From the IMG/VR virus record IMGVR_UViG_3300044980_000033, positions 1 through 48,588 of that record: a stretch of DNA of 48,588 nt, one strand, 5' to 3'. The translations under genes and the position numbers were made by a program. This document shows positions 1-48,588 of this stretch, piece after piece. Positions within the stretch are counted from its first letter, which is position 1, and each line of letters starts with the position of its first letter. The DNA comes from a virus. Below the pieces are notes generated by a model. That model ran no database searches. It worked only from the letters and a program-made list of their open reading frames with translations, and was not told where the DNA came from.

Positions 1-127
1 GGGATTCACATTGATCGCAGTCACAGTCGTCACGGGCGAATTCGGAATCCCGTAAAAATCGGCCAGCACCATGCCGACCTGCACGCCAGAGATATTCGAT
101 ACGCCTGTGATGGTGTTGGTGCCTGTG
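1..127. repeat. Terminal overlap, left copy (circular contig)
   Basis: These 127 bases are identical to 48462-48588. An exact 127-base end overlap matches the largest common assembler k-mer and indicates a circular assembly. The nozzle reading frame passes through the join without a break, which supports this. It should be removed when counting genome length. Confidence 0.95.
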
Positions 128-1416
128 GTGATGATGCCGGTAAAGGTCAGCAACTCTCCCATGTTGGCTTGTATGATCTGGCCAGCCTGCGACCCCGTTC
201 CTATCGTGGCGTAGATTGAAGCGTTGACTCCGCCTCCTCCTACGATGTCCACTGAAGGAATCCCCGTATATCCGGCTCCATTCAAAACCAGATTTGGAAA
301 TGCGATGGTCGTGGTCGAATTTCCGTCGCCGCCGATCAAGTTTCCCAGAACCAGCCGCCCATTGATCGACTCCATGAAATCCCCGCCGATAAAGGGCAGG
401 CCGTTAAACAAAAAGACCGGAGTTGGAACAGTCGCTCCCGATCCGGTAGGGTCGATGATCTGGACTGTCGGGGCAGACGTGTAATTCTGCCCAAAAGAAT
501 TCATCACGATGGCGAGAATCGATCCCAGTCCATCTGTCGATAGAACCGCCGTCGCAGAAGCTCCCGTACCTCCTCCGCCGATGAAGGCAACGGTCGGAGC
601 CGAGTAGTCCGTCCCCCCTACGACCCCCGTACTCATCCCCGCCACGCCTGTATAGGCGCTGATCTCCTGCACGGTGTATCCGTTAGGATTATCTGAAAGA
701 ATTCCCGCCGCTACCGCAATCTGGCCCGTGATTTCAAGAGGGAAGGTTGCGCCGCCATTGAGGTTCACGATAGGCGGAGAGATATATGTCCCGCCCGCCG
801 TTACGGTGACTGAGGTCAGGTTTCCTCCCGCGACGGTTGCGAATCCAGCAGCCCCGGTCCCGCCGCCGTCCGAGAAAACGACTGTCGGGGTTGACGTAAA
901 ATATCCGCCCGGATTCAAGACTTCAACCGATGCGACGGCAAATGTCGGCCTCAAAGCATAGAGACCCAACTGCGATGCCGATGAAAAATAGAGCGTGTTG
1001 CCGATGACGCACACGCCGAATCGCGCATAACGTGGATAGGGAGTCGGGAAGGTGAATATCTTCGAGAACGTCTTCTGCGCGGAAATCGTCGCCGGATTGA
1101 CGTAATCGAGGTAGACCGCGAAATTCGTGATGATGACGGTCGGACCTTGTTGCGCGCCTGGTTGCTGTAGGTTTCCAAACGCGCACACGTTCTCGCCAGC
1201 GGCTAAGGTGGGCAGAGTGACAGTGAGAGTTGTCCCGAGGGGATTAAAAAGTGCGGGCGCTGGTTGGAGACGCCCGCGAACTGCCATTGCCGTACAGGAA
1301 GAACAAGCTCCGAAGGGAATCTGCGAGGAAGGTGCGGAGGTTACAAGGCCAGGCCAGGGTTGATTGTAGTCGCATTCAAGATAGCCGACTGGACGCTTCT
1401 GAGTGTAGCCGCCCAC
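1..1416 (-). CDS. Tail nozzle / DNA-stabilisation-like protein, N-terminal part (residues 1-472 of 998)
   Basis: This is the first part of a 998-residue protein that crosses the contig join; codon 473 begins at 48461 and the gene ends at 46881. The start chosen is GTG at 1416, 8 nt after a GGAGG and just inside the stop of the 74-residue gene upstream. The only in-frame alternative upstream is blocked by a TAG. The part holds repeated units with the pattern G-x2-Y-[ST]-[SG]-x-P-[TS]-V, for example GGYFTSTPTV, GGTYISPPIV, GGTDYSAPTV and GQNYTSAPTV. Such repeats are common in phage fibre and adhesin proteins. The C-terminal part resembles the beta-propeller nozzle proteins of podoviruses (P22 gp10, T7 gp12). 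I infer a tail-nozzle protein with a repeat-rich insertion. Confidence 0.75.
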   Translation of the reverse strand, partial: MGGYTQKRPVGYLECDYNQPWPGLVTSAPSSQIPFGACSSCTAMAVRGRLQPAPALFNPLGTTLTVTLPTLAAGENVCAFGNLQQPGAQQGPTVIITNFAVYLDYVNPATISAQKTFSKIFTFPTPYPRYARFGVCVIGNTLYFSSASQLGLYALRPTFAVASVEVLNPGGYFTSTPTVVFSDGGGTGAAGFATVAGGNLTSVTVTAGGTYISPPIVNLNGGATFPLEITGQIAVAAGILSDNPNGYTVQEISAYTGVAGMSTGVVGGTDYSAPTVAFIGGGGTGASATAVLSTDGLGSILAIVMNSFGQNYTSAPTVQIIDPTGSGATVPTPVFLFNGLPFIGGDFMESINGRLVLGNLIGGDGNSTTTIAFPNLVLNGAGYTGIPSVDIVGGGGVNASIYATIGTGSQAGQIIQANMGELLTFTGIITTGTNTITGVSNISGVQVGMVLADFYGIPNSPVTTVTAINVNP

Positions 1417-1417
1417 A

Positions 1418-1642
1418 TTACCTGCCTCCGCCAACCGAGATTGTGACTACGGAACTGGTACCCAATCCGCCCGATGCGATCACAATTCCATTCACCCATC
1501 CGAGCGGCCCGACGCGGTACTCAAGCGTACCCGCATCGGCAGTCCAGTCCACCAGCGTCTTGCCGTTCAAGTCCTTGATGACCACATGATCCGCTGCGGT
1601 CGATTCGGTGATGTTGAGATTCGTCACCTTCACGCGGGTCAT
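1418..1642 (-). CDS. Small late protein, 74 aa, start uncertain (possibly 5'-truncated)
   Basis: Beta-rich small protein (VKVTNLNITES, DLNGKTLVDWTADAG, GWVNGIVIASGG), probably a virion component given its place just before the nozzle gene, to which it is joined by a near-overlapping stop and start. The ATG at 1642 has no convincing Shine-Dalgarno. The same frame stays open for about 34 codons upstream into the end of the EndoVII gene (through NDISSTNWRLDTAPFTSAT) but contains no ATG, GTG or TTG there. The gene may have lost its original 5' end when the endonuclease gene inserted. No family was recognised. Confidence 0.6.
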   Translation of the reverse strand: MTRVKVTNLNITESTAADHVVIKDLNGKTLVDWTADAGTLEYRVGPLGWVNGIVIASGGLGTSSVVTISVGGGR

Positions 1643-1689
1643 GGTTGCGGACGTGAAAGGGGCAGTATCTAAACGCCAGTTGGTCGAGC

Positions 1690-2184
1690 TTATATCGTTG
1701 GCGATGTCACACCCCCCAGATATTGAATTGCTGATGACAAAAACTCAATGTTGTCCCTAAACATGCCTATGCCTGTATTGCATCGATGGCATAGGATGCC
1801 CCGAACAGACCCGGTTGAATGACAGTGATCGACGTGAAGTGCCCTCTCGGATTCATGTGATCCGCAGATGGCGCACACACCACCTTGTCGATCCAATAAC
1901 GCATCACGTTGTTCAAGAGTGATTCCAAAATTCTTCTTGAGATTGGCACGGCGGCTATGTTTCTTGTACGGCTCCGGATTTCTTTTTCTGCGGTCTTTAT
2001 TCGCAGCCAATATCTTGTCACGGTTTCGATGTTGATAGGCGAGATACTGCTGTCGATACTTTTCCGGGTTGTCAATCCGCCACTGGGCGACACGCTTCCT
2101 CGACGATGCGCGCTTCCGTTCCGTCGCTTCAACACTGAGGCGCGGGTAAGTCTCGACGAGCTTCTGATTAGGCCATCTTGGCAT
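1690..2184 (-). CDS. Recombination endonuclease VII-like (free-standing homing-type) nuclease
   Basis: The C-terminal half carries the EndoVII zinc/HNH signature: CAIC, then LHVDHCHSTG, then RGILCHRCN, a treble-clef fold with catalytic His/Asp and four zinc cysteines. The N-terminal half is very basic and rich in YRQQ and RDKI-type helices. T4 endonuclease VII (gp49) resolves branched DNA, but homologues like this often behave as free-standing homing nucleases. The start chosen is ATG 2184 (164 aa) because a promoter-like -10 ends 5 nt upstream and there is no SD. ATG 2199 gives 169 aa. It interrupts a run of stop/start-coupled late genes, which suggests insertion. Confidence 0.8.
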   Translation of the reverse strand: MPRWPNQKLVETYPRLSVEATERKRASSRKRVAQWRIDNPEKYRQQYLAYQHRNRDKILAANKDRRKRNPEPYKKHSRRANLKKNFGITLEQRDALLDRQGGVCAICGSHESERALHVDHCHSTGSVRGILCHRCNTGIGMFRDNIEFLSSAIQYLGGVTSPTI

Positions 2185-2189
2185 AGGTA

Positions 2190-2219
2190 ATGATACCATG
2201 CTTTGATGTCATTTGCCAT
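2190..2219 (-). promoter_or_regulatory. Putative extended -10 promoter for the EndoVII-like gene
   Basis: On the minus strand ATGGCA (-35, 4 of 6 matches) is followed after 18 nt by TGG-TATCAT, an extended -10 with 5 of 6 matches. ATG 2184 lies 5 nt past the -10, so the transcript would be leaderless. The HNH genes at 20033 and 28745 are arranged the same way. Confidence 0.45.
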
Positions 2220-2361
2220 TCTTGGCGTCCTCAGCCGCTTCTCTCGCTGCCGTGCATACGTGCTGCAACTTCTCGACGTTGACCTTGTACATCCCGCAGT
2301 GAATGCACGCACCATCCCCGCCGTATTCGTGAGCGGTCGATGGTTTGCCTTTTTGCGCCAT
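2209..2361 (-). CDS. 50-aa zinc-binding microprotein
   Basis: Starts at ATG 2361, which overlaps the TAA of the 232-aa gene (TAATG). It encodes MAQKGKPST..., with a C-I-H-C pair in GDGACIHCGM, a later His and Cys (LQHVC), and an Ala/Glu-rich helix at the end. The pattern C-x2-C...H-x-C suggests a small zinc knuckle. Its TGA overlaps another ATG (ATGA) that opens a 14-codon frame, possibly the stub of a gene interrupted by the EndoVII insertion. Function unknown. Confidence 0.6.
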   Translation of the reverse strand: MAQKGKPSTAHEYGGDGACIHCGMYKVNVEKLQHVCTAAREAAEDAKNGK

Positions 2362-3059
2362 TAGTTGAAGTTGAACGTGCAGTTCAAGGCTACGCCGTAA
2401 ATCGAAACTCCACCAGCTCCGGGAGTGATCGCCCAGGTAATGACCGGCAGATGATCTTGGGCGGTCAGGTAAGCCGGAGTAGTCAAAGGTACGGTCGTTG
2501 CATAGGGCGTTGCCGCCGCCGCGGTCTGCATGCCATTCGTTGCCGCCGCGAGCAGCGTGTTCGCTACCACCGCCGTCGCATTTGCATAGACGAAATCGAT
2601 CACGCCCACTGTATTGACGGTCGCAGCGTTGGTGGTGATGAGATAGTTGAACGTCACCGAGTTGATCTGGATGCCTTTAGGACGTGCGGCAGTAACCGGA
2701 GTGAATTGCGTGACGCCAGTGAAAGGAGGAGGGCCGGATACGCCGGCAGGAGTCGTGAACGTAGCCGGAGGAGATGCCTGACCGCGCGCACCCGGAGGCG
2801 GCGTGGTCGTGAATGTCGAAATGCTCGCGCCGAATGCTTCCTGCAAATCATCCTGCATGCCGGAGCGATAGACCAGTTTGTCGAGCGGGATCTGGAGAAC
2901 ATTCGCTGCGGAGGCAGTCGGGGTGCCGATGAGGCCGAGCGTTGAGGAGAATGTAACCGGCAATGCTCCGGTCGTGGGAGTCATGCCGAGGACGGAGATG
3001 GGAATAACCCCATCCACCATCCCCTGATCCTGCAACCACCGCTTCTGCGTCCTGCTCAT
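2361..3059 (-). CDS. Probable virion structural protein, 232 aa
   Basis: Starts 6 nt after a strong GGAGGT. The sequence is rich in Ala, Thr, Pro and Val with a Pro-rich linker near the middle (TPPPGARGQASPP). The C-terminal half looks all-beta (IQINSVTFNYLITTNAATVN; GVSIYGVALNCTFNFN). The ending resembles decoration or fibre-head domains of virion proteins. Its place between the capsid and nozzle genes supports a structural role, but no family was recognised. Confidence 0.65.
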   Translation of the reverse strand: MSRTQKRWLQDQGMVDGVIPISVLGMTPTTGALPVTFSSTLGLIGTPTASAANVLQIPLDKLVYRSGMQDDLQEAFGASISTFTTTPPPGARGQASPPATFTTPAGVSGPPPFTGVTQFTPVTAARPKGIQINSVTFNYLITTNAATVNTVGVIDFVYANATAVVANTLLAAATNGMQTAAAATPYATTVPLTTPAYLTAQDHLPVITWAITPGAGGVSIYGVALNCTFNFN

Positions 3060-3111
3060 TTTTACCTCCCACCGTCCGTTAGGATCGGCACATGGGTTAG
3101 TTGAGGTTTCG

Positions 3112-3312
3112 TTACGACTGCTTCGCTGGCGTGAGCAGCTCTCTGCTCAGGACTTTGCGATGATCCTCGTCGATCTGGTTGATCATGGTCTTCATCTCAT
3201 CCTCGTAGGAATAAATCTCCGTCTGTGGCTTTCCTACAAGCGCACCAGTGTCATCGTTTCTGCCGAGCACCGGCTTGGTAATGAGATTCGACAATGACTT
3301 CAAATTCTGCAT
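3112..3312 (-). CDS. Small late protein, 66 aa
   Basis: Charged protein with a C-terminal helix (DEMKTMINQIDEDHRKVLSRELL) and no Cys or membrane segment. Its ATG overlaps the stop of the upstream 94-aa gene (TGATG), so translation is probably coupled. It lies immediately downstream of the capsid gene, where head-completion or connector proteins are common. The function is unproven. Confidence 0.6.
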   Translation of the reverse strand: MQNLKSLSNLITKPVLGRNDDTGALVGKPQTEIYSYEDEMKTMINQIDEDHRKVLSRELLTPAKQS

Positions 3313-3596
3313 CAGAAATACTCCACATCCTCGTCCGGCTGGTTAGGCTCGCTCAGCTTCGGGTGCGGTTGAAGATCACTTGTATCCTGCGAAATATGCC
3401 TCGCAATGTCTGCGTCGCGTGAACCGAGCAATCCGAAATTTCCGCCTGTCACCGTGTCAGAAAACTCAGGGCTGACCAGCATTCCTTGTTCCCAGATCAT
3501 GTCGTCCAGATTCGACTTGATGCCTGAGCGAAAACAATACGCATAGGCTCCATGATCGCCGAGAAACTTGTTGGGCCAGCCCTTGCCGAAGCTCAT
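3312..3596 (-). CDS. Small late protein, 94 aa
   Basis: Follows the capsid gene by a few bases, with GGAAGG about 9 nt before the ATG. It has an aromatic N-terminal half (GKGWPNKFLGDHGAYAYCF) and an acidic, Pro-rich tail (PNQPDEDVEYF). Not recognised. Position suggests a head-associated protein. Confidence 0.6.
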   Translation of the reverse strand: MSFGKGWPNKFLGDHGAYAYCFRSGIKSNLDDMIWEQGMLVSPEFSDTVTGGNFGLLGSRDADIARHISQDTSDLQPHPKLSEPNQPDEDVEYF

Positions 3597-3599
3597 GGT

Positions 3600-4559
3600 T
3601 TACGGCCCTTCCGAAGCGAATGTGTTGATCCAGGTATCGGCCCCGGCTGAGAATCTCGAAATCGCCAGGAACTTCAAAGCCTGCTGATCGAAGTCCCGGT
3701 CATAGTCGCCGTAGATCGGTTGGCGCTCGTAGAACATCAGACGATGCTCGTCCTTGTTTCCGGTCAGGAACCAGTTTGAGGGAGATGTGAAGTAGTGGCC
3801 CACATCGTAAGTCAGGCCGGCCGAAACCAGCGCATTGACTTCGTTGTCGGAGGTGTAGGGCTTGCCGCTCGACCCGAGAAGCTCGATTGCGATGTACTCA
3901 AGCTCCGGCGGAATCCTCAAGTGCTTGGGCTTGGTCGCAACCGGAATGCCACGGGCATTCGGCATGCGCTGGAAGGTCATGGTCGCGTATTGAAGAGCGG
4001 TGAAGCTCAGATCGGCGTCCGTTGCGGGGCGGTTCGGGTAAGTGCCCGCCGCGGTAGAGAAGTTGCCTACGCCCGGCGCGATATTGGTCGCCGTTACACC
4101 ACCGAGGAGGGGATGCTGGTTGTTGAATAGTGACACACCGTCATCGGTGATGGTTCCGGTCGAGGAGAAGCCGAGATTGAAGACGTTACCGGCTGTCTGC
4201 TCCTGCGCGAAGATGTGGCCCTGCACAAGACCTTTGGGTGACTGCTCCATCATGCCGGTCTGGTCGTCCTGCATCAGCTCGTAGCTCATGCGCACGCCGA
4301 GGCCGAATGTCTGATGGATGTAACGCCGTGTGCCGCCCTGGATCAGGTAATCGTAGTAGACCGGCTGGCCTTCGTTCTTCGGCAGCGCGGGGCCGGTTCC
4401 GGCATAGTGAACGGCGTCCTCGTAAGCCTTCTTGGAGGGCAGAACATTCATCATCCCGCGAAACTCCACACGCCGCTGCTGGAGATCGAGAAACTCGATG
4501 AAGTTGTGTGCTACGTCAACTGACATAGCTTGATAGAACTGATTCCTCACCATGGTCAC
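3600..4559 (-). CDS. Major capsid protein (Mu GpT-like, HK97 fold)
   Basis: At 319 aa it has the usual length for this class. Features typical of GpT-like coat proteins are FNNQHPLLGG near the middle, PKHLRIPPELEYIAIELL (the 'P-x2-L-x-V/I-P-P-x-L' segment), the DNEVNALVSAGLTYDVGHYF and NWFLTGNKDEHRLMFYERQPI stretches, and a C-terminal FDQQALKFLAISRFSAGADTW. It forms the icosahedral shell. GTG 4559 is the most upstream start and has GGGAGGG about 8 nt before it; ATG 4553 is an alternative. Scaffold-like genes lie just upstream in the operon, as expected. Confidence 0.85.
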   Translation of the reverse strand: MTMVRNQFYQAMSVDVAHNFIEFLDLQQRRVEFRGMMNVLPSKKAYEDAVHYAGTGPALPKNEGQPVYYDYLIQGGTRRYIHQTFGLGVRMSYELMQDDQTGMMEQSPKGLVQGHIFAQEQTAGNVFNLGFSSTGTITDDGVSLFNNQHPLLGGVTATNIAPGVGNFSTAAGTYPNRPATDADLSFTALQYATMTFQRMPNARGIPVATKPKHLRIPPELEYIAIELLGSSGKPYTSDNEVNALVSAGLTYDVGHYFTSPSNWFLTGNKDEHRLMFYERQPIYGDYDRDFDQQALKFLAISRFSAGADTWINTFASEGP

Positions 4560-4587
4560 TTCAGTACCCTCCCGGCATCAAAAGCCG

Positions 4588-5250
4588 TTACTGCAATCCC
4601 TGAATTACTGCCGTGTTGAACACAACCCAGATGCGGCCGTAGTTCTGCTGCGTGGTCGTCGATCCTGCGACCAGATCGAGCGGGTTGATCCCCACCACGT
4701 TCACATCGTTGTACGATCCCGCGTTGACTTCTGCCAGATCGGCATACCACCAGCCGTTGCCATCCTTGTTCAACGCGATAGTCGAACCGATCAGCGAGGT
4801 CGTCGCGTTGTAGGTCGAGCCAGTCGAGTTATCGACCTGGATCTCGAAGATGGTGTCGAGCGTGGCGACGTAAACCACCGCCAGACCATCGGCAAACGGA
4901 GCGCCATGGTAAATCGAGTAGGCGTTCGGCTGATTGACCACATCCTGCACCGCGCCCAATGCGCCGGGATAGCCAGTCGATCCGAACAGCGGCGACGCGC
5001 CGGCACCGTTTGTGCCGTAATTCCTGCCCTTCAAGGCCGTCACGCCGAGCGCGATCAATTGCGTCGATCCGTTCGATGGCGTCGAGGCGATGATGTAGCC
5101 GGAGGTTCCGCCGGAAGTGGACTTCTGCACGGGCGTGCCCGGTTGCCAGGTCTGTCCAGAGGCTTCGAGGTAATCGAAGATTTTCTCTTGGTTGCCGCTG
5201 ATCGTCGAAACGACCTGCATGGGAAGATGCGTAGAAAGACCGACTGCCAT
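4588..5250 (-). CDS. Probable capsid decoration or minor head protein, 220 aa
   Basis: Starts after a GGAG, immediately upstream of the capsid gene. Gly/Ser/Thr/Asn-rich and apparently all-beta (VVSTISGNQEKIFDYLEASG; VYVATLDTIFEIQVDNSTGS; NYGRIWVVFNTAVIQGLQ). No Cys. Proteins of this size and composition directly before the capsid gene are often head decoration proteins, but I recognise no specific family. Confidence 0.6.
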   Translation of the reverse strand: MAVGLSTHLPMQVVSTISGNQEKIFDYLEASGQTWQPGTPVQKSTSGGTSGYIIASTPSNGSTQLIALGVTALKGRNYGTNGAGASPLFGSTGYPGALGAVQDVVNQPNAYSIYHGAPFADGLAVVYVATLDTIFEIQVDNSTGSTYNATTSLIGSTIALNKDGNGWWYADLAEVNAGSYNDVNVVGINPLDLVAGSTTTQQNYGRIWVVFNTAVIQGLQ

Positions 5251-5259
5251 GGTGTGCTC

Positions 5260-5931
5260 CTATCCGTTTGTCGGAATCATCGTTACCGGGCCGACGCCTG
5301 AGAACTCGCTGGCCTGTGGCGTGTAGTAATAGCCGACTTTGCCATCACCCGCTCCGCCGATCTGAGATTCTGCCTTGCTCATGTAGCTGGATTTTCCGCC
5401 CAGAACCTTCGCCATCTCCATCCATTGAGCGTACTTGCGGAAGAGTTTGGCCTTGTGAATCTTCATCAGGATCAGATCGCCCTCGCGAATACAGCCATCG
5501 TCATCGTTGATGTTCTTGGCGACCAACTCGCAATCCTCGACCTTGGCCGGGATGAATCCGAGCGCGCGGGCTTCATTGACTCTCTGGCCATCGCGGGCCT
5601 TGCAGTTGAACCAGTGACCGGCCCACTGCGGGTCTTTGAAGATGACGGTGAGATTTTGAGGCAGGCGGCCCGAGGAAAGATCGGCGAGATTGACCGGCAG
5701 GTTGTAGAAATCCTGCTCCGTCATCTTCTCGATTGGCTTGGGCAAAATGACTACTTCGCCGTCGAGCGTGTACTTGTAGAGCATCCGCCCGTCGCCGCCT
5801 AAAAATGCTCCGTCCTGCGGCTTTTCGCTGGCGCCGGGAGCGTGCGAGGGAATGCCTTGAGGGGCTGAGACGGTGCTGGCATTGACCTGGGCGAGTAATT
5901 CTTTGGGGTCGATGGTGTCTTTAGGCGACAT
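5260..5931 (-). CDS. Late protein of unknown function, 223 aa (head assembly region)
   Basis: The N-terminal 50 residues are Pro/Ser-rich and look unstructured. A folded middle (MLYKYTLDGEVVILPKPIEKMT; LTVIFKDPQWAGHWFNCKARDG) and helical stretch (KLFRKYAQWMEMAKVLGG) follow. The gene overlaps the upstream 237-aa gene by 11 nt and ends 10 nt before the next gene. A role in capsid assembly is likely from position only. Confidence 0.6.
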   Translation of the reverse strand: MSPKDTIDPKELLAQVNASTVSAPQGIPSHAPGASEKPQDGAFLGGDGRMLYKYTLDGEVVILPKPIEKMTEQDFYNLPVNLADLSSGRLPQNLTVIFKDPQWAGHWFNCKARDGQRVNEARALGFIPAKVEDCELVAKNINDDDGCIREGDLILMKIHKAKLFRKYAQWMEMAKVLGGKSSYMSKAESQIGGAGDGKVGYYYTPQASEFSGVGPVTMIPTNG

Positions 5932-6634
5932 TCTTCACCGCCGCCTTGTAACGCTCGATATCGATTGGCTCTCCATCGACGGCCATCAGCTTGTTGATTG
6001 CCGCGGCCTTGTCGAGTGGAATGCCGCGCTCCTTCAACCGCGCCGCGACTTCCGGATCGAATCCCTTGTTCGGGTCCGTCACATCCCCGCTCGCATTCGG
6101 CGCGAAGCTCGATCCACCCATGAGAGAGGGATAAGAACCGCCTTCAAGCTCGCCCTTCATGTATTTGTCGCCGACGAAGGTGCGGATCATCCACGGCCAG
6201 AATCCGGCAGTGCCTCTCTGTTCGGCGGGGAACTTTGAAGCAGACTCAAGCAACTGAGCACCGAATTTCTGGAAGACGCCGGGATTTTCCTGCCGCGCGC
6301 GAATCTCCATCAAACCAGCTTGAGCTTCAAGAGCCGTCTTCTGCGTTCCGGCCGTGGCGCGGGCAACAAATCCTGCCGGGTCGGTCAAAACCTGTGTCGT
6401 GGGGTCATTCTGGTCGGCGAGAACGGCGGGGTCGGGTACGGGGTCAGGGCCTTTGGTTAATTTGGCCAGCGCGCCTTGAATCTCGGCGAGGGAGCCTTTC
6501 AACCCATCGACGGCATCAGTCGCCGCCTTGAGGTCTTCCTTGGTGGCGGCGGAGTCGAGCTTCGACTTCAAATCTTCCGGCTTCATGCCGAGTATCTCTT
6601 CGGCTGAAACACCCTTATTGTTGCCCCACGCCAT
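5921..6634 (-). CDS. Scaffold-like head assembly protein, 237 aa
   Basis: A mostly helical, charged protein. The N-terminal 60 residues form a probable coiled coil (EEILGMKPEDLKSKLDSAAT, then AVDGLKGSLAEIQGALAKLT), followed by a Pro/Asp-rich hinge and further helices. It lacks Cys. Size, helix content and location between portal and capsid are typical of a scaffolding protein, though sequence alone does not prove it. GGGGG precedes the ATG. Confidence 0.55.
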   Translation of the reverse strand: MAWGNNKGVSAEEILGMKPEDLKSKLDSAATKEDLKAATDAVDGLKGSLAEIQGALAKLTKGPDPVPDPAVLADQNDPTTQVLTDPAGFVARATAGTQKTALEAQAGLMEIRARQENPGVFQKFGAQLLESASKFPAEQRGTAGFWPWMIRTFVGDKYMKGELEGGSYPSLMGGSSFAPNASGDVTDPNKGFDPEVAARLKERGIPLDKAAAINKLMAVDGEPIDIERYKAAVKNVA

Positions 6635-6694
6635 CCGTTACCCCCTGATTTGATAGCAAACAACGATTTGTTCATGGTGTCAAGTCTATTATTT

Positions 6695-7027
6695 CTAGTA
6701 CCCGGCAGCACCACGGTCTTTTGATGCCATTTGCTTGCCCTGTTCGGCGGCGATTTGACCCTCGACCGATCCGGGAAGAGCCAGAATGATCTTCGCGCAC
6801 GCGACCATGCCACGCAGGTAATCGACATCCCTCACTTCACACTTTTCGCCGAGCATTTTCTGAATGCCGTTAGCCAAAATCCCCCGCAGATACGGGTCGA
6901 TTCCCTTCTTCCACTCGTCCTGAGACAGATAGACTCTCATCGACTCAAGACGCGATGCGATGGCCTCGTTCCACTCTTTCGATCCGGACTTTTGCAGCAG
7001 TTCCGCGAAGTCGATTTCATTCTTCAT
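6695..7027 (-). CDS. Helical late protein, 110 aa
   Basis: Its ATG overlaps the stop of the 25-aa micro-ORF upstream (TAATG), which suggests coupled translation since the SD is weak. Content is helical and charged (EIDFAELLQKSGSKEWNEAI; ...QKMLGEKCEVRDVDYLRGMV...). This type of small helical protein near the portal gene is common in podoviruses. No family recognised. Confidence 0.6.
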   Translation of the reverse strand: MKNEIDFAELLQKSGSKEWNEAIASRLESMRVYLSQDEWKKGIDPYLRGILANGIQKMLGEKCEVRDVDYLRGMVACAKIILALPGSVEGQIAAEQGKQMASKDRGAAGY

Positions 7028-7104
7028 TAGCTGTACCAGTTCTCCATGCCAAAATCATCGGCGGTGATCGAAACCCATTCCCATGAAAAAATCAGGCGTC
7101 TCAC
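7027..7104 (-). CDS. 25-aa micro-ORF linking the GNAT and 110-aa genes
   Basis: GTG at 7104 overlaps the TGA of the GNAT gene (GTGA), and its TAA overlaps the next ATG (TAATG). The peptide is rich in aromatic and acidic residues (SWEWVSITADDFGMENWYS at its C-terminal end). Perfect abutment on both sides argues that it is translated, at least to carry ribosomes to the next gene. No SD is visible, so confidence is limited. Confidence 0.4.
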   Translation of the reverse strand: MRRLIFSWEWVSITADDFGMENWYS

Positions 7105-7547
7105 GATCTGCACCAGAGAATTGCGTCCACGTTGTCCTCGTAGAAATCGGGCACGTATTGGACCGGGATGAATCCGGCCTTGTTAAGCAGCGCGCCACTC
7201 CGAATGTTATCGAGCATTGTGTGAGCCTGGATGACGCGACAATTATTGCGCTCCAGTTCGTCGAGACGCCAATTAAGAAGCATCCTCCCCAGCCCCCTTC
7301 CCTGATATTCAGGAAGTACGGCAGTTGAGTAAAGATAACCGACACGGAAGGCATAACGCGCCACGCAATAACCAACTAACTTTTCGCCGTCATAGATTCC
7401 GCCGCGAATTTGGCTGCGCTTAAGAATGTCCCCGATTTCTTCCGTAGGGAAACGGCTGGCGTCGTTGAAACAAGTCTTTTCGATGGCATCGACCTGACCT
7501 ACTAAAGCGTCGTCAATGGCGAAAAATTCGCTTACCTTCCAAATCAT
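7101..7547 (-). CDS. GNAT-family N-acetyltransferase
   Basis: 148 aa, a complete single GNAT domain. Motif A, YSTAVLPEYQGRGLGRMLL, carries the acetyl-CoA pyrophosphate-binding Q-x-x-G-x-G/A signature. The following segment has a typical motif B (MLDNIRSGALLNKAGFIPV). It transfers an acetyl group from acetyl-CoA to an amine; the target is unknown. It is coupled to the portal gene by ATGA. In a head operon it could modify a virion protein or a host protein late in infection; both are guesses. Confidence 0.85.
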   Translation of the reverse strand: MIWKVSEFFAIDDALVGQVDAIEKTCFNDASRFPTEEIGDILKRSQIRGGIYDGEKLVGYCVARYAFRVGYLYSTAVLPEYQGRGLGRMLLNWRLDELERNNCRVIQAHTMLDNIRSGALLNKAGFIPVQYVPDFYEDNVDAILWCRS

Positions 7548-9520
7548 TGAATCGGCGCTCCCTCAGCCGGTGCGGGTTGCGGCGGTGCCTGTGGTGGTTG
7601 ACTACCAGCTTGAGCCGGTAACTGCGGCTGGCCTGGCGGCTGCATCGGCAACGCGCCCGACCTCAACATCTGCGCGATCTCCTGCGCCGCCGCATGCTTC
7701 GCCATCTCGTGCGCGGCCATCGACCTTGCCTCTGCCGATGCGGGAGTGGGGTTGATGATCGATGGATCGTTGATGCCGAAATCCTTGTCGATCTTCGCCA
7801 TCAAAGCATTGGCGGCGATGAAAGTCTGCCACAGATAATCTTTCTGGTCGGGAGACAACATAGGACTTTGAAGAGCCTGCATGATCTGCGCCTGCTGCTG
7901 CCAGTGCGCCCGGTGATTGTTCAATAGAAGCATTTCATTCTGCTTCTCGACTTCTTTATTGATCGAGCCGGTTGCAGCGCGAATCGGCAAAGCAAGTCTG
8001 CGCTGCTTCACGTTTTCCAAAGCCTCTTTCAGGTACTTCGACTGCTCGCCGAAGATTCTCAGGTCTTTTGGGCTGATACCGAACTCGGCGTCGTACATCG
8101 TCTTTAACCTGCCCAAACAATAGTGCGCGTGCTTGAACCCGGTCTTCGACAAATTCGACCGTGTATCGCCCTCCTGCATGACGGCGTAAGTTCCCATGGC
8201 CGAGTATGCATTTTTCTTGTTGACCGTCCCCGATCCCTGACCGGCGGATGAAGGGCCGATGCCCGCGCGGTCCTGCGCCAGTTGCAGGGTCATCATTTCA
8301 TCCTTGATGGTCTCGTTCGCCGTGCGGCCCATGGGGATGACTTCTAAAGACCCATCTTCTCCGGGCCAGATGGCGTTCGGATAAACCGAGAATTGCGAAT
8401 CGACCTGCGTCCCGCCGCCGATCCTGTAGATGTTGCAGTTGGCGAGCGTCGAAGCGTCGCCGCGGCGGTTGTGAATCGCCGAGACTTCCTCCTGGTAGTC
8501 CTTGAGCATCTCGCAAAAGCCGAACCCGTAAGAGCGTTCGCCGTCATAACCCAAAACCGCTTTGACGTAGGGAATCGAGTTATCCGGGAGCCAGTTGAAA
8601 ACAGCCTTCAATGTCTTTCTGGTTTGCAAATGATACGTCCAGATCAGTTGGAATCTCTTGCCCTGGACAACATAAGGGAACCAGCACTCGTACAGATCCC
8701 ACTCGGCAGCGGCATTGCCTCCTGCGGCTCCCGACTGGATTCCCTGATCGCGCTGCATGTCCTGCTCGGTCTTTTCCGGTCCCTGCCTGTCGGGAGTCTT
8801 CAATAATTCGCTAATCACCGCGCGGTCGTAGGTCTTGTCGGCCTTCATCATCTCAAGATCGAAACGCGAGACTCTGGCTCTCTGCGCGGTGAACGGGCTT
8901 CTTTCGATCTCTGAAACGGTGAGAGGAATCAAAAAATCCTCGAACAATAGCGGATAGGCAACCGGGCCATCGTGTCTTGTAAAGTTCTCGAACACAATCC
9001 CGCCATCGGACTGACTGGCGGCGACTTTCTCGACCGTCCTTTCCGGCATCAGCTTGATCGCACCCATGCCGTAGCGGATGGCAGTCGATCCCCATGCCTG
9101 GTACTTGGGAATCAGATTCAAATAGCCGGGTTCCATTCCCGTAAAGCCAAGCCAATCCTGAAGAGCCTGCCTCTGCTCTTCGGCGTGCTCTTCGCGCTTC
9201 CAGTTGCCGATGACTCCGACTTCCCACAGGGGGTCCATTCCGAAAATCGACATCAGCCACTTGGCGAGCATCTGGTCGGTGAACGCTCCCACCAGCTGGA
9301 CAACCACATTCGAGGCATTCTGCCAGGGGAACGATTTGTATTTTTCTCTCGGCTGTCCGGTGTAGACACGTCTCCACTGCGTGATCTTCGACTCTCTCAA
9401 ATCGCGAAGCTGCTGGACGAGACCTTCAAGCCGCTCGGAGACGTACTTCTCGATGTCTTTGTAGGTAAGGGAGTCCTTCGACCACTGCTTCTGTACCGGA
9501 AGTTCAACGGGAAGCGGCAT
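7544..9520 (-). CDS. Portal protein
   Basis: A 658-aa protein directly downstream of the large terminase (1-nt stop/start overlap). The N-terminal part has the portal-like pattern of helices followed by a tryptophan-rich wing (FPWQNASNVVVQLVGAFTDQ; FGMDPLWEVGVIG). The middle has VLGYDGERSYGFGFCEMLKD and EVSAIHNRRGDASTLANCN, and the C-terminus is a long helical region ending in a Pro/Gln/Ala-rich tail (barrel and tail). It forms the dodecameric DNA channel at one vertex. Assignment rests on position, size and these patterns. Confidence 0.8.
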   Translation of the reverse strand: MPLPVELPVQKQWSKDSLTYKDIEKYVSERLEGLVQQLRDLRESKITQWRRVYTGQPREKYKSFPWQNASNVVVQLVGAFTDQMLAKWLMSIFGMDPLWEVGVIGNWKREEHAEEQRQALQDWLGFTGMEPGYLNLIPKYQAWGSTAIRYGMGAIKLMPERTVEKVAASQSDGGIVFENFTRHDGPVAYPLLFEDFLIPLTVSEIERSPFTAQRARVSRFDLEMMKADKTYDRAVISELLKTPDRQGPEKTEQDMQRDQGIQSGAAGGNAAAEWDLYECWFPYVVQGKRFQLIWTYHLQTRKTLKAVFNWLPDNSIPYVKAVLGYDGERSYGFGFCEMLKDYQEEVSAIHNRRGDASTLANCNIYRIGGGTQVDSQFSVYPNAIWPGEDGSLEVIPMGRTANETIKDEMMTLQLAQDRAGIGPSSAGQGSGTVNKKNAYSAMGTYAVMQEGDTRSNLSKTGFKHAHYCLGRLKTMYDAEFGISPKDLRIFGEQSKYLKEALENVKQRRLALPIRAATGSINKEVEKQNEMLLLNNHRAHWQQQAQIMQALQSPMLSPDQKDYLWQTFIAANALMAKIDKDFGINDPSIINPTPASAEARSMAAHEMAKHAAAQEIAQMLRSGALPMQPPGQPQLPAQAGSQPPQAPPQPAPAEGAPIQ

Positions 9521-11403
9521 CAGTACCCCGCGACGGAGATGTTCTGCATCGTCTGCGAACGGCGTTTCAATTCCTCGCGCACAAAGTCTCTTGCGCCGAG
9601 CCTCGAACCCTGCCCGAAAGTCTGTGGGCTGTAGCCGATCACGTCAAGTATATCCATGAATCGGCCATTGGGATACTGTTCATATTCCTCCATGAACTGC
9701 TCGCAGCCGACTCTCGGTACCCAGAACAGACCGTTTTCATAGACTGGCTCCATGCCGATGATCCTGTCATGCTTGGCCCCGGCGGTTCTAGGAGTGTTCA
9801 ATTCTCTGATGCCGAACGACGCCTCCGGCCCCATCGATTTCAGCTTGTCGCGGAACAGATAGTACCATCCCTGCTGACCTGCAACCTTCGATTCAAGGTA
9901 GACGTGGTGGACCTTCCACTTGACGGCCAATCCCCTCGCTCCCGGTCTGATCCCTACCAGTTTGTCGATCATCTCGTCGAAACTTCCGGACGATGCCCAC
10001 GATTCGAGCAAATAGATTCTCCTCGGAGCCGGCGGGCGATTGTAATAGCCCAAAACCACAATCGCATTTCTCGACCGTCCTCCCAGGCCCTCTGAGTGCG
10101 TCGGGTCGAGAATCGCTACGCGGTCTAAATCTCCGGCCCTGATGTCTTCCAGAACTTCCCCGGCCTGTGTCTCATGCCTCATCGCCATCTTGAGTCTTAC
10201 CGGAATCGCCCCCGCAGCTTCGGCCCGGTCCTGCTCGATCTCCCTCGACGTAAGATTGGGATTCATGCCGAGTTGCTGAGAGTTCGCAACCGTGATCTTC
10301 TGACCTTCCCATGGAACGCGCTGGTAATGACGTAACCACGACCGCTTGAACCTGACCGCCTCCGGGCTTATGGGATTGTTTTCGTACTGGCAGGAGAAGT
10401 GGTACGATCCCCAAATATTTCTCAGGCCGGAGATTTTTTCGAGCGAAAACTCTTCCGGGAAAATCGGCTGACCTGACGGATGAAGCGAGCAGCAGCCGCC
10501 AGTTACGGCATGAGTAATGAATCTCAGGATCGATCCGTATTCCCTGCGCAGGAACGAACCCACGTCGCGCTCCGACCAGCGATTTCCGATAAACAACTGA
10601 TCGGCGAGTTTGTCCGCATCCTCTGGATCGGAGTCGAACGCTCCGGGAAGTTTCCTTATCCACTCGCAGGTGTCGTTCATTACAATGTCGGACTTGATGG
10701 CCTTTTCCCCCACCGGATCGTCGATCACCTGCCGCTCAAAATGCTGCGACTGTAAAGCGCCTTTGACGCCGATGAAGTTGTACGTCCCTTCGCCCTGGTA
10801 CACGCCATCGACGCGGTTGTGAGTCATCGACTGCGCGTTCCACTTGTCCTTTTTCTTACCCGTGCCCTTCAAATCGAAAGTTGTCTTGGGAATGATTTCG
10901 GAGTAGTAATAGCGGAACTCGGCATTGTTCTGATAGTGAGCCGATATTCTCGCGCCGAACTTGATGGCGTTGTCCCTGATCTCGTTCACGATCAAGGTGC
11001 GGGTCGAGCTGTAATGCGCTCTCCTCATCCACCTGATCCAGGCGTCGCGATACCCGAAGGCGCGCATGTACTCTTCATCCTGATCGTTAAACGGCAGCGC
11101 CCACCACATCGGGGCCGAGACGGTAGCTACCGTCGTTTTGAAATGGTCTCTCGGAATCTCCATGGCGAGCCTGAGCGAATCCTGCTCCAGTTCGCGGCAC
11201 ATATAGCCGTGGAGATTGGGTGAAAGTCTGTCATGCCCCAGGATGACTTTGTTGAAATAAAATAGAGACCCCAACCCATTCAGGCGGATGACGACCCGCT
11301 TGGCTTCGGAGGTCATTGATTCCGCGATAGGCAGGACGCGCCAGCGTTGCGCGGGAGCTTCCGAGATGATCGGCGCGAACTGGTCCTCCAGGGCTTCGAG
11401 CAT
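9520..11403 (-). CDS. terL: Terminase large subunit
   Basis: 627 aa. The ATPase domain has a Walker A motif MEIPRDHFKTT at 81-91 (Lys89, Thr90) and a Walker B RQVIDDP with Asp228/Asp229. The nuclease domain (RNase H fold) shows Asp433 in AILDPTHSEG, Glu504 in VYLESKV and Asp584/Asp587 in FMDILDVIGY. It translocates DNA into the prohead and cuts it. It overlaps the portal start by one base. The preceding gene with the TerS-like character supports the assignment. Confidence 0.95.
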   Translation of the reverse strand: MLEALEDQFAPIISEAPAQRWRVLPIAESMTSEAKRVVIRLNGLGSLFYFNKVILGHDRLSPNLHGYMCRELEQDSLRLAMEIPRDHFKTTVATVSAPMWWALPFNDQDEEYMRAFGYRDAWIRWMRRAHYSSTRTLIVNEIRDNAIKFGARISAHYQNNAEFRYYYSEIIPKTTFDLKGTGKKKDKWNAQSMTHNRVDGVYQGEGTYNFIGVKGALQSQHFERQVIDDPVGEKAIKSDIVMNDTCEWIRKLPGAFDSDPEDADKLADQLFIGNRWSERDVGSFLRREYGSILRFITHAVTGGCCSLHPSGQPIFPEEFSLEKISGLRNIWGSYHFSCQYENNPISPEAVRFKRSWLRHYQRVPWEGQKITVANSQQLGMNPNLTSREIEQDRAEAAGAIPVRLKMAMRHETQAGEVLEDIRAGDLDRVAILDPTHSEGLGGRSRNAIVVLGYYNRPPAPRRIYLLESWASSGSFDEMIDKLVGIRPGARGLAVKWKVHHVYLESKVAGQQGWYYLFRDKLKSMGPEASFGIRELNTPRTAGAKHDRIIGMEPVYENGLFWVPRVGCEQFMEEYEQYPNGRFMDILDVIGYSPQTFGQGSRLGARDFVREELKRRSQTMQNISVAGY

Positions 11404-11654
11404 CAGTTTCTCAGGCGAATGTAGTAACCGGAAGGAGTGTGGGTTATCGAAAGACCTTGAGGAATAATGGCCCCCTCGGCACGCTCGGGAAGAGTAGACA
11501 CGAAATTATCGTAAGCCTCGCGCGTGCCATAGTTATCGCATCCGCACGCTTGATACTGACCTTCATGCCGCGATACATTTACATCGCACCGCAGGCTCAC
11601 GGCGCCTTTTATCGATGCCTGGTGATCGTGGCGACACCTTACGCATTCGCTCAC
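11403..11654 (-). CDS. Cys-rich small protein, 83 aa
   Basis: The N-terminal half has C-V-R-C-R-H-D-H and later C and C-G-C residues in a pattern that could bind zinc (ECVRCRHDH...LRCDVN...YQACGCDNYG). The C-terminal half is a short beta/helix segment. It sits between the small and large terminase candidates, overlapping both (ATGA with the upstream gene and one base with terL). Function unknown; the position suggests packaging. Confidence 0.65.
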   Translation of the reverse strand: MSECVRCRHDHQASIKGAVSLRCDVNVSRHEGQYQACGCDNYGTREAYDNFVSTLPERAEGAIIPQGLSITHTPSGYYIRLRN

Positions 11655-12151
11655 TGAATCGTCTCCTGATGCCGCTTGAGGGCAGTGAGAATCTCCTGCG
11701 CCACAGATTCGTTTGCCGGTTTCTCCGCGTCGTCGTTATCGCTGCGCATGAATCGCCCGTCCCATTGCGATGCCAGACGCGCCGCGGCGAGCTTGTCCTT
11801 ATCGTCTCCCGCTACCAGAATGTCGATGACCACTCCAATCGAAAGCGCCATGGCATGTTGAATCTTCTTGCGCAGTTCCGGCGTCTGAGGTAACTTGAGC
11901 ATCTGCTCGCGCCATTCCTGACGCTGCTCTTCGAGCGCAACCTTATAGAGATCGGTAGACCGATACCCGCAAACCGTAGTCGTCGAGACGGCATCGGCCT
12001 TGGGATCGTCGATCCGCCCGAGCGCCAGACGCACCATATGCGCAGGCATTCCCTTCCAGTCCAGAGCCGCGAGATAGCGAATGCGCCTCTCGGTCGCCGG
12101 GGTCATCGATTCGCCGGAGTCGGTTGTTTCGAGATGAGGCCCGGAGTTCAT
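11651..12151 (-). CDS. Candidate terminase small subunit, 166 aa
   Basis: Almost entirely helical and charged. The N-terminal region has a possible helix-turn-helix (RYLAALDWKGMPAHMVRLAL, then VCGYRSTDLYKVALEEQRQE), followed by helices (LRKKIQHAMALSIGVVIDIL; LAAARLASQWDGRFM). A DNA-binding N-terminus plus a helical oligomer core and position two genes before terL fit a small terminase, which recognises the packaging site. No decisive motif is visible. Confidence 0.5.
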   Translation of the reverse strand: MNSGPHLETTDSGESMTPATERRIRYLAALDWKGMPAHMVRLALGRIDDPKADAVSTTTVCGYRSTDLYKVALEEQRQEWREQMLKLPQTPELRKKIQHAMALSIGVVIDILVAGDDKDKLAAARLASQWDGRFMRSDNDDAEKPANESVAQEILTALKRHQETIQ

Positions 12152-12411
12152 CAGTGTTTCACCAGTTTAACGCCATTCGGAGGAACGATGAGACTCGGCT
12201 GTGACTGAGCAGGAAGAACGCAACCCAAAATCGAAATCTTCATGTTGTCCGGCGTGCATCCGTGAAACAGCGTGGCTCTACACTCGGAACAGGTAAAGGG
12301 GCGCGGATGCTCGACGGCGATCAGAGAAACAGTGGGCGAGTTGAAGACCTTGGGCGCGGGAATGTCGGGAGCCTCGATAATTTTGGTGCAGGCTTCACAG
12401 ATGACTTTCAC
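12151..12411 (-). CDS. Zinc-ribbon-like protein, 86 aa
   Basis: Two cysteine pairs, CEAC near the N-terminus and FTCSEC in the middle, are about 35 residues apart, as in zinc ribbons. A further Cys follows at LFHGC. The C-terminal third is Pro/Val-rich. It overlaps both the chaperonin-like gene (ATGA) and the next gene, so the three are translationally coupled. Confidence 0.65.
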   Translation of the reverse strand: MKVICEACTKIIEAPDIPAPKVFNSPTVSLIAVEHPRPFTCSECRATLFHGCTPDNMKISILGCVLPAQSQPSLIVPPNGVKLVKH

Positions 12412-13247
12412 CTGACCCTCGCTTTCAGGATACTCAGAACTTCCTTTTCGCCCATCATCACGTAGGAGTCAACCTTGGAGACGGTCAGTTCGTGGCCGGC
12501 GAACTTCGAGTGGATGACGCGATCACCCAACTTCAACAGCCGGCACTCCGGCCCCACGCTTACCACGACACCCGTGATGGGCTTCGATTCTGCGACCTCG
12601 GGAATGATGATCCCGGCACGCCATCCCGAACCGCGGCAAGATTCGCACGGTTTCCGGCCGCATGACCACTTCTGCTCGCGATCGTAACCCAGGACGATGC
12701 AGTGCGGGCACGCAATCTGGTTGCCTTCAATGTCAATCTTGACTTTCTGCGATCCGGCGCAATTGAGGCAGGGGGTATCCTCATCGTAGCCGCGGCCGTG
12801 GCACTGCTTGCAGGCGTCCTCCAGTTCGAGAACGTCCTTCCTCACCAGAATCCTGTCCCCGAGCATGGCCTGGTAGTAGTCGGAGTGAGAGCCGTACCAG
12901 ACCAGGGCCTCGCGGGGCCGGGAAAGCTCGTTCACACGGGCATCTTTGGCCACGACCTCAATCCCATTAACCCTGCGCAATTCAAGCCCGGTCACGTCCG
13001 GCTCATCGAACATCTGCGCCTTTACAAGCTCGCGCGGCCCTTCCTCAATCGAGAACTTGCGCGGGACCAGGCGCTCACGCGGCGTAATCTCGATCCCATC
13101 CGAGACCCTGACCACATCGGCCTCAATCGGATCGCCCTCGGCAGACGGCATCCTGCTCCGGTTGATGGCCTCGAAATCCGCACCGTTCTCGTACTGGCCC
13201 TGCTCGGTTGCCGTGTTGCCTAAATCGCTGCGCTTCAACTCGGCCAT
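12408..13247 (-). CDS. GroES-like co-chaperonin with an inserted DnaJ-type zinc finger
   Basis: 279 aa. Residues 1-128 are an unrecognised, partly charged extension. The GroES fold starts at GDRILVRKD (130-138; compare DRVIVKRKE of E. coli GroES) and resumes at GIII (212-215; the mobile-loop GGIVL position), ITGVVVSVGP (224-233), LGDRVIHSKFAGHELTV (240-256) and YVMMGEKEVLSIL (262-274). Between the two halves, at 146-208, are four Cys pairs: CKQCHGRG, CLNC, CPHC and CESCRGSG. Their spacing (146/149, 160/163, 180/183, 201/204) is close to the zinc finger of E. coli DnaJ. GroES caps GroEL; phages such as T4 (gp31) use their own GroES for capsid folding. The location ahead of the terminase and capsid genes fits that role. 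The inserted finger is unusual. Confidence 0.85.
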   Translation of the reverse strand: MAELKRSDLGNTATEQGQYENGADFEAINRSRMPSAEGDPIEADVVRVSDGIEITPRERLVPRKFSIEEGPRELVKAQMFDEPDVTGLELRRVNGIEVVAKDARVNELSRPREALVWYGSHSDYYQAMLGDRILVRKDVLELEDACKQCHGRGYDEDTPCLNCAGSQKVKIDIEGNQIACPHCIVLGYDREQKWSCGRKPCESCRGSGWRAGIIIPEVAESKPITGVVVSVGPECRLLKLGDRVIHSKFAGHELTVSKVDSYVMMGEKEVLSILKARVR

Positions 13248-13423
13248 TTATTCGCATCTCCGTTTTCCATTGCATACAAAATCAGGTGGAAAAACCCGAG
13301 TATCCTTTGCTTTAAAGTTGGCTCTTTGATGAAAGCATATATCCATTTTGCATGTTTACATGCTGGATTGCATTCACCAAAAGTGAAGTGAAAAGCATCT
13401 CGTATGGCCGTCACTATCTTCAT
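13235..13423 (-). CDS. Small late protein, 62 aa
   Basis: Hydrophobic/aromatic protein (DAFHFTFGECNPACKHAKWIY; GFFHLILYAMENGD) with C-x3-C-x2-H, possibly a metal site. It overlaps the start of the GroES-like gene by 13 nt and an AAGG precedes its ATG. No family recognised; cotranscription with the chaperonin gene is likely. Confidence 0.55.
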   Translation of the reverse strand: MKIVTAIRDAFHFTFGECNPACKHAKWIYAFIKEPTLKQRILGFFHLILYAMENGDANKWPS

Positions 13424-13443
13424 GCTTGCCTTTCATGGGGGAG

Positions 13444-13480
13444 GCGGCGCGGGGTGAGCACATGGCCTGAGCCGCGCCGC
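13444..13480 (-). other. Strong GC-rich hairpin upstream of the GroES operon
   Basis: The arms GCGGCGCGG (13444-13452) and CCGCGCCGC (13472-13480) are perfect complements of 9 bp with a 19-nt loop. There is no following T-run, so it is not a canonical terminator. Lying between the stop of the 166-aa gene and the 62-aa gene, it could modulate read-through, RNA stability or translation of the chaperonin unit. Confidence 0.6.
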
Positions 13481-13488
13481 GGGGGAAC

Positions 13489-13989
13489 TTAGGTCGTCTG
13501 CACAAACGTGATGCCTGTCGGAACCACAGGTGGTACGCTCGGCGTGATGGTCGCGCTCAACGACATGCCGGTGCTCGCGCTCGTCGCGGTATATCCAACG
13601 CTGAACGGCGAAGCCGGATTGTCCACGAAAGTCGAAGGCAGGGGAATCGTAACGATTAGCCCGGTCGAATCGACAGCCGGCGTTACGGTGGGGTCACTGG
13701 ACGTGACGGCAAATCCCGAGTCTGCCGGAAAAACTGCGCCCGCAGGCGCGAGCGTTCCGGTATAGACGAGCGTGTTTCCTGCTACAGGTGGAAGCATGGT
13801 GATCTCCTGAAAAACAATTCCGGTTGGGGTTGGTTCCTCGCCAAGATGCCTGAGAATGCGGCGGAGGAGGTGCCGGTTCTCACGTTCCAAATACAGAATC
13901 TCATGCAATAGATGCGGATTATTCTCCGCCCTGCGCAACTCAATCTCCGATTCGTATTTCACCACTTCACTCCTAAACTCGCCAGCCAC
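13489..13989 (-). CDS. Coiled-coil plus Ig-like domain protein, 166 aa
   Basis: The first 55 residues form a charged helix (SEIELRRAENNPHLLHEILY; ENRHLLRRILRHLG). The rest is beta-rich, with the Pro/Thr/Val spacing of an immunoglobulin-like domain (GNTLVYTGTLAPAGAVFPAD; TGLIVTIPLPSTFVDN; GMSLSATITPSVPP). Ig-like domains often decorate phage virions. Its place at the head of the late unit is consistent, but the exact role is unknown. Confidence 0.6.
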   Translation of the reverse strand: MAGEFRSEVVKYESEIELRRAENNPHLLHEILYLERENRHLLRRILRHLGEEPTPTGIVFQEITMLPPVAGNTLVYTGTLAPAGAVFPADSGFAVTSSDPTVTPAVDSTGLIVTIPLPSTFVDNPASPFSVGYTATSASTGMSLSATITPSVPPVVPTGITFVQTT

Positions 13990-14117
13990 TCCAGATCGCT
14001 CAACAGCAGGAACACAACCGGGTCACGGCACGCCTCCGCTAACCTCACCCGCGCACACTCATACTCCCGCGCCAGCTCCTCCTGCTCCTGCCTCCGCTCC
14101 TGAGGGATGTTTACCAT
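13959..14117 (-). CDS. Small helical protein, 52 aa
   Basis: Starts at ATG 14117 with GGGAATCGAG upstream, and overlaps the next gene by 31 nt. The sequence MVNIPQERRQEQEELAREYE continues into a long amphipathic helix (RLAEACRDPVVFLLLSDLEW). Longer upstream extension of this frame looks non-coding. Function unknown. Confidence 0.45.
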   Translation of the reverse strand: MVNIPQERRQEQEELAREYECARVRLAEACRDPVVFLLLSDLEWLASLGVKW

Positions 14118-14298
14118 CTCGATTCCCTGTGGATAATTTTCTTCCCGATCCGTTCGATGCAAGCTCCAAAGCCCACGAGAGCGCCTGCGATCTTGACCAG
14201 CGATGCGATTGCGCTTCCTCATCCAGCCACGCCACCAATCGCTCATCAATCCTCGCTGATACATGAATTGTGGGACACACGAACACAATGTAACACAA
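14059..14298 (-). CDS. Ribbon-helix-helix regulator-like protein, about 79 aa
   Basis: The segment IHVSARIDERLVAWLDEEAQ followed by SRSQALSWALELA has the strand-helix-helix form of CopG/Arc-type DNA-binding proteins. The C-terminal tail is Gly/Ala-rich and disordered. The start is uncertain: TTG 14298 or GTG shortly after, each with a poor SD. It is well placed at the beginning of the late unit to regulate it. Confidence 0.55.
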   Translation of the reverse strand: MCYIVFVCPTIHVSARIDERLVAWLDEEAQSHRWSRSQALSWALELASNGSGRKLSTGNRDGKHPSGAEAGAGGAGAGV

Positions 14299-14352
14299 AA
14301 TCCTAGATCACCAGAAAATTTTGTGAGAGGCAAGCTAATGCCATCGCGATGC

Positions 14353-14382
14353 CCCACCCCCCGTTTTGACCCCGGAGGTGGG
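14353..14382 (-). terminator. Hairpin between the 120-aa gene and the RHH-like gene
   Basis: CCCACC (14353-14358) pairs with GGTGGG (14377-14382) and a few further G:C pairs extend the stem with a bulge. No clear U-tract follows on the minus strand, so this may be an attenuator or weak terminator rather than a strong one. Confidence 0.35.
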
Positions 14383-14404
14383 CGCAACCGCATGATTTGA
14401 AAGG

Positions 14405-14417
14405 ATTTCTCTTATCT
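14405..14417. repeat. 13-bp direct repeat, copy 1 (ATTTCTCTTATCT)
   Basis: Perfect copy of 15342-15354. It spans the stop codon of the 120-aa gene. The two copies flank the 120-aa gene and the DUF559 gene. Confidence 0.5.
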
Positions 14418-14774
14418 CGTAGGATGCGCGAACTGCTCAGGCTCAGCCAGGAACTTGCCATCAAGCTGCTTGCACACGCTGCGTATAAGCTCAATGGCTG
14501 CATTGGCTTGGCGTGCGTTGGGACACGAGAGCACGATGTGATTCTCACGCAACCGCATGTAGCTCATTGGTCCGCCCTTAGAGCGAGTCCAGCCCTCAAA
14601 GCTCACGCGAACCTTGGTTCTGCGGCCCTTAAGCTCTCTCTCGCCCAAAACTTGCTGGTTATAGACCCGAGCAGCCTCATGCACGCTGGGCAACTCGCTG
14701 TCGTATATGGGAACGCACTGGATTGGATGAGTCAAATCCTCTTTGATGTCAAGCACTTGCCCGAATCCAGACAT
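14412..14774 (-). CDS. Protein of unknown function, 120 aa, first gene of the late side
   Basis: Basic, mixed alpha/beta protein (EAARVYNQQVLGERELKGRR; SFEGWTRSKGGPMSYMRLRE; ANAAIELIRSVCKQLDGKFL). It diverges from the DUF559 gene across a 74-bp spacer, a typical position for a regulatory protein. No recognised domain. The ATG has only ATGAGAA-like bases upstream. Confidence 0.55.
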   Translation of the reverse strand: MSGFGQVLDIKEDLTHPIQCVPIYDSELPSVHEAARVYNQQVLGERELKGRRTKVRVSFEGWTRSKGGPMSYMRLRENHIVLSCPNARQANAAIELIRSVCKQLDGKFLAEPEQFAHPTR

Positions 14775-14839
14775 TGTATTGTTCTCATTTCGCGTGATAG
14801 TAGTGCATGACTAATCTACCATAGAGCACAGTTCGCCCG

Positions 14840-14851
14840 CATGATATCATG
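14840..14851. promoter_or_regulatory. 12-bp perfect palindrome CATGATATCATG in the divergent spacer
   Basis: The palindrome overlaps the first possible ATG (14849) of the DUF559 gene in the only divergent intergenic region between the early and late units. It could be an operator for a dimeric regulator. I see no clear sigma-70 promoter in this spacer (14775-14848). Confidence 0.4.
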
Positions 14852-15328
14852 TCGGCAATGGCTGCGAGCAAGATCGAGCGATGGGCAAATCAGATGCGCC
14901 GCAAGATGACGCCGGCTGAGTCGAGGCTCCACAATGCGCTACTGGCTGCGTTGTTTCCATTCAATGCTCAGGTCAAAGCGCAAGAGGTTGTCGGCTACTA
15001 CATCGCGGATTTCATGATCTATCCGGCGCGCGTGGTCGTTGAGTGTGATGGTGCGCACCACAAGAGCAAGCACGGTGAGGCTTACGACAGGCGGCGCGAT
15101 ACCACAATGCGCCGGGCTGGCATTCGCACGATCCGCTTCGAGAATTGGCGTATCTACAAACAGCTTCCACAGGTAATCGCTGAGATTCTAGCGTTTTGCG
15201 GCGACTTCCACCCTAAGCCACTCACAACGCCGTTGGGCGCTCCGATAGTGCGCAAATTGCCTACTGTATACGGCAGGCGCTTACGCAGCCGGCGCTGGTC
15301 TGAATCACAATTTCGCAGAATTCCCTAG
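14849..15328 (+). CDS. DUF559 endonuclease-like protein
   Basis: 159 aa. The family pattern is clear: MRRKMTPAESRLHNALLAAL at the N-terminus, VVGYYIADFMIYPARVVVEC followed by DGAHH with the PD-(D/E)XK-like acidic residues, and RRAGIRTIRFENWRI near the end. DUF559 is related to Vsr-type nucleases and is common in mobile DNA. The last 35 residues are a basic extension. A second ATG at 14858 could be the true start because the first overlaps a palindrome. First gene of the early unit. Confidence 0.85.
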   Translation: MSAMAASKIERWANQMRRKMTPAESRLHNALLAALFPFNAQVKAQEVVGYYIADFMIYPARVVVECDGAHHKSKHGEAYDRRRDTTMRRAGIRTIRFENWRIYKQLPQVIAEILAFCGDFHPKPLTTPLGAPIVRKLPTVYGRRLRSRRWSESQFRRIP

Positions 15329-15341
15329 ATTTCTCTTTACA

Positions 15342-15354
15342 ATTTCTCTTATCT
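15342..15354. repeat. 13-bp direct repeat, copy 2 (ATTTCTCTTATCT)
   Basis: Perfect copy of 14405-14417. A shorter ATTTCTCTT occurs just before it at 15329-15337. It lies in the leader of the serine recombinase gene, so a recombination-site role is possible. Confidence 0.5.
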
Positions 15355-15417
15355 ATGAGAGTATGGGGTTGTGGCCGTTGTAGCGGCTGCACATCTCAGG
15401 CTTTCGAGGAGCCATCA

Positions 15418-16086
15418 ATGACAACCCCATCAGAGCATGTTAAGGCATTCGGATACCTGCGCGTCAGCGGCCTCTCGCAGCGCGACGGTGACGGCTTGCC
15501 GCGGCAGAGAGAAGCTATCGAGTCGTTTGCCGAAAAGAACGGCTATGAGATAGCTGAATGGTTCTCCGATGAAGGCGTGAGCGGCACGATGGAGATGGCC
15601 GACAGGCCGGCGCTGGGCCAGGTATTCGCGGCGCTCGAAGAGAACGGCGTCAGGATCGTGGTCTGCGAGAAGCTGGACCGGCTGGCTCGCGATCTGATGA
15701 TCCAGGAAGCCATCATTGCCGACATGCAGAGACGCGGATTCACGCTGCTCTCGACCATGGAGCCTGACCTCTGTTCCCAAGATCCCTCGCGCGTCCTGAT
15801 CAGACAGATATTCGGCGCCTTAGCCCAATACGACCGCGCCATGATCACGCTCAAGCTGAAAGCCGCCAAAGACCGGATGCGCGCCAAGGGCCTCAAATGC
15901 GATGGACCTAAGCCCTATGGACAACTCCCTGGCGAGATGGAGCAGCTCACGCTCATGCGCGAACTGCGCGCAGAAGGCAAGACGCTCGACCAGACACGCG
16001 CTGAGATGACCGCCCGGAACATGATGGCGCGCTCAGGCAAACCCTGGTCCCTCGGCTCCCTCGCCCGCGTGGCTCGCCGTGCGTAG
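15418..16086 (+). CDS. Small serine recombinase (resolvase/invertase type)
   Basis: 222 aa from ATG 15418, which follows GAGGAG; the longer frame is less likely. The catalytic motif is FGYLRVSGLSQ, with nucleophile Ser17 and Arg15. The DEGVSGT, VVCEKLDRLARD and ALAQYDRAMITLKLKAAKDR segments are standard for the catalytic domain and the long E helix. Residues 165-222 form a short DNA-binding end. It lacks the large C-terminal domains of phage serine integrases, so it may integrate, resolve multimers or invert DNA. Confidence 0.9.
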   Translation: MTTPSEHVKAFGYLRVSGLSQRDGDGLPRQREAIESFAEKNGYEIAEWFSDEGVSGTMEMADRPALGQVFAALEENGVRIVVCEKLDRLARDLMIQEAIIADMQRRGFTLLSTMEPDLCSQDPSRVLIRQIFGALAQYDRAMITLKLKAAKDRMRAKGLKCDGPKPYGQLPGEMEQLTLMRELRAEGKTLDQTRAEMTARNMMARSGKPWSLGSLARVARRA

Positions 16087-16090
16087 GGGG

Positions 16091-16459
16091 TTACCTTCGC
16101 GGACCAGACGGCAAGCGCGTAGCTGGCGGTTTGGGCCGTGTTTCTTGATTCCATTTCTTCTTGCTTCCTCGGCGGTAGAGCGTGGGGTCCTTGGGGCGGG
16201 GGTGATTGGCGGTCGTACGAAATGCTAGCATTGGGCCTGCACGATACGGCCCGCGCTGCTCCCGTACCCTTCCGCCGCCCCGCGCCATGTTGATATGACC
16301 CAAGTTGCGATCACCCTTGATGTAGAACCGGTCCATATTCGCTTCGGTGCTGCGCCCAGCAGTCTTCCGCTCTTTCACGGCGCTTTCCCGATGGTCTTTG
16401 CAATAGCCCCGCTTGCCCACTTGATAGAGAGCGACCTTTTCACATAGAGAGCATTTCAT
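16091..16459 (-). CDS. Zinc-finger, basic protein, 122 aa (opposed to early unit)
   Basis: Begins KCSLCEKVALYQVGKRGYCK, followed by DH: a C-x2-C...C-x2-H zinc site in the first 25 residues. The rest is Arg/Gly/Pro-rich and probably disordered (GGGRVREQRGPYRAGPM). ATG 16459 has GGGAGAA upstream. It is transcribed against the early genes from a divergent promoter next to the RHH gene, ending 4 bp from the recombinase stop. A nucleic-acid-binding regulator is plausible. Confidence 0.6.
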   Translation of the reverse strand: MKCSLCEKVALYQVGKRGYCKDHRESAVKERKTAGRSTEANMDRFYIKGDRNLGHINMARGGGRVREQRGPYRAGPMLAFRTTANHPRPKDPTLYRRGSKKKWNQETRPKPPATRLPSGPRR

Positions 16460-16480
16460 AATAATTCTCCCATGCACATC

Positions 16481-16529
16481 ATTTTACACTTGACAACCAT
16501 GATTAGCAAGCGTAATGTTCAAACCATGA
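16481..16529. promoter_or_regulatory. Overlapping divergent promoters with direct repeats
   Basis: Plus strand: TTGACA (16490-16495), 17-nt spacer, TAATGT (16513-16518), then ATG 16526 seven nt later, so a leaderless start is predicted. Minus strand: TTGCTA (16509-16504), 17-nt spacer, TAAAAT (16486-16481), serving the 122-aa gene. AACCATGA occurs twice (16495-16502 and 16522-16529) and could be operator half-sites for the RHH protein. Confidence 0.6.
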
Positions 16530-16663
16530 AAAGCACATTGGCCGTCCGGGCCTTTCCCCCGGAACTCAACAAAGCGGCGAAGATGGAGGCGCTCAAGCGT
16601 GGCGTCAGTCTCCGCCAGTTCATCATCGATGCGGTCAAATCCGCGCTACGCACCAAAGTCTGA
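16526..16663 (+). CDS. Ribbon-helix-helix (Arc/CopG-like) regulator, 45 aa
   Basis: STLAVRAFPPELNKAAKMEA then RGVSLRQFIIDAVKSALR gives the strand, helix A, turn and helix B of a minimal RHH protein. At 45 residues it is close to the size of P22 Arc/Mnt-type repressors. Upstream ATGs at 16472 and 16499 are in frame but lie in or before the promoter, so ATG 16526 is preferred. It probably autoregulates and controls the divergent gene. Confidence 0.7.
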   Translation: MKSTLAVRAFPPELNKAAKMEALKRGVSLRQFIIDAVKSALRTKV

Positions 16664-16676
16664 GCGGGAGGGAGCA

Positions 16677-17081
16677 ATGCTGAGTAAACGTGGTATCGAC
16701 AAGCTGGAGAAGATCATGCTGGCGAACGCGAAGCGGTATGACCAGGATGTATTCGCGGACGTTGCCGAGTGCGGGACGATGATGTGCGCGGCGGGTTTCT
16801 GTCGCCTAATGGCGGTTGGCAATGAGCAGTTCACGAAAGAGGTAGTCTGCCATACGAAGAGATTTAGCAAGAGATTCACCTCCCGCTGTATCGCGGACGG
16901 AAGGCGGATACTGGGCCTGAAAACTCGAAATATGCTTCCCGTGCTCTTCGATTATCCATCGCGATGGCCGAATGACTTACATGATAGGTTCACGGCGCTC
17001 AAAACGCCTACCGCCCGCGTCCGCTTCTACATCAAGATGCTTCGCACGCGCGTCAACGACGACGGCTCGATAAGAGAGTGA
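16677..17081 (+). CDS. Early protein of unknown function, 134 aa
   Basis: Starts after a strong GGGAGGGAG. Helical, Cys- and Met-containing (KRGIDKLEKIMLANAKRYDQ; ECGTMMCAAGFCRLM; TARVRFYIKMLRTRVND). The motif 'ECGTxxCAAGF' resembles uncharacterised phage proteins with a conserved 'C-G-T-x-x-C' core. No function can be given. Confidence 0.65.
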   Translation: MLSKRGIDKLEKIMLANAKRYDQDVFADVAECGTMMCAAGFCRLMAVGNEQFTKEVVCHTKRFSKRFTSRCIADGRRILGLKTRNMLPVLFDYPSRWPNDLHDRFTALKTPTARVRFYIKMLRTRVNDDGSIRE

Positions 17082-17087
17082 GGGGTT

Positions 17088-17267
17088 ATGCACATTGGCA
17101 TGGGTGATCGCAGAGCGTTGGCCAACTTGATTGCGCAGGGATTGCTGGCGCGGTTTACGTTGCTTGGCAATCCACCGCGCGAAGAGGACGGTTATATCGA
17201 TGAGTTCATGCTCACGCAGGCAATCGCAGAAAAGGTGGATGAGTTCTTCGGGGCGGTGAATCAATGA
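17088..17267 (+). CDS. Small early protein, 59 aa
   Basis: Starts with MHIGMGDRRALANLIAQGLL; GAGGGG precedes the ATG closely. Mostly helical, acidic end (EKVDEFFGAV). Its TGA overlaps the next ATG (ATGA). Too short for family recognition; the coupled arrangement supports it being real. Confidence 0.5.
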   Translation: MHIGMGDRRALANLIAQGLLARFTLLGNPPREEDGYIDEFMLTQAIAEKVDEFFGAVNQ

Positions 17268-17377
17268 CCCTCATCGCCTTCGCACTTCTGATCAAGCTAC
17301 TGGCCGAAGGCGTGTCGCGCAAGCTGGCCCACACGCGGGACCAGGTGAACTTTAACCGGCAAACGAGGTCGAGATGA
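17264..17377 (+). CDS. Very small early protein, 37 aa
   Basis: ATGA overlaps at both ends. The N-terminal half is hydrophobic (TLIAFALLIKLLAEGVSR), possibly one membrane-associated helix; the C-terminus is basic. The chain of overlaps is the main evidence that it is translated. Confidence 0.4.
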   Translation: MTLIAFALLIKLLAEGVSRKLAHTRDQVNFNRQTRSR

Positions 17378-17508
17378 AATCCTGTACACACCGCAAACTG
17401 GAAGCGCCGAAGGATTGGCCTGAGTTCTATCGCTGCGTGCTGTGCGGGGAGTTCATCCCAAAGAATAGCGTGAGAGTCGAGCAGCGCGCAGGAAAGGACA
17501 AGCCATGA
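17374..17508 (+). CDS. Zinc-knuckle microprotein, 44 aa
   Basis: MKSCTHRKLEAPKDWPEFYR is followed by CVLCGEF: Cys4, His6 and a C-x2-C pair make a plausible zinc site. Short basic tail. It overlaps both neighbours by ATGA. Function unknown. Confidence 0.5.
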   Translation: MKSCTHRKLEAPKDWPEFYRCVLCGEFIPKNSVRVEQRAGKDKP

Positions 17509-17849
17509 AGCACACGCCGGGACCGTGGAAGGTGGCAGAAGGAAGCGCAATTGTGGCCGAGTGGGAAGGCAATCAGGTGCAGATCGCATCGTTGTCTCGC
17601 ACGCATTGGTCCCAGCCATCTTACGGAAAAAATGCACGATTTGGCGCATATCGAAAAGGAGATGGAAAGCTAATAGCCAGCGCTCCAGATTATCGTGAGG
17701 CGCTGGAAAAGATTAGGGATCAGGAGCACGCTTTATCTCCATGTGAATGCGACGATCACACATCGCCTGAATGCTGCGCCAACGCTCAGGATTTTTATTG
17801 CGCCGCGTGCATTGCTGGCGCCGCCCTGGCAAAGGTGGAGCAGCCATGA
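17505..17849 (+). CDS. 'HTPGPW' phage protein, 114 aa
   Basis: Begins KHTPGPWKV and has DGKLIASAPDYREALEKI, the two conserved blocks of a small protein common in phage early regions (usually HTPGPW...ARLIAAAPELLEAL). The C-terminal third adds seven cysteines (PCECDD...ECCANAQDFYCAACIAG), not part of the usual family. Function of the family is unknown. Confidence 0.75.
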   Translation: MKHTPGPWKVAEGSAIVAEWEGNQVQIASLSRTHWSQPSYGKNARFGAYRKGDGKLIASAPDYREALEKIRDQEHALSPCECDDHTSPECCANAQDFYCAACIAGAALAKVEQP

Positions 17850-18082
17850 GCGAGTGGATCAGTGTTAAGGAGCAGTTACCGGAACTCAGAGAGGAGAATT
17901 CGTTTGGAGCTCCGCAGCGACGAGTTTATTTTGTGGTTAACAATCGGGTTATGGAAGGCTACGCGCAGAATTCTTTGCGCGACACGCTGGTATTTTTTCC
18001 TCAGAATGGAAATGGCTATTTGATCGAGGAAGTCTCTCATTGGATGCCTAAGTTTGTACCCGATCCACCGAGGAAGCCATGA
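17846..18082 (+). CDS. DUF551-like protein, 78 aa
   Basis: SEWISVKEQLPEL at the start and EEVSHWMPKFVPDPP at the end are the defining blocks of DUF551, a small beta-rich family frequent in phage early operons. The middle strand VYFVVNNRVMEGYA also fits. Overlaps neighbours by ATGA. No known function. Confidence 0.8.
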   Translation: MSEWISVKEQLPELREENSFGAPQRRVYFVVNNRVMEGYAQNSLRDTLVFFPQNGNGYLIEEVSHWMPKFVPDPPRKP

Positions 18083-18327
18083 CCCAAGCCGTAGCTGAGC
18101 GCCCTGTGCCCCTTGCGTTGTCCGTGAGCATCTTTCTAGCGGGAGAACTGATCGTCGCTGCATGGGCCTTTGTGGGCTGGAGAATGATGCTTGCTGTGGT
18201 TGGGTTCCTGCTGGTGTTGGGTGTGCTGGCGGCGTGGATGATGCACCTGCGGAGAGTAAGGCGGGAGTTCCAGATCGCGAGCGCCCGCATCTGGTTTGAG
18301 TGCGAGGAGGGTGAGGATGGAAATTAA
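18079..18327 (+). CDS. Small membrane protein, 82 aa, two TM segments
   Basis: Two hydrophobic segments (LSVSIFLAGELIVAAWAFVG; MLAVVGFLLVLGVLAAWMM) are followed by a charged cytoplasmic tail (HLRRVRREFQIASARIWFEC). This could be an early membrane protein altering the host envelope. No family recognised. ATGA overlap with DUF551 gene. Confidence 0.65.
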   Translation: MTQAVAERPVPLALSVSIFLAGELIVAAWAFVGWRMMLAVVGFLLVLGVLAAWMMHLRRVRREFQIASARIWFECEEGEDGN

Positions 18328-18736
18328 CGATGAGTTGGCGCGGGAGATTGGAGTGGCAGCCCTTTATGCATGGGTGCGGACCCGCATGGATGGTTCGCGC
18401 AATGATCAGAGTTGCTTCGTTGACGATGGCAAACGCAAGGACACCGTAGTCGCAGGCCGCGCTGCCCTCGCGGCCTGCAGGGAAATCGTGCTCAAGGAGG
18501 CGCTGGCAGAGCCGACAGAGAAGGATATCAATGGAATTTTGTGGGAAATGCCACGCGAGGATCGTTGGCGCATAGCTAAGAGTCTCCTCGCCAACCGCCT
18601 CAAGTCCCTCACCCATCCTCCGAGCAAGCGGGAGCAGGTGGAAGCCATCTTGATGCCCAGTGGCTCGATAGTTGGCACGAGAGAGCAGATCGCACAACTC
18701 GCAGACAAGATCGCCGCAATCTACGGTGACAAATGA
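18317..18736 (+). CDS. Early protein of unknown function, 139 aa
   Basis: Starts at ATG 18317 after GAGGAGGGTGAGG, overlapping the membrane protein gene by 11 nt. Helical (INDELAREIGVAALYAWVRT; RWRIAKSLLANRLKSL; EQIAQLADKIAAIYGDK). No motif recognised. Confidence 0.6.
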   Translation: MEINDELAREIGVAALYAWVRTRMDGSRNDQSCFVDDGKRKDTVVAGRAALAACREIVLKEALAEPTEKDINGILWEMPREDRWRIAKSLLANRLKSLTHPPSKREQVEAILMPSGSIVGTREQIAQLADKIAAIYGDK

Positions 18737-18807
18737 GCCGCGCGCTGACCTGGATTCTTGCATCGCTGGCCGCAATCTGTTTCACGATCATGATTTTTGT
18801 GAATTGA
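18733..18807 (+). CDS. 24-aa single-pass membrane microprotein
   Basis: ATGA overlap with the upstream stop. The peptide is one hydrophobic helix (LTWILASLAAICFTIMIFVN) after a short basic N-terminus (MSRA). It resembles other tiny phage membrane peptides. Not certain to be translated. Confidence 0.45.
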   Translation: MSRALTWILASLAAICFTIMIFVN

Positions 18808-18812
18808 GGTGG

Positions 18813-19007
18813 ATGATGAATCAAGAGCAGACCTACTGCGACCTGATGGAAGCGCAGAAGATCATGTGGGAAGCGGTATCAAGGGATCACGGCGCACCAG
18901 AATTTGTGCGTTCCAAGATTCTGCGAGCTAGCCAGTATCTCGATAAGCAGGCCAGCGAGATTGCTAAGGGAATGCTTGCGGAGGCCGCCGATGGCAATTC
19001 CCAATGA
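18813..19007 (+). CDS. Small helical early protein, 64 aa
   Basis: Two adjacent ATGs (18813 and 18816) follow GAGGTGG. Helical (QEQTYCDLMEAQKIMWEAVS; ILRASQYLDKQASEIAKGML). Overlaps the next gene by 17 nt. Function unknown. Confidence 0.55.
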   Translation: MMNQEQTYCDLMEAQKIMWEAVSRDHGAPEFVRSKILRASQYLDKQASEIAKGMLAEAADGNSQ

Positions 19008-19158
19008 AGATCATCTGCGGACAGTCTACGACTCCATGCTGCCGGGGAATCCGTTCACCATGGACACGCTCGATGATGACGAGTGCGAGCACGGTGTGAA
19101 GTATTCCCGAACCTGCGAGGAATGCGAAAAGTTGATCGAGGAGGACGAGAATGGCTGA
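18991..19158 (+). CDS. Small acidic Cys protein, 55 aa
   Basis: Very acidic (MDTLDDDECEHGVKYSRTCE, then EC). The C-x-H...C-x2-C arrangement (ECEH, TCEEC) suggests metal binding. Sits between and overlaps two genes (8 nt with the exonuclease). Weak SD. Confidence 0.5.
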   Translation: MAIPNEDHLRTVYDSMLPGNPFTMDTLDDDECEHGVKYSRTCEECEKLIEEDENG

Positions 19159-19996
19159 GCGATTCATCGGATTCAAAGAGCACATGCCGTTTGAGGAGTA
19201 CGACGCGGTTGACGCGCTCAATGGATCGTCGCTGATTCACATCCGCCGCTCACCGATGGCGTACCGCTACCAGATGGACAATCCGCAGGTGCCTACTGAC
19301 GCGATGAAGCTCGGAACCACGATCCATACCGCGATCCTAGAGCCGCCGCTGCTCGGAAAGATTGCTGTGTGGGGAACCAAGCCCGACGAAAAGGTGCGGC
19401 GCGGTTCGGTTTGGGAAGCGTTTCAGAAGGCGAACGAGGGATTGATCCTGCTGACGCGGGCGGAACAAGCCGAGGTCGCGGATTCAGTCGAAGGCGTCTA
19501 CGACTGCGCGACCGCGCGGCAGTATCTCGTTGAAGAGGGCAAGAACGAAATCAGCATGTTTTGGGTCGATGAGTCGGGCCGGTACTGGAAGGGACGGCTG
19601 GACAAGGTGATTCGCACGGCGCACACGGCGACGATTGTGGACCTCAAGAAAACGCGCTCATGCTCCAGTCGTCGGTTCGGATCGCAGGCGTATGCTCTCG
19701 GCTACCACATCAAGGCGGCAATCTACGTGAGCGGGTTCCAAACCCTGACCGGCATCAGGCCGAAATTTCGCTGGATTGCGATTGAGAGCAAACCACCCTT
19801 TGAATGCGCAGTCTATCGGGCGACTCCCGATGTGTTGTCGCTCGGAGGAGAGGAGCAATTAAACCTTGTTCGGCTTCTGGATGAGTGCGAACGGACACAA
19901 AATTGGCCTCCCGAACAAGAACAAGAGGAAGATTTGATCCTTCCAGACTACGCTCTTTCCGAGCAGGATTCTCTTGAAGAATTTTCCGTCGAATAG
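19151..19996 (+). CDS. RecE/exonuclease VIII-like PD-(D/E)XK nuclease
   Basis: 281 aa. Family blocks are LNGSSLIHIRRSPMAYRY (N-terminus), KLGTTIHTAILEP (His59), RYWKGRLDKV (Asp151), ATIVDLKKT (Asp164-x-Lys166) and GSQAYALGYHIKAAIYVSGF. It would resect double-stranded ends 5'-3' for recombination. From about 19855 the codon choice changes and the last codons (DSLEEF) are a synonymous copy of a stretch found again after the HNH gene, so its 3' end was probably replaced when that gene inserted. Confidence 0.85.
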   Translation: MAERFIGFKEHMPFEEYDAVDALNGSSLIHIRRSPMAYRYQMDNPQVPTDAMKLGTTIHTAILEPPLLGKIAVWGTKPDEKVRRGSVWEAFQKANEGLILLTRAEQAEVADSVEGVYDCATARQYLVEEGKNEISMFWVDESGRYWKGRLDKVIRTAHTATIVDLKKTRSCSSRRFGSQAYALGYHIKAAIYVSGFQTLTGIRPKFRWIAIESKPPFECAVYRATPDVLSLGGEEQLNLVRLLDECERTQNWPPEQEQEEDLILPDYALSEQDSLEEFSVE

Positions 19997-20026
19997 TTCA
20001 AATGGAATTTGTACTTGTGGTATACT
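19997..20026 (+). promoter_or_regulatory. Putative extended -10 promoter for the HNH gene
   Basis: TTCAAA (19997-20002, 4 of 6 to TTGACA), 18-nt spacer, TGG then TATACT (20021-20026, 5 of 6). ATG 20033 lies 6 nt after the -10 and has no SD, so the transcript should be leaderless. Confidence 0.5.
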
Positions 20027-20032
20027 TGCGCC

Positions 20033-20470
20033 ATGAAAACAAAGAAATGCTCTGACTGTGGGACAAAGAAGCCTACCACACAGTTCTACAAGAACCGCCG
20101 CATGGCTGATGGGTTGTTCGCTAAGTGCAAGAAGTGTGTACTCAAAGAATGTGCAGAGTACAGGCGAACTAATCTTGAAAAGGTGCGGGCCGCGGATCGG
20201 CTTCGAGGAACCGGAAATTCTAGGAGAATCAAGAGGAATGGATACGTAAAGACCTGGAGAGAGAAAAACCCTCGCAAGTATGCTGCCCAGGTTTTGCTCA
20301 ATAACGCGATTCGTGCTGGCAAGGTGACGCGGCAACCGTGCAGGGTGTGCGGAGAGAAAGCTCAAGCGCACCATGAGAATTACGACAAACCGTTAGAGGT
20401 TGTGTGGTTCTGTGCCGTGCATCACGTTCAGCGCCACAAAGAGATGAAACAGTTCGGAATCGAACCATAG
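20033..20470 (+). CDS. Free-standing HNH homing-type endonuclease, 145 aa
   Basis: The N-terminus has KKCSDCGTKKPTTQFYKNRR then FAKCKKC, a zinc finger of phage HNH proteins. The C-terminus has PCRVCGEKAQAHHENYD, KPLEVVWFC and VHHVQRHKE: a zinc-bound HNH core with the AHH motif. It lies between the exonuclease and the remnant of the exonuclease 3' end, on its own promoter, with lower-GC codon use than its neighbours. This is typical of a free-standing homing gene. Confidence 0.8.
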   Translation: MKTKKCSDCGTKKPTTQFYKNRRMADGLFAKCKKCVLKECAEYRRTNLEKVRAADRLRGTGNSRRIKRNGYVKTWREKNPRKYAAQVLLNNAIRAGKVTRQPCRVCGEKAQAHHENYDKPLEVVWFCAVHHVQRHKEMKQFGIEP

Positions 20471-20520
20471 CGGCAGAGGCGGACTCGCTCGAAGAGTTCG
20501 CGGAAGTGGAGGAATCATGA
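20471..20520 (+). pseudogene. Remnant of the original exonuclease 3' end
   Basis: After the HNH stop, a frame reads AAEADSLEEFAEVEES and then TGA, and this TGA overlaps the ATG of the next gene (ATGA), the coupling seen throughout this operon. The present exonuclease ends SEQDSLEEFSVE. DSLEEF is identical in both while five of six codons differ synonymously. I read this as the old 3' end, displaced by the HNH insertion. Confidence 0.6.
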
Positions 20521-20774
20521 GCAGCGGACCGTATTCGGCCCCTTGGACAGACACGGGAAGGCTTCAGGGGGATATCGACAGATTAAGCAACGATCTACAC
20601 CGAAAGGCAGAGTCACATGAAGTTTCTTCGCTCAATAGCAAAGTGGATTCTTTGGAACGTACCTGTGGGGAACTTCGCTCCGACCTTGATGAAGTTCGCC
20701 GTCAACTCGACCAGTTGCGTGAAAATTTCCGGCAAGCCCTAGACGTGTTGGGGCAGATGACCACGGTTCTTTAG
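20517..20774 (+). CDS. Coiled-coil protein, 85 aa
   Basis: After a short N-terminus the whole protein is a heptad-rich coiled coil (RLQGDIDRLSNDLHRKAESH; SKVDSLERTCGELRSDLDEV; QLDQLRENFRQALDVLGQM). GGAGG precedes the ATG. Possibly an oligomerising accessory protein of the recombination module. Function unknown. Confidence 0.6.
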   Translation: MSSGPYSAPWTDTGRLQGDIDRLSNDLHRKAESHEVSSLNSKVDSLERTCGELRSDLDEVRRQLDQLRENFRQALDVLGQMTTVL

Positions 20775-20783
20775 GAGAACGAT

Positions 20784-21422
20784 ATGGCAACCGAAGCAGT
20801 GAAGCGCCCGTTACCGGGCAGCTACAGCGAGATGTACCCGAGCCGGTTTCTCAAAGCGGACATGCTCAAGGGCAAGCGGGTGACCATGACCATCAAGGCC
20901 ATCTTCGGTGAGGACTTGGTGAGCGCCGAGGATGAGGCCACGAAACCGGAATGGATCGTGCAGTTTGCCGAGCGGCCATTTGAGTGGGTGATGAACAAGT
21001 CGAATGCGTTCTGTCTCTACCGCATGTTCGGCGGCGACCCGCATTCGTGGGTAGGCCACAAGATCACGATCTTCCCGCAGCCTGGTACATGGTTCGGCGA
21101 GAAGGGCGAGGCCATCCGGGTGTGGGGATCGCCTGAGCTCACCGAGGACATGCCGATCACGCTCAAGTTTCTGCGCCGCAAGAAGGACCGGAATATGGTC
21201 ATGCACCGCGTTGTGGCGAGCAACGGGATCGCGCCGCCGACGGAACCGAAACCAGATTTCACTACCACTGTTCGCCAGCCAGAATTCGACGTGCCCGAAC
21301 GCATCGCGCAATTGTTCACGCTGCTGACCTGGGGACGCGACGTGCAGGCGTCATGGCTCGTGGCGAACGCGAACTTGAGCGATGCCGACAAGCTGGCGAA
21401 GTTGAGCAAGGAACTGGAGTAA
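20784..21422 (+). CDS. Conserved phage protein of the recombination module, 212 aa
   Basis: Contains YPSRFLKADMLKGKRVTMTI, then VMNKSNAFCLYRMFGGDPHSW and VGHKITIFPQPGTWFGEKGE, with the layout of a widespread phage family (SRFLKA...L.GK.V...; NKTNA...L.G; W.GKRI.LYP) that often sits next to RecE/RecT-type genes. The beta-rich first 130 residues could be an OB fold and bind single-stranded DNA, but that is inference. The C-terminal 60 residues look helical and may be separate. Confidence 0.6.
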   Translation: MATEAVKRPLPGSYSEMYPSRFLKADMLKGKRVTMTIKAIFGEDLVSAEDEATKPEWIVQFAERPFEWVMNKSNAFCLYRMFGGDPHSWVGHKITIFPQPGTWFGEKGEAIRVWGSPELTEDMPITLKFLRRKKDRNMVMHRVVASNGIAPPTEPKPDFTTTVRQPEFDVPERIAQLFTLLTWGRDVQASWLVANANLSDADKLAKLSKELE

Positions 21423-21446
21423 CCCGGCCTAGCCGGAGGGGGAAGC

Positions 21447-21710
21447 ATGGCGGAGCCAAAGCAGGTAGTCGTTAAGCAAGATGACGCGCAGCCGATTGCG
21501 GTTGAGATTCTTGCGCAGTCGGTTCTCAATCTGGAAAAGGCCGCGAAACGTATAGAGCAATCCGGCCTTACCACCCAAGCGATTGCGTTGCTTCTGTGGG
21601 ACGCGTTGCCAGCGAAGAATTGCCCAACGCGGGCACAAATCTCAGCCGTTCTCACCTGTTTACCGCGCTTGGCTGAAATCTACACGCGACGCAAACGCGG
21701 AAGCAACTAA
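21447..21710 (+). CDS. Helical early protein, 87 aa
   Basis: Follows GGAGGGGG. A short acidic N-terminus and a helical remainder (VEILAQSVLNLEKAAKRIEQ; TQAIALLLWDALPAK; AQISAVLTCLPRLAEIYTRR). No family recognised. Confidence 0.55.
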   Translation: MAEPKQVVVKQDDAQPIAVEILAQSVLNLEKAAKRIEQSGLTTQAIALLLWDALPAKNCPTRAQISAVLTCLPRLAEIYTRRKRGSN

Positions 21711-21736
21711 CCAGCGGTTCGCCGCGAGGGAGGATT

Positions 21737-22054
21737 ATGCAACCAGTAACGGATGAGTTGGAACCTGAGCAGCTTGAGGCAGCTAAGGAAAGGGTGAGCG
21801 CGATAATGGGCGCATCAGCGCAGGGTGCGAAGCCAGTGAACGGCGCGACGAGGAAGCAGCGATCGGATGCCGGCAAGCCGCGCGAGAGCCTTTACATCCA
21901 GCTTACCCCTGCAGTTCGCATAGACCTATCAGTGCCAGAGGGAAGGCAATATCTGAAAGACTGCTTCCCATCACCGGAAGAGAACCGAAAGACAGCATGG
22001 CCCATTATCGAAGCGTTGCTCGCGCACATCGACAAGCTGCGGGCCAGGGAGTGA
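21737..22054 (+). CDS. Early protein of unknown function, 105 aa
   Basis: Starts after GAGGGAGG. Acidic helical N-terminus (DELEPEQLEAAKERVSAIMG), a basic linker and a folded C-terminal part (RIDLSVPEGRQYLKDCFPSP; TAWPIIEALLAHIDKLRA). Not recognised. Confidence 0.55.
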   Translation: MQPVTDELEPEQLEAAKERVSAIMGASAQGAKPVNGATRKQRSDAGKPRESLYIQLTPAVRIDLSVPEGRQYLKDCFPSPEENRKTAWPIIEALLAHIDKLRARE

Positions 22055-22057
22055 GAG

Positions 22058-22288
22058 ATGGCGCGGATAGTAAGCACAACGCGAGCAGGCATGGGCACCG
22101 CGAACCGTGTCCGCACAAACGTGCAGCTATCGCTCGGACAGGCATGCGCTGATCGCCGAAAGGGAACAGGGAGAAAAACCGGACCTAAGCCGCCTATTGG
22201 CCTGCGATCCGAGTGTAAGCGCCGAAATCACGGACAGTGCACCAGCTTGAACTGTTCCTGTGAATGCCACAAGTGGAATGTGAAGTAG
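22058..22288 (+). CDS. Basic zinc-binding protein, 76 aa
   Basis: A basic N-terminus (RTNVQLSLGQACADRRKGTG) and a Cys/His cluster at the C-terminus (SECKRRNHGQCTSLNCSCEC, then HK). The cluster can hold one or two zinc ions and is seen in many phage small proteins. It may bind nucleic acid. GGGAG precedes the ATG. Confidence 0.6.
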   Translation: MARIVSTTRAGMGTANRVRTNVQLSLGQACADRRKGTGRKTGPKPPIGLRSECKRRNHGQCTSLNCSCECHKWNVK

Positions 22289-22331
22289 CCCCCCTCCGCG
22301 CTGATGGCGGGGAAGGAATTTGCTTGCAAAC

Positions 22332-22354
22332 TGTAACGCATTGTGAGTTACAAT
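22332..22354 (+). promoter_or_regulatory. Operator/promoter of the replication gene
   Basis: TGTAAC (22332-22337) and GTTACA (22347-22352) form a perfect inverted repeat that overlaps a -10-like TACAAT (22349-22354). A TTGCAA lies 19 nt upstream. ATG 22359 is only 4 nt past the -10 and ATG 22365 is 10 nt past it, so the message is probably leaderless. The half-site (G)TAACG also occurs in the iteron-like array within the gene, consistent with autoregulation by the initiator. Confidence 0.5.
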
Positions 22355-22358
22355 AGCG

Positions 22359-23372
22359 ATGGACATGTACAACAAAATCTTCACGAAAATCCTCGACTCC
22401 TCAGTGTGGCTGGAGCCGACGCCGACGCGCATTGTCTGGATCACGTTTATCGCGGCGATGGACGAGACGGGGTTCTGTCCCTTCGCTGCCGTGGGCAATG
22501 TAGCTACGCGGGCCCGGGTGACGGAGGCAGAGGCGAAGAAGGCTATCGCAGCCTTGGAGGGGCCCGACATCGAATCATCGGATCAGGACAACGAAGGCCG
22601 AAGGATCGAGCGCGTACCGGGCGGCTGGCTGGTGCTCAATGCCCCCAAATACCGGGCGCTTGTGACCCGGGTGAATATCCAAGAGAAAACAAAGGAGCGA
22701 GTCAGGCGCTTCCGAGAGAAGAAACGCAAGGGTAACGCACCTGTAACGGAGCGTAACGAAAGTGAAACGCCATCAGAAGCAATAGCAGATACAAAAGCAT
22801 TAAAGCCTTCTCGCGGCAAGCGCGAGCGGACTAAGACCGCTATCGCAGATGAACGGCACACCGCTTTCAAAGAGGCGATAGGCCGGTACTGGACTTCAAA
22901 GAATCCCGGGATTGAGATGCCATGGGGCCCGGCGGAAGGGAAGCAGTTGGGCATGTTCCTCCGTGAGGCTCCGCACATAACCCTCGACCAGTTCACAGAC
23001 CTTCTCAGAAATCGTTTCAGATCAGAGGTAAACCATGGGGCGCGGCCCTCAACTTGGTTGTTTCATATCGCCAGTTTTGCCGGTGGGCCCATGGACAGAT
23101 TCGGAAAAACCGTGACACAGGAGGCAACCAATGGAGCGAGTAGATCAAGCCCAACTGGAGAACGCATTGGCGCCAACGTCCGCGCCGTTGGCGAGGCGCT
23201 TGGACGAAGAGGGGTTGAAGGCCCTTGGAGTCCTCCTCGCCAAGACAGCGAAGAGATACCACAACCAGGACCTGTCGGACGTGATGGAGGAGTATCTGGC
23301 GGACCTCGAACAGTTAGCGGTGAGGTACTCGGTCCAGAGCGTGGAGGAGGCAATAGCGGAACTCCGCGTTGA
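22359..23372 (+). CDS. Replication initiator / replisome-organiser-like protein
   Basis: 337 aa. The first 110 residues fit the winged-helix N-terminus of phage replication proteins: NKIFTKILDSSVWLEPTPTR, VWITFIAAMDETGF and a later GWLVLNAPKYRA. A basic linker (RVRRFREKKRKG) follows, then a helical domain (AEGKQLGMFLREAPHITLDQ; RPSTWLFHIASF). This is the organisation of lambda O-type initiators. The linker DNA holds five phased repeats. The last 80 residues (Gly/Arg/Pro-rich) overlap the next gene out of frame and may be of low functional value. Confidence 0.65.
   Translation: MDMYNKIFTKILDSSVWLEPTPTRIVWITFIAAMDETGFCPFAAVGNVATRARVTEAEAKKAIAALEGPDIESSDQDNEGRRIERVPGGWLVLNAPKYRALVTRVNIQEKTKERVRRFREKKRKGNAPVTERNESETPSEAIADTKALKPSRGKRERTKTAIADERHTAFKEAIGRYWTSKNPGIEMPWGPAEGKQLGMFLREAPHITLDQFTDLLRNRFRSEVNHGARPSTWLFHIASFAGGPMDRFGKTVTQEATNGASRSSPTGERIGANVRAVGEALGRRGVEGPWSPPRQDSEEIPQPGPVGRDGGVSGGPRTVSGEVLGPERGGGNSGTPR
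22721..22769 (+). repeat. Iteron-like array inside the replication gene (candidate origin)
   Basis: Five G[A/T]AACG units begin at 22721, 22732, 22743, 22753 and 22764, so the spacing is 11, 11, 10 and 11 bp, about one helical turn. The region 22771-22806 just after is A-rich for this genome. Lambda has the same layout, with iterons and an AT-rich segment inside gene O. I infer the phage origin is here. Confidence 0.55.
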
Positions 23373-23472
23373 CCCTGAGCAGACGTTCTTTCCGACGCCG
23401 ACCGAGATAGCCGCCAAGATGAAGCAACTGCGACTCAAAAGATTGCCGAGTCACCTATATGCGCAAGACTGA
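23131..23472 (+). CDS. Probable replication accessory protein, 113 aa
   Basis: Strong GGAGG 6 nt before ATG 23131, although the start lies 242 nt inside the preceding gene. Helical, charged (GLKALGVLLAKTAKRYHNQD; VMEEYLADLEQLAVRYSVQS; FFPTPTEIAAKMKQLRLKR). 'FFPTPxEI' is also found in phage helicase-loader or replication-associated proteins. Location after the initiator gene supports a replication role, but no motif proves it. Confidence 0.6.
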   Translation: MERVDQAQLENALAPTSAPLARRLDEEGLKALGVLLAKTAKRYHNQDLSDVMEEYLADLEQLAVRYSVQSVEEAIAELRVDPEQTFFPTPTEIAAKMKQLRLKRLPSHLYAQD

Positions 23473-23698
23473 CCCCATCGCACCGCCGAGACCGCAGACG
23501 TGGTTAGTCGCGTGGGAATGCCCCGTCTGCAAGGTAAGAACGTCCGCATGGCTAACGCGCTATGCGGATACTCGCAGAGTTTGCCGGTCACCTTACGGGC
23601 CTCCGGTGCCACGCGGACAGAAGCGCATGATGTTTGGCGAAGGCGATGCGTGTGGCGAGATTATGAACGTGATTGCAGACGAACGACCGACTGGTTAA
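23459..23698 (+). CDS. Zinc-ribbon-like early protein, 79 aa
   Basis: Overlaps the preceding gene by 14 nt. TWLVAWECPVCKVRTSAWLT carries one C-x2-C; later Cys at VCRSPYG and DACGEIM may complete the site. SD weak. Frame 23500-23724 is also open but looks like a shadow. Confidence 0.5.
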   Translation: MRKTDPIAPPRPQTWLVAWECPVCKVRTSAWLTRYADTRRVCRSPYGPPVPRGQKRMMFGEGDACGEIMNVIADERPTG

Positions 23699-23732
23699 CC
23701 AAGATCAGAGACAAGCACGAGTGAGGTGATTT

Positions 23733-24182
23733 ATGAAGCTGAGTGAAGCGATGATGTTAGGAAGCACGCTGGTCAAGATGAGGGCTGGCGACTGGAATAA
23801 TTGCGCGCTGGGAGTGGCGGCGCAGGCGGCGGGAATATCGGCGCAGGGTAGATCTGGGCCGATTTACAGGAAGTGGCCGTGGCTTGAAATCCGTGTCGAA
23901 GCCAGCGAATTTTTTCACGCTAGCCACATTCTTTGCCCCATCCTATGGATCACTGAAATCTGGGCCAGGTTCGATAAATTAGTCGTTTGCGGTGAAATGA
24001 CCTTCGAGCAGCTAGTCGATTACGTGCGTTCCATCGAGCCTGAGTGCGGAGAATGCAATCGGTTTCAATGCACGTGCGTGAAGGTTGAAGAGCCAGCCAA
24101 TTTCGGCATCGTGAACGATCCTCAAGAGGTCTGCGATGCGTTGGGAATCAATTACGATCCGCGCCAATGGAAGCACGAGTGA
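23733..24182 (+). CDS. Early protein of unknown function, 149 aa
   Basis: Starts MKLSEAMMLGSTLVKMRAGD after GAGGTGATTT. The N-terminal pattern 'MKLSEAMxLGS' and the CALGVAAQAAG segment are common in uncharacterised phage proteins. C-terminal part has EPECGECNRFQCTC, a Cys cluster likely to bind zinc. No function known. Confidence 0.65.
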   Translation: MKLSEAMMLGSTLVKMRAGDWNNCALGVAAQAAGISAQGRSGPIYRKWPWLEIRVEASEFFHASHILCPILWITEIWARFDKLVVCGEMTFEQLVDYVRSIEPECGECNRFQCTCVKVEEPANFGIVNDPQEVCDALGINYDPRQWKHE

Positions 24183-24189
24183 GGCATAC

Positions 24190-24396
24190 ATGGCGATTTG
24201 TGCTGAATGTAATCGCAGGCAATCCCGAATCGAGCAGTTGGAGAGTGAAATTGCTGTGCTTGAGGATCACGCCCGTTTGCTCGAAATCGCCCGCGAGTAC
24301 GCCGATCTAATGGCGGAATCTGGGAGTATCCCGAATACGCCAGCGGCGAAGTTGAAGTTCATCACGGGAGGTAGGTATGTATCTATCGCACGGTGA
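24190..24396 (+). CDS. Small Cys/coiled-coil protein, 68 aa
   Basis: ATG 24190. CAECNRRQSRIEQLESEIAV leads into a helix (LLEIAREYADLMAESG). One C-x2-C pair. It overlaps the next gene by 20 nt. Function unknown. Confidence 0.5.
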   Translation: MAICAECNRRQSRIEQLESEIAVLEDHARLLEIAREYADLMAESGSIPNTPAAKLKFITGGRYVSIAR

Positions 24397-24748
24397 CAAA
24401 TGGCCGAAGGCTGACCCGATCACGAACCGCAAAATCTGTGCGGCATGTTGGTATGGGCTGCACGATCAATGCGGGAAACTGTTTGACGTTCGGCGCCGTA
24501 TCAAATGCGATCACGTGAAGCTCGATAGGGACGGAGAAGTCATCGGCAAGGGATGCAAACTGTGCAAGTTTGAATGCGACTGCGTTCATCTGTCCGAGGC
24601 AACTTTCGCGCAAGAAGAGAAGCAGCGCGCACAGGAAGCGCGACAGGCCAAGCGACAACTTTTACACTCCATGCGCGACGATCCACAAAATCCACTGCGC
24701 GCTGTGAATAACGAGTACGAGCAGAAGCTGCGCGGAAACGGTGCCTGA
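24377..24748 (+). CDS. Cys-rich zinc-binding early protein, 123 aa
   Basis: The first 75 residues hold CAACWYGLHDQCGK, IKCDH and GCKLCKFECDCVH, enough for two zinc sites. The rest is a charged helix (EEKQRAQEARQAKRQLLHSM). GGGAGG upstream of ATG 24377. Nucleic-acid or protein binding is possible; nothing decisive. Confidence 0.6.
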   Translation: MYLSHGDKWPKADPITNRKICAACWYGLHDQCGKLFDVRRRIKCDHVKLDRDGEVIGKGCKLCKFECDCVHLSEATFAQEEKQRAQEARQAKRQLLHSMRDDPQNPLRAVNNEYEQKLRGNGA

Positions 24749-24978
24749 TGCCCTCTAGCGCGCTCAGGTGCGAGGTGCCAGTCTTGCGTGAGATGAAGCT
24801 GGTTTCGTGCAAGCGTCCGGCAAAGCTCTACGTGGGCGGGATCGTGCAGAGATTGTGCGACGATCACGTGAGATCACTGAGGCTGTTGGGCGTGATCCTG
24901 ACCAGGATAGACAGGAGGAAGCATGCAACCGGATTGGATCAAAAAGGGATGGAAGGCTCCGGCGGGACCACGGCGTAA
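24748..24978 (+). CDS. Small Cys protein, 76 aa
   Basis: TGATG overlap with the upstream gene. LRCEVPVLREMKLVSCKRPA then LCDDHVRSLRLL gives C...C...C-x2-H. The last third overlaps the next gene by 56 nt and looks less protein-like. Function unknown. Confidence 0.45.
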   Translation: MPSSALRCEVPVLREMKLVSCKRPAKLYVGGIVQRLCDDHVRSLRLLGVILTRIDRRKHATGLDQKGMEGSGGTTA

Positions 24979-25144
24979 CGCGCAGATCATAGCGATGGAA
25001 CGCAAATCGGGCCTACCCAAGCAGAATATCTGGAAAATATCGGCAGCGGCGCGGGAACAGTTTCTGGCCTGCAAGGATGAATCGGCGTCCCGGCTGCTGC
25101 TGAATGGACTGGCGAACGACAAACGCAAGCGGCGCACGGCCTAA
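24923..25144 (+). CDS. Basic early protein, 73 aa
   Basis: Strong AGGAGGAAGC before ATG 24923. Basic with many Lys/Arg (WIKKGWKAPAGPRRNAQIIA; GLPKQNIWKISAAAREQFLA). Could be DNA-binding. No family recognised. Confidence 0.6.
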   Translation: MQPDWIKKGWKAPAGPRRNAQIIAMERKSGLPKQNIWKISAAAREQFLACKDESASRLLLNGLANDKRKRRTA

Positions 25145-25169
25145 CGCGCGGGATGCGGAGGAGGGAAGA

Positions 25170-25535
25170 ATGGACAATCCTGAAATGACGAAAGATCACG
25201 CGATAGCGTTCTTCGCGGAATTCTACTTAGGTGTTCACCATATTCCTGCGCGCGGCTGTTGTGGATCTCATGGTGTAAAGGAGTTTGGCACCGGCTGGTC
25301 CGTAAATCACTATGGTGATCTATCAAGTTTTGATTTCGATTCACTGACGCGACTCGTGTTTCTGGCGCATGATCGCTGTGTGCGCGTCGAGGTCATGAAC
25401 TCTGGTCCGCGTCGGGTAAAAATTGCAATCTGGAAGCGCGCCGGACGAGAGGGGGAAATTTGGGCGCGTCATCCGACACTGGAACAGGCAATTGAATTGT
25501 GGCGCAAACGACACGCTCTAGAGAATGTCGCCTGA
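25170..25535 (+). CDS. Early protein of unknown function, 121 aa
   Basis: GGAGGAGGGAAGA precedes ATG 25170. Mixed alpha/beta (DHAIAFFAEFYLGVHHIPAR; FDSLTRLVFLAHDRCVRVEV; TLEQAIELWRKRHALENVA). One Cys-Cys pair (GCCGSHG). Not recognised. Confidence 0.6.
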   Translation: MDNPEMTKDHAIAFFAEFYLGVHHIPARGCCGSHGVKEFGTGWSVNHYGDLSSFDFDSLTRLVFLAHDRCVRVEVMNSGPRRVKIAIWKRAGREGEIWARHPTLEQAIELWRKRHALENVA

Positions 25536-25554
25536 CCCGGCGCAGCGAGGGAGT

Positions 25555-25839
25555 ATGGACGACGAGATATTTGTTAGGCAGCACATGGAAGTGTGCGTGG
25601 GAGCCTCTGGGACAATCTGGTTTCAGGGGTTGCCGCAATTTGGTAGATGGTCTGAGGCTCGCGTTTGGCTAGATGGGCGCCTGAAGCAGATCGCGGAGGT
25701 CAAGGAAGAGATTGCATTTATCGAGGCGCGACTGCGAGTAGCGAACATCAAGGAGATGCCGATTCGCAGCAGAATCCTCGCCCGCGAACAAGCCGCACTG
25801 GACGAGCTACGGCGCGGCATGAAAGGACTGAAGGCATGA
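25555..25839 (+). CDS. Small early protein, 94 aa
   Basis: Starts at ATG 25555 after GCGAGGGAG. N-terminal beta part (VRQHMEVCVGASGTIWFQG) then a long helix (QIAEVKEEIAFIEARLRVAN; REQAALDELRRGMKGL). ATGA overlap with next gene. Unknown function. Confidence 0.55.
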   Translation: MDDEIFVRQHMEVCVGASGTIWFQGLPQFGRWSEARVWLDGRLKQIAEVKEEIAFIEARLRVANIKEMPIRSRILAREQAALDELRRGMKGLKA

Positions 25840-26057
25840 TCGACATGAAGGCGAATCAATCGATGCCAAGGGGTCTAGCGATTTGTACATTAGCCGTAGG
25901 GGCGTTTGCTGTTTGGTGCGTGTGGGAATCTTTTCACAATGAGGCCATCGCTATACGCGTATTGGCCATACTTTTCGGAGTCACTGCCTTGGCTGCGCTT
26001 TTAGGATTCTTGCTTCTTATGATAACGGCCGTTTTATCACTGTTTGGGAAAGGTTGA
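25836..26057 (+). CDS. Small membrane protein, 73 aa, two TM segments
   Basis: LAICTLAVGAFAVWCVWESF and AILFGVTALAALLGFLLLMI are two TM helices separated by a short polar loop. Short ends. Possibly an early envelope protein or exclusion factor. ATGA overlap with the upstream gene. Confidence 0.6.
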   Translation: MIDMKANQSMPRGLAICTLAVGAFAVWCVWESFHNEAIAIRVLAILFGVTALAALLGFLLLMITAVLSLFGKG

Positions 26058-26060
26058 GGC

Positions 26061-26693
26061 ATGATCGACAGCGAGAGAGTAGATATTGCACGCCGGAAGT
26101 GCCCGGTTTGTGGCACAGACATGACGGCATCTGGTTTCGACGTGCAAGGCGAAGGTCGAGTCATTTTCGATTGCCCTAAATGCGGTCATCAGTGCGAAGG
26201 CGCAACCCGCAAGGAGTGGAGAGCATTCATGGAAAACGAAAGGCGTGCCGCCCTCACCGCCGACGCGCAGCCGGTAGGGGATGCGCCGAGATACCAGCCC
26301 ATCGATGCTCCAATTACCGGAGTCGCCGCCCCCGAGCCGCTCGTGTACAAGGACGCGGATGCGTGCAACCAGAAATGCGGCGACGATCCCTGTGTCAGGA
26401 AAGGCGAGCACGATATGCACGCAACCGAATCAGGAGCAACGTGGCCCAAATGGCCTGCTCAACTCTACTCGTGGGAGCAGATTGAGGCGGCGATACGTTC
26501 GAGCGATGGGTGCCTGCTTTCGGAGTCTCAGATCGCAGACATCCGCGCCCGTCTCACACCGCGCGAGAGGGTGGAAGAGAAAGTAAAAGATTTGCTCTGG
26601 AACACCGAGAACGGGCAGGATACTGGCCTTGAGCATAATCGGCAGATCATCGAAGCATTCAATCGCGGACTCGCCCAGAAGGAGCAAAAATGA
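26061..26693 (+). CDS. Zinc-ribbon protein, 210 aa
   Basis: An N-terminal zinc ribbon (RKCPVCGTDMTASGFDVQGE; VIFDCPKCGHQCEG) is followed by a Pro/Ala linker, a second Cys cluster (ACNQKCGDDPCVRKGEHDMH) and a helical C-terminus (ERVEEKVKDLLWNTENGQDT). Such phage ribbon proteins are often transcription or nucleic-acid associated, but none is proven here. Confidence 0.6.
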   Translation: MIDSERVDIARRKCPVCGTDMTASGFDVQGEGRVIFDCPKCGHQCEGATRKEWRAFMENERRAALTADAQPVGDAPRYQPIDAPITGVAAPEPLVYKDADACNQKCGDDPCVRKGEHDMHATESGATWPKWPAQLYSWEQIEAAIRSSDGCLLSESQIADIRARLTPRERVEEKVKDLLWNTENGQDTGLEHNRQIIEAFNRGLAQKEQK

Positions 26694-27106
26694 AGGCAAT
26701 CATCGGAATCCTGATCTTTGCGGCGGCGTGCGGGGCGCAGCAAGGCACTGGCACATCTTTGACTATCTGCCCTGCCGGTCAAGCTCTTGCTTCAGTTAAA
26801 GGCGAGTGGAAGTGCCAACTCGTTTGCGGCAAGTACCAGCACGTCGATCACTGGCCGAGCGCGTGCGGCCCCGCACCGTGCGATGAGAAAACCGGCGTCT
26901 GCACCGCGATATGTGCCCCGCCTCCGCCCGACAAGTGCGTGGACGATCTGCACGTAGTCACCGAGCGTGAGTGGCAGGAGATTCAAGCCGACCTGCAAAA
27001 GCTGGAAGCCTTGCAGCAGGAGAACGCAGAGCTGACAAAATGCGCGAGCTGCAAAAAGGTGTTGTCGCGGGATTGTGAGAATTGCCAAAGATTATGGGCA
27101 TCGTGA
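26690..27106 (+). CDS. Secreted or lipoprotein, Cys-rich, 138 aa
   Basis: MKAIIGILIFAAACGAQQG is a short signal peptide with a lipobox-like AAAC (Cys14), or alternatively an ordinary Sec signal ending ...CGA-QQ. The mature part has many cysteines (LTICPAG, KCQLVCGK, CGPAPCDEKTGVCTAICAPP, DKCVDD, CASCKK, DCENC), suggesting disulphides, and a coiled-coil end (QADLQKLEALQQENAEL). An early, exported Cys-rich phage protein is a candidate superinfection-exclusion factor (inference). Confidence 0.65.
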   Translation: MKAIIGILIFAAACGAQQGTGTSLTICPAGQALASVKGEWKCQLVCGKYQHVDHWPSACGPAPCDEKTGVCTAICAPPPPDKCVDDLHVVTEREWQEIQADLQKLEALQQENAELTKCASCKKVLSRDCENCQRLWAS

Positions 27107-27132
27107 CCCACCCCGCATAGAGGAGAAGCCGA

Positions 27133-27729
27133 ATGAGTGAACTGAGAATGAACGCCTATTATTTCGGATTCGCCGAAACAGGATGCCGTGTGGTTGACGA
27201 AATTTTATCGGCTGTGGCCTGCGCTGGAAAAGGATACCACCACACTGAGGAATGGAGCGGAAATGAATGCGACGATTTGCGGCTATCATTTCCCACTAAG
27301 GGAAAATCATACGTTTTAGTGATTCAAGACGCCGCCAGCGTAGCCGCCAATCGTATCGCCGCCCTTGAGCAGGAGAACGCGCAACTGCGGGCTGAGAACC
27401 AGGAATACGCTCTTAACGACACTATCCTACGCAAAGCCTACGAAGATTCAGGACTGAGCGGCAAGTTCACATGGCATGGTTGGCTGCTGGAAGTGTTGCG
27501 CGAGAATACGAAGCTCAAGCAGCCGGTGAGCGAGGAGGAGAAGATTCACGGCATCGCGCTTGCGGCAGCGAAAGAGGTTGCTGAGAGCTTCAATATATCG
27601 ATGCCGCGCGGGATGAGCTACAGCAATGGGATTCTGCACACGATCAGGATCATCATTGAAACGCATCTGCGTGGTGAATCGCGTGAATCCCTCCTCGCCG
27701 CCCGCTCCCAGACGGAGGGTGGCAAGTGA
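27133..27729 (+). CDS. Early coiled-coil protein, 198 aa
   Basis: Starts after GAGGAG. A short alpha/beta N-terminus, then a coiled coil at about 80-105 (ASVAANRIAALEQENAQLRA) and a helical C-terminus (GIALAAAKEVAESFNISMP). Sits before the VRR-NUC gene with a GTGA overlap. Not recognised. Confidence 0.55.
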   Translation: MSELRMNAYYFGFAETGCRVVDEILSAVACAGKGYHHTEEWSGNECDDLRLSFPTKGKSYVLVIQDAASVAANRIAALEQENAQLRAENQEYALNDTILRKAYEDSGLSGKFTWHGWLLEVLRENTKLKQPVSEEEKIHGIALAAAKEVAESFNISMPRGMSYSNGILHTIRIIIETHLRGESRESLLAARSQTEGGK

Positions 27730-28052
27730 GCGAAACCAGCACACTGACGGGACCGCTGCGCAAGATGTGCGAGGAGGGCGGCGCCCTGGTATTCAGGATG
27801 CCTGTGGGCAAGCTCCGCAAAGGCAAGCACTGGATTCATCTCTGCCCGGAAGGAACGGCTGACCTGCTCATATTTCCCCGCGCCGGCGGAGTCTACTGGG
27901 TAGAGACCAAAGACCCCGATGGGATTACAGCCAAGAGCCGGAAAGAGTCGCAAGATCGCTTCCGGCAAAAGGTGGAGGCTCTGGGCCATCGTTATGTTCG
28001 GGCCACAACGCTGGATGAGGGCCTGGCGGTCCTGAAGGCGGTAGCGCCATGA
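27726..28052 (+). CDS. VRR-NUC domain nuclease, 108 aa
   Basis: Whole-length VRR-NUC fold: GTADLLIFPRAGGVYWVETK contains Asp46, Glu60 and the Lys62 of the E-x-K active site, followed by QDRFRQKVEALGHRYV. GTG start overlapping the upstream stop. VRR-NUC proteins cut branched DNA (the PD-(D/E)XK Holliday-junction class); here it may resolve replication intermediates before packaging. Confidence 0.85.
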   Translation: MSETSTLTGPLRKMCEEGGALVFRMPVGKLRKGKHWIHLCPEGTADLLIFPRAGGVYWVETKDPDGITAKSRKESQDRFRQKVEALGHRYVRATTLDEGLAVLKAVAP

Positions 28053-28282
28053 ACCTCTCCGCCCTCCAGCACATCCCCCTGGCCAGCGCGTTCCTGTGCG
28101 GTTGCGGGCAAATAGGCAATTCCGAGGTTGCCTGCCCTGCTTGCGCTGCCACAATGGGTTTATTGCCGTTGGCCTCAGTTCTCAATCGGAATGAACGCTC
28201 TGAGGGGATGCCACAGCGCCAGGATGACCGCCGCGGGCTTGTTGGCGCAAAAAGGGCGGAAGGGCACATGGACTGGCTGTAA
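28049..28282 (+). CDS. Zinc-binding small protein, 77 aa, last early gene
   Basis: FLCGCGQIGNSEVACPACAA has a C-x-C...C-x2-C pattern suitable for one zinc ion. The C-terminal part is basic and low complexity. Overlaps VRR-NUC by 4 nt. It ends 38 bp before the converging endolysin stop; no strong terminator is seen there. Confidence 0.55.
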   Translation: MNLSALQHIPLASAFLCGCGQIGNSEVACPACAATMGLLPLASVLNRNERSEGMPQRQDDRRGLVGAKRAEGHMDWL

Positions 28283-28320
28283 CGCGCAGCAATAGCCGCC
28301 GTAGGCGATGGAGGGGTGGG

Positions 28321-28716
28321 CTAAGCCGGCACTGGTCCAACCAATTCTGCAATCAGGAGGGTCCCTGGCGTGCAGCCGCACATCACGCAGATTCCCGTCA
28401 CGTAAGCCGGCACGTTGTTGTCATCCGTCGAGGGTGCCCAGATGCTCAGGGCTTGTTGTACCGTCTTCCCCAGGTAATCGGTCAGCAATAGGTGCTGCAT
28501 GGCCGACCAGCCCGCCGCAGGGGTTGGGAACGCGGCAAAACGGGGTTGCTCGTTGTAGCCGCGGGGAATGGTTTCGAGCACAGCGCCGAACTTCGCAGCT
28601 TCCCATGGGGCAAAATTGAGATTGCCGGGGTTCGAATTGCGTTGGGCTCTACTACCCGGTATGTAAAATCCTTCGATATGAGCAATCGCCTCCATTAAAG
28701 TCAAAGTGATTGACAC
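28321..28716 (-). CDS. Endolysin (lytic transglycosylase-like), 131 aa
   Basis: Starts at GTG 28716 after AGGAGG. The sequence MEAIAHIEGFYIPGSRAQR then NSNPGNLNF, then AAFPTPAAGWSAMQHLLLTD and GKTVQQALSIWAP matches a phage muralytic family with a 'NNPGNI'-like motif and a catalytic-type Glu15 (HIEGF). It would cut peptidoglycan at lysis. It lies at the far end of the late unit. The HNH gene just upstream is on the opposite strand. Confidence 0.75.
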   Translation of the reverse strand: MSITLTLMEAIAHIEGFYIPGSRAQRNSNPGNLNFAPWEAAKFGAVLETIPRGYNEQPRFAAFPTPAAGWSAMQHLLLTDYLGKTVQQALSIWAPSTDDNNVPAYVTGICVMCGCTPGTLLIAELVGPVPA

Positions 28717-28738
28717 GTTAAGTTCCTCCTCATATTAT
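28710..28738 (+). promoter_or_regulatory. Near-consensus promoter for the HNH gene at 28745
   Basis: TTGACA (28710-28715), a 17-nt spacer, TATTAT (28733-28738), then GAATTC and ATG at 28745. Predicted transcript is leaderless. The spacer also holds, on the other strand, the AGGAGG of the endolysin, so both control regions share the same 30 bp. Confidence 0.7.
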
Positions 28739-28744
28739 GAATTC

Positions 28745-29260
28745 ATGGAGAAATGGGCCACTATTGAAGAATTTCCAGAATACCATGTTTCCACGTTGGG
28801 CACAGTGGTAAGCCTGCGCGCAGGCCAGCAAGAATTACTCGCTGGGTCATTGACGGAGCGCGGATACACTGCGTTTATCTTGCGCAAACCTGGTGAATTA
28901 AAACCATATCGCAGGTTGCTCCATCGCTTGATGGCTATCGCTTTTCTTCCCAATCCGAATCATCTTTCCGATGTCGCGCACGAGGATGGGAATCCGCAGA
29001 ATCGTGCTCTCTCAAATCTTCGCTGGTCAACTCACAGGGACAACCAAATGGATATGCGGCGTCACGGGAAAATGCAGGATGGGGAGAAGTGCTGCACGGC
29101 CCGAATTACGAAAGCACAGGCATTGGATATTATCCTACGTGCCAGAACTGGCGAGTTGCAGAAAAGTCTAGCCGTTGAATATGGCATTTCTCCAGCCCAA
29201 ATTAGCCGCATCGTCAACGGCAGTCGATGGAAGCATCTCACCGCGCGATTGCTTCCATGA
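28745..29260 (+). CDS. NUMOD4-HNH homing endonuclease, 171 aa
   Basis: The N-terminus EKWATIEEFPEYHVSTLGTV is a NUMOD4 motif. The HNH domain has RRLLHRLMAIAFLPNPN, then VAHEDGNPQNRALSNLRWST and HRDN. The C-terminus has a small helix-turn-helix (SLAVEYGISPAQISRIVNGS), as in many intron-associated or free-standing nucleases. The frame opens at GTG 28706 but ATG 28745 is favoured by the promoter. It runs antisense to the late transcript, between the membrane/lysis genes and the endolysin. Confidence 0.9.
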   Translation: MEKWATIEEFPEYHVSTLGTVVSLRAGQQELLAGSLTERGYTAFILRKPGELKPYRRLLHRLMAIAFLPNPNHLSDVAHEDGNPQNRALSNLRWSTHRDNQMDMRRHGKMQDGEKCCTARITKAQALDIILRARTGELQKSLAVEYGISPAQISRIVNGSRWKHLTARLLP

Positions 29261-29293
29261 GCGACAGATTGGGCATAAGTCCTCACACAAATC

Positions 29294-29362
29294 GGGGCCA
29301 GTCTCCCGGCCCCAGGCCCTGCGGTAGGACCGTCTTGGACGCCCTACCCTCTCTTGCGAGAG
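29294..29362. terminator. Cluster of three hairpins between convergent genes
   Basis: GGGGCC/GGCCCC (29294-29299, 29308-29313), GGTAGG/CCTACC (29323-29328, 29343-29348) and CTCTC/GAGAG (29349-29353, 29358-29362), the last followed by ATTGTT. Together they probably act as a bidirectional terminator or attenuator between the HNH gene and the end of the late membrane-protein genes. Confidence 0.5.
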
Positions 29363-29366
29363 ATTG

Positions 29367-29705
29367 TTAGATGGCTGGCGGCACAGGCAGCGTGCTCGGG
29401 TCCGTCCCGTTTTCCGCATTTTCATAGCCTTGAATAGCCGCCTCCGTGATCTTCACCAGCTCCTCGATCTGCGGCAGGTCAGCCGGATCGGTCGAAGCAT
29501 CCTGCTGGAGACTTGTCAGGACGCTCTGTAAGGCCGTCAGCGAGGCGTTGATGTCAGCCGCAGGCGAACCCTTCACCCATCCGGCAATCAACGCAGAGAG
29601 GGCGCTGAGGCCGGTTTCGATGATGTTGGACAGCCCACTGCCAATGTATTTCTGAAACAGCGGAACGATGCCGCTGATGAGCGAGAGAATTAGAGTCAGG
29701 GTCAT
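29367..29705 (-). CDS. Small protein with an N-terminal hydrophobic segment, 112 aa
   Basis: LTLILSLISGIVPLFQKYIG is followed by a semi-hydrophobic helix (IIETGLSALSALIAGWVKG) and a helical, acidic C-terminus (ADLPQIEELVKITEAAIQGY). It could be a holin-like or membrane-associated lysis protein. The family is not recognised. Lies at the end of the membrane cluster. Confidence 0.5.
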   Translation of the reverse strand: MTLTLILSLISGIVPLFQKYIGSGLSNIIETGLSALSALIAGWVKGSPAADINASLTALQSVLTSLQQDASTDPADLPQIEELVKITEAAIQGYENAENGTDPSTLPVPPAI

Positions 29706-29711
29706 AAATCC

Positions 29712-30101
29712 TCAGTTCGTGCTCGGCAGCTTGCCAAGGTCGGTTGAGATGCGCTGGATGGCGGCAGGCAGGGCGGAAGGCTCGGCAGCGGTTGAGTTCG
29801 CCCTCGCAGCGGCTTCCCACTCGTTGAAGGCCGGCTGTGCGATCGCAAGGCCCTGCTGGATGTCGCTCATGGCCGAATTGAGCGCCGGAGAGGGCACGAA
29901 GCCAGCCTTCACATCCGCTTCGTACTGCACAACAGCGTTGTTGGCCGCCGAGATGATTTCTCCGGCGGTTGCGATGGCCTGGTTCGGTGCCCACGGCGGG
30001 GGAACCGTCGTCACCTGCTTGCAGCCGATGATGTAGCCGCCCCAACTCCAGTATCCCAAGATACCGATCCAACCGATTATTGCGCAGATTTTCCGTTTCA
30101 T
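29712..30101 (-). CDS. Probable lipoprotein, 129 aa (lysis cluster)
   Basis: ATG 30101 overlaps the upstream stop (ATGA) and follows AAGGAAA. A basic N-terminus and TM segment (MKRKICAIIGWIGILGYWSW) lead to GGYIIGC with Cys27, a canonical lipobox, so this is probably an outer-membrane lipoprotein. The remainder is an Ala-rich helix (AIATAGEIISAANNAVVQYE). In a lysis cluster this could be an o-spanin, though its length and helix content also fit other roles. Confidence 0.55.
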   Translation of the reverse strand: MKRKICAIIGWIGILGYWSWGGYIIGCKQVTTVPPPWAPNQAIATAGEIISAANNAVVQYEADVKAGFVPSPALNSAMSDIQQGLAIAQPAFNEWEAAARANSTAAEPSALPAAIQRISTDLGKLPSTN

Positions 30102-30295
30102 AGTTGAGTTTCCTTTTCGGGCAACTGCGCCCATGCGTTGCGAATGACTTGCTCGGCGTTCGGGAAAGAGGCTTGCACGGTAACAATGCTGTACCCCTCC
30201 TCCATGTCGTTGATGACCCACCAGTCGTAGCCTTCGGGATGCTCGACTGATCTTGCTGGCGGAACCAGCGCGTACTTCCCTTTGCGCTCCGTCAC
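30098..30295 (-). CDS. Small late protein, 65 aa
   Basis: GTG start; GGAGATGCGAA upstream is a 16-bp repeat of the preceding gene junction. Contains EGYDWWVINDMEEGYSIVTV, no Cys or TM. Coupled to both neighbours. Unknown. Confidence 0.5.
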   Translation of the reverse strand: MTERKGKYALVPPARSVEHPEGYDWWVINDMEEGYSIVTVQASFPNAEQVIRNAWAQLPEKETQL

Positions 30296-30528
30296 TTCGC
30301 ATCTCCACTGACTTCTTCCTCGTCATCGTCTCCGAGCATTCCGACTAATCCGTCCCCGTCAGTCCCGAGCGTAGCGAAGATCGTCTCGCCGTTGCTCAAG
30401 TGAAAGTAGACCTGATTCTTGCCGGTCTCTAGAAACTCGTCGGGATCAATGGCGGTGATGTCCAAGATTGTAGCGCCAATGCAATTGCCCAATGGGGTTT
30501 CGCGGATTGTGGCAACGCCGTCGCTCAC
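30292..30528 (-). CDS. Small acidic late protein, 78 aa
   Basis: GTG start at 30528 overlapping the upstream stop. Beta-rich N-terminal half (LGNCIGATILDITAIDPDEF; QVYFHLSNGETIFATLGTDG) and a very acidic tail ending in GDAK. No family recognised. Confidence 0.5.
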   Translation of the reverse strand: MSDGVATIRETPLGNCIGATILDITAIDPDEFLETGKNQVYFHLSNGETIFATLGTDGDGLVGMLGDDDEEEVSGDAK

Positions 30529-30797
30529 TTCGCATCTCCAGCGTTGCCTTCGACCTTTGTAGTGACTTGCGCGGTTGTCGTAGTCGTGATTTCAGCCGAA
30601 GGTACTGGGGATTGCTTGAGCAACGTCAGCACAGGCACCAGAGTGCCGATGAGCGCAGCCTTGAGCGCGTGGATCAGGCCAGCATGCGTGAAGTTGACCA
30701 CATCCGGCATTGCCAGCGCGGAGAGAAGCGTACTCGATGCCCCGCCGACTCCTGCCGCGATCAGAGATTGGAGCCATGCTTTCGTTGTGCTGGTCAA
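30525..30797 (-). CDS. Holin candidate, 90 aa
   Basis: Two hydrophobic helices (WLQSLIAAGVGGASSTLLSA and LKAALIGTLVPVLTLLKQS) and a polar Thr-rich C-terminal tail fit a class II-type holin. The start is TTG at 30797 within TTGA, with GAGG upstream, which implies low or coupled expression. It precedes other small membrane genes and the endolysin in the late unit. Confidence 0.5.
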   Translation of the reverse strand: MTSTTKAWLQSLIAAGVGGASSTLLSALAMPDVVNFTHAGLIHALKAALIGTLVPVLTLLKQSPVPSAEITTTTTAQVTTKVEGNAGDAK

Positions 30798-30988
30798 GAT
30801 GCCTCTTTCTGCGCCCTGTCCGCGACGCCTTTATCGTAGCACCGTTTACCGTAGGCCCACATTTCATCTTCGCTGTAGGCCAGTCCAGTGCCCAGTTGCG
30901 ATGCTTCATCTGCTGGTTGTGGCGGGCATGGCATTTGCCCCTCTCCCCCACAGGGAAACGGCTGCGGTCCATTCGGATTACTTGGCAT
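30794..30988 (-). CDS. Small Pro/Cys-rich protein, 64 aa
   Basis: GGAGG 6 nt before the ATG. QPFPCGGEGQMPCPPQP at the N-terminus, then an acidic helix (EDEMWAYGKRCYDKGVADRA). Overlaps the 139-aa gene by 11 nt. Function unknown. Confidence 0.5.
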   Translation of the reverse strand: MPSNPNGPQPFPCGGEGQMPCPPQPADEASQLGTGLAYSEDEMWAYGKRCYDKGVADRAQKEAS

Positions 30989-31397
30989 TCGTTACCTCCG
31001 GGTGTGAGTCGTAAATTGGTACGCCCGCATCCTGCTTGCTGGTCTGCGTCTCGATACCGCTGATCTTGTGCCGCACTTCCAGTGATCCAACATAGACGCT
31101 CCCCGCCAGAATAGCGGTTCCGATGATCCACGCGATCACCTTGAGCGTAACCTGGATCGTGACGGCAGACGTTTCAATGCGGTCCACCTGCGTCTTGATT
31201 CCAGGTGCGGCGGTCGTGCCGTTGCCAAAAACTGCTAATCTCAAATCGCTCACGTCATCCTTAATCGTGTCAATATCGCGCCGGTTTTGGTTGTGTCTCT
31301 CGATTGATTCATGGCGTAGATCGCTCAAGTCACCTTTCGTTTTGGAGACATCTGCGAGTAACCCGCGCCATTCCTCTGATTCATGTAGCACAGGCAT
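30978..31397 (-). CDS. Coiled-coil plus single TM protein, 139 aa (XhlA-like layout)
   Basis: An N-terminal coiled coil (KTKGDLSDLRHESIERHNQN; RRDIDTIKDDVSDLRLAVFG) is followed by one TM segment (LKVIAWIIGTAILAGSVYVG) and a polar tail. This arrangement is like XhlA-type holin accessory proteins. GGGAGG upstream. The role in lysis is inferred from layout and neighbours. Confidence 0.5.
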   Translation of the reverse strand: MPVLHESEEWRGLLADVSKTKGDLSDLRHESIERHNQNRRDIDTIKDDVSDLRLAVFGNGTTAAPGIKTQVDRIETSAVTIQVTLKVIAWIIGTAILAGSVYVGSLEVRHKISGIETQTSKQDAGVPIYDSHPEVTNAK

Positions 31398-31420
31398 TTA
31401 GATGCCTCCCAAGGCCCTGC

Positions 31421-31930
31421 TTACCGCATCGCCAGCACTTTCAACCCAGTCGGCGGCGCAACCTTCTTCGCGTCAACCGGCTGTTTGGAATCGGGTTTTA
31501 CGAGCTCAGCCGCAGTCGTGGGATTCGATAGCGCCGGAGCGCCGAGAGTGGTTGCAATGGCGGCAATGCGGTAGCCGATATAACCCGTAGGCGTGGGACC
31601 GGATGAAGGAGGTGTCCAACTCAGGTTAACCACCGGCAACGCCGCAGTAGTCGTCACGAGAACGATATTCGACGCGACTGATTGACCGATAGGGTTCTCA
31701 GTGGTGATGACCGAAGTCAGCCCGTAGCACCAAGCCCCGGTTGCGGGAGTGTCGCTTGTCGATGTCCCAGTTACCTGATTGGCTGCTGTCTCAAGCGGGG
31801 TCCAGGTGTTGACGGCCTGCGCTGTCGGACAGGTGTAAGTAGTGGGATTTGATGGAATCTGTGCGTGACACCCTGCCGAGATTGCCAGCAGGAGCGGGGT
31901 TGCGAGCAGGTAAAGAATGCGGTTCTTCAT
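31421..31930 (-). CDS. Secreted lipoprotein with fibronectin-III-like domain, 169 aa
   Basis: Begins at ATG 31930 (GAGAGG upstream). MKNRILYLLATPLLLAISAG then CHAQ is a signal peptide with a lipobox-like SAGC (Cys21). The mature protein has YTCPTAQAVNTWTPLETAAN and a beta domain with VNLSWTPPSSGPTPTGYIGY as in fibronectin III. It is the last of four adjacent exported proteins. Possibly displayed on the cell surface. Confidence 0.65.
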   Translation of the reverse strand: MKNRILYLLATPLLLAISAGCHAQIPSNPTTYTCPTAQAVNTWTPLETAANQVTGTSTSDTPATGAWCYGLTSVITTENPIGQSVASNIVLVTTTAALPVVNLSWTPPSSGPTPTGYIGYRIAAIATTLGAPALSNPTTAAELVKPDSKQPVDAKKVAPPTGLKVLAMR

Positions 31931-32109
31931 TGGATGGCCTCTCGTTGATTTTCTGGAGATGGTGCGATTTCCTTGTACAACTCCAAACTCGGTGTTGCTA
32001 CAGCGGGAGGGTCGCATTCGGCCTTCAGCGTTGCGTAATGACGCCACTGATCGCCTTCCTTCCCACGACAAATCACATGCCCGCAAAATTTGCAGATGTT
32101 GCTTTCCAT
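31927..32109 (-). CDS. Zinc-binding small protein, 60 aa
   Basis: MESNICKFCGHVICRGKEGD: C-x2-C...C close to the start, and a His near the middle. GGAGGAG precedes the ATG. It sits between two exported proteins, and its stop overlaps the lipoprotein start. Function unknown. Confidence 0.5.
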   Translation of the reverse strand: MESNICKFCGHVICRGKEGDQWRHYATLKAECDPPAVATPSLELYKEIAPSPENQREAIQ

Positions 32110-32119
32110 CCCACTCCTC

Positions 32120-34246
32120 CTATTGCTTCACAACCTTGCCCATCAGCAAAAGCGGTGCTGCCGGGGTTCCCGAACTCACAGAGTAGCAGGAACTCGCATT
32201 AAACGTTAGCACGGAACCGGACCCATCCGGCGGTCCGTTCATCGTATTCAAGTAGCAGAGTTGAGCCGGAATCGCAGAGACGTGAGATGCATACGAAGTA
32301 GTCAGGCTCCCGCTACCGCACTGCCCCGCACTAGACGCCTGCGAGTTCTGATACGTGCCGCTCGCGCAGATTCCCACGTTCCCTGCCGTCACGTCAGGGC
32401 CGATAGCGGGCCAGTTTCCCGATCCCCACCATGACGGAGCAGAAGAATAAATCAGTGAACTCGGAAGGGTATGGGCGAGGCTTGTGAAATAGCTCGATGT
32501 GAAGTTGGCATTGACGTAAGTTACAGCCCCCGGACTCGCTTCGGTCGCGTTCCACTGCGTAGCACCGTTAACCACATCCCAGTTTCCCCACCGCATCGAG
32601 GTCGAAAAGCTCAACGGGTCGCAGTTCGTCACCGATCCTGACGAACAGACCGGCCCTGTGCCTCCCCATCCGAGCGTATAGATGCTCGTATTCTCGCTTG
32701 CCGCCCCTGTGCCAGCCGTCGTTGAGGTTGCATAGGTCTGGTATTGGGTGTGGTATCCCGGTTGGCCTAGCACATTCCCAACCATATTGAATACGCGGTC
32801 ATTGGCGCGCATCATCACTGGAAAAGTAGCGTTCGATTCTCCCGTTGGGCTGCAAGTAACTCCTCCGCCTGTGTTCCAACTGCACGCCTGCCAGCCGATG
32901 AGCATGTTTCTGAAATAAGTCGCCTGGTCGCTCGATCCCCATGCGTCATCTGCCCAGATGCCGTTGAAGTTGTTCCCCTCAAACAGATTCATTTCATTGC
33001 CAGCATTGTGGACGGAGTACGATCCAGCCATCCACGAATCTGCCCCGGTATAGGGATTGTTCACACTGAAGTTGTAATCGGTCACGCATCCAGAGCACTG
33101 ACCGAACATCGTGGGATTGGTCACTTGCTGGAAAATGTTGTTCTCGACCAGTATCCCCGACGCCTCCTCATCCTCGACCACATAACTCTGCGAGGCGTGA
33201 GACTGAGATTGATAAAAATAGCTATCACGGACCACATCGAAACCGCTCTGGTAAGGCATGACGTGATTCCGTCCAGCATTCAAAGAGCGGACACCTTTCA
33301 CCCAACACTGGTAGCAGTCGTAGAAACCGACAGTCGCTCCTCCTGAAAGATTCGATCCATCGAGCGTGATATTTTCGACGCCAAGATTTTGAACGAATCC
33401 CGGCCACCACGCTCCTGGCGCTTGGCCTGACCTGATGTTCGTGAAGTAGACTCCCGGAGAGATTGTAACGGTGTACGGTCCCGACCCGGAACCGCTCACC
33501 GCGGTCACATAGGCCACTTGCTGCTGAGACCTGGTGGCTCCGCTAAAAAAGCGCCCATTGTTGTTTCCACCCGATGAACTTTCATACCCGCAGTTCGCAA
33601 TGTTGGTATCGCAGATGTAGACCCCGGACGTATCGCTTGTGTCGTTGGCCTGATCGAGGATGATGGTCTGGTTTACCGGCGGAGCCGACCCGCAGCCACT
33701 AAGCGTGATCGAAGTTGTGCCTTGCGAATATCCGGCTGTCCAGTTGCACATATTCGCACCGCTGCCCGACCCTCCGCCAAGACACGGTGCTGCGTTACCG
33801 GACGGGATGACCTGCTGCGAGCAGTTATAGAGGCCCAGCGTGTCCTTGAAGCAAATGCCTGTAGTCAGTCCCCCAGTGCATCCCGTCCCTGCTGTGAAGA
33901 TCAGATCGCTCGTCGAAGCACTCGCGCCCCGAATCACCATCTTTCCCGGAGCCGATAGCGTGTAGGTGCTCAGCGCCGTCACATACCACGTTCCGGCAGG
34001 AATGTTGACCACATTGTGTGTCGAATTGCAGGACGCCATTGCATTCTGTATCGACGTAGCGTTGGCGGTAGCGGCTCCCGATCCGGCGGTTAACGACGGC
34101 TGCGTCGCGCAGGGAACTGTATACGAAGGCACCGAGAATCCCGCGCTCGGCCATGATGTCGTGTAACGCGACGAGTCGAGAAACGCAGATGGAGACTGCG
34201 CCATCAGCGGAGCCGCTAGGAGCAGGATGAGGCAGATGCGCCGCAC
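32120..34246 (-). CDS. Secreted right-handed beta-helix (pectate-lyase-like) protein, 708 aa
   Basis: GTG 34246 overlaps the upstream stop (TAGTG) and follows GGAG. MRRICLILLLAAPLMAQSP is a typical Sec signal (cleavage after PLMA). The body has beta-helix coils: TSIQNAMASCNSTHNVVNIP, NITLDGSNLSGGATVGFYDC, VKGVRSLNAGRNHVMPYQSG, GILVENNIFQQVTNPTMFGQ, EMNLFEGNNFNGIWADDAWG. Such folds form tailspike depolymerases or secreted polysaccharide lyases. A signal sequence is unexpected on a virion tailspike. Probably a secreted depolymerase. Confidence 0.75.
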   Translation of the reverse strand: MRRICLILLLAAPLMAQSPSAFLDSSRYTTSWPSAGFSVPSYTVPCATQPSLTAGSGAATANATSIQNAMASCNSTHNVVNIPAGTWYVTALSTYTLSAPGKMVIRGASASTSDLIFTAGTGCTGGLTTGICFKDTLGLYNCSQQVIPSGNAAPCLGGGSGSGANMCNWTAGYSQGTTSITLSGCGSAPPVNQTIILDQANDTSDTSGVYICDTNIANCGYESSSGGNNNGRFFSGATRSQQQVAYVTAVSGSGSGPYTVTISPGVYFTNIRSGQAPGAWWPGFVQNLGVENITLDGSNLSGGATVGFYDCYQCWVKGVRSLNAGRNHVMPYQSGFDVVRDSYFYQSQSHASQSYVVEDEEASGILVENNIFQQVTNPTMFGQCSGCVTDYNFSVNNPYTGADSWMAGSYSVHNAGNEMNLFEGNNFNGIWADDAWGSSDQATYFRNMLIGWQACSWNTGGGVTCSPTGESNATFPVMMRANDRVFNMVGNVLGQPGYHTQYQTYATSTTAGTGAASENTSIYTLGWGGTGPVCSSGSVTNCDPLSFSTSMRWGNWDVVNGATQWNATEASPGAVTYVNANFTSSYFTSLAHTLPSSLIYSSAPSWWGSGNWPAIGPDVTAGNVGICASGTYQNSQASSAGQCGSGSLTTSYASHVSAIPAQLCYLNTMNGPPDGSGSVLTFNASSCYSVSSGTPAAPLLLMGKVVKQ

Positions 34247-35754
34247 TAATTAACTCCGTAGATGAAGAACTTCGTGTTGGCCGCCCAATCCGCGCTCATG
34301 GTGATCGTGACTGACGTAATTGCGGAAGTGCCACTCCAATAGCACGCCTTACCTTCCCAGACATTGCTTGAGGAACTGGCAGAGAGGAATCCTGATTGTG
34401 TTGTAAATGCGGTTTTAGCGAAAGACGTGTCGGCATATCCGGGAATATCCATCAAAGTGCTCTGCGCGCCTGTGCTGGCAAAGAAGCCGACCGCGCAACT
34501 CGTTTGGCTGGTGATTCCAGCTTCTTGGTAGTTGCTCGTTCCCTGTTGGTACCCGCCGTTGGTCGCATAATCGGAAGAGCTGTCAGAATTAAATTGAACA
34601 GTCGCCGAGGTGCCGCTGCCGGAGACAGAAGCCCCGTACCAGACGATGTGCAAAGCGTTGTAGGTTCCGGGTATTACAGAAAACGTCACGGCGGTCGTGG
34701 TCGATCCAGAGACTGAGCAGTAGCCCCCAGTGCTCGCCGACTGCGTGCAGCCCGATGCTGTTACCTGCGATGAGCCGGTGATATTGGTCCAAGCGCCGCT
34801 GGACCCCCCGCTTCCATTTGCCGCTGCCGTGATACGTCCCTTGGCGTCAATCGTGGCGTTTAGGTTGGTGTAGCTCCCGGCGATTACGCCTGTGGTTGCC
34901 AGGGTCGTAGCGTTCGACCCGCTGGTGGTGACATCTCCGCTCAATTCCGTCGCCGCACCTGAGTTCCGCACGAGTCCTGTGCCGGTGAGCGACGCCTGTT
35001 TCCCATTCAACTGGGTTTGAATGCTGCTCGTCGCATCAACGTAGCTCATTGTTGTCGGCGTCACACCGTCGAGCGTCTTGTTGGTCAGTGTCTGCGTATC
35101 TGTCGTTCCGACGATGGTTCCTGCTGGCGCGGTATAGGACGTGCCCCATGCGGAGCCGGTGGAGTCCGGGATTCCTGCGGGGGGATAGACTTGGCTGCTC
35201 GACCCGCCGCACGCTGCCCACGCCGATCCTGTCCACTGGTTACAAGTCGGAGAGGCGGCAGAGGTGACATTGTAGAAGAACGAACCAGTCTTGACGGTGG
35301 GCAATACCTCTTCGGTGTTGTACCCGTAAGCGATAGGGTTGGCTTGAAAGCGCGGGCTCGCCGCCGCGGCATTCAGTGTTGTCGTCAGGTTCATCGTCGA
35401 TCCTGAAACTGCCGTCTGGATCATGAAGCAACCACTTGTGGCATTCGGGCAAATCTGAATGTTCCACTGCGACCCCGATGGAGTGATCAGCGCATTGGAA
35501 GGAATTGAAACTGAGAACGCACCCGATCCATTTAGCGATCCAGTGAACGATGTATTGCCAACCAGTGACCCGCCGGTCCACGTGTACGTAGCGGGAGAAA
35601 GGCCATTCCCGACGAAGGTGATGGCGTAAGTTCCACCAGCCCACGTGATGCCGTCCGGTGTATCGACGATGCCCGTCGAAGATACCGTGGTTGATTGCGC
35701 GCTCAGTGCGAGCGGAAGAGCTAGCAGAAGAGCGAAGAGAATTTTGGCTTTCAT
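34246..35754 (-). CDS. Fibre-like protein with Sec signal peptide, 502 aa
   Basis: MKAKILFALLLALPLALSAQ: signal peptide, cleavage after LSA. Residues 20-185 are homologous to the 1434-aa protein (TPSGSQW, ICPNAT-GC, FYNVTS-ASP-CNQWTG). The middle has standard tail-fibre repeats (TDTQTLTNKTLDGVTPTTMS; AGSYTNLNATIDAKGRITAA). The C-terminal 200 residues are a beta domain with cysteines, perhaps a carbohydrate-binding head. AGGAGG precedes the start. Confidence 0.75.
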   Translation of the reverse strand: MKAKILFALLLALPLALSAQSTTVSSTGIVDTPDGITWAGGTYAITFVGNGLSPATYTWTGGSLVGNTSFTGSLNGSGAFSVSIPSNALITPSGSQWNIQICPNATSGCFMIQTAVSGSTMNLTTTLNAAAASPRFQANPIAYGYNTEEVLPTVKTGSFFYNVTSAASPTCNQWTGSAWAACGGSSSQVYPPAGIPDSTGSAWGTSYTAPAGTIVGTTDTQTLTNKTLDGVTPTTMSYVDATSSIQTQLNGKQASLTGTGLVRNSGAATELSGDVTTSGSNATTLATTGVIAGSYTNLNATIDAKGRITAAANGSGGSSGAWTNITGSSQVTASGCTQSASTGGYCSVSGSTTTAVTFSVIPGTYNALHIVWYGASVSGSGTSATVQFNSDSSSDYATNGGYQQGTSNYQEAGITSQTSCAVGFFASTGAQSTLMDIPGYADTSFAKTAFTTQSGFLSASSSSNVWEGKACYWSGTSAITSVTITMSADWAANTKFFIYGVN

Positions 35755-35761
35755 AGTCCTC

Positions 35762-38700
35762 CTAGTTTACCGTGCAAACGATGTTGACTGTTCCGCCGCT
35801 GGCTACTGTCGCGGCGTGGCTGATCGTTACTAAATTTGCTGCGACTGATGAAACGTATCCCAACACCGTAGTTGCTGCTGCCGTCGAATTCGTTGGCGAG
35901 AACACACAATGCGAAGATGACGTTGCGCCTGTGACGGTAAAAGCATCTGATGTCGCCGTCGTATAGGTGCCGGTGCCTGAAACGGCAGGGTTGGTCACTG
36001 CTACCGCCGCAATCCCGCCTGAATCCGATTCGGTTAAGCCTGACGAGAATGCGACCTGCGAAGTCCCTCTGAAATCTGTGCCATCGTAGATGAAACTGAT
36101 GCAGCGTGTCGGAGCCAAAGTCCCCGGCCCGACATAGGTCACCGTGCCGCTCGTGATCGTGACGGTGCCCGTGTTCACGTTGCAGATGGCGCTCTGGAAT
36201 CCTGTAGTAGCACTGGACGGGAAGCTCGCCGTGATCCCGCCCGAAGCGTTTGCGATAAAACCGTTGCCCGCTGCGAGCGAAAAGCTGCTTGTTTCTACTG
36301 TCCAATTCACCGGAGCTGCGGCAGCACCGACAGTGTTGTAACTGATCGTTTGCGCGGCTGATCCGTTGAAGGTAGTTCCTGACGCCGCGCCACTCCCGCT
36401 ATTGTTCATCGTCAGAGAATTGCTTGTCGTCCCCGTGCCACTGCACCCGCTGTTTGTGACCTGTCCGCCAGTTGTTGTGCAGAGAGGAGCAGGAGATGAG
36501 CCGATGCCGGGAATATAGAAGTTTCCCGCGCCATCGATCTTGATGCCGTTCTCTCCGTACACCCCGAGAGTGATGTTGTTTGACGCTGAGCCGGAGCCTA
36601 CATAGTTAAAGCCCCACAGTGCAGAATTGTTCGCCGATGCCGCGACCCCAAAGTCAATGATCGTTTCATCACCGGTGTTCAAGGACGACTGGAATAAGGT
36701 AGCAAGAGTGTTCGTTCCGGGGGTGAGGGCGTCTGAAACCCTCAATGCTGGTGTTGTGGAGTCGTAAGTGTTGAAGCTCCCGAATCCCGTGACGGTTAAA
36801 CCTTGGAACGCTCCACCAGATGTTGCAGTCCCTAGGATCATAGCCGTCCCGTATTCGGCATTCTGCCACTGCCAGGTTTTGACAGAATCAACCGATGGAT
36901 GCCAGTTGTATCCGTTCCCTGCTGTGTTGTCAGCGTTTGAAGCATTGCCCCACCGCTCAAGAGCAAGAGGAGCCGGAGCACCATTCCCACTGACCAGAGC
37001 ATTTGCAATTCCAGAGGCATAGAGGTTCCATCCTGTCGCGCTGCCCTGCCCCTGGTTGGGATATTCGGGGTCGTTTAAGCTGGCACCAGAGTTCGCGTAA
37101 ATATCCCAGTAGGCTCCCGTCGCCGCAGTCGCCGCGCTGCGTCCTGATCCATTGAGGTAACGCTGGAGTTCGTCTGCCTCAACATAGGGAGCGGCTGGGT
37201 AGGTGCAGAATCCTGCACCGAACTGCTGCGAGATGTTGTTTGCCGGGATCGTCGGGAGAATGACTTTTGTGTTAGTGAGCGCATGGGCTTGCGTGAAGAC
37301 CGAGGCGTAGGCGGTCTCAATCGTCGATACGCTCGAACAGATTCCAATATCGTTCCACGGCGAGTTGACAATGATGTACAAAGGCTTGCCGGTTGTGGCG
37401 GGATTCCATGGCCCAGTCACGGTAGAAAAGAACGAGGCAAGCCCTCCCACAGTCACAGGATTGGGAATCGACACCACGACATTGTTAAGCAGGCTTATTG
37501 GCATTCCCGGTTGCTCGGCGATCTTGAACGGCATGTTGTTCATTGCGGTTTCCATCGTGCCGCAGCTCGAACTGCATGTCCCTTCGTTGTGTGTGCCAGT
37601 GTTGATCTCGAATTGAGTTGTGGTGAATCCTCCGGACAATACCTGAAAGAGCGTCACGCCGGTTTGGAGAGCGATGTTTGCGGGAAGAAAAGAAGTGAAT
37701 CCCGTCGCCACGCGCATGTTGACCCAATCGCCTACATTGAGGTTGTGGGCCGCAGTCGTGGTCACTGTCGCGACGAAGTTGGGAGAACTGCCGCTGGTTG
37801 TCCAACTGGAGATGGTCAGAGTAGGGGCGTTTTGGAAAACTCCCCCTGTCGGGTCATCATCGCACCACGAATCCACCGCACAGAGAATGACCGCATTCGA
37901 GGGAAGGGTTGAAATCTGCGTGCTCGAAACGGTGACGACCCCAGTTCCGCCTCCGGGCGAAACACCGATTCCTGTTCCGGCGACAATCTGTGTTACGCCG
38001 CCAGTTCCTCCGCAGGCTGTCGTGCTGCCGTTCGTATTCCAACAGATCGAGGTTGATCCTCCGCTTCCTGCTGCTACGCCGCCGCTCGTTACAGTTACAC
38101 TCTGCCCTGTCCCGCTCGATGCTGTCATGCCAGTATTGGATACAATGACCGCAGGGTTGCTTGGCGAGGTCACATCCCACGTTACGCTGGAATTTTGCAT
38201 CGTGTGATTGGCGGTCCATGTGAATGGGTGAGCCTGATTGACGGAAGCGATGACCGCTGCCGTGGTGGGAGAGATAGTTTCCGTGCCGTCTAAATTCGAT
38301 ACTGAATTTACACCGCTGCTGCCCCCACTTCCGCCCATCGTCTGCCAAGCGTAGCTCGTTCCGTTATATCCGCAATAGACCGGAGTCTGATAAGTTCCCC
38401 CTGACGTGTACGCGCCGCTTAGGGACGCGGCATCGCCAACCCATGCGAGAACACCTTTAGCACTCGCGGAGCACGTGAAAATCGGCGTCCCGGCAGCAGA
38501 GTAAAGAACGCTCGCCTGAAGAGGGGCGAGGAAGCCGTTCTGGTAGAAGTAGGGAACCCCAGTGCTGTCTTTAGTAGAAAGCGTGCCTATAAAGCTTCCA
38601 GAGATTGCAGGTACACCTGATACTCCAAACGTCAGATCGCCATTGAGGGACACAGCCCCGCTGTTAGTGATTACGTGGGACGTTGAGTTTGAAGACCCCG

Positions 38701-40066
38701 CGAATGAAACTTCCGCATTGGTAAACGCCATGGGACCATTGAGCCCAGTCGCACCAAACCATTGATTGCCGCCCGTGAAGGTCTGCGTATTGCTGCCGTT
38801 CCAAACGGTCGAAATGAAAGAGTTTCCGTCCCCACCCAAGGCGAGATTCTGAAATGACCCTGAATAGAAGAAATCGCCCTGAGAAGTCGGCATCGAGACG
38901 TTTCCCTCGAAAGCCGAGTCCTTGACCGCATTAGTATTGTCGTTAACAAAGTTCAAAGAATTATAGGTGCCGGGTGTGATAGAAGCCGGATTATCGACTA
39001 CCTGCTCGATTGATCCGTTTTGCGCGCCATTCACCGTTATTGTCGTGGGCGTCCCGGATGGTACGGTTAGATTGATTTGAAGATCGTTCACATGCCAAGA
39101 GACCTGACACGATGCCTCGACTGTGACCGCAGACCCAGTTCCGGCATAGGAAAGTATTTGCCCGTTCCCAAAGAGCGCATTGAACCCAAAGTGGTTCTTG
39201 GAACTGCAAAGCTGAATTCCTACTGTTCCGATATTGCAGGTCGTTGTGCCACCAGATTTTGTCGGAATGTAGACTCCTGCATTGTTGTCGAGCGCCGTCT
39301 GGATTGCTAAATGGTCGTCGGTAATTCCATCGCACTTTGCGCCGTAAGGTGCTTGCATCACGCTTACCGCAAAGGGGGGTACGTAGGTTGGAACGCCTCC
39401 AATACCATCACTGCTGAGCGCGCCGAATTGATTAACAGGCAATCCGCCAAATACGCCAGAATTGTTGTATTGCACGGAGTTGAACGCCCCGCCCGGACTC
39501 CCACTTCCTCCACCTCCACCACAACTCGACCATGCAACCCCGGTCCATTGATTGCACGCTGGCGAAGCGCCACTCGTCACGTTGTAGAAGATCGATCCGG
39601 GCTTGGGGAGAGGTGAAACTTCGACCGTCCCGTATCCATATCCAAAGCCAGCCGTGATGGGAAAACGCGGGCCGACTGCCGCCGCACTTAGAATCGCAGT
39701 CAGGCTCGTCAATGCTCCCGTAACCGCCTGGGTCACTGACACGCAACCCGTAGTCGCGTTAGGGCAGATCGTGAACTGCCACTGCGAACCGGAAGGCGTG
39801 ATCGAAGTATTGCTTGGAATTACGACCGTAAAGACGCCGATGTTCGATAGCGTTCCCTTGAATAGATTGTTCTGCTGAAGATTTCCGCCAGACCAGATGT
39901 AGGATTGCGGAGAAGGAGTGTTAGAGTTCGGAACAAAGCTGATCTGATAGCTTCCGCCCTGCCACGCATTGCCGTCGCTGTCCGTGATCGTCGCGCCGAC
40001 TGTCGTTGATTGCCCATGCGCTGCCAATGCGAAAGCGAAGGCCAGTAAACACAGAAGTTTTCTCAT
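35762..40066 (-). CDS. Large fibre/spike-like protein with signal peptide, 1434 aa
   Basis: Starts at ATG 40066, in ATGA overlap with the ATP-grasp gene. MRKLLCLLAFAFALAAHGQS is a Sec signal. Residues ~20-185 match the 502-aa protein. A pectin-lyase-like tailspike module begins at about 241 (APYGAKCDGITDDHLAIQTA). At ~730-1000 is a hydrolase-like segment with AVDSWCDD, NSPWNDIG and DPEYPNQG, recalling SGNH blocks I, III and V with the His replaced by Tyr. The C-terminus has further fibre repeats. It probably binds or cuts surface glycans. Confidence 0.75.
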   Translation of the reverse strand: MRKLLCLLAFAFALAAHGQSTTVGATITDSDGNAWQGGSYQISFVPNSNTPSPQSYIWSGGNLQQNNLFKGTLSNIGVFTVVIPSNTSITPSGSQWQFTICPNATTGCVSVTQAVTGALTSLTAILSAAAVGPRFPITAGFGYGYGTVEVSPLPKPGSIFYNVTSGASPACNQWTGVAWSSCGGGGGSGSPGGAFNSVQYNNSGVFGGLPVNQFGALSSDGIGGVPTYVPPFAVSVMQAPYGAKCDGITDDHLAIQTALDNNAGVYIPTKSGGTTTCNIGTVGIQLCSSKNHFGFNALFGNGQILSYAGTGSAVTVEASCQVSWHVNDLQINLTVPSGTPTTITVNGAQNGSIEQVVDNPASITPGTYNSLNFVNDNTNAVKDSAFEGNVSMPTSQGDFFYSGSFQNLALGGDGNSFISTVWNGSNTQTFTGGNQWFGATGLNGPMAFTNAEVSFAGSSNSTSHVITNSGAVSLNGDLTFGVSGVPAISGSFIGTLSTKDSTGVPYFYQNGFLAPLQASVLYSAAGTPIFTCSASAKGVLAWVGDAASLSGAYTSGGTYQTPVYCGYNGTSYAWQTMGGSGGSSGVNSVSNLDGTETISPTTAAVIASVNQAHPFTWTANHTMQNSSVTWDVTSPSNPAVIVSNTGMTASSGTGQSVTVTSGGVAAGSGGSTSICWNTNGSTTACGGTGGVTQIVAGTGIGVSPGGGTGVVTVSSTQISTLPSNAVILCAVDSWCDDDPTGGVFQNAPTLTISSWTTSGSSPNFVATVTTTAAHNLNVGDWVNMRVATGFTSFLPANIALQTGVTLFQVLSGGFTTTQFEINTGTHNEGTCSSSCGTMETAMNNMPFKIAEQPGMPISLLNNVVVSIPNPVTVGGLASFFSTVTGPWNPATTGKPLYIIVNSPWNDIGICSSVSTIETAYASVFTQAHALTNTKVILPTIPANNISQQFGAGFCTYPAAPYVEADELQRYLNGSGRSAATAATGAYWDIYANSGASLNDPEYPNQGQGSATGWNLYASGIANALVSGNGAPAPLALERWGNASNADNTAGNGYNWHPSVDSVKTWQWQNAEYGTAMILGTATSGGAFQGLTVTGFGSFNTYDSTTPALRVSDALTPGTNTLATLFQSSLNTGDETIIDFGVAASANNSALWGFNYVGSGSASNNITLGVYGENGIKIDGAGNFYIPGIGSSPAPLCTTTGGQVTNSGCSGTGTTSNSLTMNNSGSGAASGTTFNGSAAQTISYNTVGAAAAPVNWTVETSSFSLAAGNGFIANASGGITASFPSSATTGFQSAICNVNTGTVTITSGTVTYVGPGTLAPTRCISFIYDGTDFRGTSQVAFSSGLTESDSGGIAAVAVTNPAVSGTGTYTTATSDAFTVTGATSSSHCVFSPTNSTAAATTVLGYVSSVAANLVTISHAATVASGGTVNIVCTVN

Positions 40067-41349
40067 TCCAGCCATCCGGCCATCCTCACTTCCTCAAGCC
40101 GCTTCATCGTCGAGTATTCGAGATCGTTTCTCCGTTGCAGATTGGGGAACTTGATCTTCGCGGCCAGCCTGTCCAATGCCTTCCATGCCGCCTGCGGTGT
40201 GTGAGCTGATGCGATGGGGCAGGCAACCATCCCGTCGAGGCCGACTGTCTCCAACTCATCATCCCGCAAGCGCGCGTCGTAGAGAAAGCAATTCAGCCAC
40301 GCCCAATCAGAATCTACGCCTTTGATGGGAATGCCGGAGTCATACTTCGCATCATCCTCTGGATATGGAGGCGCGGTCAAGCGAACCGATGCGGCCCACT
40401 TCGCTTTCAATGGCGGAACGGGGTTGTGGTCGATCCATCCTTCATCGGGAGCCGTCACAATGTCATAGAAGAACTGCCCCAGGTCTCCGTCAAGCAAAGA
40501 AAAGATCGTCGCCGAATCGTCATAGCCGAAGCGCGGTGTGAACTCAAGACCGTAGGCATGATTCTCACTGACGATGGTATTCAGATCGATCATGCCGCGG
40601 TAGCCGGAGTCCTGAAGAAACGGAACCAGTTTGAGCAACCCGGACCGATGAAGCACATCCGGTTTTTCTGTCGCCCATACCAGATTTCCCGAGCAGCCGA
40701 CGTTCGGCCCGTACCCTCCAGCCATGAACTTCTTTTCCTCAAGCGTGTGGCTCAGAAAATGGAAGTAGGTTCCGTCGAAGTATCCGTAGCTGCTGATCTC
40801 CGTTCCCTCAACTACTTCCTGCAAGATGAACGGAGCATTCATGGAATCGGCATAGAGTTGATCGAGATGCTTAATCAGATCTTCGGCTGATTCGGAAACA
40901 TAGGTCGTAGCGCAGGATTGCTCTTTGCCTTTTACGACGAAAGGCTTGTAGACGAACCGCTTGGGATTTTCAGTGAGAAACTGCTTCGCTTCATCAGGCG
41001 TCTTAAACTGTTCGTAGGGCGGTACTTCGATTCCGCACTGCTCCATCACCTGTATCCCGTACAGGCGGTCGTCTTCAAGTTTGGAGGCGAGTTCGGAGTC
41101 TCCGAGAACCGGAGCGTACCGGCTAGCCTCCTCCGCCAGCTTGCCGTGGCCGGTTACATCGAAGAGGACCAGATCGTAATTTGAGAACTTGGGTTTCTCT
41201 GAAAGCGGGGGAGGGATCAGCCCGTGAAGGACTTGGCGCTGACGAGGCTCGGGATCGATAAGCCACCAATCGCAGTCGTGGCCTTCACGCATCAGGCGGA
41301 GGAGGAACCAGCACCCGATCCCCCCTGCCGATGCCAGCAGAATCTTCAC
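40063..41349 (-). CDS. PurD-like ATP-grasp ligase, 428 aa
   Basis: N-terminus MKILLASAGGIGCWFLLRLM. GDSELASKLEDDRLYGIQVM corresponds to the PurD 'GPSKAAAQLEGSK' region; RFVYKPFVVKGKEQ (Lys135/140) to the ATP lysines; QEVVEGTEISSYGYFDG and GPN(214-216) to the PurD 'EEfL.GeE.S' and 'GPNTGG'; LEFTPRFG (Glu269) to 'EFNxRFG', with Thr271 replacing the Asn metal ligand. PurD joins phosphoribosylamine and glycine. Here the substrate is unknown. GTG start after GGAG. It lies between ejection and fibre genes, suggesting protein or cell-surface modification. Confidence 0.8.
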   Translation of the reverse strand: MKILLASAGGIGCWFLLRLMREGHDCDWWLIDPEPRQRQVLHGLIPPPLSEKPKFSNYDLVLFDVTGHGKLAEEASRYAPVLGDSELASKLEDDRLYGIQVMEQCGIEVPPYEQFKTPDEAKQFLTENPKRFVYKPFVVKGKEQSCATTYVSESAEDLIKHLDQLYADSMNAPFILQEVVEGTEISSYGYFDGTYFHFLSHTLEEKKFMAGGYGPNVGCSGNLVWATEKPDVLHRSGLLKLVPFLQDSGYRGMIDLNTIVSENHAYGLEFTPRFGYDDSATIFSLLDGDLGQFFYDIVTAPDEGWIDHNPVPPLKAKWAASVRLTAPPYPEDDAKYDSGIPIKGVDSDWAWLNCFLYDARLRDDELETVGLDGMVACPIASAHTPQAAWKALDRLAAKIKFPNLQRRNDLEYSTMKRLEEVRMAGWLE

Positions 41350-41365
41350 GGGGCCGGCTCCGTTC

Positions 41366-41614
41366 TTAGAAGGTCTTGCCTGATCCGGAATTCGGGCCAG
41401 TCTGCCCAGTTGAAGCGTTGCCGCTCATCTTCGACATGAACTCATCGCAGATGTTCTTGTGCGGAGCGACTTCCGGGCCTTCCCCGGCTCCGCCCTTGCG
41501 ACCCGCCCCGCCGATGGCTGAAGTATCCTCGGCGCTCACGCCGCCGCGCTCGCGGATCATCGAGATGTTGGAGTGAACCATTCCCAAACCGCTACCTGCT
41601 GATTGACCGGCCAT
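41366..41614 (-). CDS. Small Gly/Ser-rich late protein, 82 aa
   Basis: GGAGGG upstream. Gly/Ala/Ser-rich, low complexity (AGQSAGSGLGMVHSNISMIR; GGAGRKGGAGEGPEVAPHKN), ending in NSGSGKTF, which looks like a partial Walker A but lacks the fold. Probably a virion accessory peptide. Confidence 0.5.
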   Translation of the reverse strand: MAGQSAGSGLGMVHSNISMIRERGGVSAEDTSAIGGAGRKGGAGEGPEVAPHKNICDEFMSKMSGNASTGQTGPNSGSGKTF

Positions 41615-41648
41615 AAACCCTCCAAAGTACGCAATAAGAGTATCACAA

Positions 41649-43133
41649 TCACTGTGGACGGGATTGAATTGAATCGATCACCGCCTGCACGCCCCGTACC
41701 GCGTGCGGGCTGACCTTGGCCGCTTTGGCGATGTAGGGAGCCGCCTTCACAATGGCCCGCTGCGCCGCAATATCCGCCACGGGGTAGGCTGACTTGCCCA
41801 GATGCCGCGCGTAGCTTCCCAATCCCGCGCCGATCATGCCGCCGATCACCGCCCCATGCCCTTCATTGCTCCCTGTTTCGCGGGCGATAGTTGCTCCTGA
41901 AACAGCGCCCACAGCTCCCCCGGCTACGCGGTTGACCAGCTTTGTCACAATGCCTGGATCGTCCTTCAACTGCTGCGCGACAAGTTTCTCTTTGGCGGCT
42001 TCTCTGGCAACGATGAGCCGTGTCTGAATTTGATTATGAGCACGGAACGCTTTAGCCTCGTCGGGCGGCAGAGCAGTCTCAATCGCGTGGTTAATGTCAG
42101 CATAGAGTCCCTGCAAATACCGCTGGCGGATGTTGGTCGTATTCTTGTCCCATGTGGTGATCTGATTCGCAATGGCGCGCTTGGACTGGAGAAGCTCGTC
42201 GGGAGTCATGTGCTCTTTGAAGTTGTCCGTGATGCCTTTCACGTTCTTGTCGATAGCGTTCAACTGTTCCTGCGGGACACCTTCTTTCTCGACCTCATCG
42301 AGCAAATTGACGGCCCGGTTGATCGCAACCGAGTGCATGTCCGTGACTTTCCCGCCGGGAGCCTGTACCAGCTTCACCGTCGCTTCATCATGTGCCTTGC
42401 GTGCCACTTCGATAGCGTCTCTCTGTGCGGGAAGAGTTCTTTTTACTCCCGCCTCGGCCCTGACCGTCTCAGCAATTTGCTCCGCCTCCTCAGCGGTGCG
42501 GCCCCACTTGGGAAGGTCGGAGGGCTTCAAACCGATGTAATTGTTGATCGCCTTGTAGACTTTCGGGACAGCTTTCGCTCCCATCTTTTCAAGAATCTTA
42601 GGCGCTACCTGACCGCCGACATATTCGAGTGCGCCCTGCTCGACGCCGGCCAGCGCCCCGCCCTTATCGTCGAACGGCTTACCGGCGGCCTTGTTCTCTA
42701 AATCCTTGCCAGCCATTCCTCCGACAGCCGCCCCGCTGACTGCACCCGCAGGACCGGCCAACGCACCCCCGGCAAGACCGCCAACCGTAGCGAGAACCGG
42801 AGACGCCATGGATAGTGAACTGGTCATATCCTTGCCGAACTGAGATTCACCACGGGGTTTGCCAGTCTTGGGGTCGATGATCGCTCCGCCCGTATCGCCG
42901 GGTTGATTGACCAACTCACCCTTCAAATCTTTTTGGAAGTGCTCGACCTGATTTTCAGGCACCCACTTCGATGCATTGAGAGTTTTCTGCCCTCCACCCT
43001 CCGAGTAGAAGTTCATCTTGTACGCGCGCACTCCGCCCTTCGAGCGCATGGAGTCGTACTTGTCGGAGGGGACCATTTTGACCACATTGCCGTGGTCAGG
43101 AAAGATCATCGGGATTTGCGGAGTGCTCGCCAT
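41649..43133 (-). CDS. Ejection-type virion protein, 494 aa
   Basis: Two glycine-zipper hydrophobic segments (VLATVGGLAGGALAGPAGAV, and GAVIGGMIGAGLGSYARHLG near the C-terminus) separated by a long helical region (EQIAETVRAEAGVKRTLPAQ; HEATV-like repeats). N-terminal GNVVKMVPSDKYDSMRSKGG resembles a motif seen in phage virion proteins. Such proteins are injected with DNA and line the channel across the envelope. Coupled to the 578-aa gene. Confidence 0.65.
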   Translation of the reverse strand: MASTPQIPMIFPDHGNVVKMVPSDKYDSMRSKGGVRAYKMNFYSEGGGQKTLNASKWVPENQVEHFQKDLKGELVNQPGDTGGAIIDPKTGKPRGESQFGKDMTSSLSMASPVLATVGGLAGGALAGPAGAVSGAAVGGMAGKDLENKAAGKPFDDKGGALAGVEQGALEYVGGQVAPKILEKMGAKAVPKVYKAINNYIGLKPSDLPKWGRTAEEAEQIAETVRAEAGVKRTLPAQRDAIEVARKAHDEATVKLVQAPGGKVTDMHSVAINRAVNLLDEVEKEGVPQEQLNAIDKNVKGITDNFKEHMTPDELLQSKRAIANQITTWDKNTTNIRQRYLQGLYADINHAIETALPPDEAKAFRAHNQIQTRLIVAREAAKEKLVAQQLKDDPGIVTKLVNRVAGGAVGAVSGATIARETGSNEGHGAVIGGMIGAGLGSYARHLGKSAYPVADIAAQRAIVKAAPYIAKAAKVSPHAVRGVQAVIDSIQSRPQ

Positions 43134-44869
43134 CAGTTTGCATCGGGAAGAGAATCGATGTCGCTGTCGCCGGTCTTTACCGGATCGGTCCCACCGCCGT
43201 ACTGATTCTTGAGATAGCGGTTACTGCCGATCATTGAATTTCTGCGATTAGAGAGAAGCGGCGAGAGTCCGTCAACGATCCCCTTAATCTGATCTTTTGA
43301 GAAACCGCTGTTCAAAATAGCTTGAGCCTGCTTTAATTTGGCGTCGGAAGTTCCCGCTCCGGTCGAACCACCTTGCAGAATTTTGGCGATCTGGTCCGAC
43401 ACTTCGAGAACCTGCGCGTAGTACGCGGCCATCTTCGGATCGCCTTTATTGATCTTCGCCCACGCTTCAACATCGTTGATCGCCGGGAAGTTTGTGCGCT
43501 TGATATTGTTCGATGACTTGACGACCTCCTGCAAGTTACCGCTTTTCCCGTCAGGTCCAACAAGATTGTCGAGTCCCTTCAAGGTCATTTGCGTCCCAAC
43601 ATTCGACGCGAACTTGTAATCCTCAGTCGCCTGCGCGGGGTTGTCATCCGGATACCGCTTGTGCAGTTCTTCGAGAAACTCCGTGCGGGCTTTGCCAAAT
43701 CCCGGCAACTGGCTAGGATCGAGTTCCCCGCGATGGAACATATCGACCAGATCGCCCATCTGCTGCGGCGTGCTGGCGTTCCCCGGCTGGTATTTCTGCG
43801 CGTGGATCATCGCCGCCTGCGCTTGTACCGCGTGCGCCTGCGCGTTCATCATACGTGCCACATTCTCGGGGCTGTTCGGATCGGCAGATGCCTTGGCACG
43901 CGCTGCCATCAGATCGGTCTGCGCCTGCTTGTACTCATCCTGCAAACGCAAAGCGGGGATCAATGCCCTCTGCTCCGTGGTCATGGGCACGATCTTGAGC
44001 GTTCCATCTTCGTTGCGCTGTGGCGTGCCGTCAGCGTCGGAAGAGATGGTCAGGCCAGCCTTCGCGAGTTGCGGAACGAGTTTGTCTGTGGCAGTTCCTT
44101 GCTTGACCTGAGTATCGACCGCCTTCCCCACTGCCGAGATGAGTTGGCTTTGGCTCGCAGGCTTTCCAACTGCTCCCGCCTGCATCATCTGGCTTTGCGC
44201 CTGTGCCTGCGGAGAGAGTTGCTGTGTCTGCGGAATCTGCGCGTTGATCTTCGACAGGGCTGGATTCTGGCCCTGCTGCTGCAACACCTGCATCGCCGCC
44301 TTTCTCTCAGGAGAATCGGCGTTCTTGTCATCGATGCCGAAGGCTTTGGTGATGATTTTGTGCGCCTTCTTGTCGTTAGCCATGTCATTCAGGATGGCCT
44401 GATTCTGCTGCAGAGCTTGCTGACCCTGCTTCAACTGAGCCTGCGCGGCTTGATCGTTGGGGTCTTTCTTGAGGGCTTGCGTCGCCTGCATGACCTGAGA
44501 TTGAGCCTGCCCTACGCCTTTGGTTGCAGCAGTAAATTTTCCGATGGTCTCGACATAATCCCGATTCTGCTTCTGCTCCTGATATTGAGCGAAGGTGTTG
44601 GCAATTCCCGTGACTGCCTTGACCAAATTATTCATTGACTCACGCTGGTGAACGCCCCGCTGACCGACGCCGACTGGTGTCACGGTTTGCGCGCCCGGTT
44701 GCTGTCTTTGCGTCTGCTGCGGAGGCAGAGGACTCATCGACGGGCTGAGTTGCGTCATGCCCGTAGTGTTGGCCTGCTGTGCTAAAAGCGCACGCAGGTA
44801 CTCCGCCTGTTGCATCGGAGAGTCGGTGACAGGTGCCTGCTGCGGAAGAGGAATAGGAGTCGTTGCCAT
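43133..44869 (-). CDS. Ejection/internal virion protein, 578 aa
   Basis: ATG 44869 overlaps the upstream stop (TGATG); the longer frame to 44989 is out of context. Gln/Ala-rich, mainly helical (QAQSQVMQATQALKKDPNDQ; QAAQAQLKQGQQALQQNQAI; MNAQAHAVQAQAAMIHAQKY). Composition matches podovirus internal core proteins. It likely forms part of the DNA ejection conduit. Confidence 0.65.
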   Translation of the reverse strand: MATTPIPLPQQAPVTDSPMQQAEYLRALLAQQANTTGMTQLSPSMSPLPPQQTQRQQPGAQTVTPVGVGQRGVHQRESMNNLVKAVTGIANTFAQYQEQKQNRDYVETIGKFTAATKGVGQAQSQVMQATQALKKDPNDQAAQAQLKQGQQALQQNQAILNDMANDKKAHKIITKAFGIDDKNADSPERKAAMQVLQQQGQNPALSKINAQIPQTQQLSPQAQAQSQMMQAGAVGKPASQSQLISAVGKAVDTQVKQGTATDKLVPQLAKAGLTISSDADGTPQRNEDGTLKIVPMTTEQRALIPALRLQDEYKQAQTDLMAARAKASADPNSPENVARMMNAQAHAVQAQAAMIHAQKYQPGNASTPQQMGDLVDMFHRGELDPSQLPGFGKARTEFLEELHKRYPDDNPAQATEDYKFASNVGTQMTLKGLDNLVGPDGKSGNLQEVVKSSNNIKRTNFPAINDVEAWAKINKGDPKMAAYYAQVLEVSDQIAKILQGGSTGAGTSDAKLKQAQAILNSGFSKDQIKGIVDGLSPLLSNRRNSMIGSNRYLKNQYGGGTDPVKTGDSDIDSLPDAN

Positions 44870-45738
44870 CAGGCCGCTGCCCCCATAAGCATCATCATTT
44901 CCTCGGGACTCATACTGCCTCCCGAACTGCCACTGCCGCCCTTGGTTCCGGCGATTGCCTGAAATAGCGTTGCGCCGCCGGTCAGCCAATCGAGGCCACT
45001 TACTTTATTGGCCTGCTCGGTTCCGACTGCTGTCGCAGCGTATTGCATCATCGCCGCTTCACGATCCTGAGACGCATTCCACATATTGTAGTATTCCTGC
45101 GCCGTGATCGCGTTCTGCTGCTGCGTGGCTTGATTCTCGTAGGCAGTCAGTGCATCGCCCATGCCGGATGAAGCGCCTGTCACTCCCTGAGAGGCGAGCG
45201 ATGATGTAATTGCGTTTGCTCCAACCTGCGTCTGCTTCTGCATGGCATTGGTTTGCGCATCGACTGTTTGCTGCGTCAGTTGAGAGTTGTATCCCCCCTC
45301 GGAGTTCAAATACTGGTAGATCATCGGACCCATCGGGCCAAAGGCTTTCTGGAGATAATCGAGTTCCCAGTATTGCTGGCCTTCGGTCATGCCGAGAGGA
45401 TTGTTGGTTCCCGACACATCCATGCCGCCAACATCCTGGAACGGTTGCACAAATTGCCCGCTCTGCGTCGGGCCGGTGCCGCTGGCCGTGTTAGGCTGCG
45501 CGGATGTAGCGGCAGGTTGCCCGGTAGCGGATGCGGATTGCGGCGAGGAGCCGGTGGTTCCCGGACCAAACACCGCATTGGGGTTCATGGTGTTGCCGAA
45601 GTTCATTGAACCCGGCCCACCCGATCCCGTGCCGGGAGTCGTAAATCCGGAGGAAGTCGAGAACATCCCGCCCGTATTGAAGTTTCCCGCACCCCAAAGT
45701 CCAGTCGGATTATTGAACGGAATCGCCGCTGTCGCCAT
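44869..45738 (-). CDS. Ejection-type virion protein, 289 aa
   Basis: The first 110 residues are Gly/Ser/Thr/Pro/Asn-rich and unstructured. After that helices dominate (QQYWELDYLQKAFGPMGPMI; NSQLTQQTVDAQTNAMQKQT; TAQEYYNMWNASQDREAAMM). 'SSLASQGVTGASSGMGDA' and the 'Q...N...A' style are typical of small podovirus ejection proteins (T7 gp14/P22 gp7 type). GAGGG upstream. Confidence 0.65.
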   Translation of the reverse strand: MATAAIPFNNPTGLWGAGNFNTGGMFSTSSGFTTPGTGSGGPGSMNFGNTMNPNAVFGPGTTGSSPQSASATGQPAATSAQPNTASGTGPTQSGQFVQPFQDVGGMDVSGTNNPLGMTEGQQYWELDYLQKAFGPMGPMIYQYLNSEGGYNSQLTQQTVDAQTNAMQKQTQVGANAITSSLASQGVTGASSGMGDALTAYENQATQQQNAITAQEYYNMWNASQDREAAMMQYAATAVGTEQANKVSGLDWLTGGATLFQAIAGTKGGSGSSGGSMSPEEMMMLMGAAA

Positions 45739-45744
45739 AAACCC

Positions 45745-46554
45745 TCACGAGAAAGTATACTTCGCGGTGCGCATTGAAATCTGGCGCTCATTATGCAGCT
45801 CATCCCTCTCTTGCTGCAATTTGCGCAACTGCCACGGTGCCATTCTGCGCTTCTCCAGCCAATCCGCCGCCGTCTTGTAGATGCTCGAATCCTGAATGCC
45901 TTCATCTTGCGCCAACTGGCACACGGCTGCATACTGAAAAATCTGCATCCACGAGTCGGGAGCGAAGATCTGAGCCGAGGCAAGAGAAGTCGCCGGCCAC
46001 GGGTGCCTCAGCTTCACACGGAAAAAGTAGGAGTAGGCCATGTTGGGCGACGGGCCGACCATGTAGTTCTGATTGAAGCGGGTGAAGTAAACCGGCGGCG
46101 CTACGCCGTAGCTGGTTTGATTGGAACTGGTCACGCCAAAGGTGTACTGATCGACCGCCGGGACTCTCCGGTATTTGAGGATGCGCCCCGACTGATTCAC
46201 CGCGCCCGGTTGATAGCCGCCTCCAGAAAACCATATCCATGAGTCGTACTGGTCCGTCACGTCCACAATTTGCGATGAGATCGACTGAAACTGCGGATAG
46301 GCGGTGTTGCCCCCAATGGTTTCCAGGACCGTTGCGATTGGAACGATTGGATTGCCCGCGGTCAGGATCAACGGAGTCAGGGGGGGGATGGGGGTCTGAT
46401 ACTTCAACTCCTCAAGCTCGGCAGACTCGGTAATCTCCATGACGACCTGCTGCGCCGCGACAATGCCTAACGACCCGTCTGCGGTGGTGCCCCAGTTATT
46501 CCGCCCTCCGGATTTTGCCGGGATGCCTGAGACGATTTGACCGAGCGTGTACAT
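45745..46554 (-). CDS. Tail adaptor / head-to-tail connector protein, 269 aa
   Basis: MYTLGQIVSGIPAKSGGRNN starts a protein with a beta middle and a C-terminal helical segment (DSWMQIFQYAAVCQLAQDEG, then YKTAADWLEKRR). This last part is the pattern seen in podovirus adaptor proteins (T7 gp11 or P22 gp4 type), in which the C-terminal helices dock on the portal. It lies just downstream of the nozzle gene, which it would bind. Confidence moderate. Confidence 0.55.
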   Translation of the reverse strand: MYTLGQIVSGIPAKSGGRNNWGTTADGSLGIVAAQQVVMEITESAELEELKYQTPIPPLTPLILTAGNPIVPIATVLETIGGNTAYPQFQSISSQIVDVTDQYDSWIWFSGGGYQPGAVNQSGRILKYRRVPAVDQYTFGVTSSNQTSYGVAPPVYFTRFNQNYMVGPSPNMAYSYFFRVKLRHPWPATSLASAQIFAPDSWMQIFQYAAVCQLAQDEGIQDSSIYKTAADWLEKRRMAPWQLRKLQQERDELHNERQISMRTAKYTFS

Positions 46555-46569
46555 GCTTGAATCCTACCC

Positions 46570-46884
46570 CTAAATCTCGTAGAAAGGCACTTTATAAGAG
46601 CGCCCGTTAATCTGGACCGTCGTATATCCGGCAGGCGTAGCGGGCAGAGCCGAAGCCCCTCCCGCATTTGCCGTGGTGTGAATCTGCGCCCCGACGACAT
46701 AGAGAGAACTAGGCGCCTGAAGTGCCTTGACCTGGGGAGCGAGAGTCGAAACCGCCTGCTGTGTCGCCTGATTCTCTTGTATATTCTGAGCGACCGAAGA
46801 AACGGCGTCATTGACCCTGCGCCTGATCTGCGCGGTCGAATTGTTTTTGGGACTCGTATTCGGTAGATAGGCCGGCGAACTCAT
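46570..46884 (-). CDS. Small late protein, 104 aa
   Basis: Overlaps the stop of the nozzle gene (ATGA) with GGAGAGG upstream. Helical first half (RRVNDAVSSVAQNIQENQAT, then QQAVSTLAPQVKAL), beta second half (YTTVQINGRSYKVPFYEI). May be a tail-needle- or nozzle-associated protein. Not recognised. Confidence 0.55.
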   Translation of the reverse strand: MSSPAYLPNTSPKNNSTAQIRRRVNDAVSSVAQNIQENQATQQAVSTLAPQVKALQAPSSLYVVGAQIHTTANAGGASALPATPAGYTTVQINGRSYKVPFYEI

Positions 46885-48588
46885 GGCACCTCTCCTTTCG
46901 CTACGGATGCAACTTGCGTCAAACGCACCAGCGAGACAAATGAATTTCCGCTACCCTCATTTGCCGAAATGCCCAACGAAGTGCAGACGCCAGTGAACGT
47001 CGAAAAATCAGCCTGCGCGGTCAGAACTTGCCCCGAAACCGGAAACTGCGTGTTGATCTGGAGTGGCTGTACCGAAGTCTGCTGCTGGACAACCAACCCA
47101 GTCTGTACTGTCGGGTCTTGCTGGCCCGTGTAGGTCAAAGTCAGTTGCGGTGTGAAGCCTAACCCTGAGATTGAGGCTAGGTTTTCGTATTCGATCAGGA
47201 TACGGCGCTCCGACTGCATACGGGCAATCGAGGGAGTTTCGGTGCGGAACTGGTAAGCGAGCGTTGCCCCGGCGTTTCTCGGCTGCGCCGGGTTCTGCAC
47301 CAGAATTGCAATCTGCCGGTTGAGTGTAGCGACCTCCTGGATCATCGCTAAGTCATTTCCGCCGGAGGTCTGATCGAAGCTACCAAGAATCCACGAATCT
47401 TTGGCGATCTGCGTATTCAAGGCTGTCGAGTTCGGCGTGTATTGCGCCTGGTCGAATGTCTGGTAAAGAGGACAAGTCAAAGTGAGTCCTGAATAGTTCC
47501 ACTGGTGCCACGAGTTCTCGCTCAGGTTGTAGTCAAAGACCGTGGTTGAGCGGAAAGCATTTCCATTCGCCTGAAAATCCCAATCATCCGCCGACAGAGC
47601 AATGAGGTAGTGCATCTGCCCCTCGATGACGACAATCGAGCCGTAAAGACCTTGCAGAGGAAAATTGCCATTGTTCCACGTGGAACAATTTTCTAAGAGG
47701 TTCCCGATGTTCTGGCCGATGGGCGTCAGGCCGGAGGGGTTGAGCATGTAGGCCGTGTCGTTTGAAAGAAAGCAGCATGTCGTCCCGTACTGCGCCATCG
47801 ATCCGTAACGGACAAGAACCCCCTGATCCGACGACCAGAGAGGATAGAAAGCGAACGGAACCGGCGAGCTTCCCGCCGTGGGGGTTGTCTCCGTCTCGCC
47901 GCCGTTGTGCCCGACGAACAAGACACCTTCGATCACCGTCAGGCCCGATACAACTCCTCGCGCCTCAGCTAGCGTGTTATAACCGCCAGGAGACGTAAGC
48001 CAGTTGGGATCGAAGTACCCGTAGGCATTGGGAGCCGACCACGCTACGCGGTCTGGATACCGGGTCTGCGATGAGTTTCTTTGAACCAGCCCGGAGAGAA
48101 TTGGATAAATCTGCGCCTGCAAGGTCGAATTTCCTGCTACGTTCGCAAGCGGCTGTGCGTAAAACCCGTTGCCCTGATTTCCCGAGACATACCCTACCGC
48201 ATAAATCGTCTCTGTCGCGCTCTCCGTGGCGTTGGCGCTCATGGTGATCGAATTCCCCACTACCACCTGAAACGGCGTGGCAGTGGCCGTTTCTGACGCG
48301 CCCTGAGATACTGTGACGGTCGAGCCGGAGATGTTCGTGATGAACGTGCCTTCATAAAGTGCGTCGCCAGTGATGGGCTGACCGACGAGCAATCCGGCAG
48401 TCGATGAGACTGAAGTAATGCTGGTGCTGCCGTAGGTCGTGTTTCCCGTAAAAGTGATGTTGGGATTCACATTGATCGCAGTCACAGTCGTCACGGGCGA
48501 ATTCGGAATCCCGTAAAAATCGGCCAGCACCATGCCGACCTGCACGCCAGAGATATTCGATACGCCTGTGATGGTGTTGGTGCCTGTG
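46881..48588 (-). CDS. Tail nozzle / DNA-stabilisation-like protein, C-terminal part
   Basis: This part carries residues 473-998; in circular terms it follows position 1. The overlapping 127 bases (48462-48588) repeat codons 430-472. Recognisable are a repeated 'vtGvssISGvqVGM' type module (TGNTTYGSTSITSVSSTAGL; VGQPITGDALYEGTFI) and then the propeller region (VVSGLTVIEGVLFVGHNGGE; GLYGSIVVIEGQMHYLIALS; STTVFDYNLSENSWHQW) as in P22 gp10/T7 gp12. The role would be closing the head tail channel and forming the tail tip. Confidence 0.75.
   Translation of the reverse strand, partial: TGTNTITGVSNISGVQVGMVLADFYGIPNSPVTTVTAINVNPNITFTGNTTYGSTSITSVSSTAGLLVGQPITGDALYEGTFITNISGSTVTVSQGASETATATPFQVVVGNSITMSANATESATETIYAVGYVSGNQGNGFYAQPLANVAGNSTLQAQIYPILSGLVQRNSSQTRYPDRVAWSAPNAYGYFDPNWLTSPGGYNTLAEARGVVSGLTVIEGVLFVGHNGGETETTPTAGSSPVPFAFYPLWSSDQGVLVRYGSMAQYGTTCCFLSNDTAYMLNPSGLTPIGQNIGNLLENCSTWNNGNFPLQGLYGSIVVIEGQMHYLIALSADDWDFQANGNAFRSTTVFDYNLSENSWHQWNYSGLTLTCPLYQTFDQAQYTPNSTALNTQIAKDSWILGSFDQTSGGNDLAMIQEVATLNRQIAILVQNPAQPRNAGATLAYQFRTETPSIARMQSERRILIEYENLASISGLGFTPQLTLTYTGQQDPTVQTGLVVQQQTSVQPLQINTQFPVSGQVLTAQADFSTFTGVCTSLGISANEGSGNSFVSLVRLTQVASVAKGEVP
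48462..48588. repeat. Terminal overlap, right copy
   Basis: Identical to positions 1-127. See the left copy. The nozzle frame is continuous through it on both sides. Confidence 0.95.

Follow-up and report, generated by a model that had tools for sequence, protein, structure and literature searches.

Background

GroES caps GroEL through its mobile loop. Many phages encode a GroES only and rely on the GroEL of their host (PMC7185714); the closest described examples are T4 gp31 and RB49 CocO (PHROG 3188), which have a GroES fold and a mobile loop carrying a hydrophobic triplet and are encoded without a GroEL. In T4 gp31, roof loops are missing and the mobile loop is longer (PMC6318259); this loop counts 22 residues and holds no Cys module. 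Regarding DnaJ-type zinc fingers, Zn centre I of DnaJ was reported to serve substrate binding, and the finger displays thiol-disulphide activity (PMC4428491). ZnJ2 contains four CXXCXGXG motifs and no J-domain, and it stops aggregation without helping DnaK (PMC5818400). Such J-domain-less fingers (chloroplast BSD2 and ZnJ2) work beside the chaperonin pathway, i.e. in Rubisco assembly, as separate small proteins that are not fused to a co-chaperonin. Finally, human Cpn10 carrying foreign peptides in its mobile loop can still be heptameric (PMC5118791).

Here, we analysed a gene shared by uncultured phages, whose product (hereafter the chimera) is a GroES/Cpn10 protein with a DnaJ-type Cys-rich module inside its mobile loop. 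The GroES fold and the hydrophobic triplet are shared with gp31 and CocO, and the absence of a roof hairpin with gp31. Unlike gp31, the chimera has about 65 residues with eight Cys in the loop, and it differs from phage co-chaperonins by an additional N-terminal region of 110 residues. It resembles the DnaJ central domain (PF00684) by four C-x2-C pairs in register, and differs from it in pair 3, in the gaps between pairs, and in having neither a J-domain nor the DnaJ peptide-binding domain. Bacteroidota GroES (e.g. L032), the closest plain GroES (44 % over 64 residues), and Cpn20, the best PDB match to the chimera family profile, also have a short roof region, but their mobile loop carries no insert. 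Human Cpn10 display scaffolds likewise present a foreign sequence in the mobile loop of a Cpn10 ring; however, they are engineered, with short peptides replacing the loop, whereas the chimera is natural, carries a whole domain and keeps its GroEL motif.

Results

The window and the chimera gene

The window, i.e. the whole stretch of DNA analysed, is a virus record from IMG/VR with a length of 48,588 bases. It carries genes for a portal, a large terminase, a major head protein, a serine integrase and an exonuclease VIII, and therefore originates from a tailed, probably temperate phage; no tRNA gene was found in its 48,588 bases. The ORF described by a previous sequence-only reading, with GroES-like segments flanking four C-x2-C pairs, was recovered with the same coordinates and residues, and its content was borne out by the Cpn10 profile, the alignment and the structural model. 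It is a real gene, with an ATG start downstream of a GGAG-like site and a 3' end overlapping the next gene by 4 bp. The features discussed below are as follows, all on the minus strand.

12408..13247 (-): whole chimera gene, 279 aa, i.e. N-terminal region, split GroES and inserted DnaJ-type finger; has homologues, dN/dS well under 1
12912..13247 (-): N-terminal region, residues 1-112; no Pfam match; conserved among lineage-1 members; lineage 2 has a shorter, unrelated stretch in its place
12819..12911 (-): lead-in and first GroES strand (GDRILVRKD), residues 113-143; from alignment to plain phage GroES and model
12618..12818 (-): inserted DnaJ-type Cys-rich module inside the mobile loop, residues 144-210
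12801..12812 (-): C-x2-C pair 1 (CKQCHGRG)
12759..12770 (-): C-x2-C pair 2 (CLNCAG)
12699..12710 (-): C-x2-C pair 3 (CPHCIVLG)
12636..12647 (-): C-x2-C pair 4 (CESCRGSG)
12600..12614 (-): GIIIP, mobile-loop motif predicted to bind GroEL; all members have G-[IV]-[IV]-[IV]-P here
12411..12617 (-): remainder of the GroES barrel without roof hairpin, residues 211-279; from Cpn10 profile, alignment and model
12151..12411 (-): 86-aa protein with two C-x2-C pairs; begins within the chimera stop (4-bp overlap) and adjoins the chimera in close relatives too
11651..12151 (-): 166-aa protein, probable small terminase subunit, by position
9520..11403 (-): large terminase subunit (phrog_38, 1.3e-45)
7544..9520 (-): portal protein (phrog_1216, 9.1e-08)
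3600..4559 (-): major head protein (phrog_371, 1.9e-10)

The chimera gene adjoined the terminase module wherever the flanking DNA was long enough, in both lineages defined below. In L010/L012, it lies on the opposite strand and is convergent to the large terminase gene (TerL).

A GroES/Cpn10 protein without roof hairpin

The Pfam Cpn10 profile matched residues 211-273 (E=1.7e-11, 44.4 bits for a cut-off of 21.1) and the PHROG 'co-chaperonin GroES' matched the window protein at 6e-11. The Cpn10 profile also matched every member of the family scanned, with E values of 1e-9 to 1e-12, and a profile built from five relatives retrieved Cpn20 and Cpn10 chains from the PDB, down to 4.8e-15. In an alignment with 30 plain phage GroES proteins gathered from IMG/VR, residues 113-143 aligned with the first GroES strand (GDRILVRKD, residues 130-138) and residues 211-279 with the remainder, the G-I-I-I-P stretch falling at the GroEL-binding triplet. 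The same alignment revealed the absence of a roof hairpin from the window protein; as gp31 also lacks one, this hairpin is not essential for the GroES family. Among 48 plain phage GroES sequences examined, none had a Cys cluster in its mobile loop. Two other odd phage GroES variants were encountered (L076 1971-2471 and L077 1905-2462), one bearing a C-x2-C in a C-terminal extension and the other of 186 aa with long extensions.

The GroES fold anticipated by the sequence-only reading was found in the predicted structure of residues 113-279 (pLDDT 77). This model superposed on Mycobacterium tuberculosis Cpn10 with a Z of 11.5 (72 residues at 1.7 Å), a single superposition spanning model residues 10-164 and taking in the first GroES strand, and on T4 gp31 in complex with GroEL with a Z of 10.2. 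The top PDB matches were all co-chaperonins and the top matches among viral models were mostly annotated GroES; ADH-type barrels were also matched, with Z up to 7.7. The input alignment of the model included plain GroES rows, so that the model is not independent of it; the Cpn10 profile hits are independent. The full-length structure predicted with four relatives had a pLDDT of 33. By profile and predicted structure, the Cpn10 identity is unambiguous, and by all features tested except the roof hairpin the chimera is a member of the GroES/Cpn10 family.

An inserted DnaJ-type finger within the mobile loop

About 65 residues are inserted into the mobile loop, in its N-terminal arm, between roughly T19 and G23 (E. 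coli GroES numbering) and a few residues upstream of GIIIP (GGIVL-like). The GroES fold is thus split at the mobile loop, as previously noted, but the insertion is located within the loop itself rather than just before it. The four C-x2-C pairs occupy residues 146/149, 160/163, 180/183 and 201/204, and these eight Cys do not vary among the 13 complete members that were aligned, whereas C196 does. CxGxG turns are present in pairs 1 and 4 and CxG in pair 2, as in DnaJ, while pair 3 reads CxxCxVLG in most of lineage 1. The spacing, which the sequence-only reading had considered close to that of DnaJ, is only loosely kept: the inter-pair gaps are 10/16/17 in the window protein versus 13/18/10 in E. 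coli DnaJ, the gap between pairs 2 and 3 varies from 4 to 21 residues, and that between pairs 3 and 4 is fixed at 17 in the five lineage-1 members measured, versus 10 in DnaJ.

Of the two models suggested for a profile search, Cpn10 passed its cut-off, whereas the Pfam DnaJ finger (PF00684) was sub-threshold on the window protein (E=0.0077). It was detected at 1.4e-5 in L010, over profile positions 1-64 of 65, and at 1.2e-4 in lineage 2, together with BSD2_CRD at 6e-4; no member reached the curated cut-off (best score 25.7 bits versus 32.7). When five fingers of the family were compared with ten from DnaJ using hhalign, the probability was 89.9 and the four C-x2-C pairs were all in register. 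The profile-profile score (39.7) was reached by none of 200 shuffles preserving the Cys columns (maximum 22.6), and 100 full shuffles gave a maximum of 12.3. As no Cys-preserving shuffle attained the real score, the insert is, at the profile level, DnaJ-like beyond its cysteines, which upholds the earlier assignment to a DnaJ-type finger. We infer that it binds zinc.

In the model, the block pLDDT of the insert was 52-81. The matches listed in fold searches with the 113-279 model were Cpn10 and ADH-type barrels, without any finger among them; these searches were uninformative for the insert, the GroES barrel having filled the lists. Two other assignments were discarded, namely anti-TRAP, to which the finger shows a weak and partial similarity covering only half of it, and an ADH-type GroES-like domain with a structural zinc lobe, given its weaker profile and different insert site.

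Distribution, lineages and selection

A DNA pattern for the junction (C-x2-C-x-G-x-G-x3-G-[hydrophobic]3-P) was run over 2.9 million viral contigs and retrieved 17 IMG/VR loci, all of which (17/17) encode the same fusion. Scans with the chimera protein and the terminase detected four further non-redundant members. The total amounts to 19 records (17 pattern loci, the window and L007), i.e. about 11-12 distinct proteins distributed in two lineages. All have the two parts in the same order, and neither separate genes nor an assembly artefact, both of which would have spoken against the sequence-only reading, were seen in these records. Lineage 1 comprises the window, L001, L007, L010, L019, L122, L127, L130 and L134, plus the L129/L131/L136/L137 group. 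Lineage 2 (L123=L125, L135) differs from it at the N-terminus and at the C-terminal end, and its finger is more canonical. In the core, the two lineages are 28-38 % identical, and the TerL and portal proteins of lineage 2 are about 30 % identical to those of the window. Since two lineages this far apart in TerL and portal share the fusion, it is therefore old in its clade.

No unfused Cpn10 was found in the fusion records, with one Cpn10 per record searched; a plain Cpn10 occurred in a single TerL relative, the distant L014 record (TerL 25 % identical). Between the window and L001, dN was 0.25 and dS 1.76, indicating purifying selection, with identities of 86 % for the GroES part, 60 % for the finger and 66 % for the N-terminal region.

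Outside this set, tblastn against 50,697 deposited phage records yielded GroES pieces only and no fused relative, plasmid records contained plain GroES only, and an initial scan of genome contigs gave no relative. A pattern scan of 84,980 species returned nine matches, all by chance; its pattern requires the lineage-1 Trp and thus covers the lineage-1 type only. Among the papers searched, which did not include the survey of virioplankton chaperonins by Marine et al., none dealt with a GroES with a zinc insert in its mobile loop. Within the limits of these searches, the fused architecture is thus undescribed, in agreement with what had been proposed from the sequence.

GroEL and J-domain

GroEL was absent from the seven records searched, which may be fragments (14 control genomes were positive). 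In these same, possibly fragmentary records and in the chimera protein itself, the J-domain (PF00226, HPD motif) was absent as well. The proposal of fused Hsp10 and Hsp40 functions was overstated and is rejected because no J-domain, the Hsp40 part that works DnaK, is present: the finger alone is common to DnaJ, and the chimera is not an Hsp40.

Discussion

A candidate lid carrying putative substrate-binding fingers

We favour, with a probability of roughly 60 %, the interpretation that the chimera is a phage-encoded GroES/Cpn10 co-chaperonin with a DnaJ-type double zinc finger in its mobile loop, which caps host GroEL and whose seven fingers hold virion clients at the chamber mouth. It would form a seven-membered ring displacing or supplementing host GroES, the GIIIP motif would let it cap host GroEL, and capping would bring the seven fingers next to the GroEL contacts at the mouth of the chamber. 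By analogy with the ZnJ2/BSD2 fingers, those of the chimera may act as ATP-independent holders that catch non-native virion subunits, which they would hand to the chamber or receive from it. The most likely clients would be the head or portal protein, the major head protein (3600..4559) being a likely candidate. As the roof loops are missing, the chamber may be more open, as in T4 gp31, and such openness would suit large clients. Specificity for clients or virions may be contributed by the 110 N-terminal residues. Coat or fibre proteins may be routed to GroEL, as supposed in the sequence-only reading; the gene itself lies beside the terminase genes. The 65-residue insert in the binding loop could weaken or abolish GroEL binding.

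The finger may instead be an adaptor and not a holdase, tethering the GroES ring to one of several possible phage partners (terminase, portal, small Cys-rich neighbour or nucleic acid), so that folding would take place where packaging or head assembly occurs. The chimera gene always sits beside the terminase module, even with TerL only 30 % identical, and this points to an adaptor, as do the 4-bp overlap with the next small Cys-rich gene, the Phage_zn_bind_8 neighbours of several relatives and the weak resemblance to anti-TRAP; however, late-gene clustering explains the location by itself and, with the convergent orientation seen in L010/L012, the gene is not in the TerL operon there, so that we consider an adaptor unlikely. 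The Cys module could also constitute a redox or zinc switch, the loop being GroEL-competent when reduced and zinc-bound, and oxidation releasing the zinc and turning the lid off or into a holdase. The eight invariant Cys directly against the GroEL-binding motif and the thiol-disulphide activity of the DnaJ finger (PMC4428491) are consistent with such a switch, which we nevertheless judge improbable, as the conserved CxGxG turns match DnaJ, a structural finger, and no sign of an oxidant-linked context was observed.

The barrel itself might have lost GroEL binding and become a virion or scaffold part, in line with the head-gene neighbourhood, the long extra N-terminal region and the occurrence of GroES-like barrels outside chaperonins, e.g. 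in alcohol dehydrogenases (weak ADH_N match and the fold similarity mentioned above). We give little credence to this view: the GroEL-binding motif is the most constrained part next to the Cys, Cpn10 outscores ADH_N by many orders of magnitude, and the zinc lobe of ADH sits elsewhere in the barrel. As for an artefact, i.e. Cys pairs arising by chance, a wrongly joined contig or two genes, nothing was found in its favour, and the recurrence of the same fusion in 19 records from many metagenomes, with all Cys invariant and the gene under purifying selection, makes it negligible; mis-assembly is ruled out by the 18 other records.

A host GroEL-capping co-chaperonin of this kind would demonstrate that, in nature, an entire chaperone domain can be accommodated in the GroEL-binding loop with the loop remaining under selection, and would add an architecture to phage chaperone biology, in which the described lids are small. 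It would also provide a natural precedent for Cpn10 display scaffolds, and the same barrel with and without its finger could be compared on one GroEL as a test of client choice for the chamber. We further propose, tentatively and at well below even odds, a distinct class of co-chaperonins in which the lid is itself a substrate-binding chaperone, seven DnaJ-type fingers surrounding the mouth of GroEL and catching phage clients and passing them into or out of the lidded chamber. If true, two steps performed in cells by separate machines would be joined in one protein.

Other observations on the gene neighbourhood

L010 differs from the other members in this region (9959-13733), where the orientation of the chimera gene and its small neighbours is flipped with respect to the terminase gene. 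The major head protein of the window is 71-85 % identical to its counterparts in L010, L019 and L134 and is by far the most conserved of the genes compared; in the same comparison, the terminase is only 51-57 % identical and the chimera about 40 %. Small proteins of the Phage_zn_bind_8 family (PF24623) adjoin the chimera in several relatives (e.g. L019 11122-11496 and L010 12400-12780), at the place where the window has the 86-aa Cys-pair protein alone. A GNAT-type acetyltransferase (phrog_1249, 7.7e-15) is encoded between the portal and head genes of the window (7101-7547), and its homologue in L001 comes after the portal gene. L001 also contains a 308-aa ORF (695-1621) with a long run of near-identical ATAGxxGN-type repeats. 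Finally, a 159-aa ORF of the window (14849-15328), which by eye has the look of a DUF559/Vsr-like endonuclease, adjoins the serine integrase gene (15355-16086).

Follow-up and report, generated by a model that had tools for sequence, protein, structure and literature searches.

The window, the whole stretch of 48,588 nucleotides of viral DNA that was analysed, contains an exonuclease VIII/DUF3799 gene (19151-19996) whose product has the C-terminus ...QDSLEEFSVE, and 36 bases separate the exonuclease stop from the start of a gene for an HNH homing-type endonuclease (Table 1). On the 3' side of the HNH gene, a 47-nt stretch encodes AAEADSLEEFAEVEES in a frame that opens at 20470, the HNH stop codon. 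This stretch closes with a TGA (20517-20519) that shares an ATGA overlap with the start of an 85-aa ORF (ATG at 20517), and it contains a GGAGG five bases 5' of that ATG. A preceding sequence-only reading of this DNA had described the same exonuclease end, HNH position, downstream frame and TGA/ATG overlap, all of which held when coordinates and translations were rechecked. The 85-aa ORF has a GC content of 0.52, below its neighbours.

Table 1. Parts of the exonuclease and HNH region, with their proposed origin (positions in the window)
Feature	Coordinates	Strand	Evidence and remarks
Exonuclease VIII/DUF3799 gene, native body	19151..19762	+	phrog_412 E=4e-58; DUF3799; GC3 0.76
Exonuclease, incoming recoded 3' end, ends DSLEEFSVE-TAG	19763..19996	+	GC3 0.45; codon-identity and GC3 changepoints; left edge uncertain (19763-19889)
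HNH leader, promoter-like TTCAAA-18-TATACT	19997..20032	+	GC 0.39; box weak (1 site, 0.6 expected by chance)
HNH homing-type endonuclease, 145 aa	20033..20470	+	phrog_2340 E=5e-31, residues 1-139
Stranded native exonuclease 3' end, AAEADSLEEFAEVEES-TGA	20470..20519	+	blastn of 20470-20512: 84.8% to L001 exonuclease 3' end, E=3e-7
Coiled-coil-like 85-aa ORF, ATG overlaps native exonuclease stop	20517..20774	+	without counterpart in L001
Next gene, 212 aa	20784..21422	+	66% identical to L001 protein; directly behind exonuclease in L001

The HNH protein matches the phrog_2340 profile over nearly its full length, and its gene looks intact because the zinc-binding cysteines and the histidines of the HNH region are conserved with eight phage relatives, the zinc-knuckle Cys and HNH-region His being invariant columns in the alignment. 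Sequence searches found no solved structure for the phrog_2340 HNH family.

Which of the two DSLEEF-encoding ends is native to this genome? The assignment of native and incoming ends depends on one HNH-less comparator, L001, the one relative in which the IMG/VR searches found this exonuclease. In IMG/VR, two-sequence profiles of the exonuclease and of the next gene matched L001's contig alone; the exonuclease profile had no hit in genomes, and the closest annotated phage exonucleases are ~31% identical, with tails too far diverged to align. The L001 exonuclease is 80% identical to that of the window, and its stop codon, TAG, touches the ATG of the gene corresponding to the 212-aa gene at 20784. 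With no HNH gene between these homologous neighbours, and also without the 85-aa ORF, the otherwise syntenic L001 provides the empty state of a present/absent polymorphism. L001 also has, at 5304-6179, a frame in which Cys-Ser-(Asp/Arg/Gly) is repeated over ~120 residues (CSDCSRCSGC...).

The C-terminal end of the L001 exonuclease reads ...EYAASDADALEEFAEVEG, a AEADSLEEFAEVEES-like sequence of the kind that the sequence-only reading had predicted for relatives lacking the HNH gene, and the joined native site, as in L001, is ..CTGCCTGAGTATGCGGCAAGTGATGCG... The L001 tail agrees with the stranded copy at 39/45 nt; with the active tail of the window exonuclease it agrees at 25 of the 34 nt that align, and this alignment has more gaps. 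When the L001 tail was compared with all six reading frames of the window, the stranded copy scored 56 and the active tail 45, over a background of at most 32, and four of the six DSLEEF codons in the stranded copy are identical to those of L001, compared with one of six in the active tail. The two copies within the window likewise have one DSLEEF codon in common, bearing out the earlier count of five differing codons. With L001 left aside, the downstream frame is only marginally similar to the exonuclease tail, 2% of shuffled tails scoring equally well; once L001 is included, the blastn match (Table 1) makes the relation secure. Because L001 agrees more closely with the stranded copy than with the active tail, it is the stranded copy that represents the native 3' end; the active tail is the incomer, and most likely arrived with the HNH gene.

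Two changepoints, both beyond shuffles, delimit the incoming tract. GC3 along the exonuclease drops from 0.76 to 0.45 at ~19763, and the use of the same codon at residues identical to L001 falls from 0.55 to 0.11 at ~19889; the left edge is accordingly placed between these positions, and the altered tract reaches ~105-230 bp upstream of the insertion. The recognition sites of homing endonucleases are usually shorter than this. In the native body, a fraction of 0.55-0.57 of the residues identical to L001 use the same codon, and the L001 exonuclease itself has no significant GC3 changepoint. GC content is 0.49 in the tail, 0.39 in the leader and 0.50 in the HNH gene; in the recipient part it is 0.59 in the exonuclease body, 0.64 in the remnant and 0.60 in the next gene. 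The tail and the HNH gene most likely travelled as one unit, to judge from these comparisons.

The locus combines a chimeric exonuclease tail, a native remnant, breakpoints in composition and codon use, and an intact HNH gene. Was the tail recoded under selection, or did it simply diverge elsewhere? The sequence-only reading had proposed that the HNH element carried a recoded version of its target, keeping the nuclease intact while making its own target uncuttable. A tail carried by the element, divergent in DNA and equivalent in protein, with the exonuclease intact, agrees with our results; recoding for the sake of uncuttability fits poorly with ~105-230 bp of foreign composition and with saturation over the whole tract. 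Across that tract 15/57 codons match L001, where 16-19 would be expected under saturation from an AT-richer donor (GC3 0.30-0.45), so that there is no excess of differences and ordinary saturated divergence from such a donor appears to account for them. In favour of selection for a carrier that its own enzyme cannot cut, with the exonuclease protein preserved, are the 19 consecutive codons at 19889-19945, which hold 16 synonymous and no amino-acid differences from L001, and the last ~35 codons, in which 3/28 match L001 against 9-10 expected (P 0.007-0.018, corrected for segment choice). This excess beside the insertion is suggestive at most. A modest effect of selection against identity is conceivable, but bias in codon use other than that captured by GC3 might also give rise to it. 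Against selected recoding, a recognition site would not need so long a tract, whose composition is foreign throughout, and the upstream gene is not recoded in L007 (phage morffagbaw), the sole family case with close empty relatives (L017, L018). The remnant, moreover, keeps the native DSLEEF codons, which means that a target confined to this part of the sequence would still be there; the insertion would have abolished only a site that straddles the point of entry (..TAT|GCGGCA..). We therefore consider recoding under selection unlikely, and it is similarly doubtful that the locus represents a homing element with its own recoded, functional and uncuttable target end, in which the native end has been reused as the ribosome-binding site of the next gene. 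For so long a tract of foreign-like DNA, copying from a donor in the course of homing is the best explanation, in preference to a few immunity mutations.

The same DNA outcome would be expected if illegitimate recombination between phages had joined a donor piece, consisting of the exonuclease tail and the HNH gene, without any cutting by the HNH enzyme; the location in a region of recombination genes and a junction with only short shared sequence are compatible with such a passive move. It is made improbable by the intact HNH gene with its conserved residues and by a right edge that coincides with the HNH stop codon; the same is seen in L007, where the junction is ..GCATAA|ACAAAGGGG.. compared with ..TTTCTGATCAACAAAGGGG.. 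in the empty relatives. DSLEEF-coding stretches on both sides of the HNH gene could also bring to mind a tail that diverged in place after the insertion, or a target-site duplication made by it. We reject target-site duplication, since the two copies have a single DSLEEF codon in common and the change, marked by a break in composition, extends 105-230 bp upstream; this whole class of explanation is very improbable. Nor is an assembly error likely, even in a single assembled record, because the junctions lack exact repeats.

Homing of the HNH gene from a divergent donor, with a non-allelic right junction, is probably the best explanation; among the points in its favour is that the right edge sits at the HNH stop codon, as it does in L007 relative to L017 and L018. 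The donor would have been a divergent phage that already had the HNH gene immediately after its own, homologous exonuclease gene; searches with the conserved tail motif (IMG/VR and genomes) and with DSLEEFSVE-stop (IMG/VR) found no donor candidate beyond L001. Cleavage by the HNH enzyme would have fallen close to the 3' end of the recipient exonuclease gene. On the left side, repair may have entered the donor exonuclease by homology ~105-230 bp upstream, and would then have copied the donor's exonuclease tail, the leader and the HNH gene; on the right side, rejoining would have taken place at the HNH stop codon, non-allelically and probably by microhomology (..CCATA|GCGGCAGAGG.. in the window, ..TAT|GCGGCA.. 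in L001). The exonuclease C-terminus would have stayed working, spelled in donor codons, and the native 3' end would have been left behind without a gene start of its own. The stranded copy appears still to supply the ribosome-binding site and the start overlap for the 85-aa gene, and this may plausibly be why it was retained. One by-product would be that the active gene ceases to match the original insertion-site sequence, and immunity to cutting may follow.

How typical of its family is this insertion? The phrog_2340 relatives compared (L007-L011, L013-L016, L022-L101) are the best matches among those listed, and many are interrelated, so that the counts are not independent events. In 81 of the 86 relatives with an upstream frame, compared with 1/445 for other reading frames at the same loci, the gene directly upstream ends in, or within 20 residues of, a tip like that of SSB, acidic with (I/V/L/T/S)PF and often PFN-stop. 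It ends exactly at the tip in 72/86. Among the genes in this upstream position are SSBs, a primase/helicase and one for a small cysteine-rich protein, and the family may home on DNA encoding the conserved PF tip across unrelated genes. No gene with an SSB-like PF tip was found in the window, where the upstream exonuclease ends in EEFSVE; this HNH copy is an exception to a placement that is a habit of its relatives, not a defining feature. At nine loci (L007, L011, L014, L016, L027, L048, L067, L082 and L097) the upstream gene is extended past PF, for example at 2020-2511 in L007, 451-2505 in L011, 1721-2497 in L014 and 1264-2505 in L016, with endings such as ..DDDIPFAPIGLQYARHAIHAI in L016 and FAPIGLQYARHAIHAI, and several of these genes overlap the HNH start. 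The empty relatives of L007 end in ..DDDIPF-stop. Partner proteins usually require a free C-terminus on SSB, and extension past PF could hide it.

Very different phages (L008, L032, L050, L052, L063, L072 and others) have a common HNH leader, AACGGGTCTATAATGG or TTAAAATGGG..., with a TATAAT-like box. At some of these loci the PF-stop codons form a palindrome, e.g. CCATTTTAATTAAAATGG, which contains TTAATTAA.

Among the 88 loci with an upstream frame, the window included, no convincing stranded tail was found behind the HNH gene besides that of the window, and for this reason the gene-end replacement looks like a one-off outcome rather than a family habit. Nominal stranded-tail scores at L038, L060 and L080 proved on inspection to be chance matches of one conserved downstream frame.

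Several known systems resemble parts of this arrangement. Other phrog_2340 HNH genes (L007, L009, L014, L016 and others) encode homologous proteins (40-47% identity) and likewise lie at the 3' end of a replication or recombination gene, with the right edge at the HNH stop where this can be tested (L007); unlike the window, they stand behind a ..PF tip and have no convincing stranded tail. Free-standing endonucleases of T-even phages, such as SegG beside gene 32, are accompanied by co-conversion of flanking DNA (PMC2988022). As in the window, a free-standing endonuclease gene adjoins a replication gene and a donor-derived flank is expected; SegG differs in belonging to the GIY-YIG family, T-even repair uses homology on both sides, and the part of the source drawn on here makes no mention of a stranded native gene end (PMC2988022). 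Searches of the open-licence literature turned up no phage homing gene described as having a stranded gene end behind it, which is weak evidence of absence.

The closest precedent appears to be the mobile ORFs (mORFs) of fungal mitochondria, which have the same anatomy as the window. Such mORFs with carboxy-terminal duplications occur in atp6 of Allomyces macrogynus and in atp6, atp9, cox2 and nad3 of Glomus sp., where endonuclease ORFs bring a foreign C-terminus and the native one is left behind (PMC3630166). In Glomus, DNA identity to a close relative is 91-98% for the native ends and 64-81% for the inserted ends, and a protein identity of 94-100% is reported (PMC3630166). In the window, too, a foreign-looking C-terminus is in frame with the exonuclease and the native C-terminus lies downstream, closer to L001; as in the fungal cases, the foreign C-terminus would have replaced that of the host gene, the end left behind resembles a close relative, and the protein is conserved where the DNA is divergent. 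The fungal mORFs differ in encoding LAGLIDADG or GIY-YIG enzymes, whereas the window is that of a phage, with an HNH protein in a separate frame that has its own stop. The HNH gene would have entered coding sequence with the help of neither an intron nor an intein, and the interrupted gene seems not to have been lost. Stranded native ends behind homing endonucleases are the object of a simple search that could show how frequent chimeric phage proteins are, and homing between distant phages becomes directly testable. The replacement of gene ends for which mobile ORFs of fungal mitochondria are known appears to have a phage counterpart in the window.
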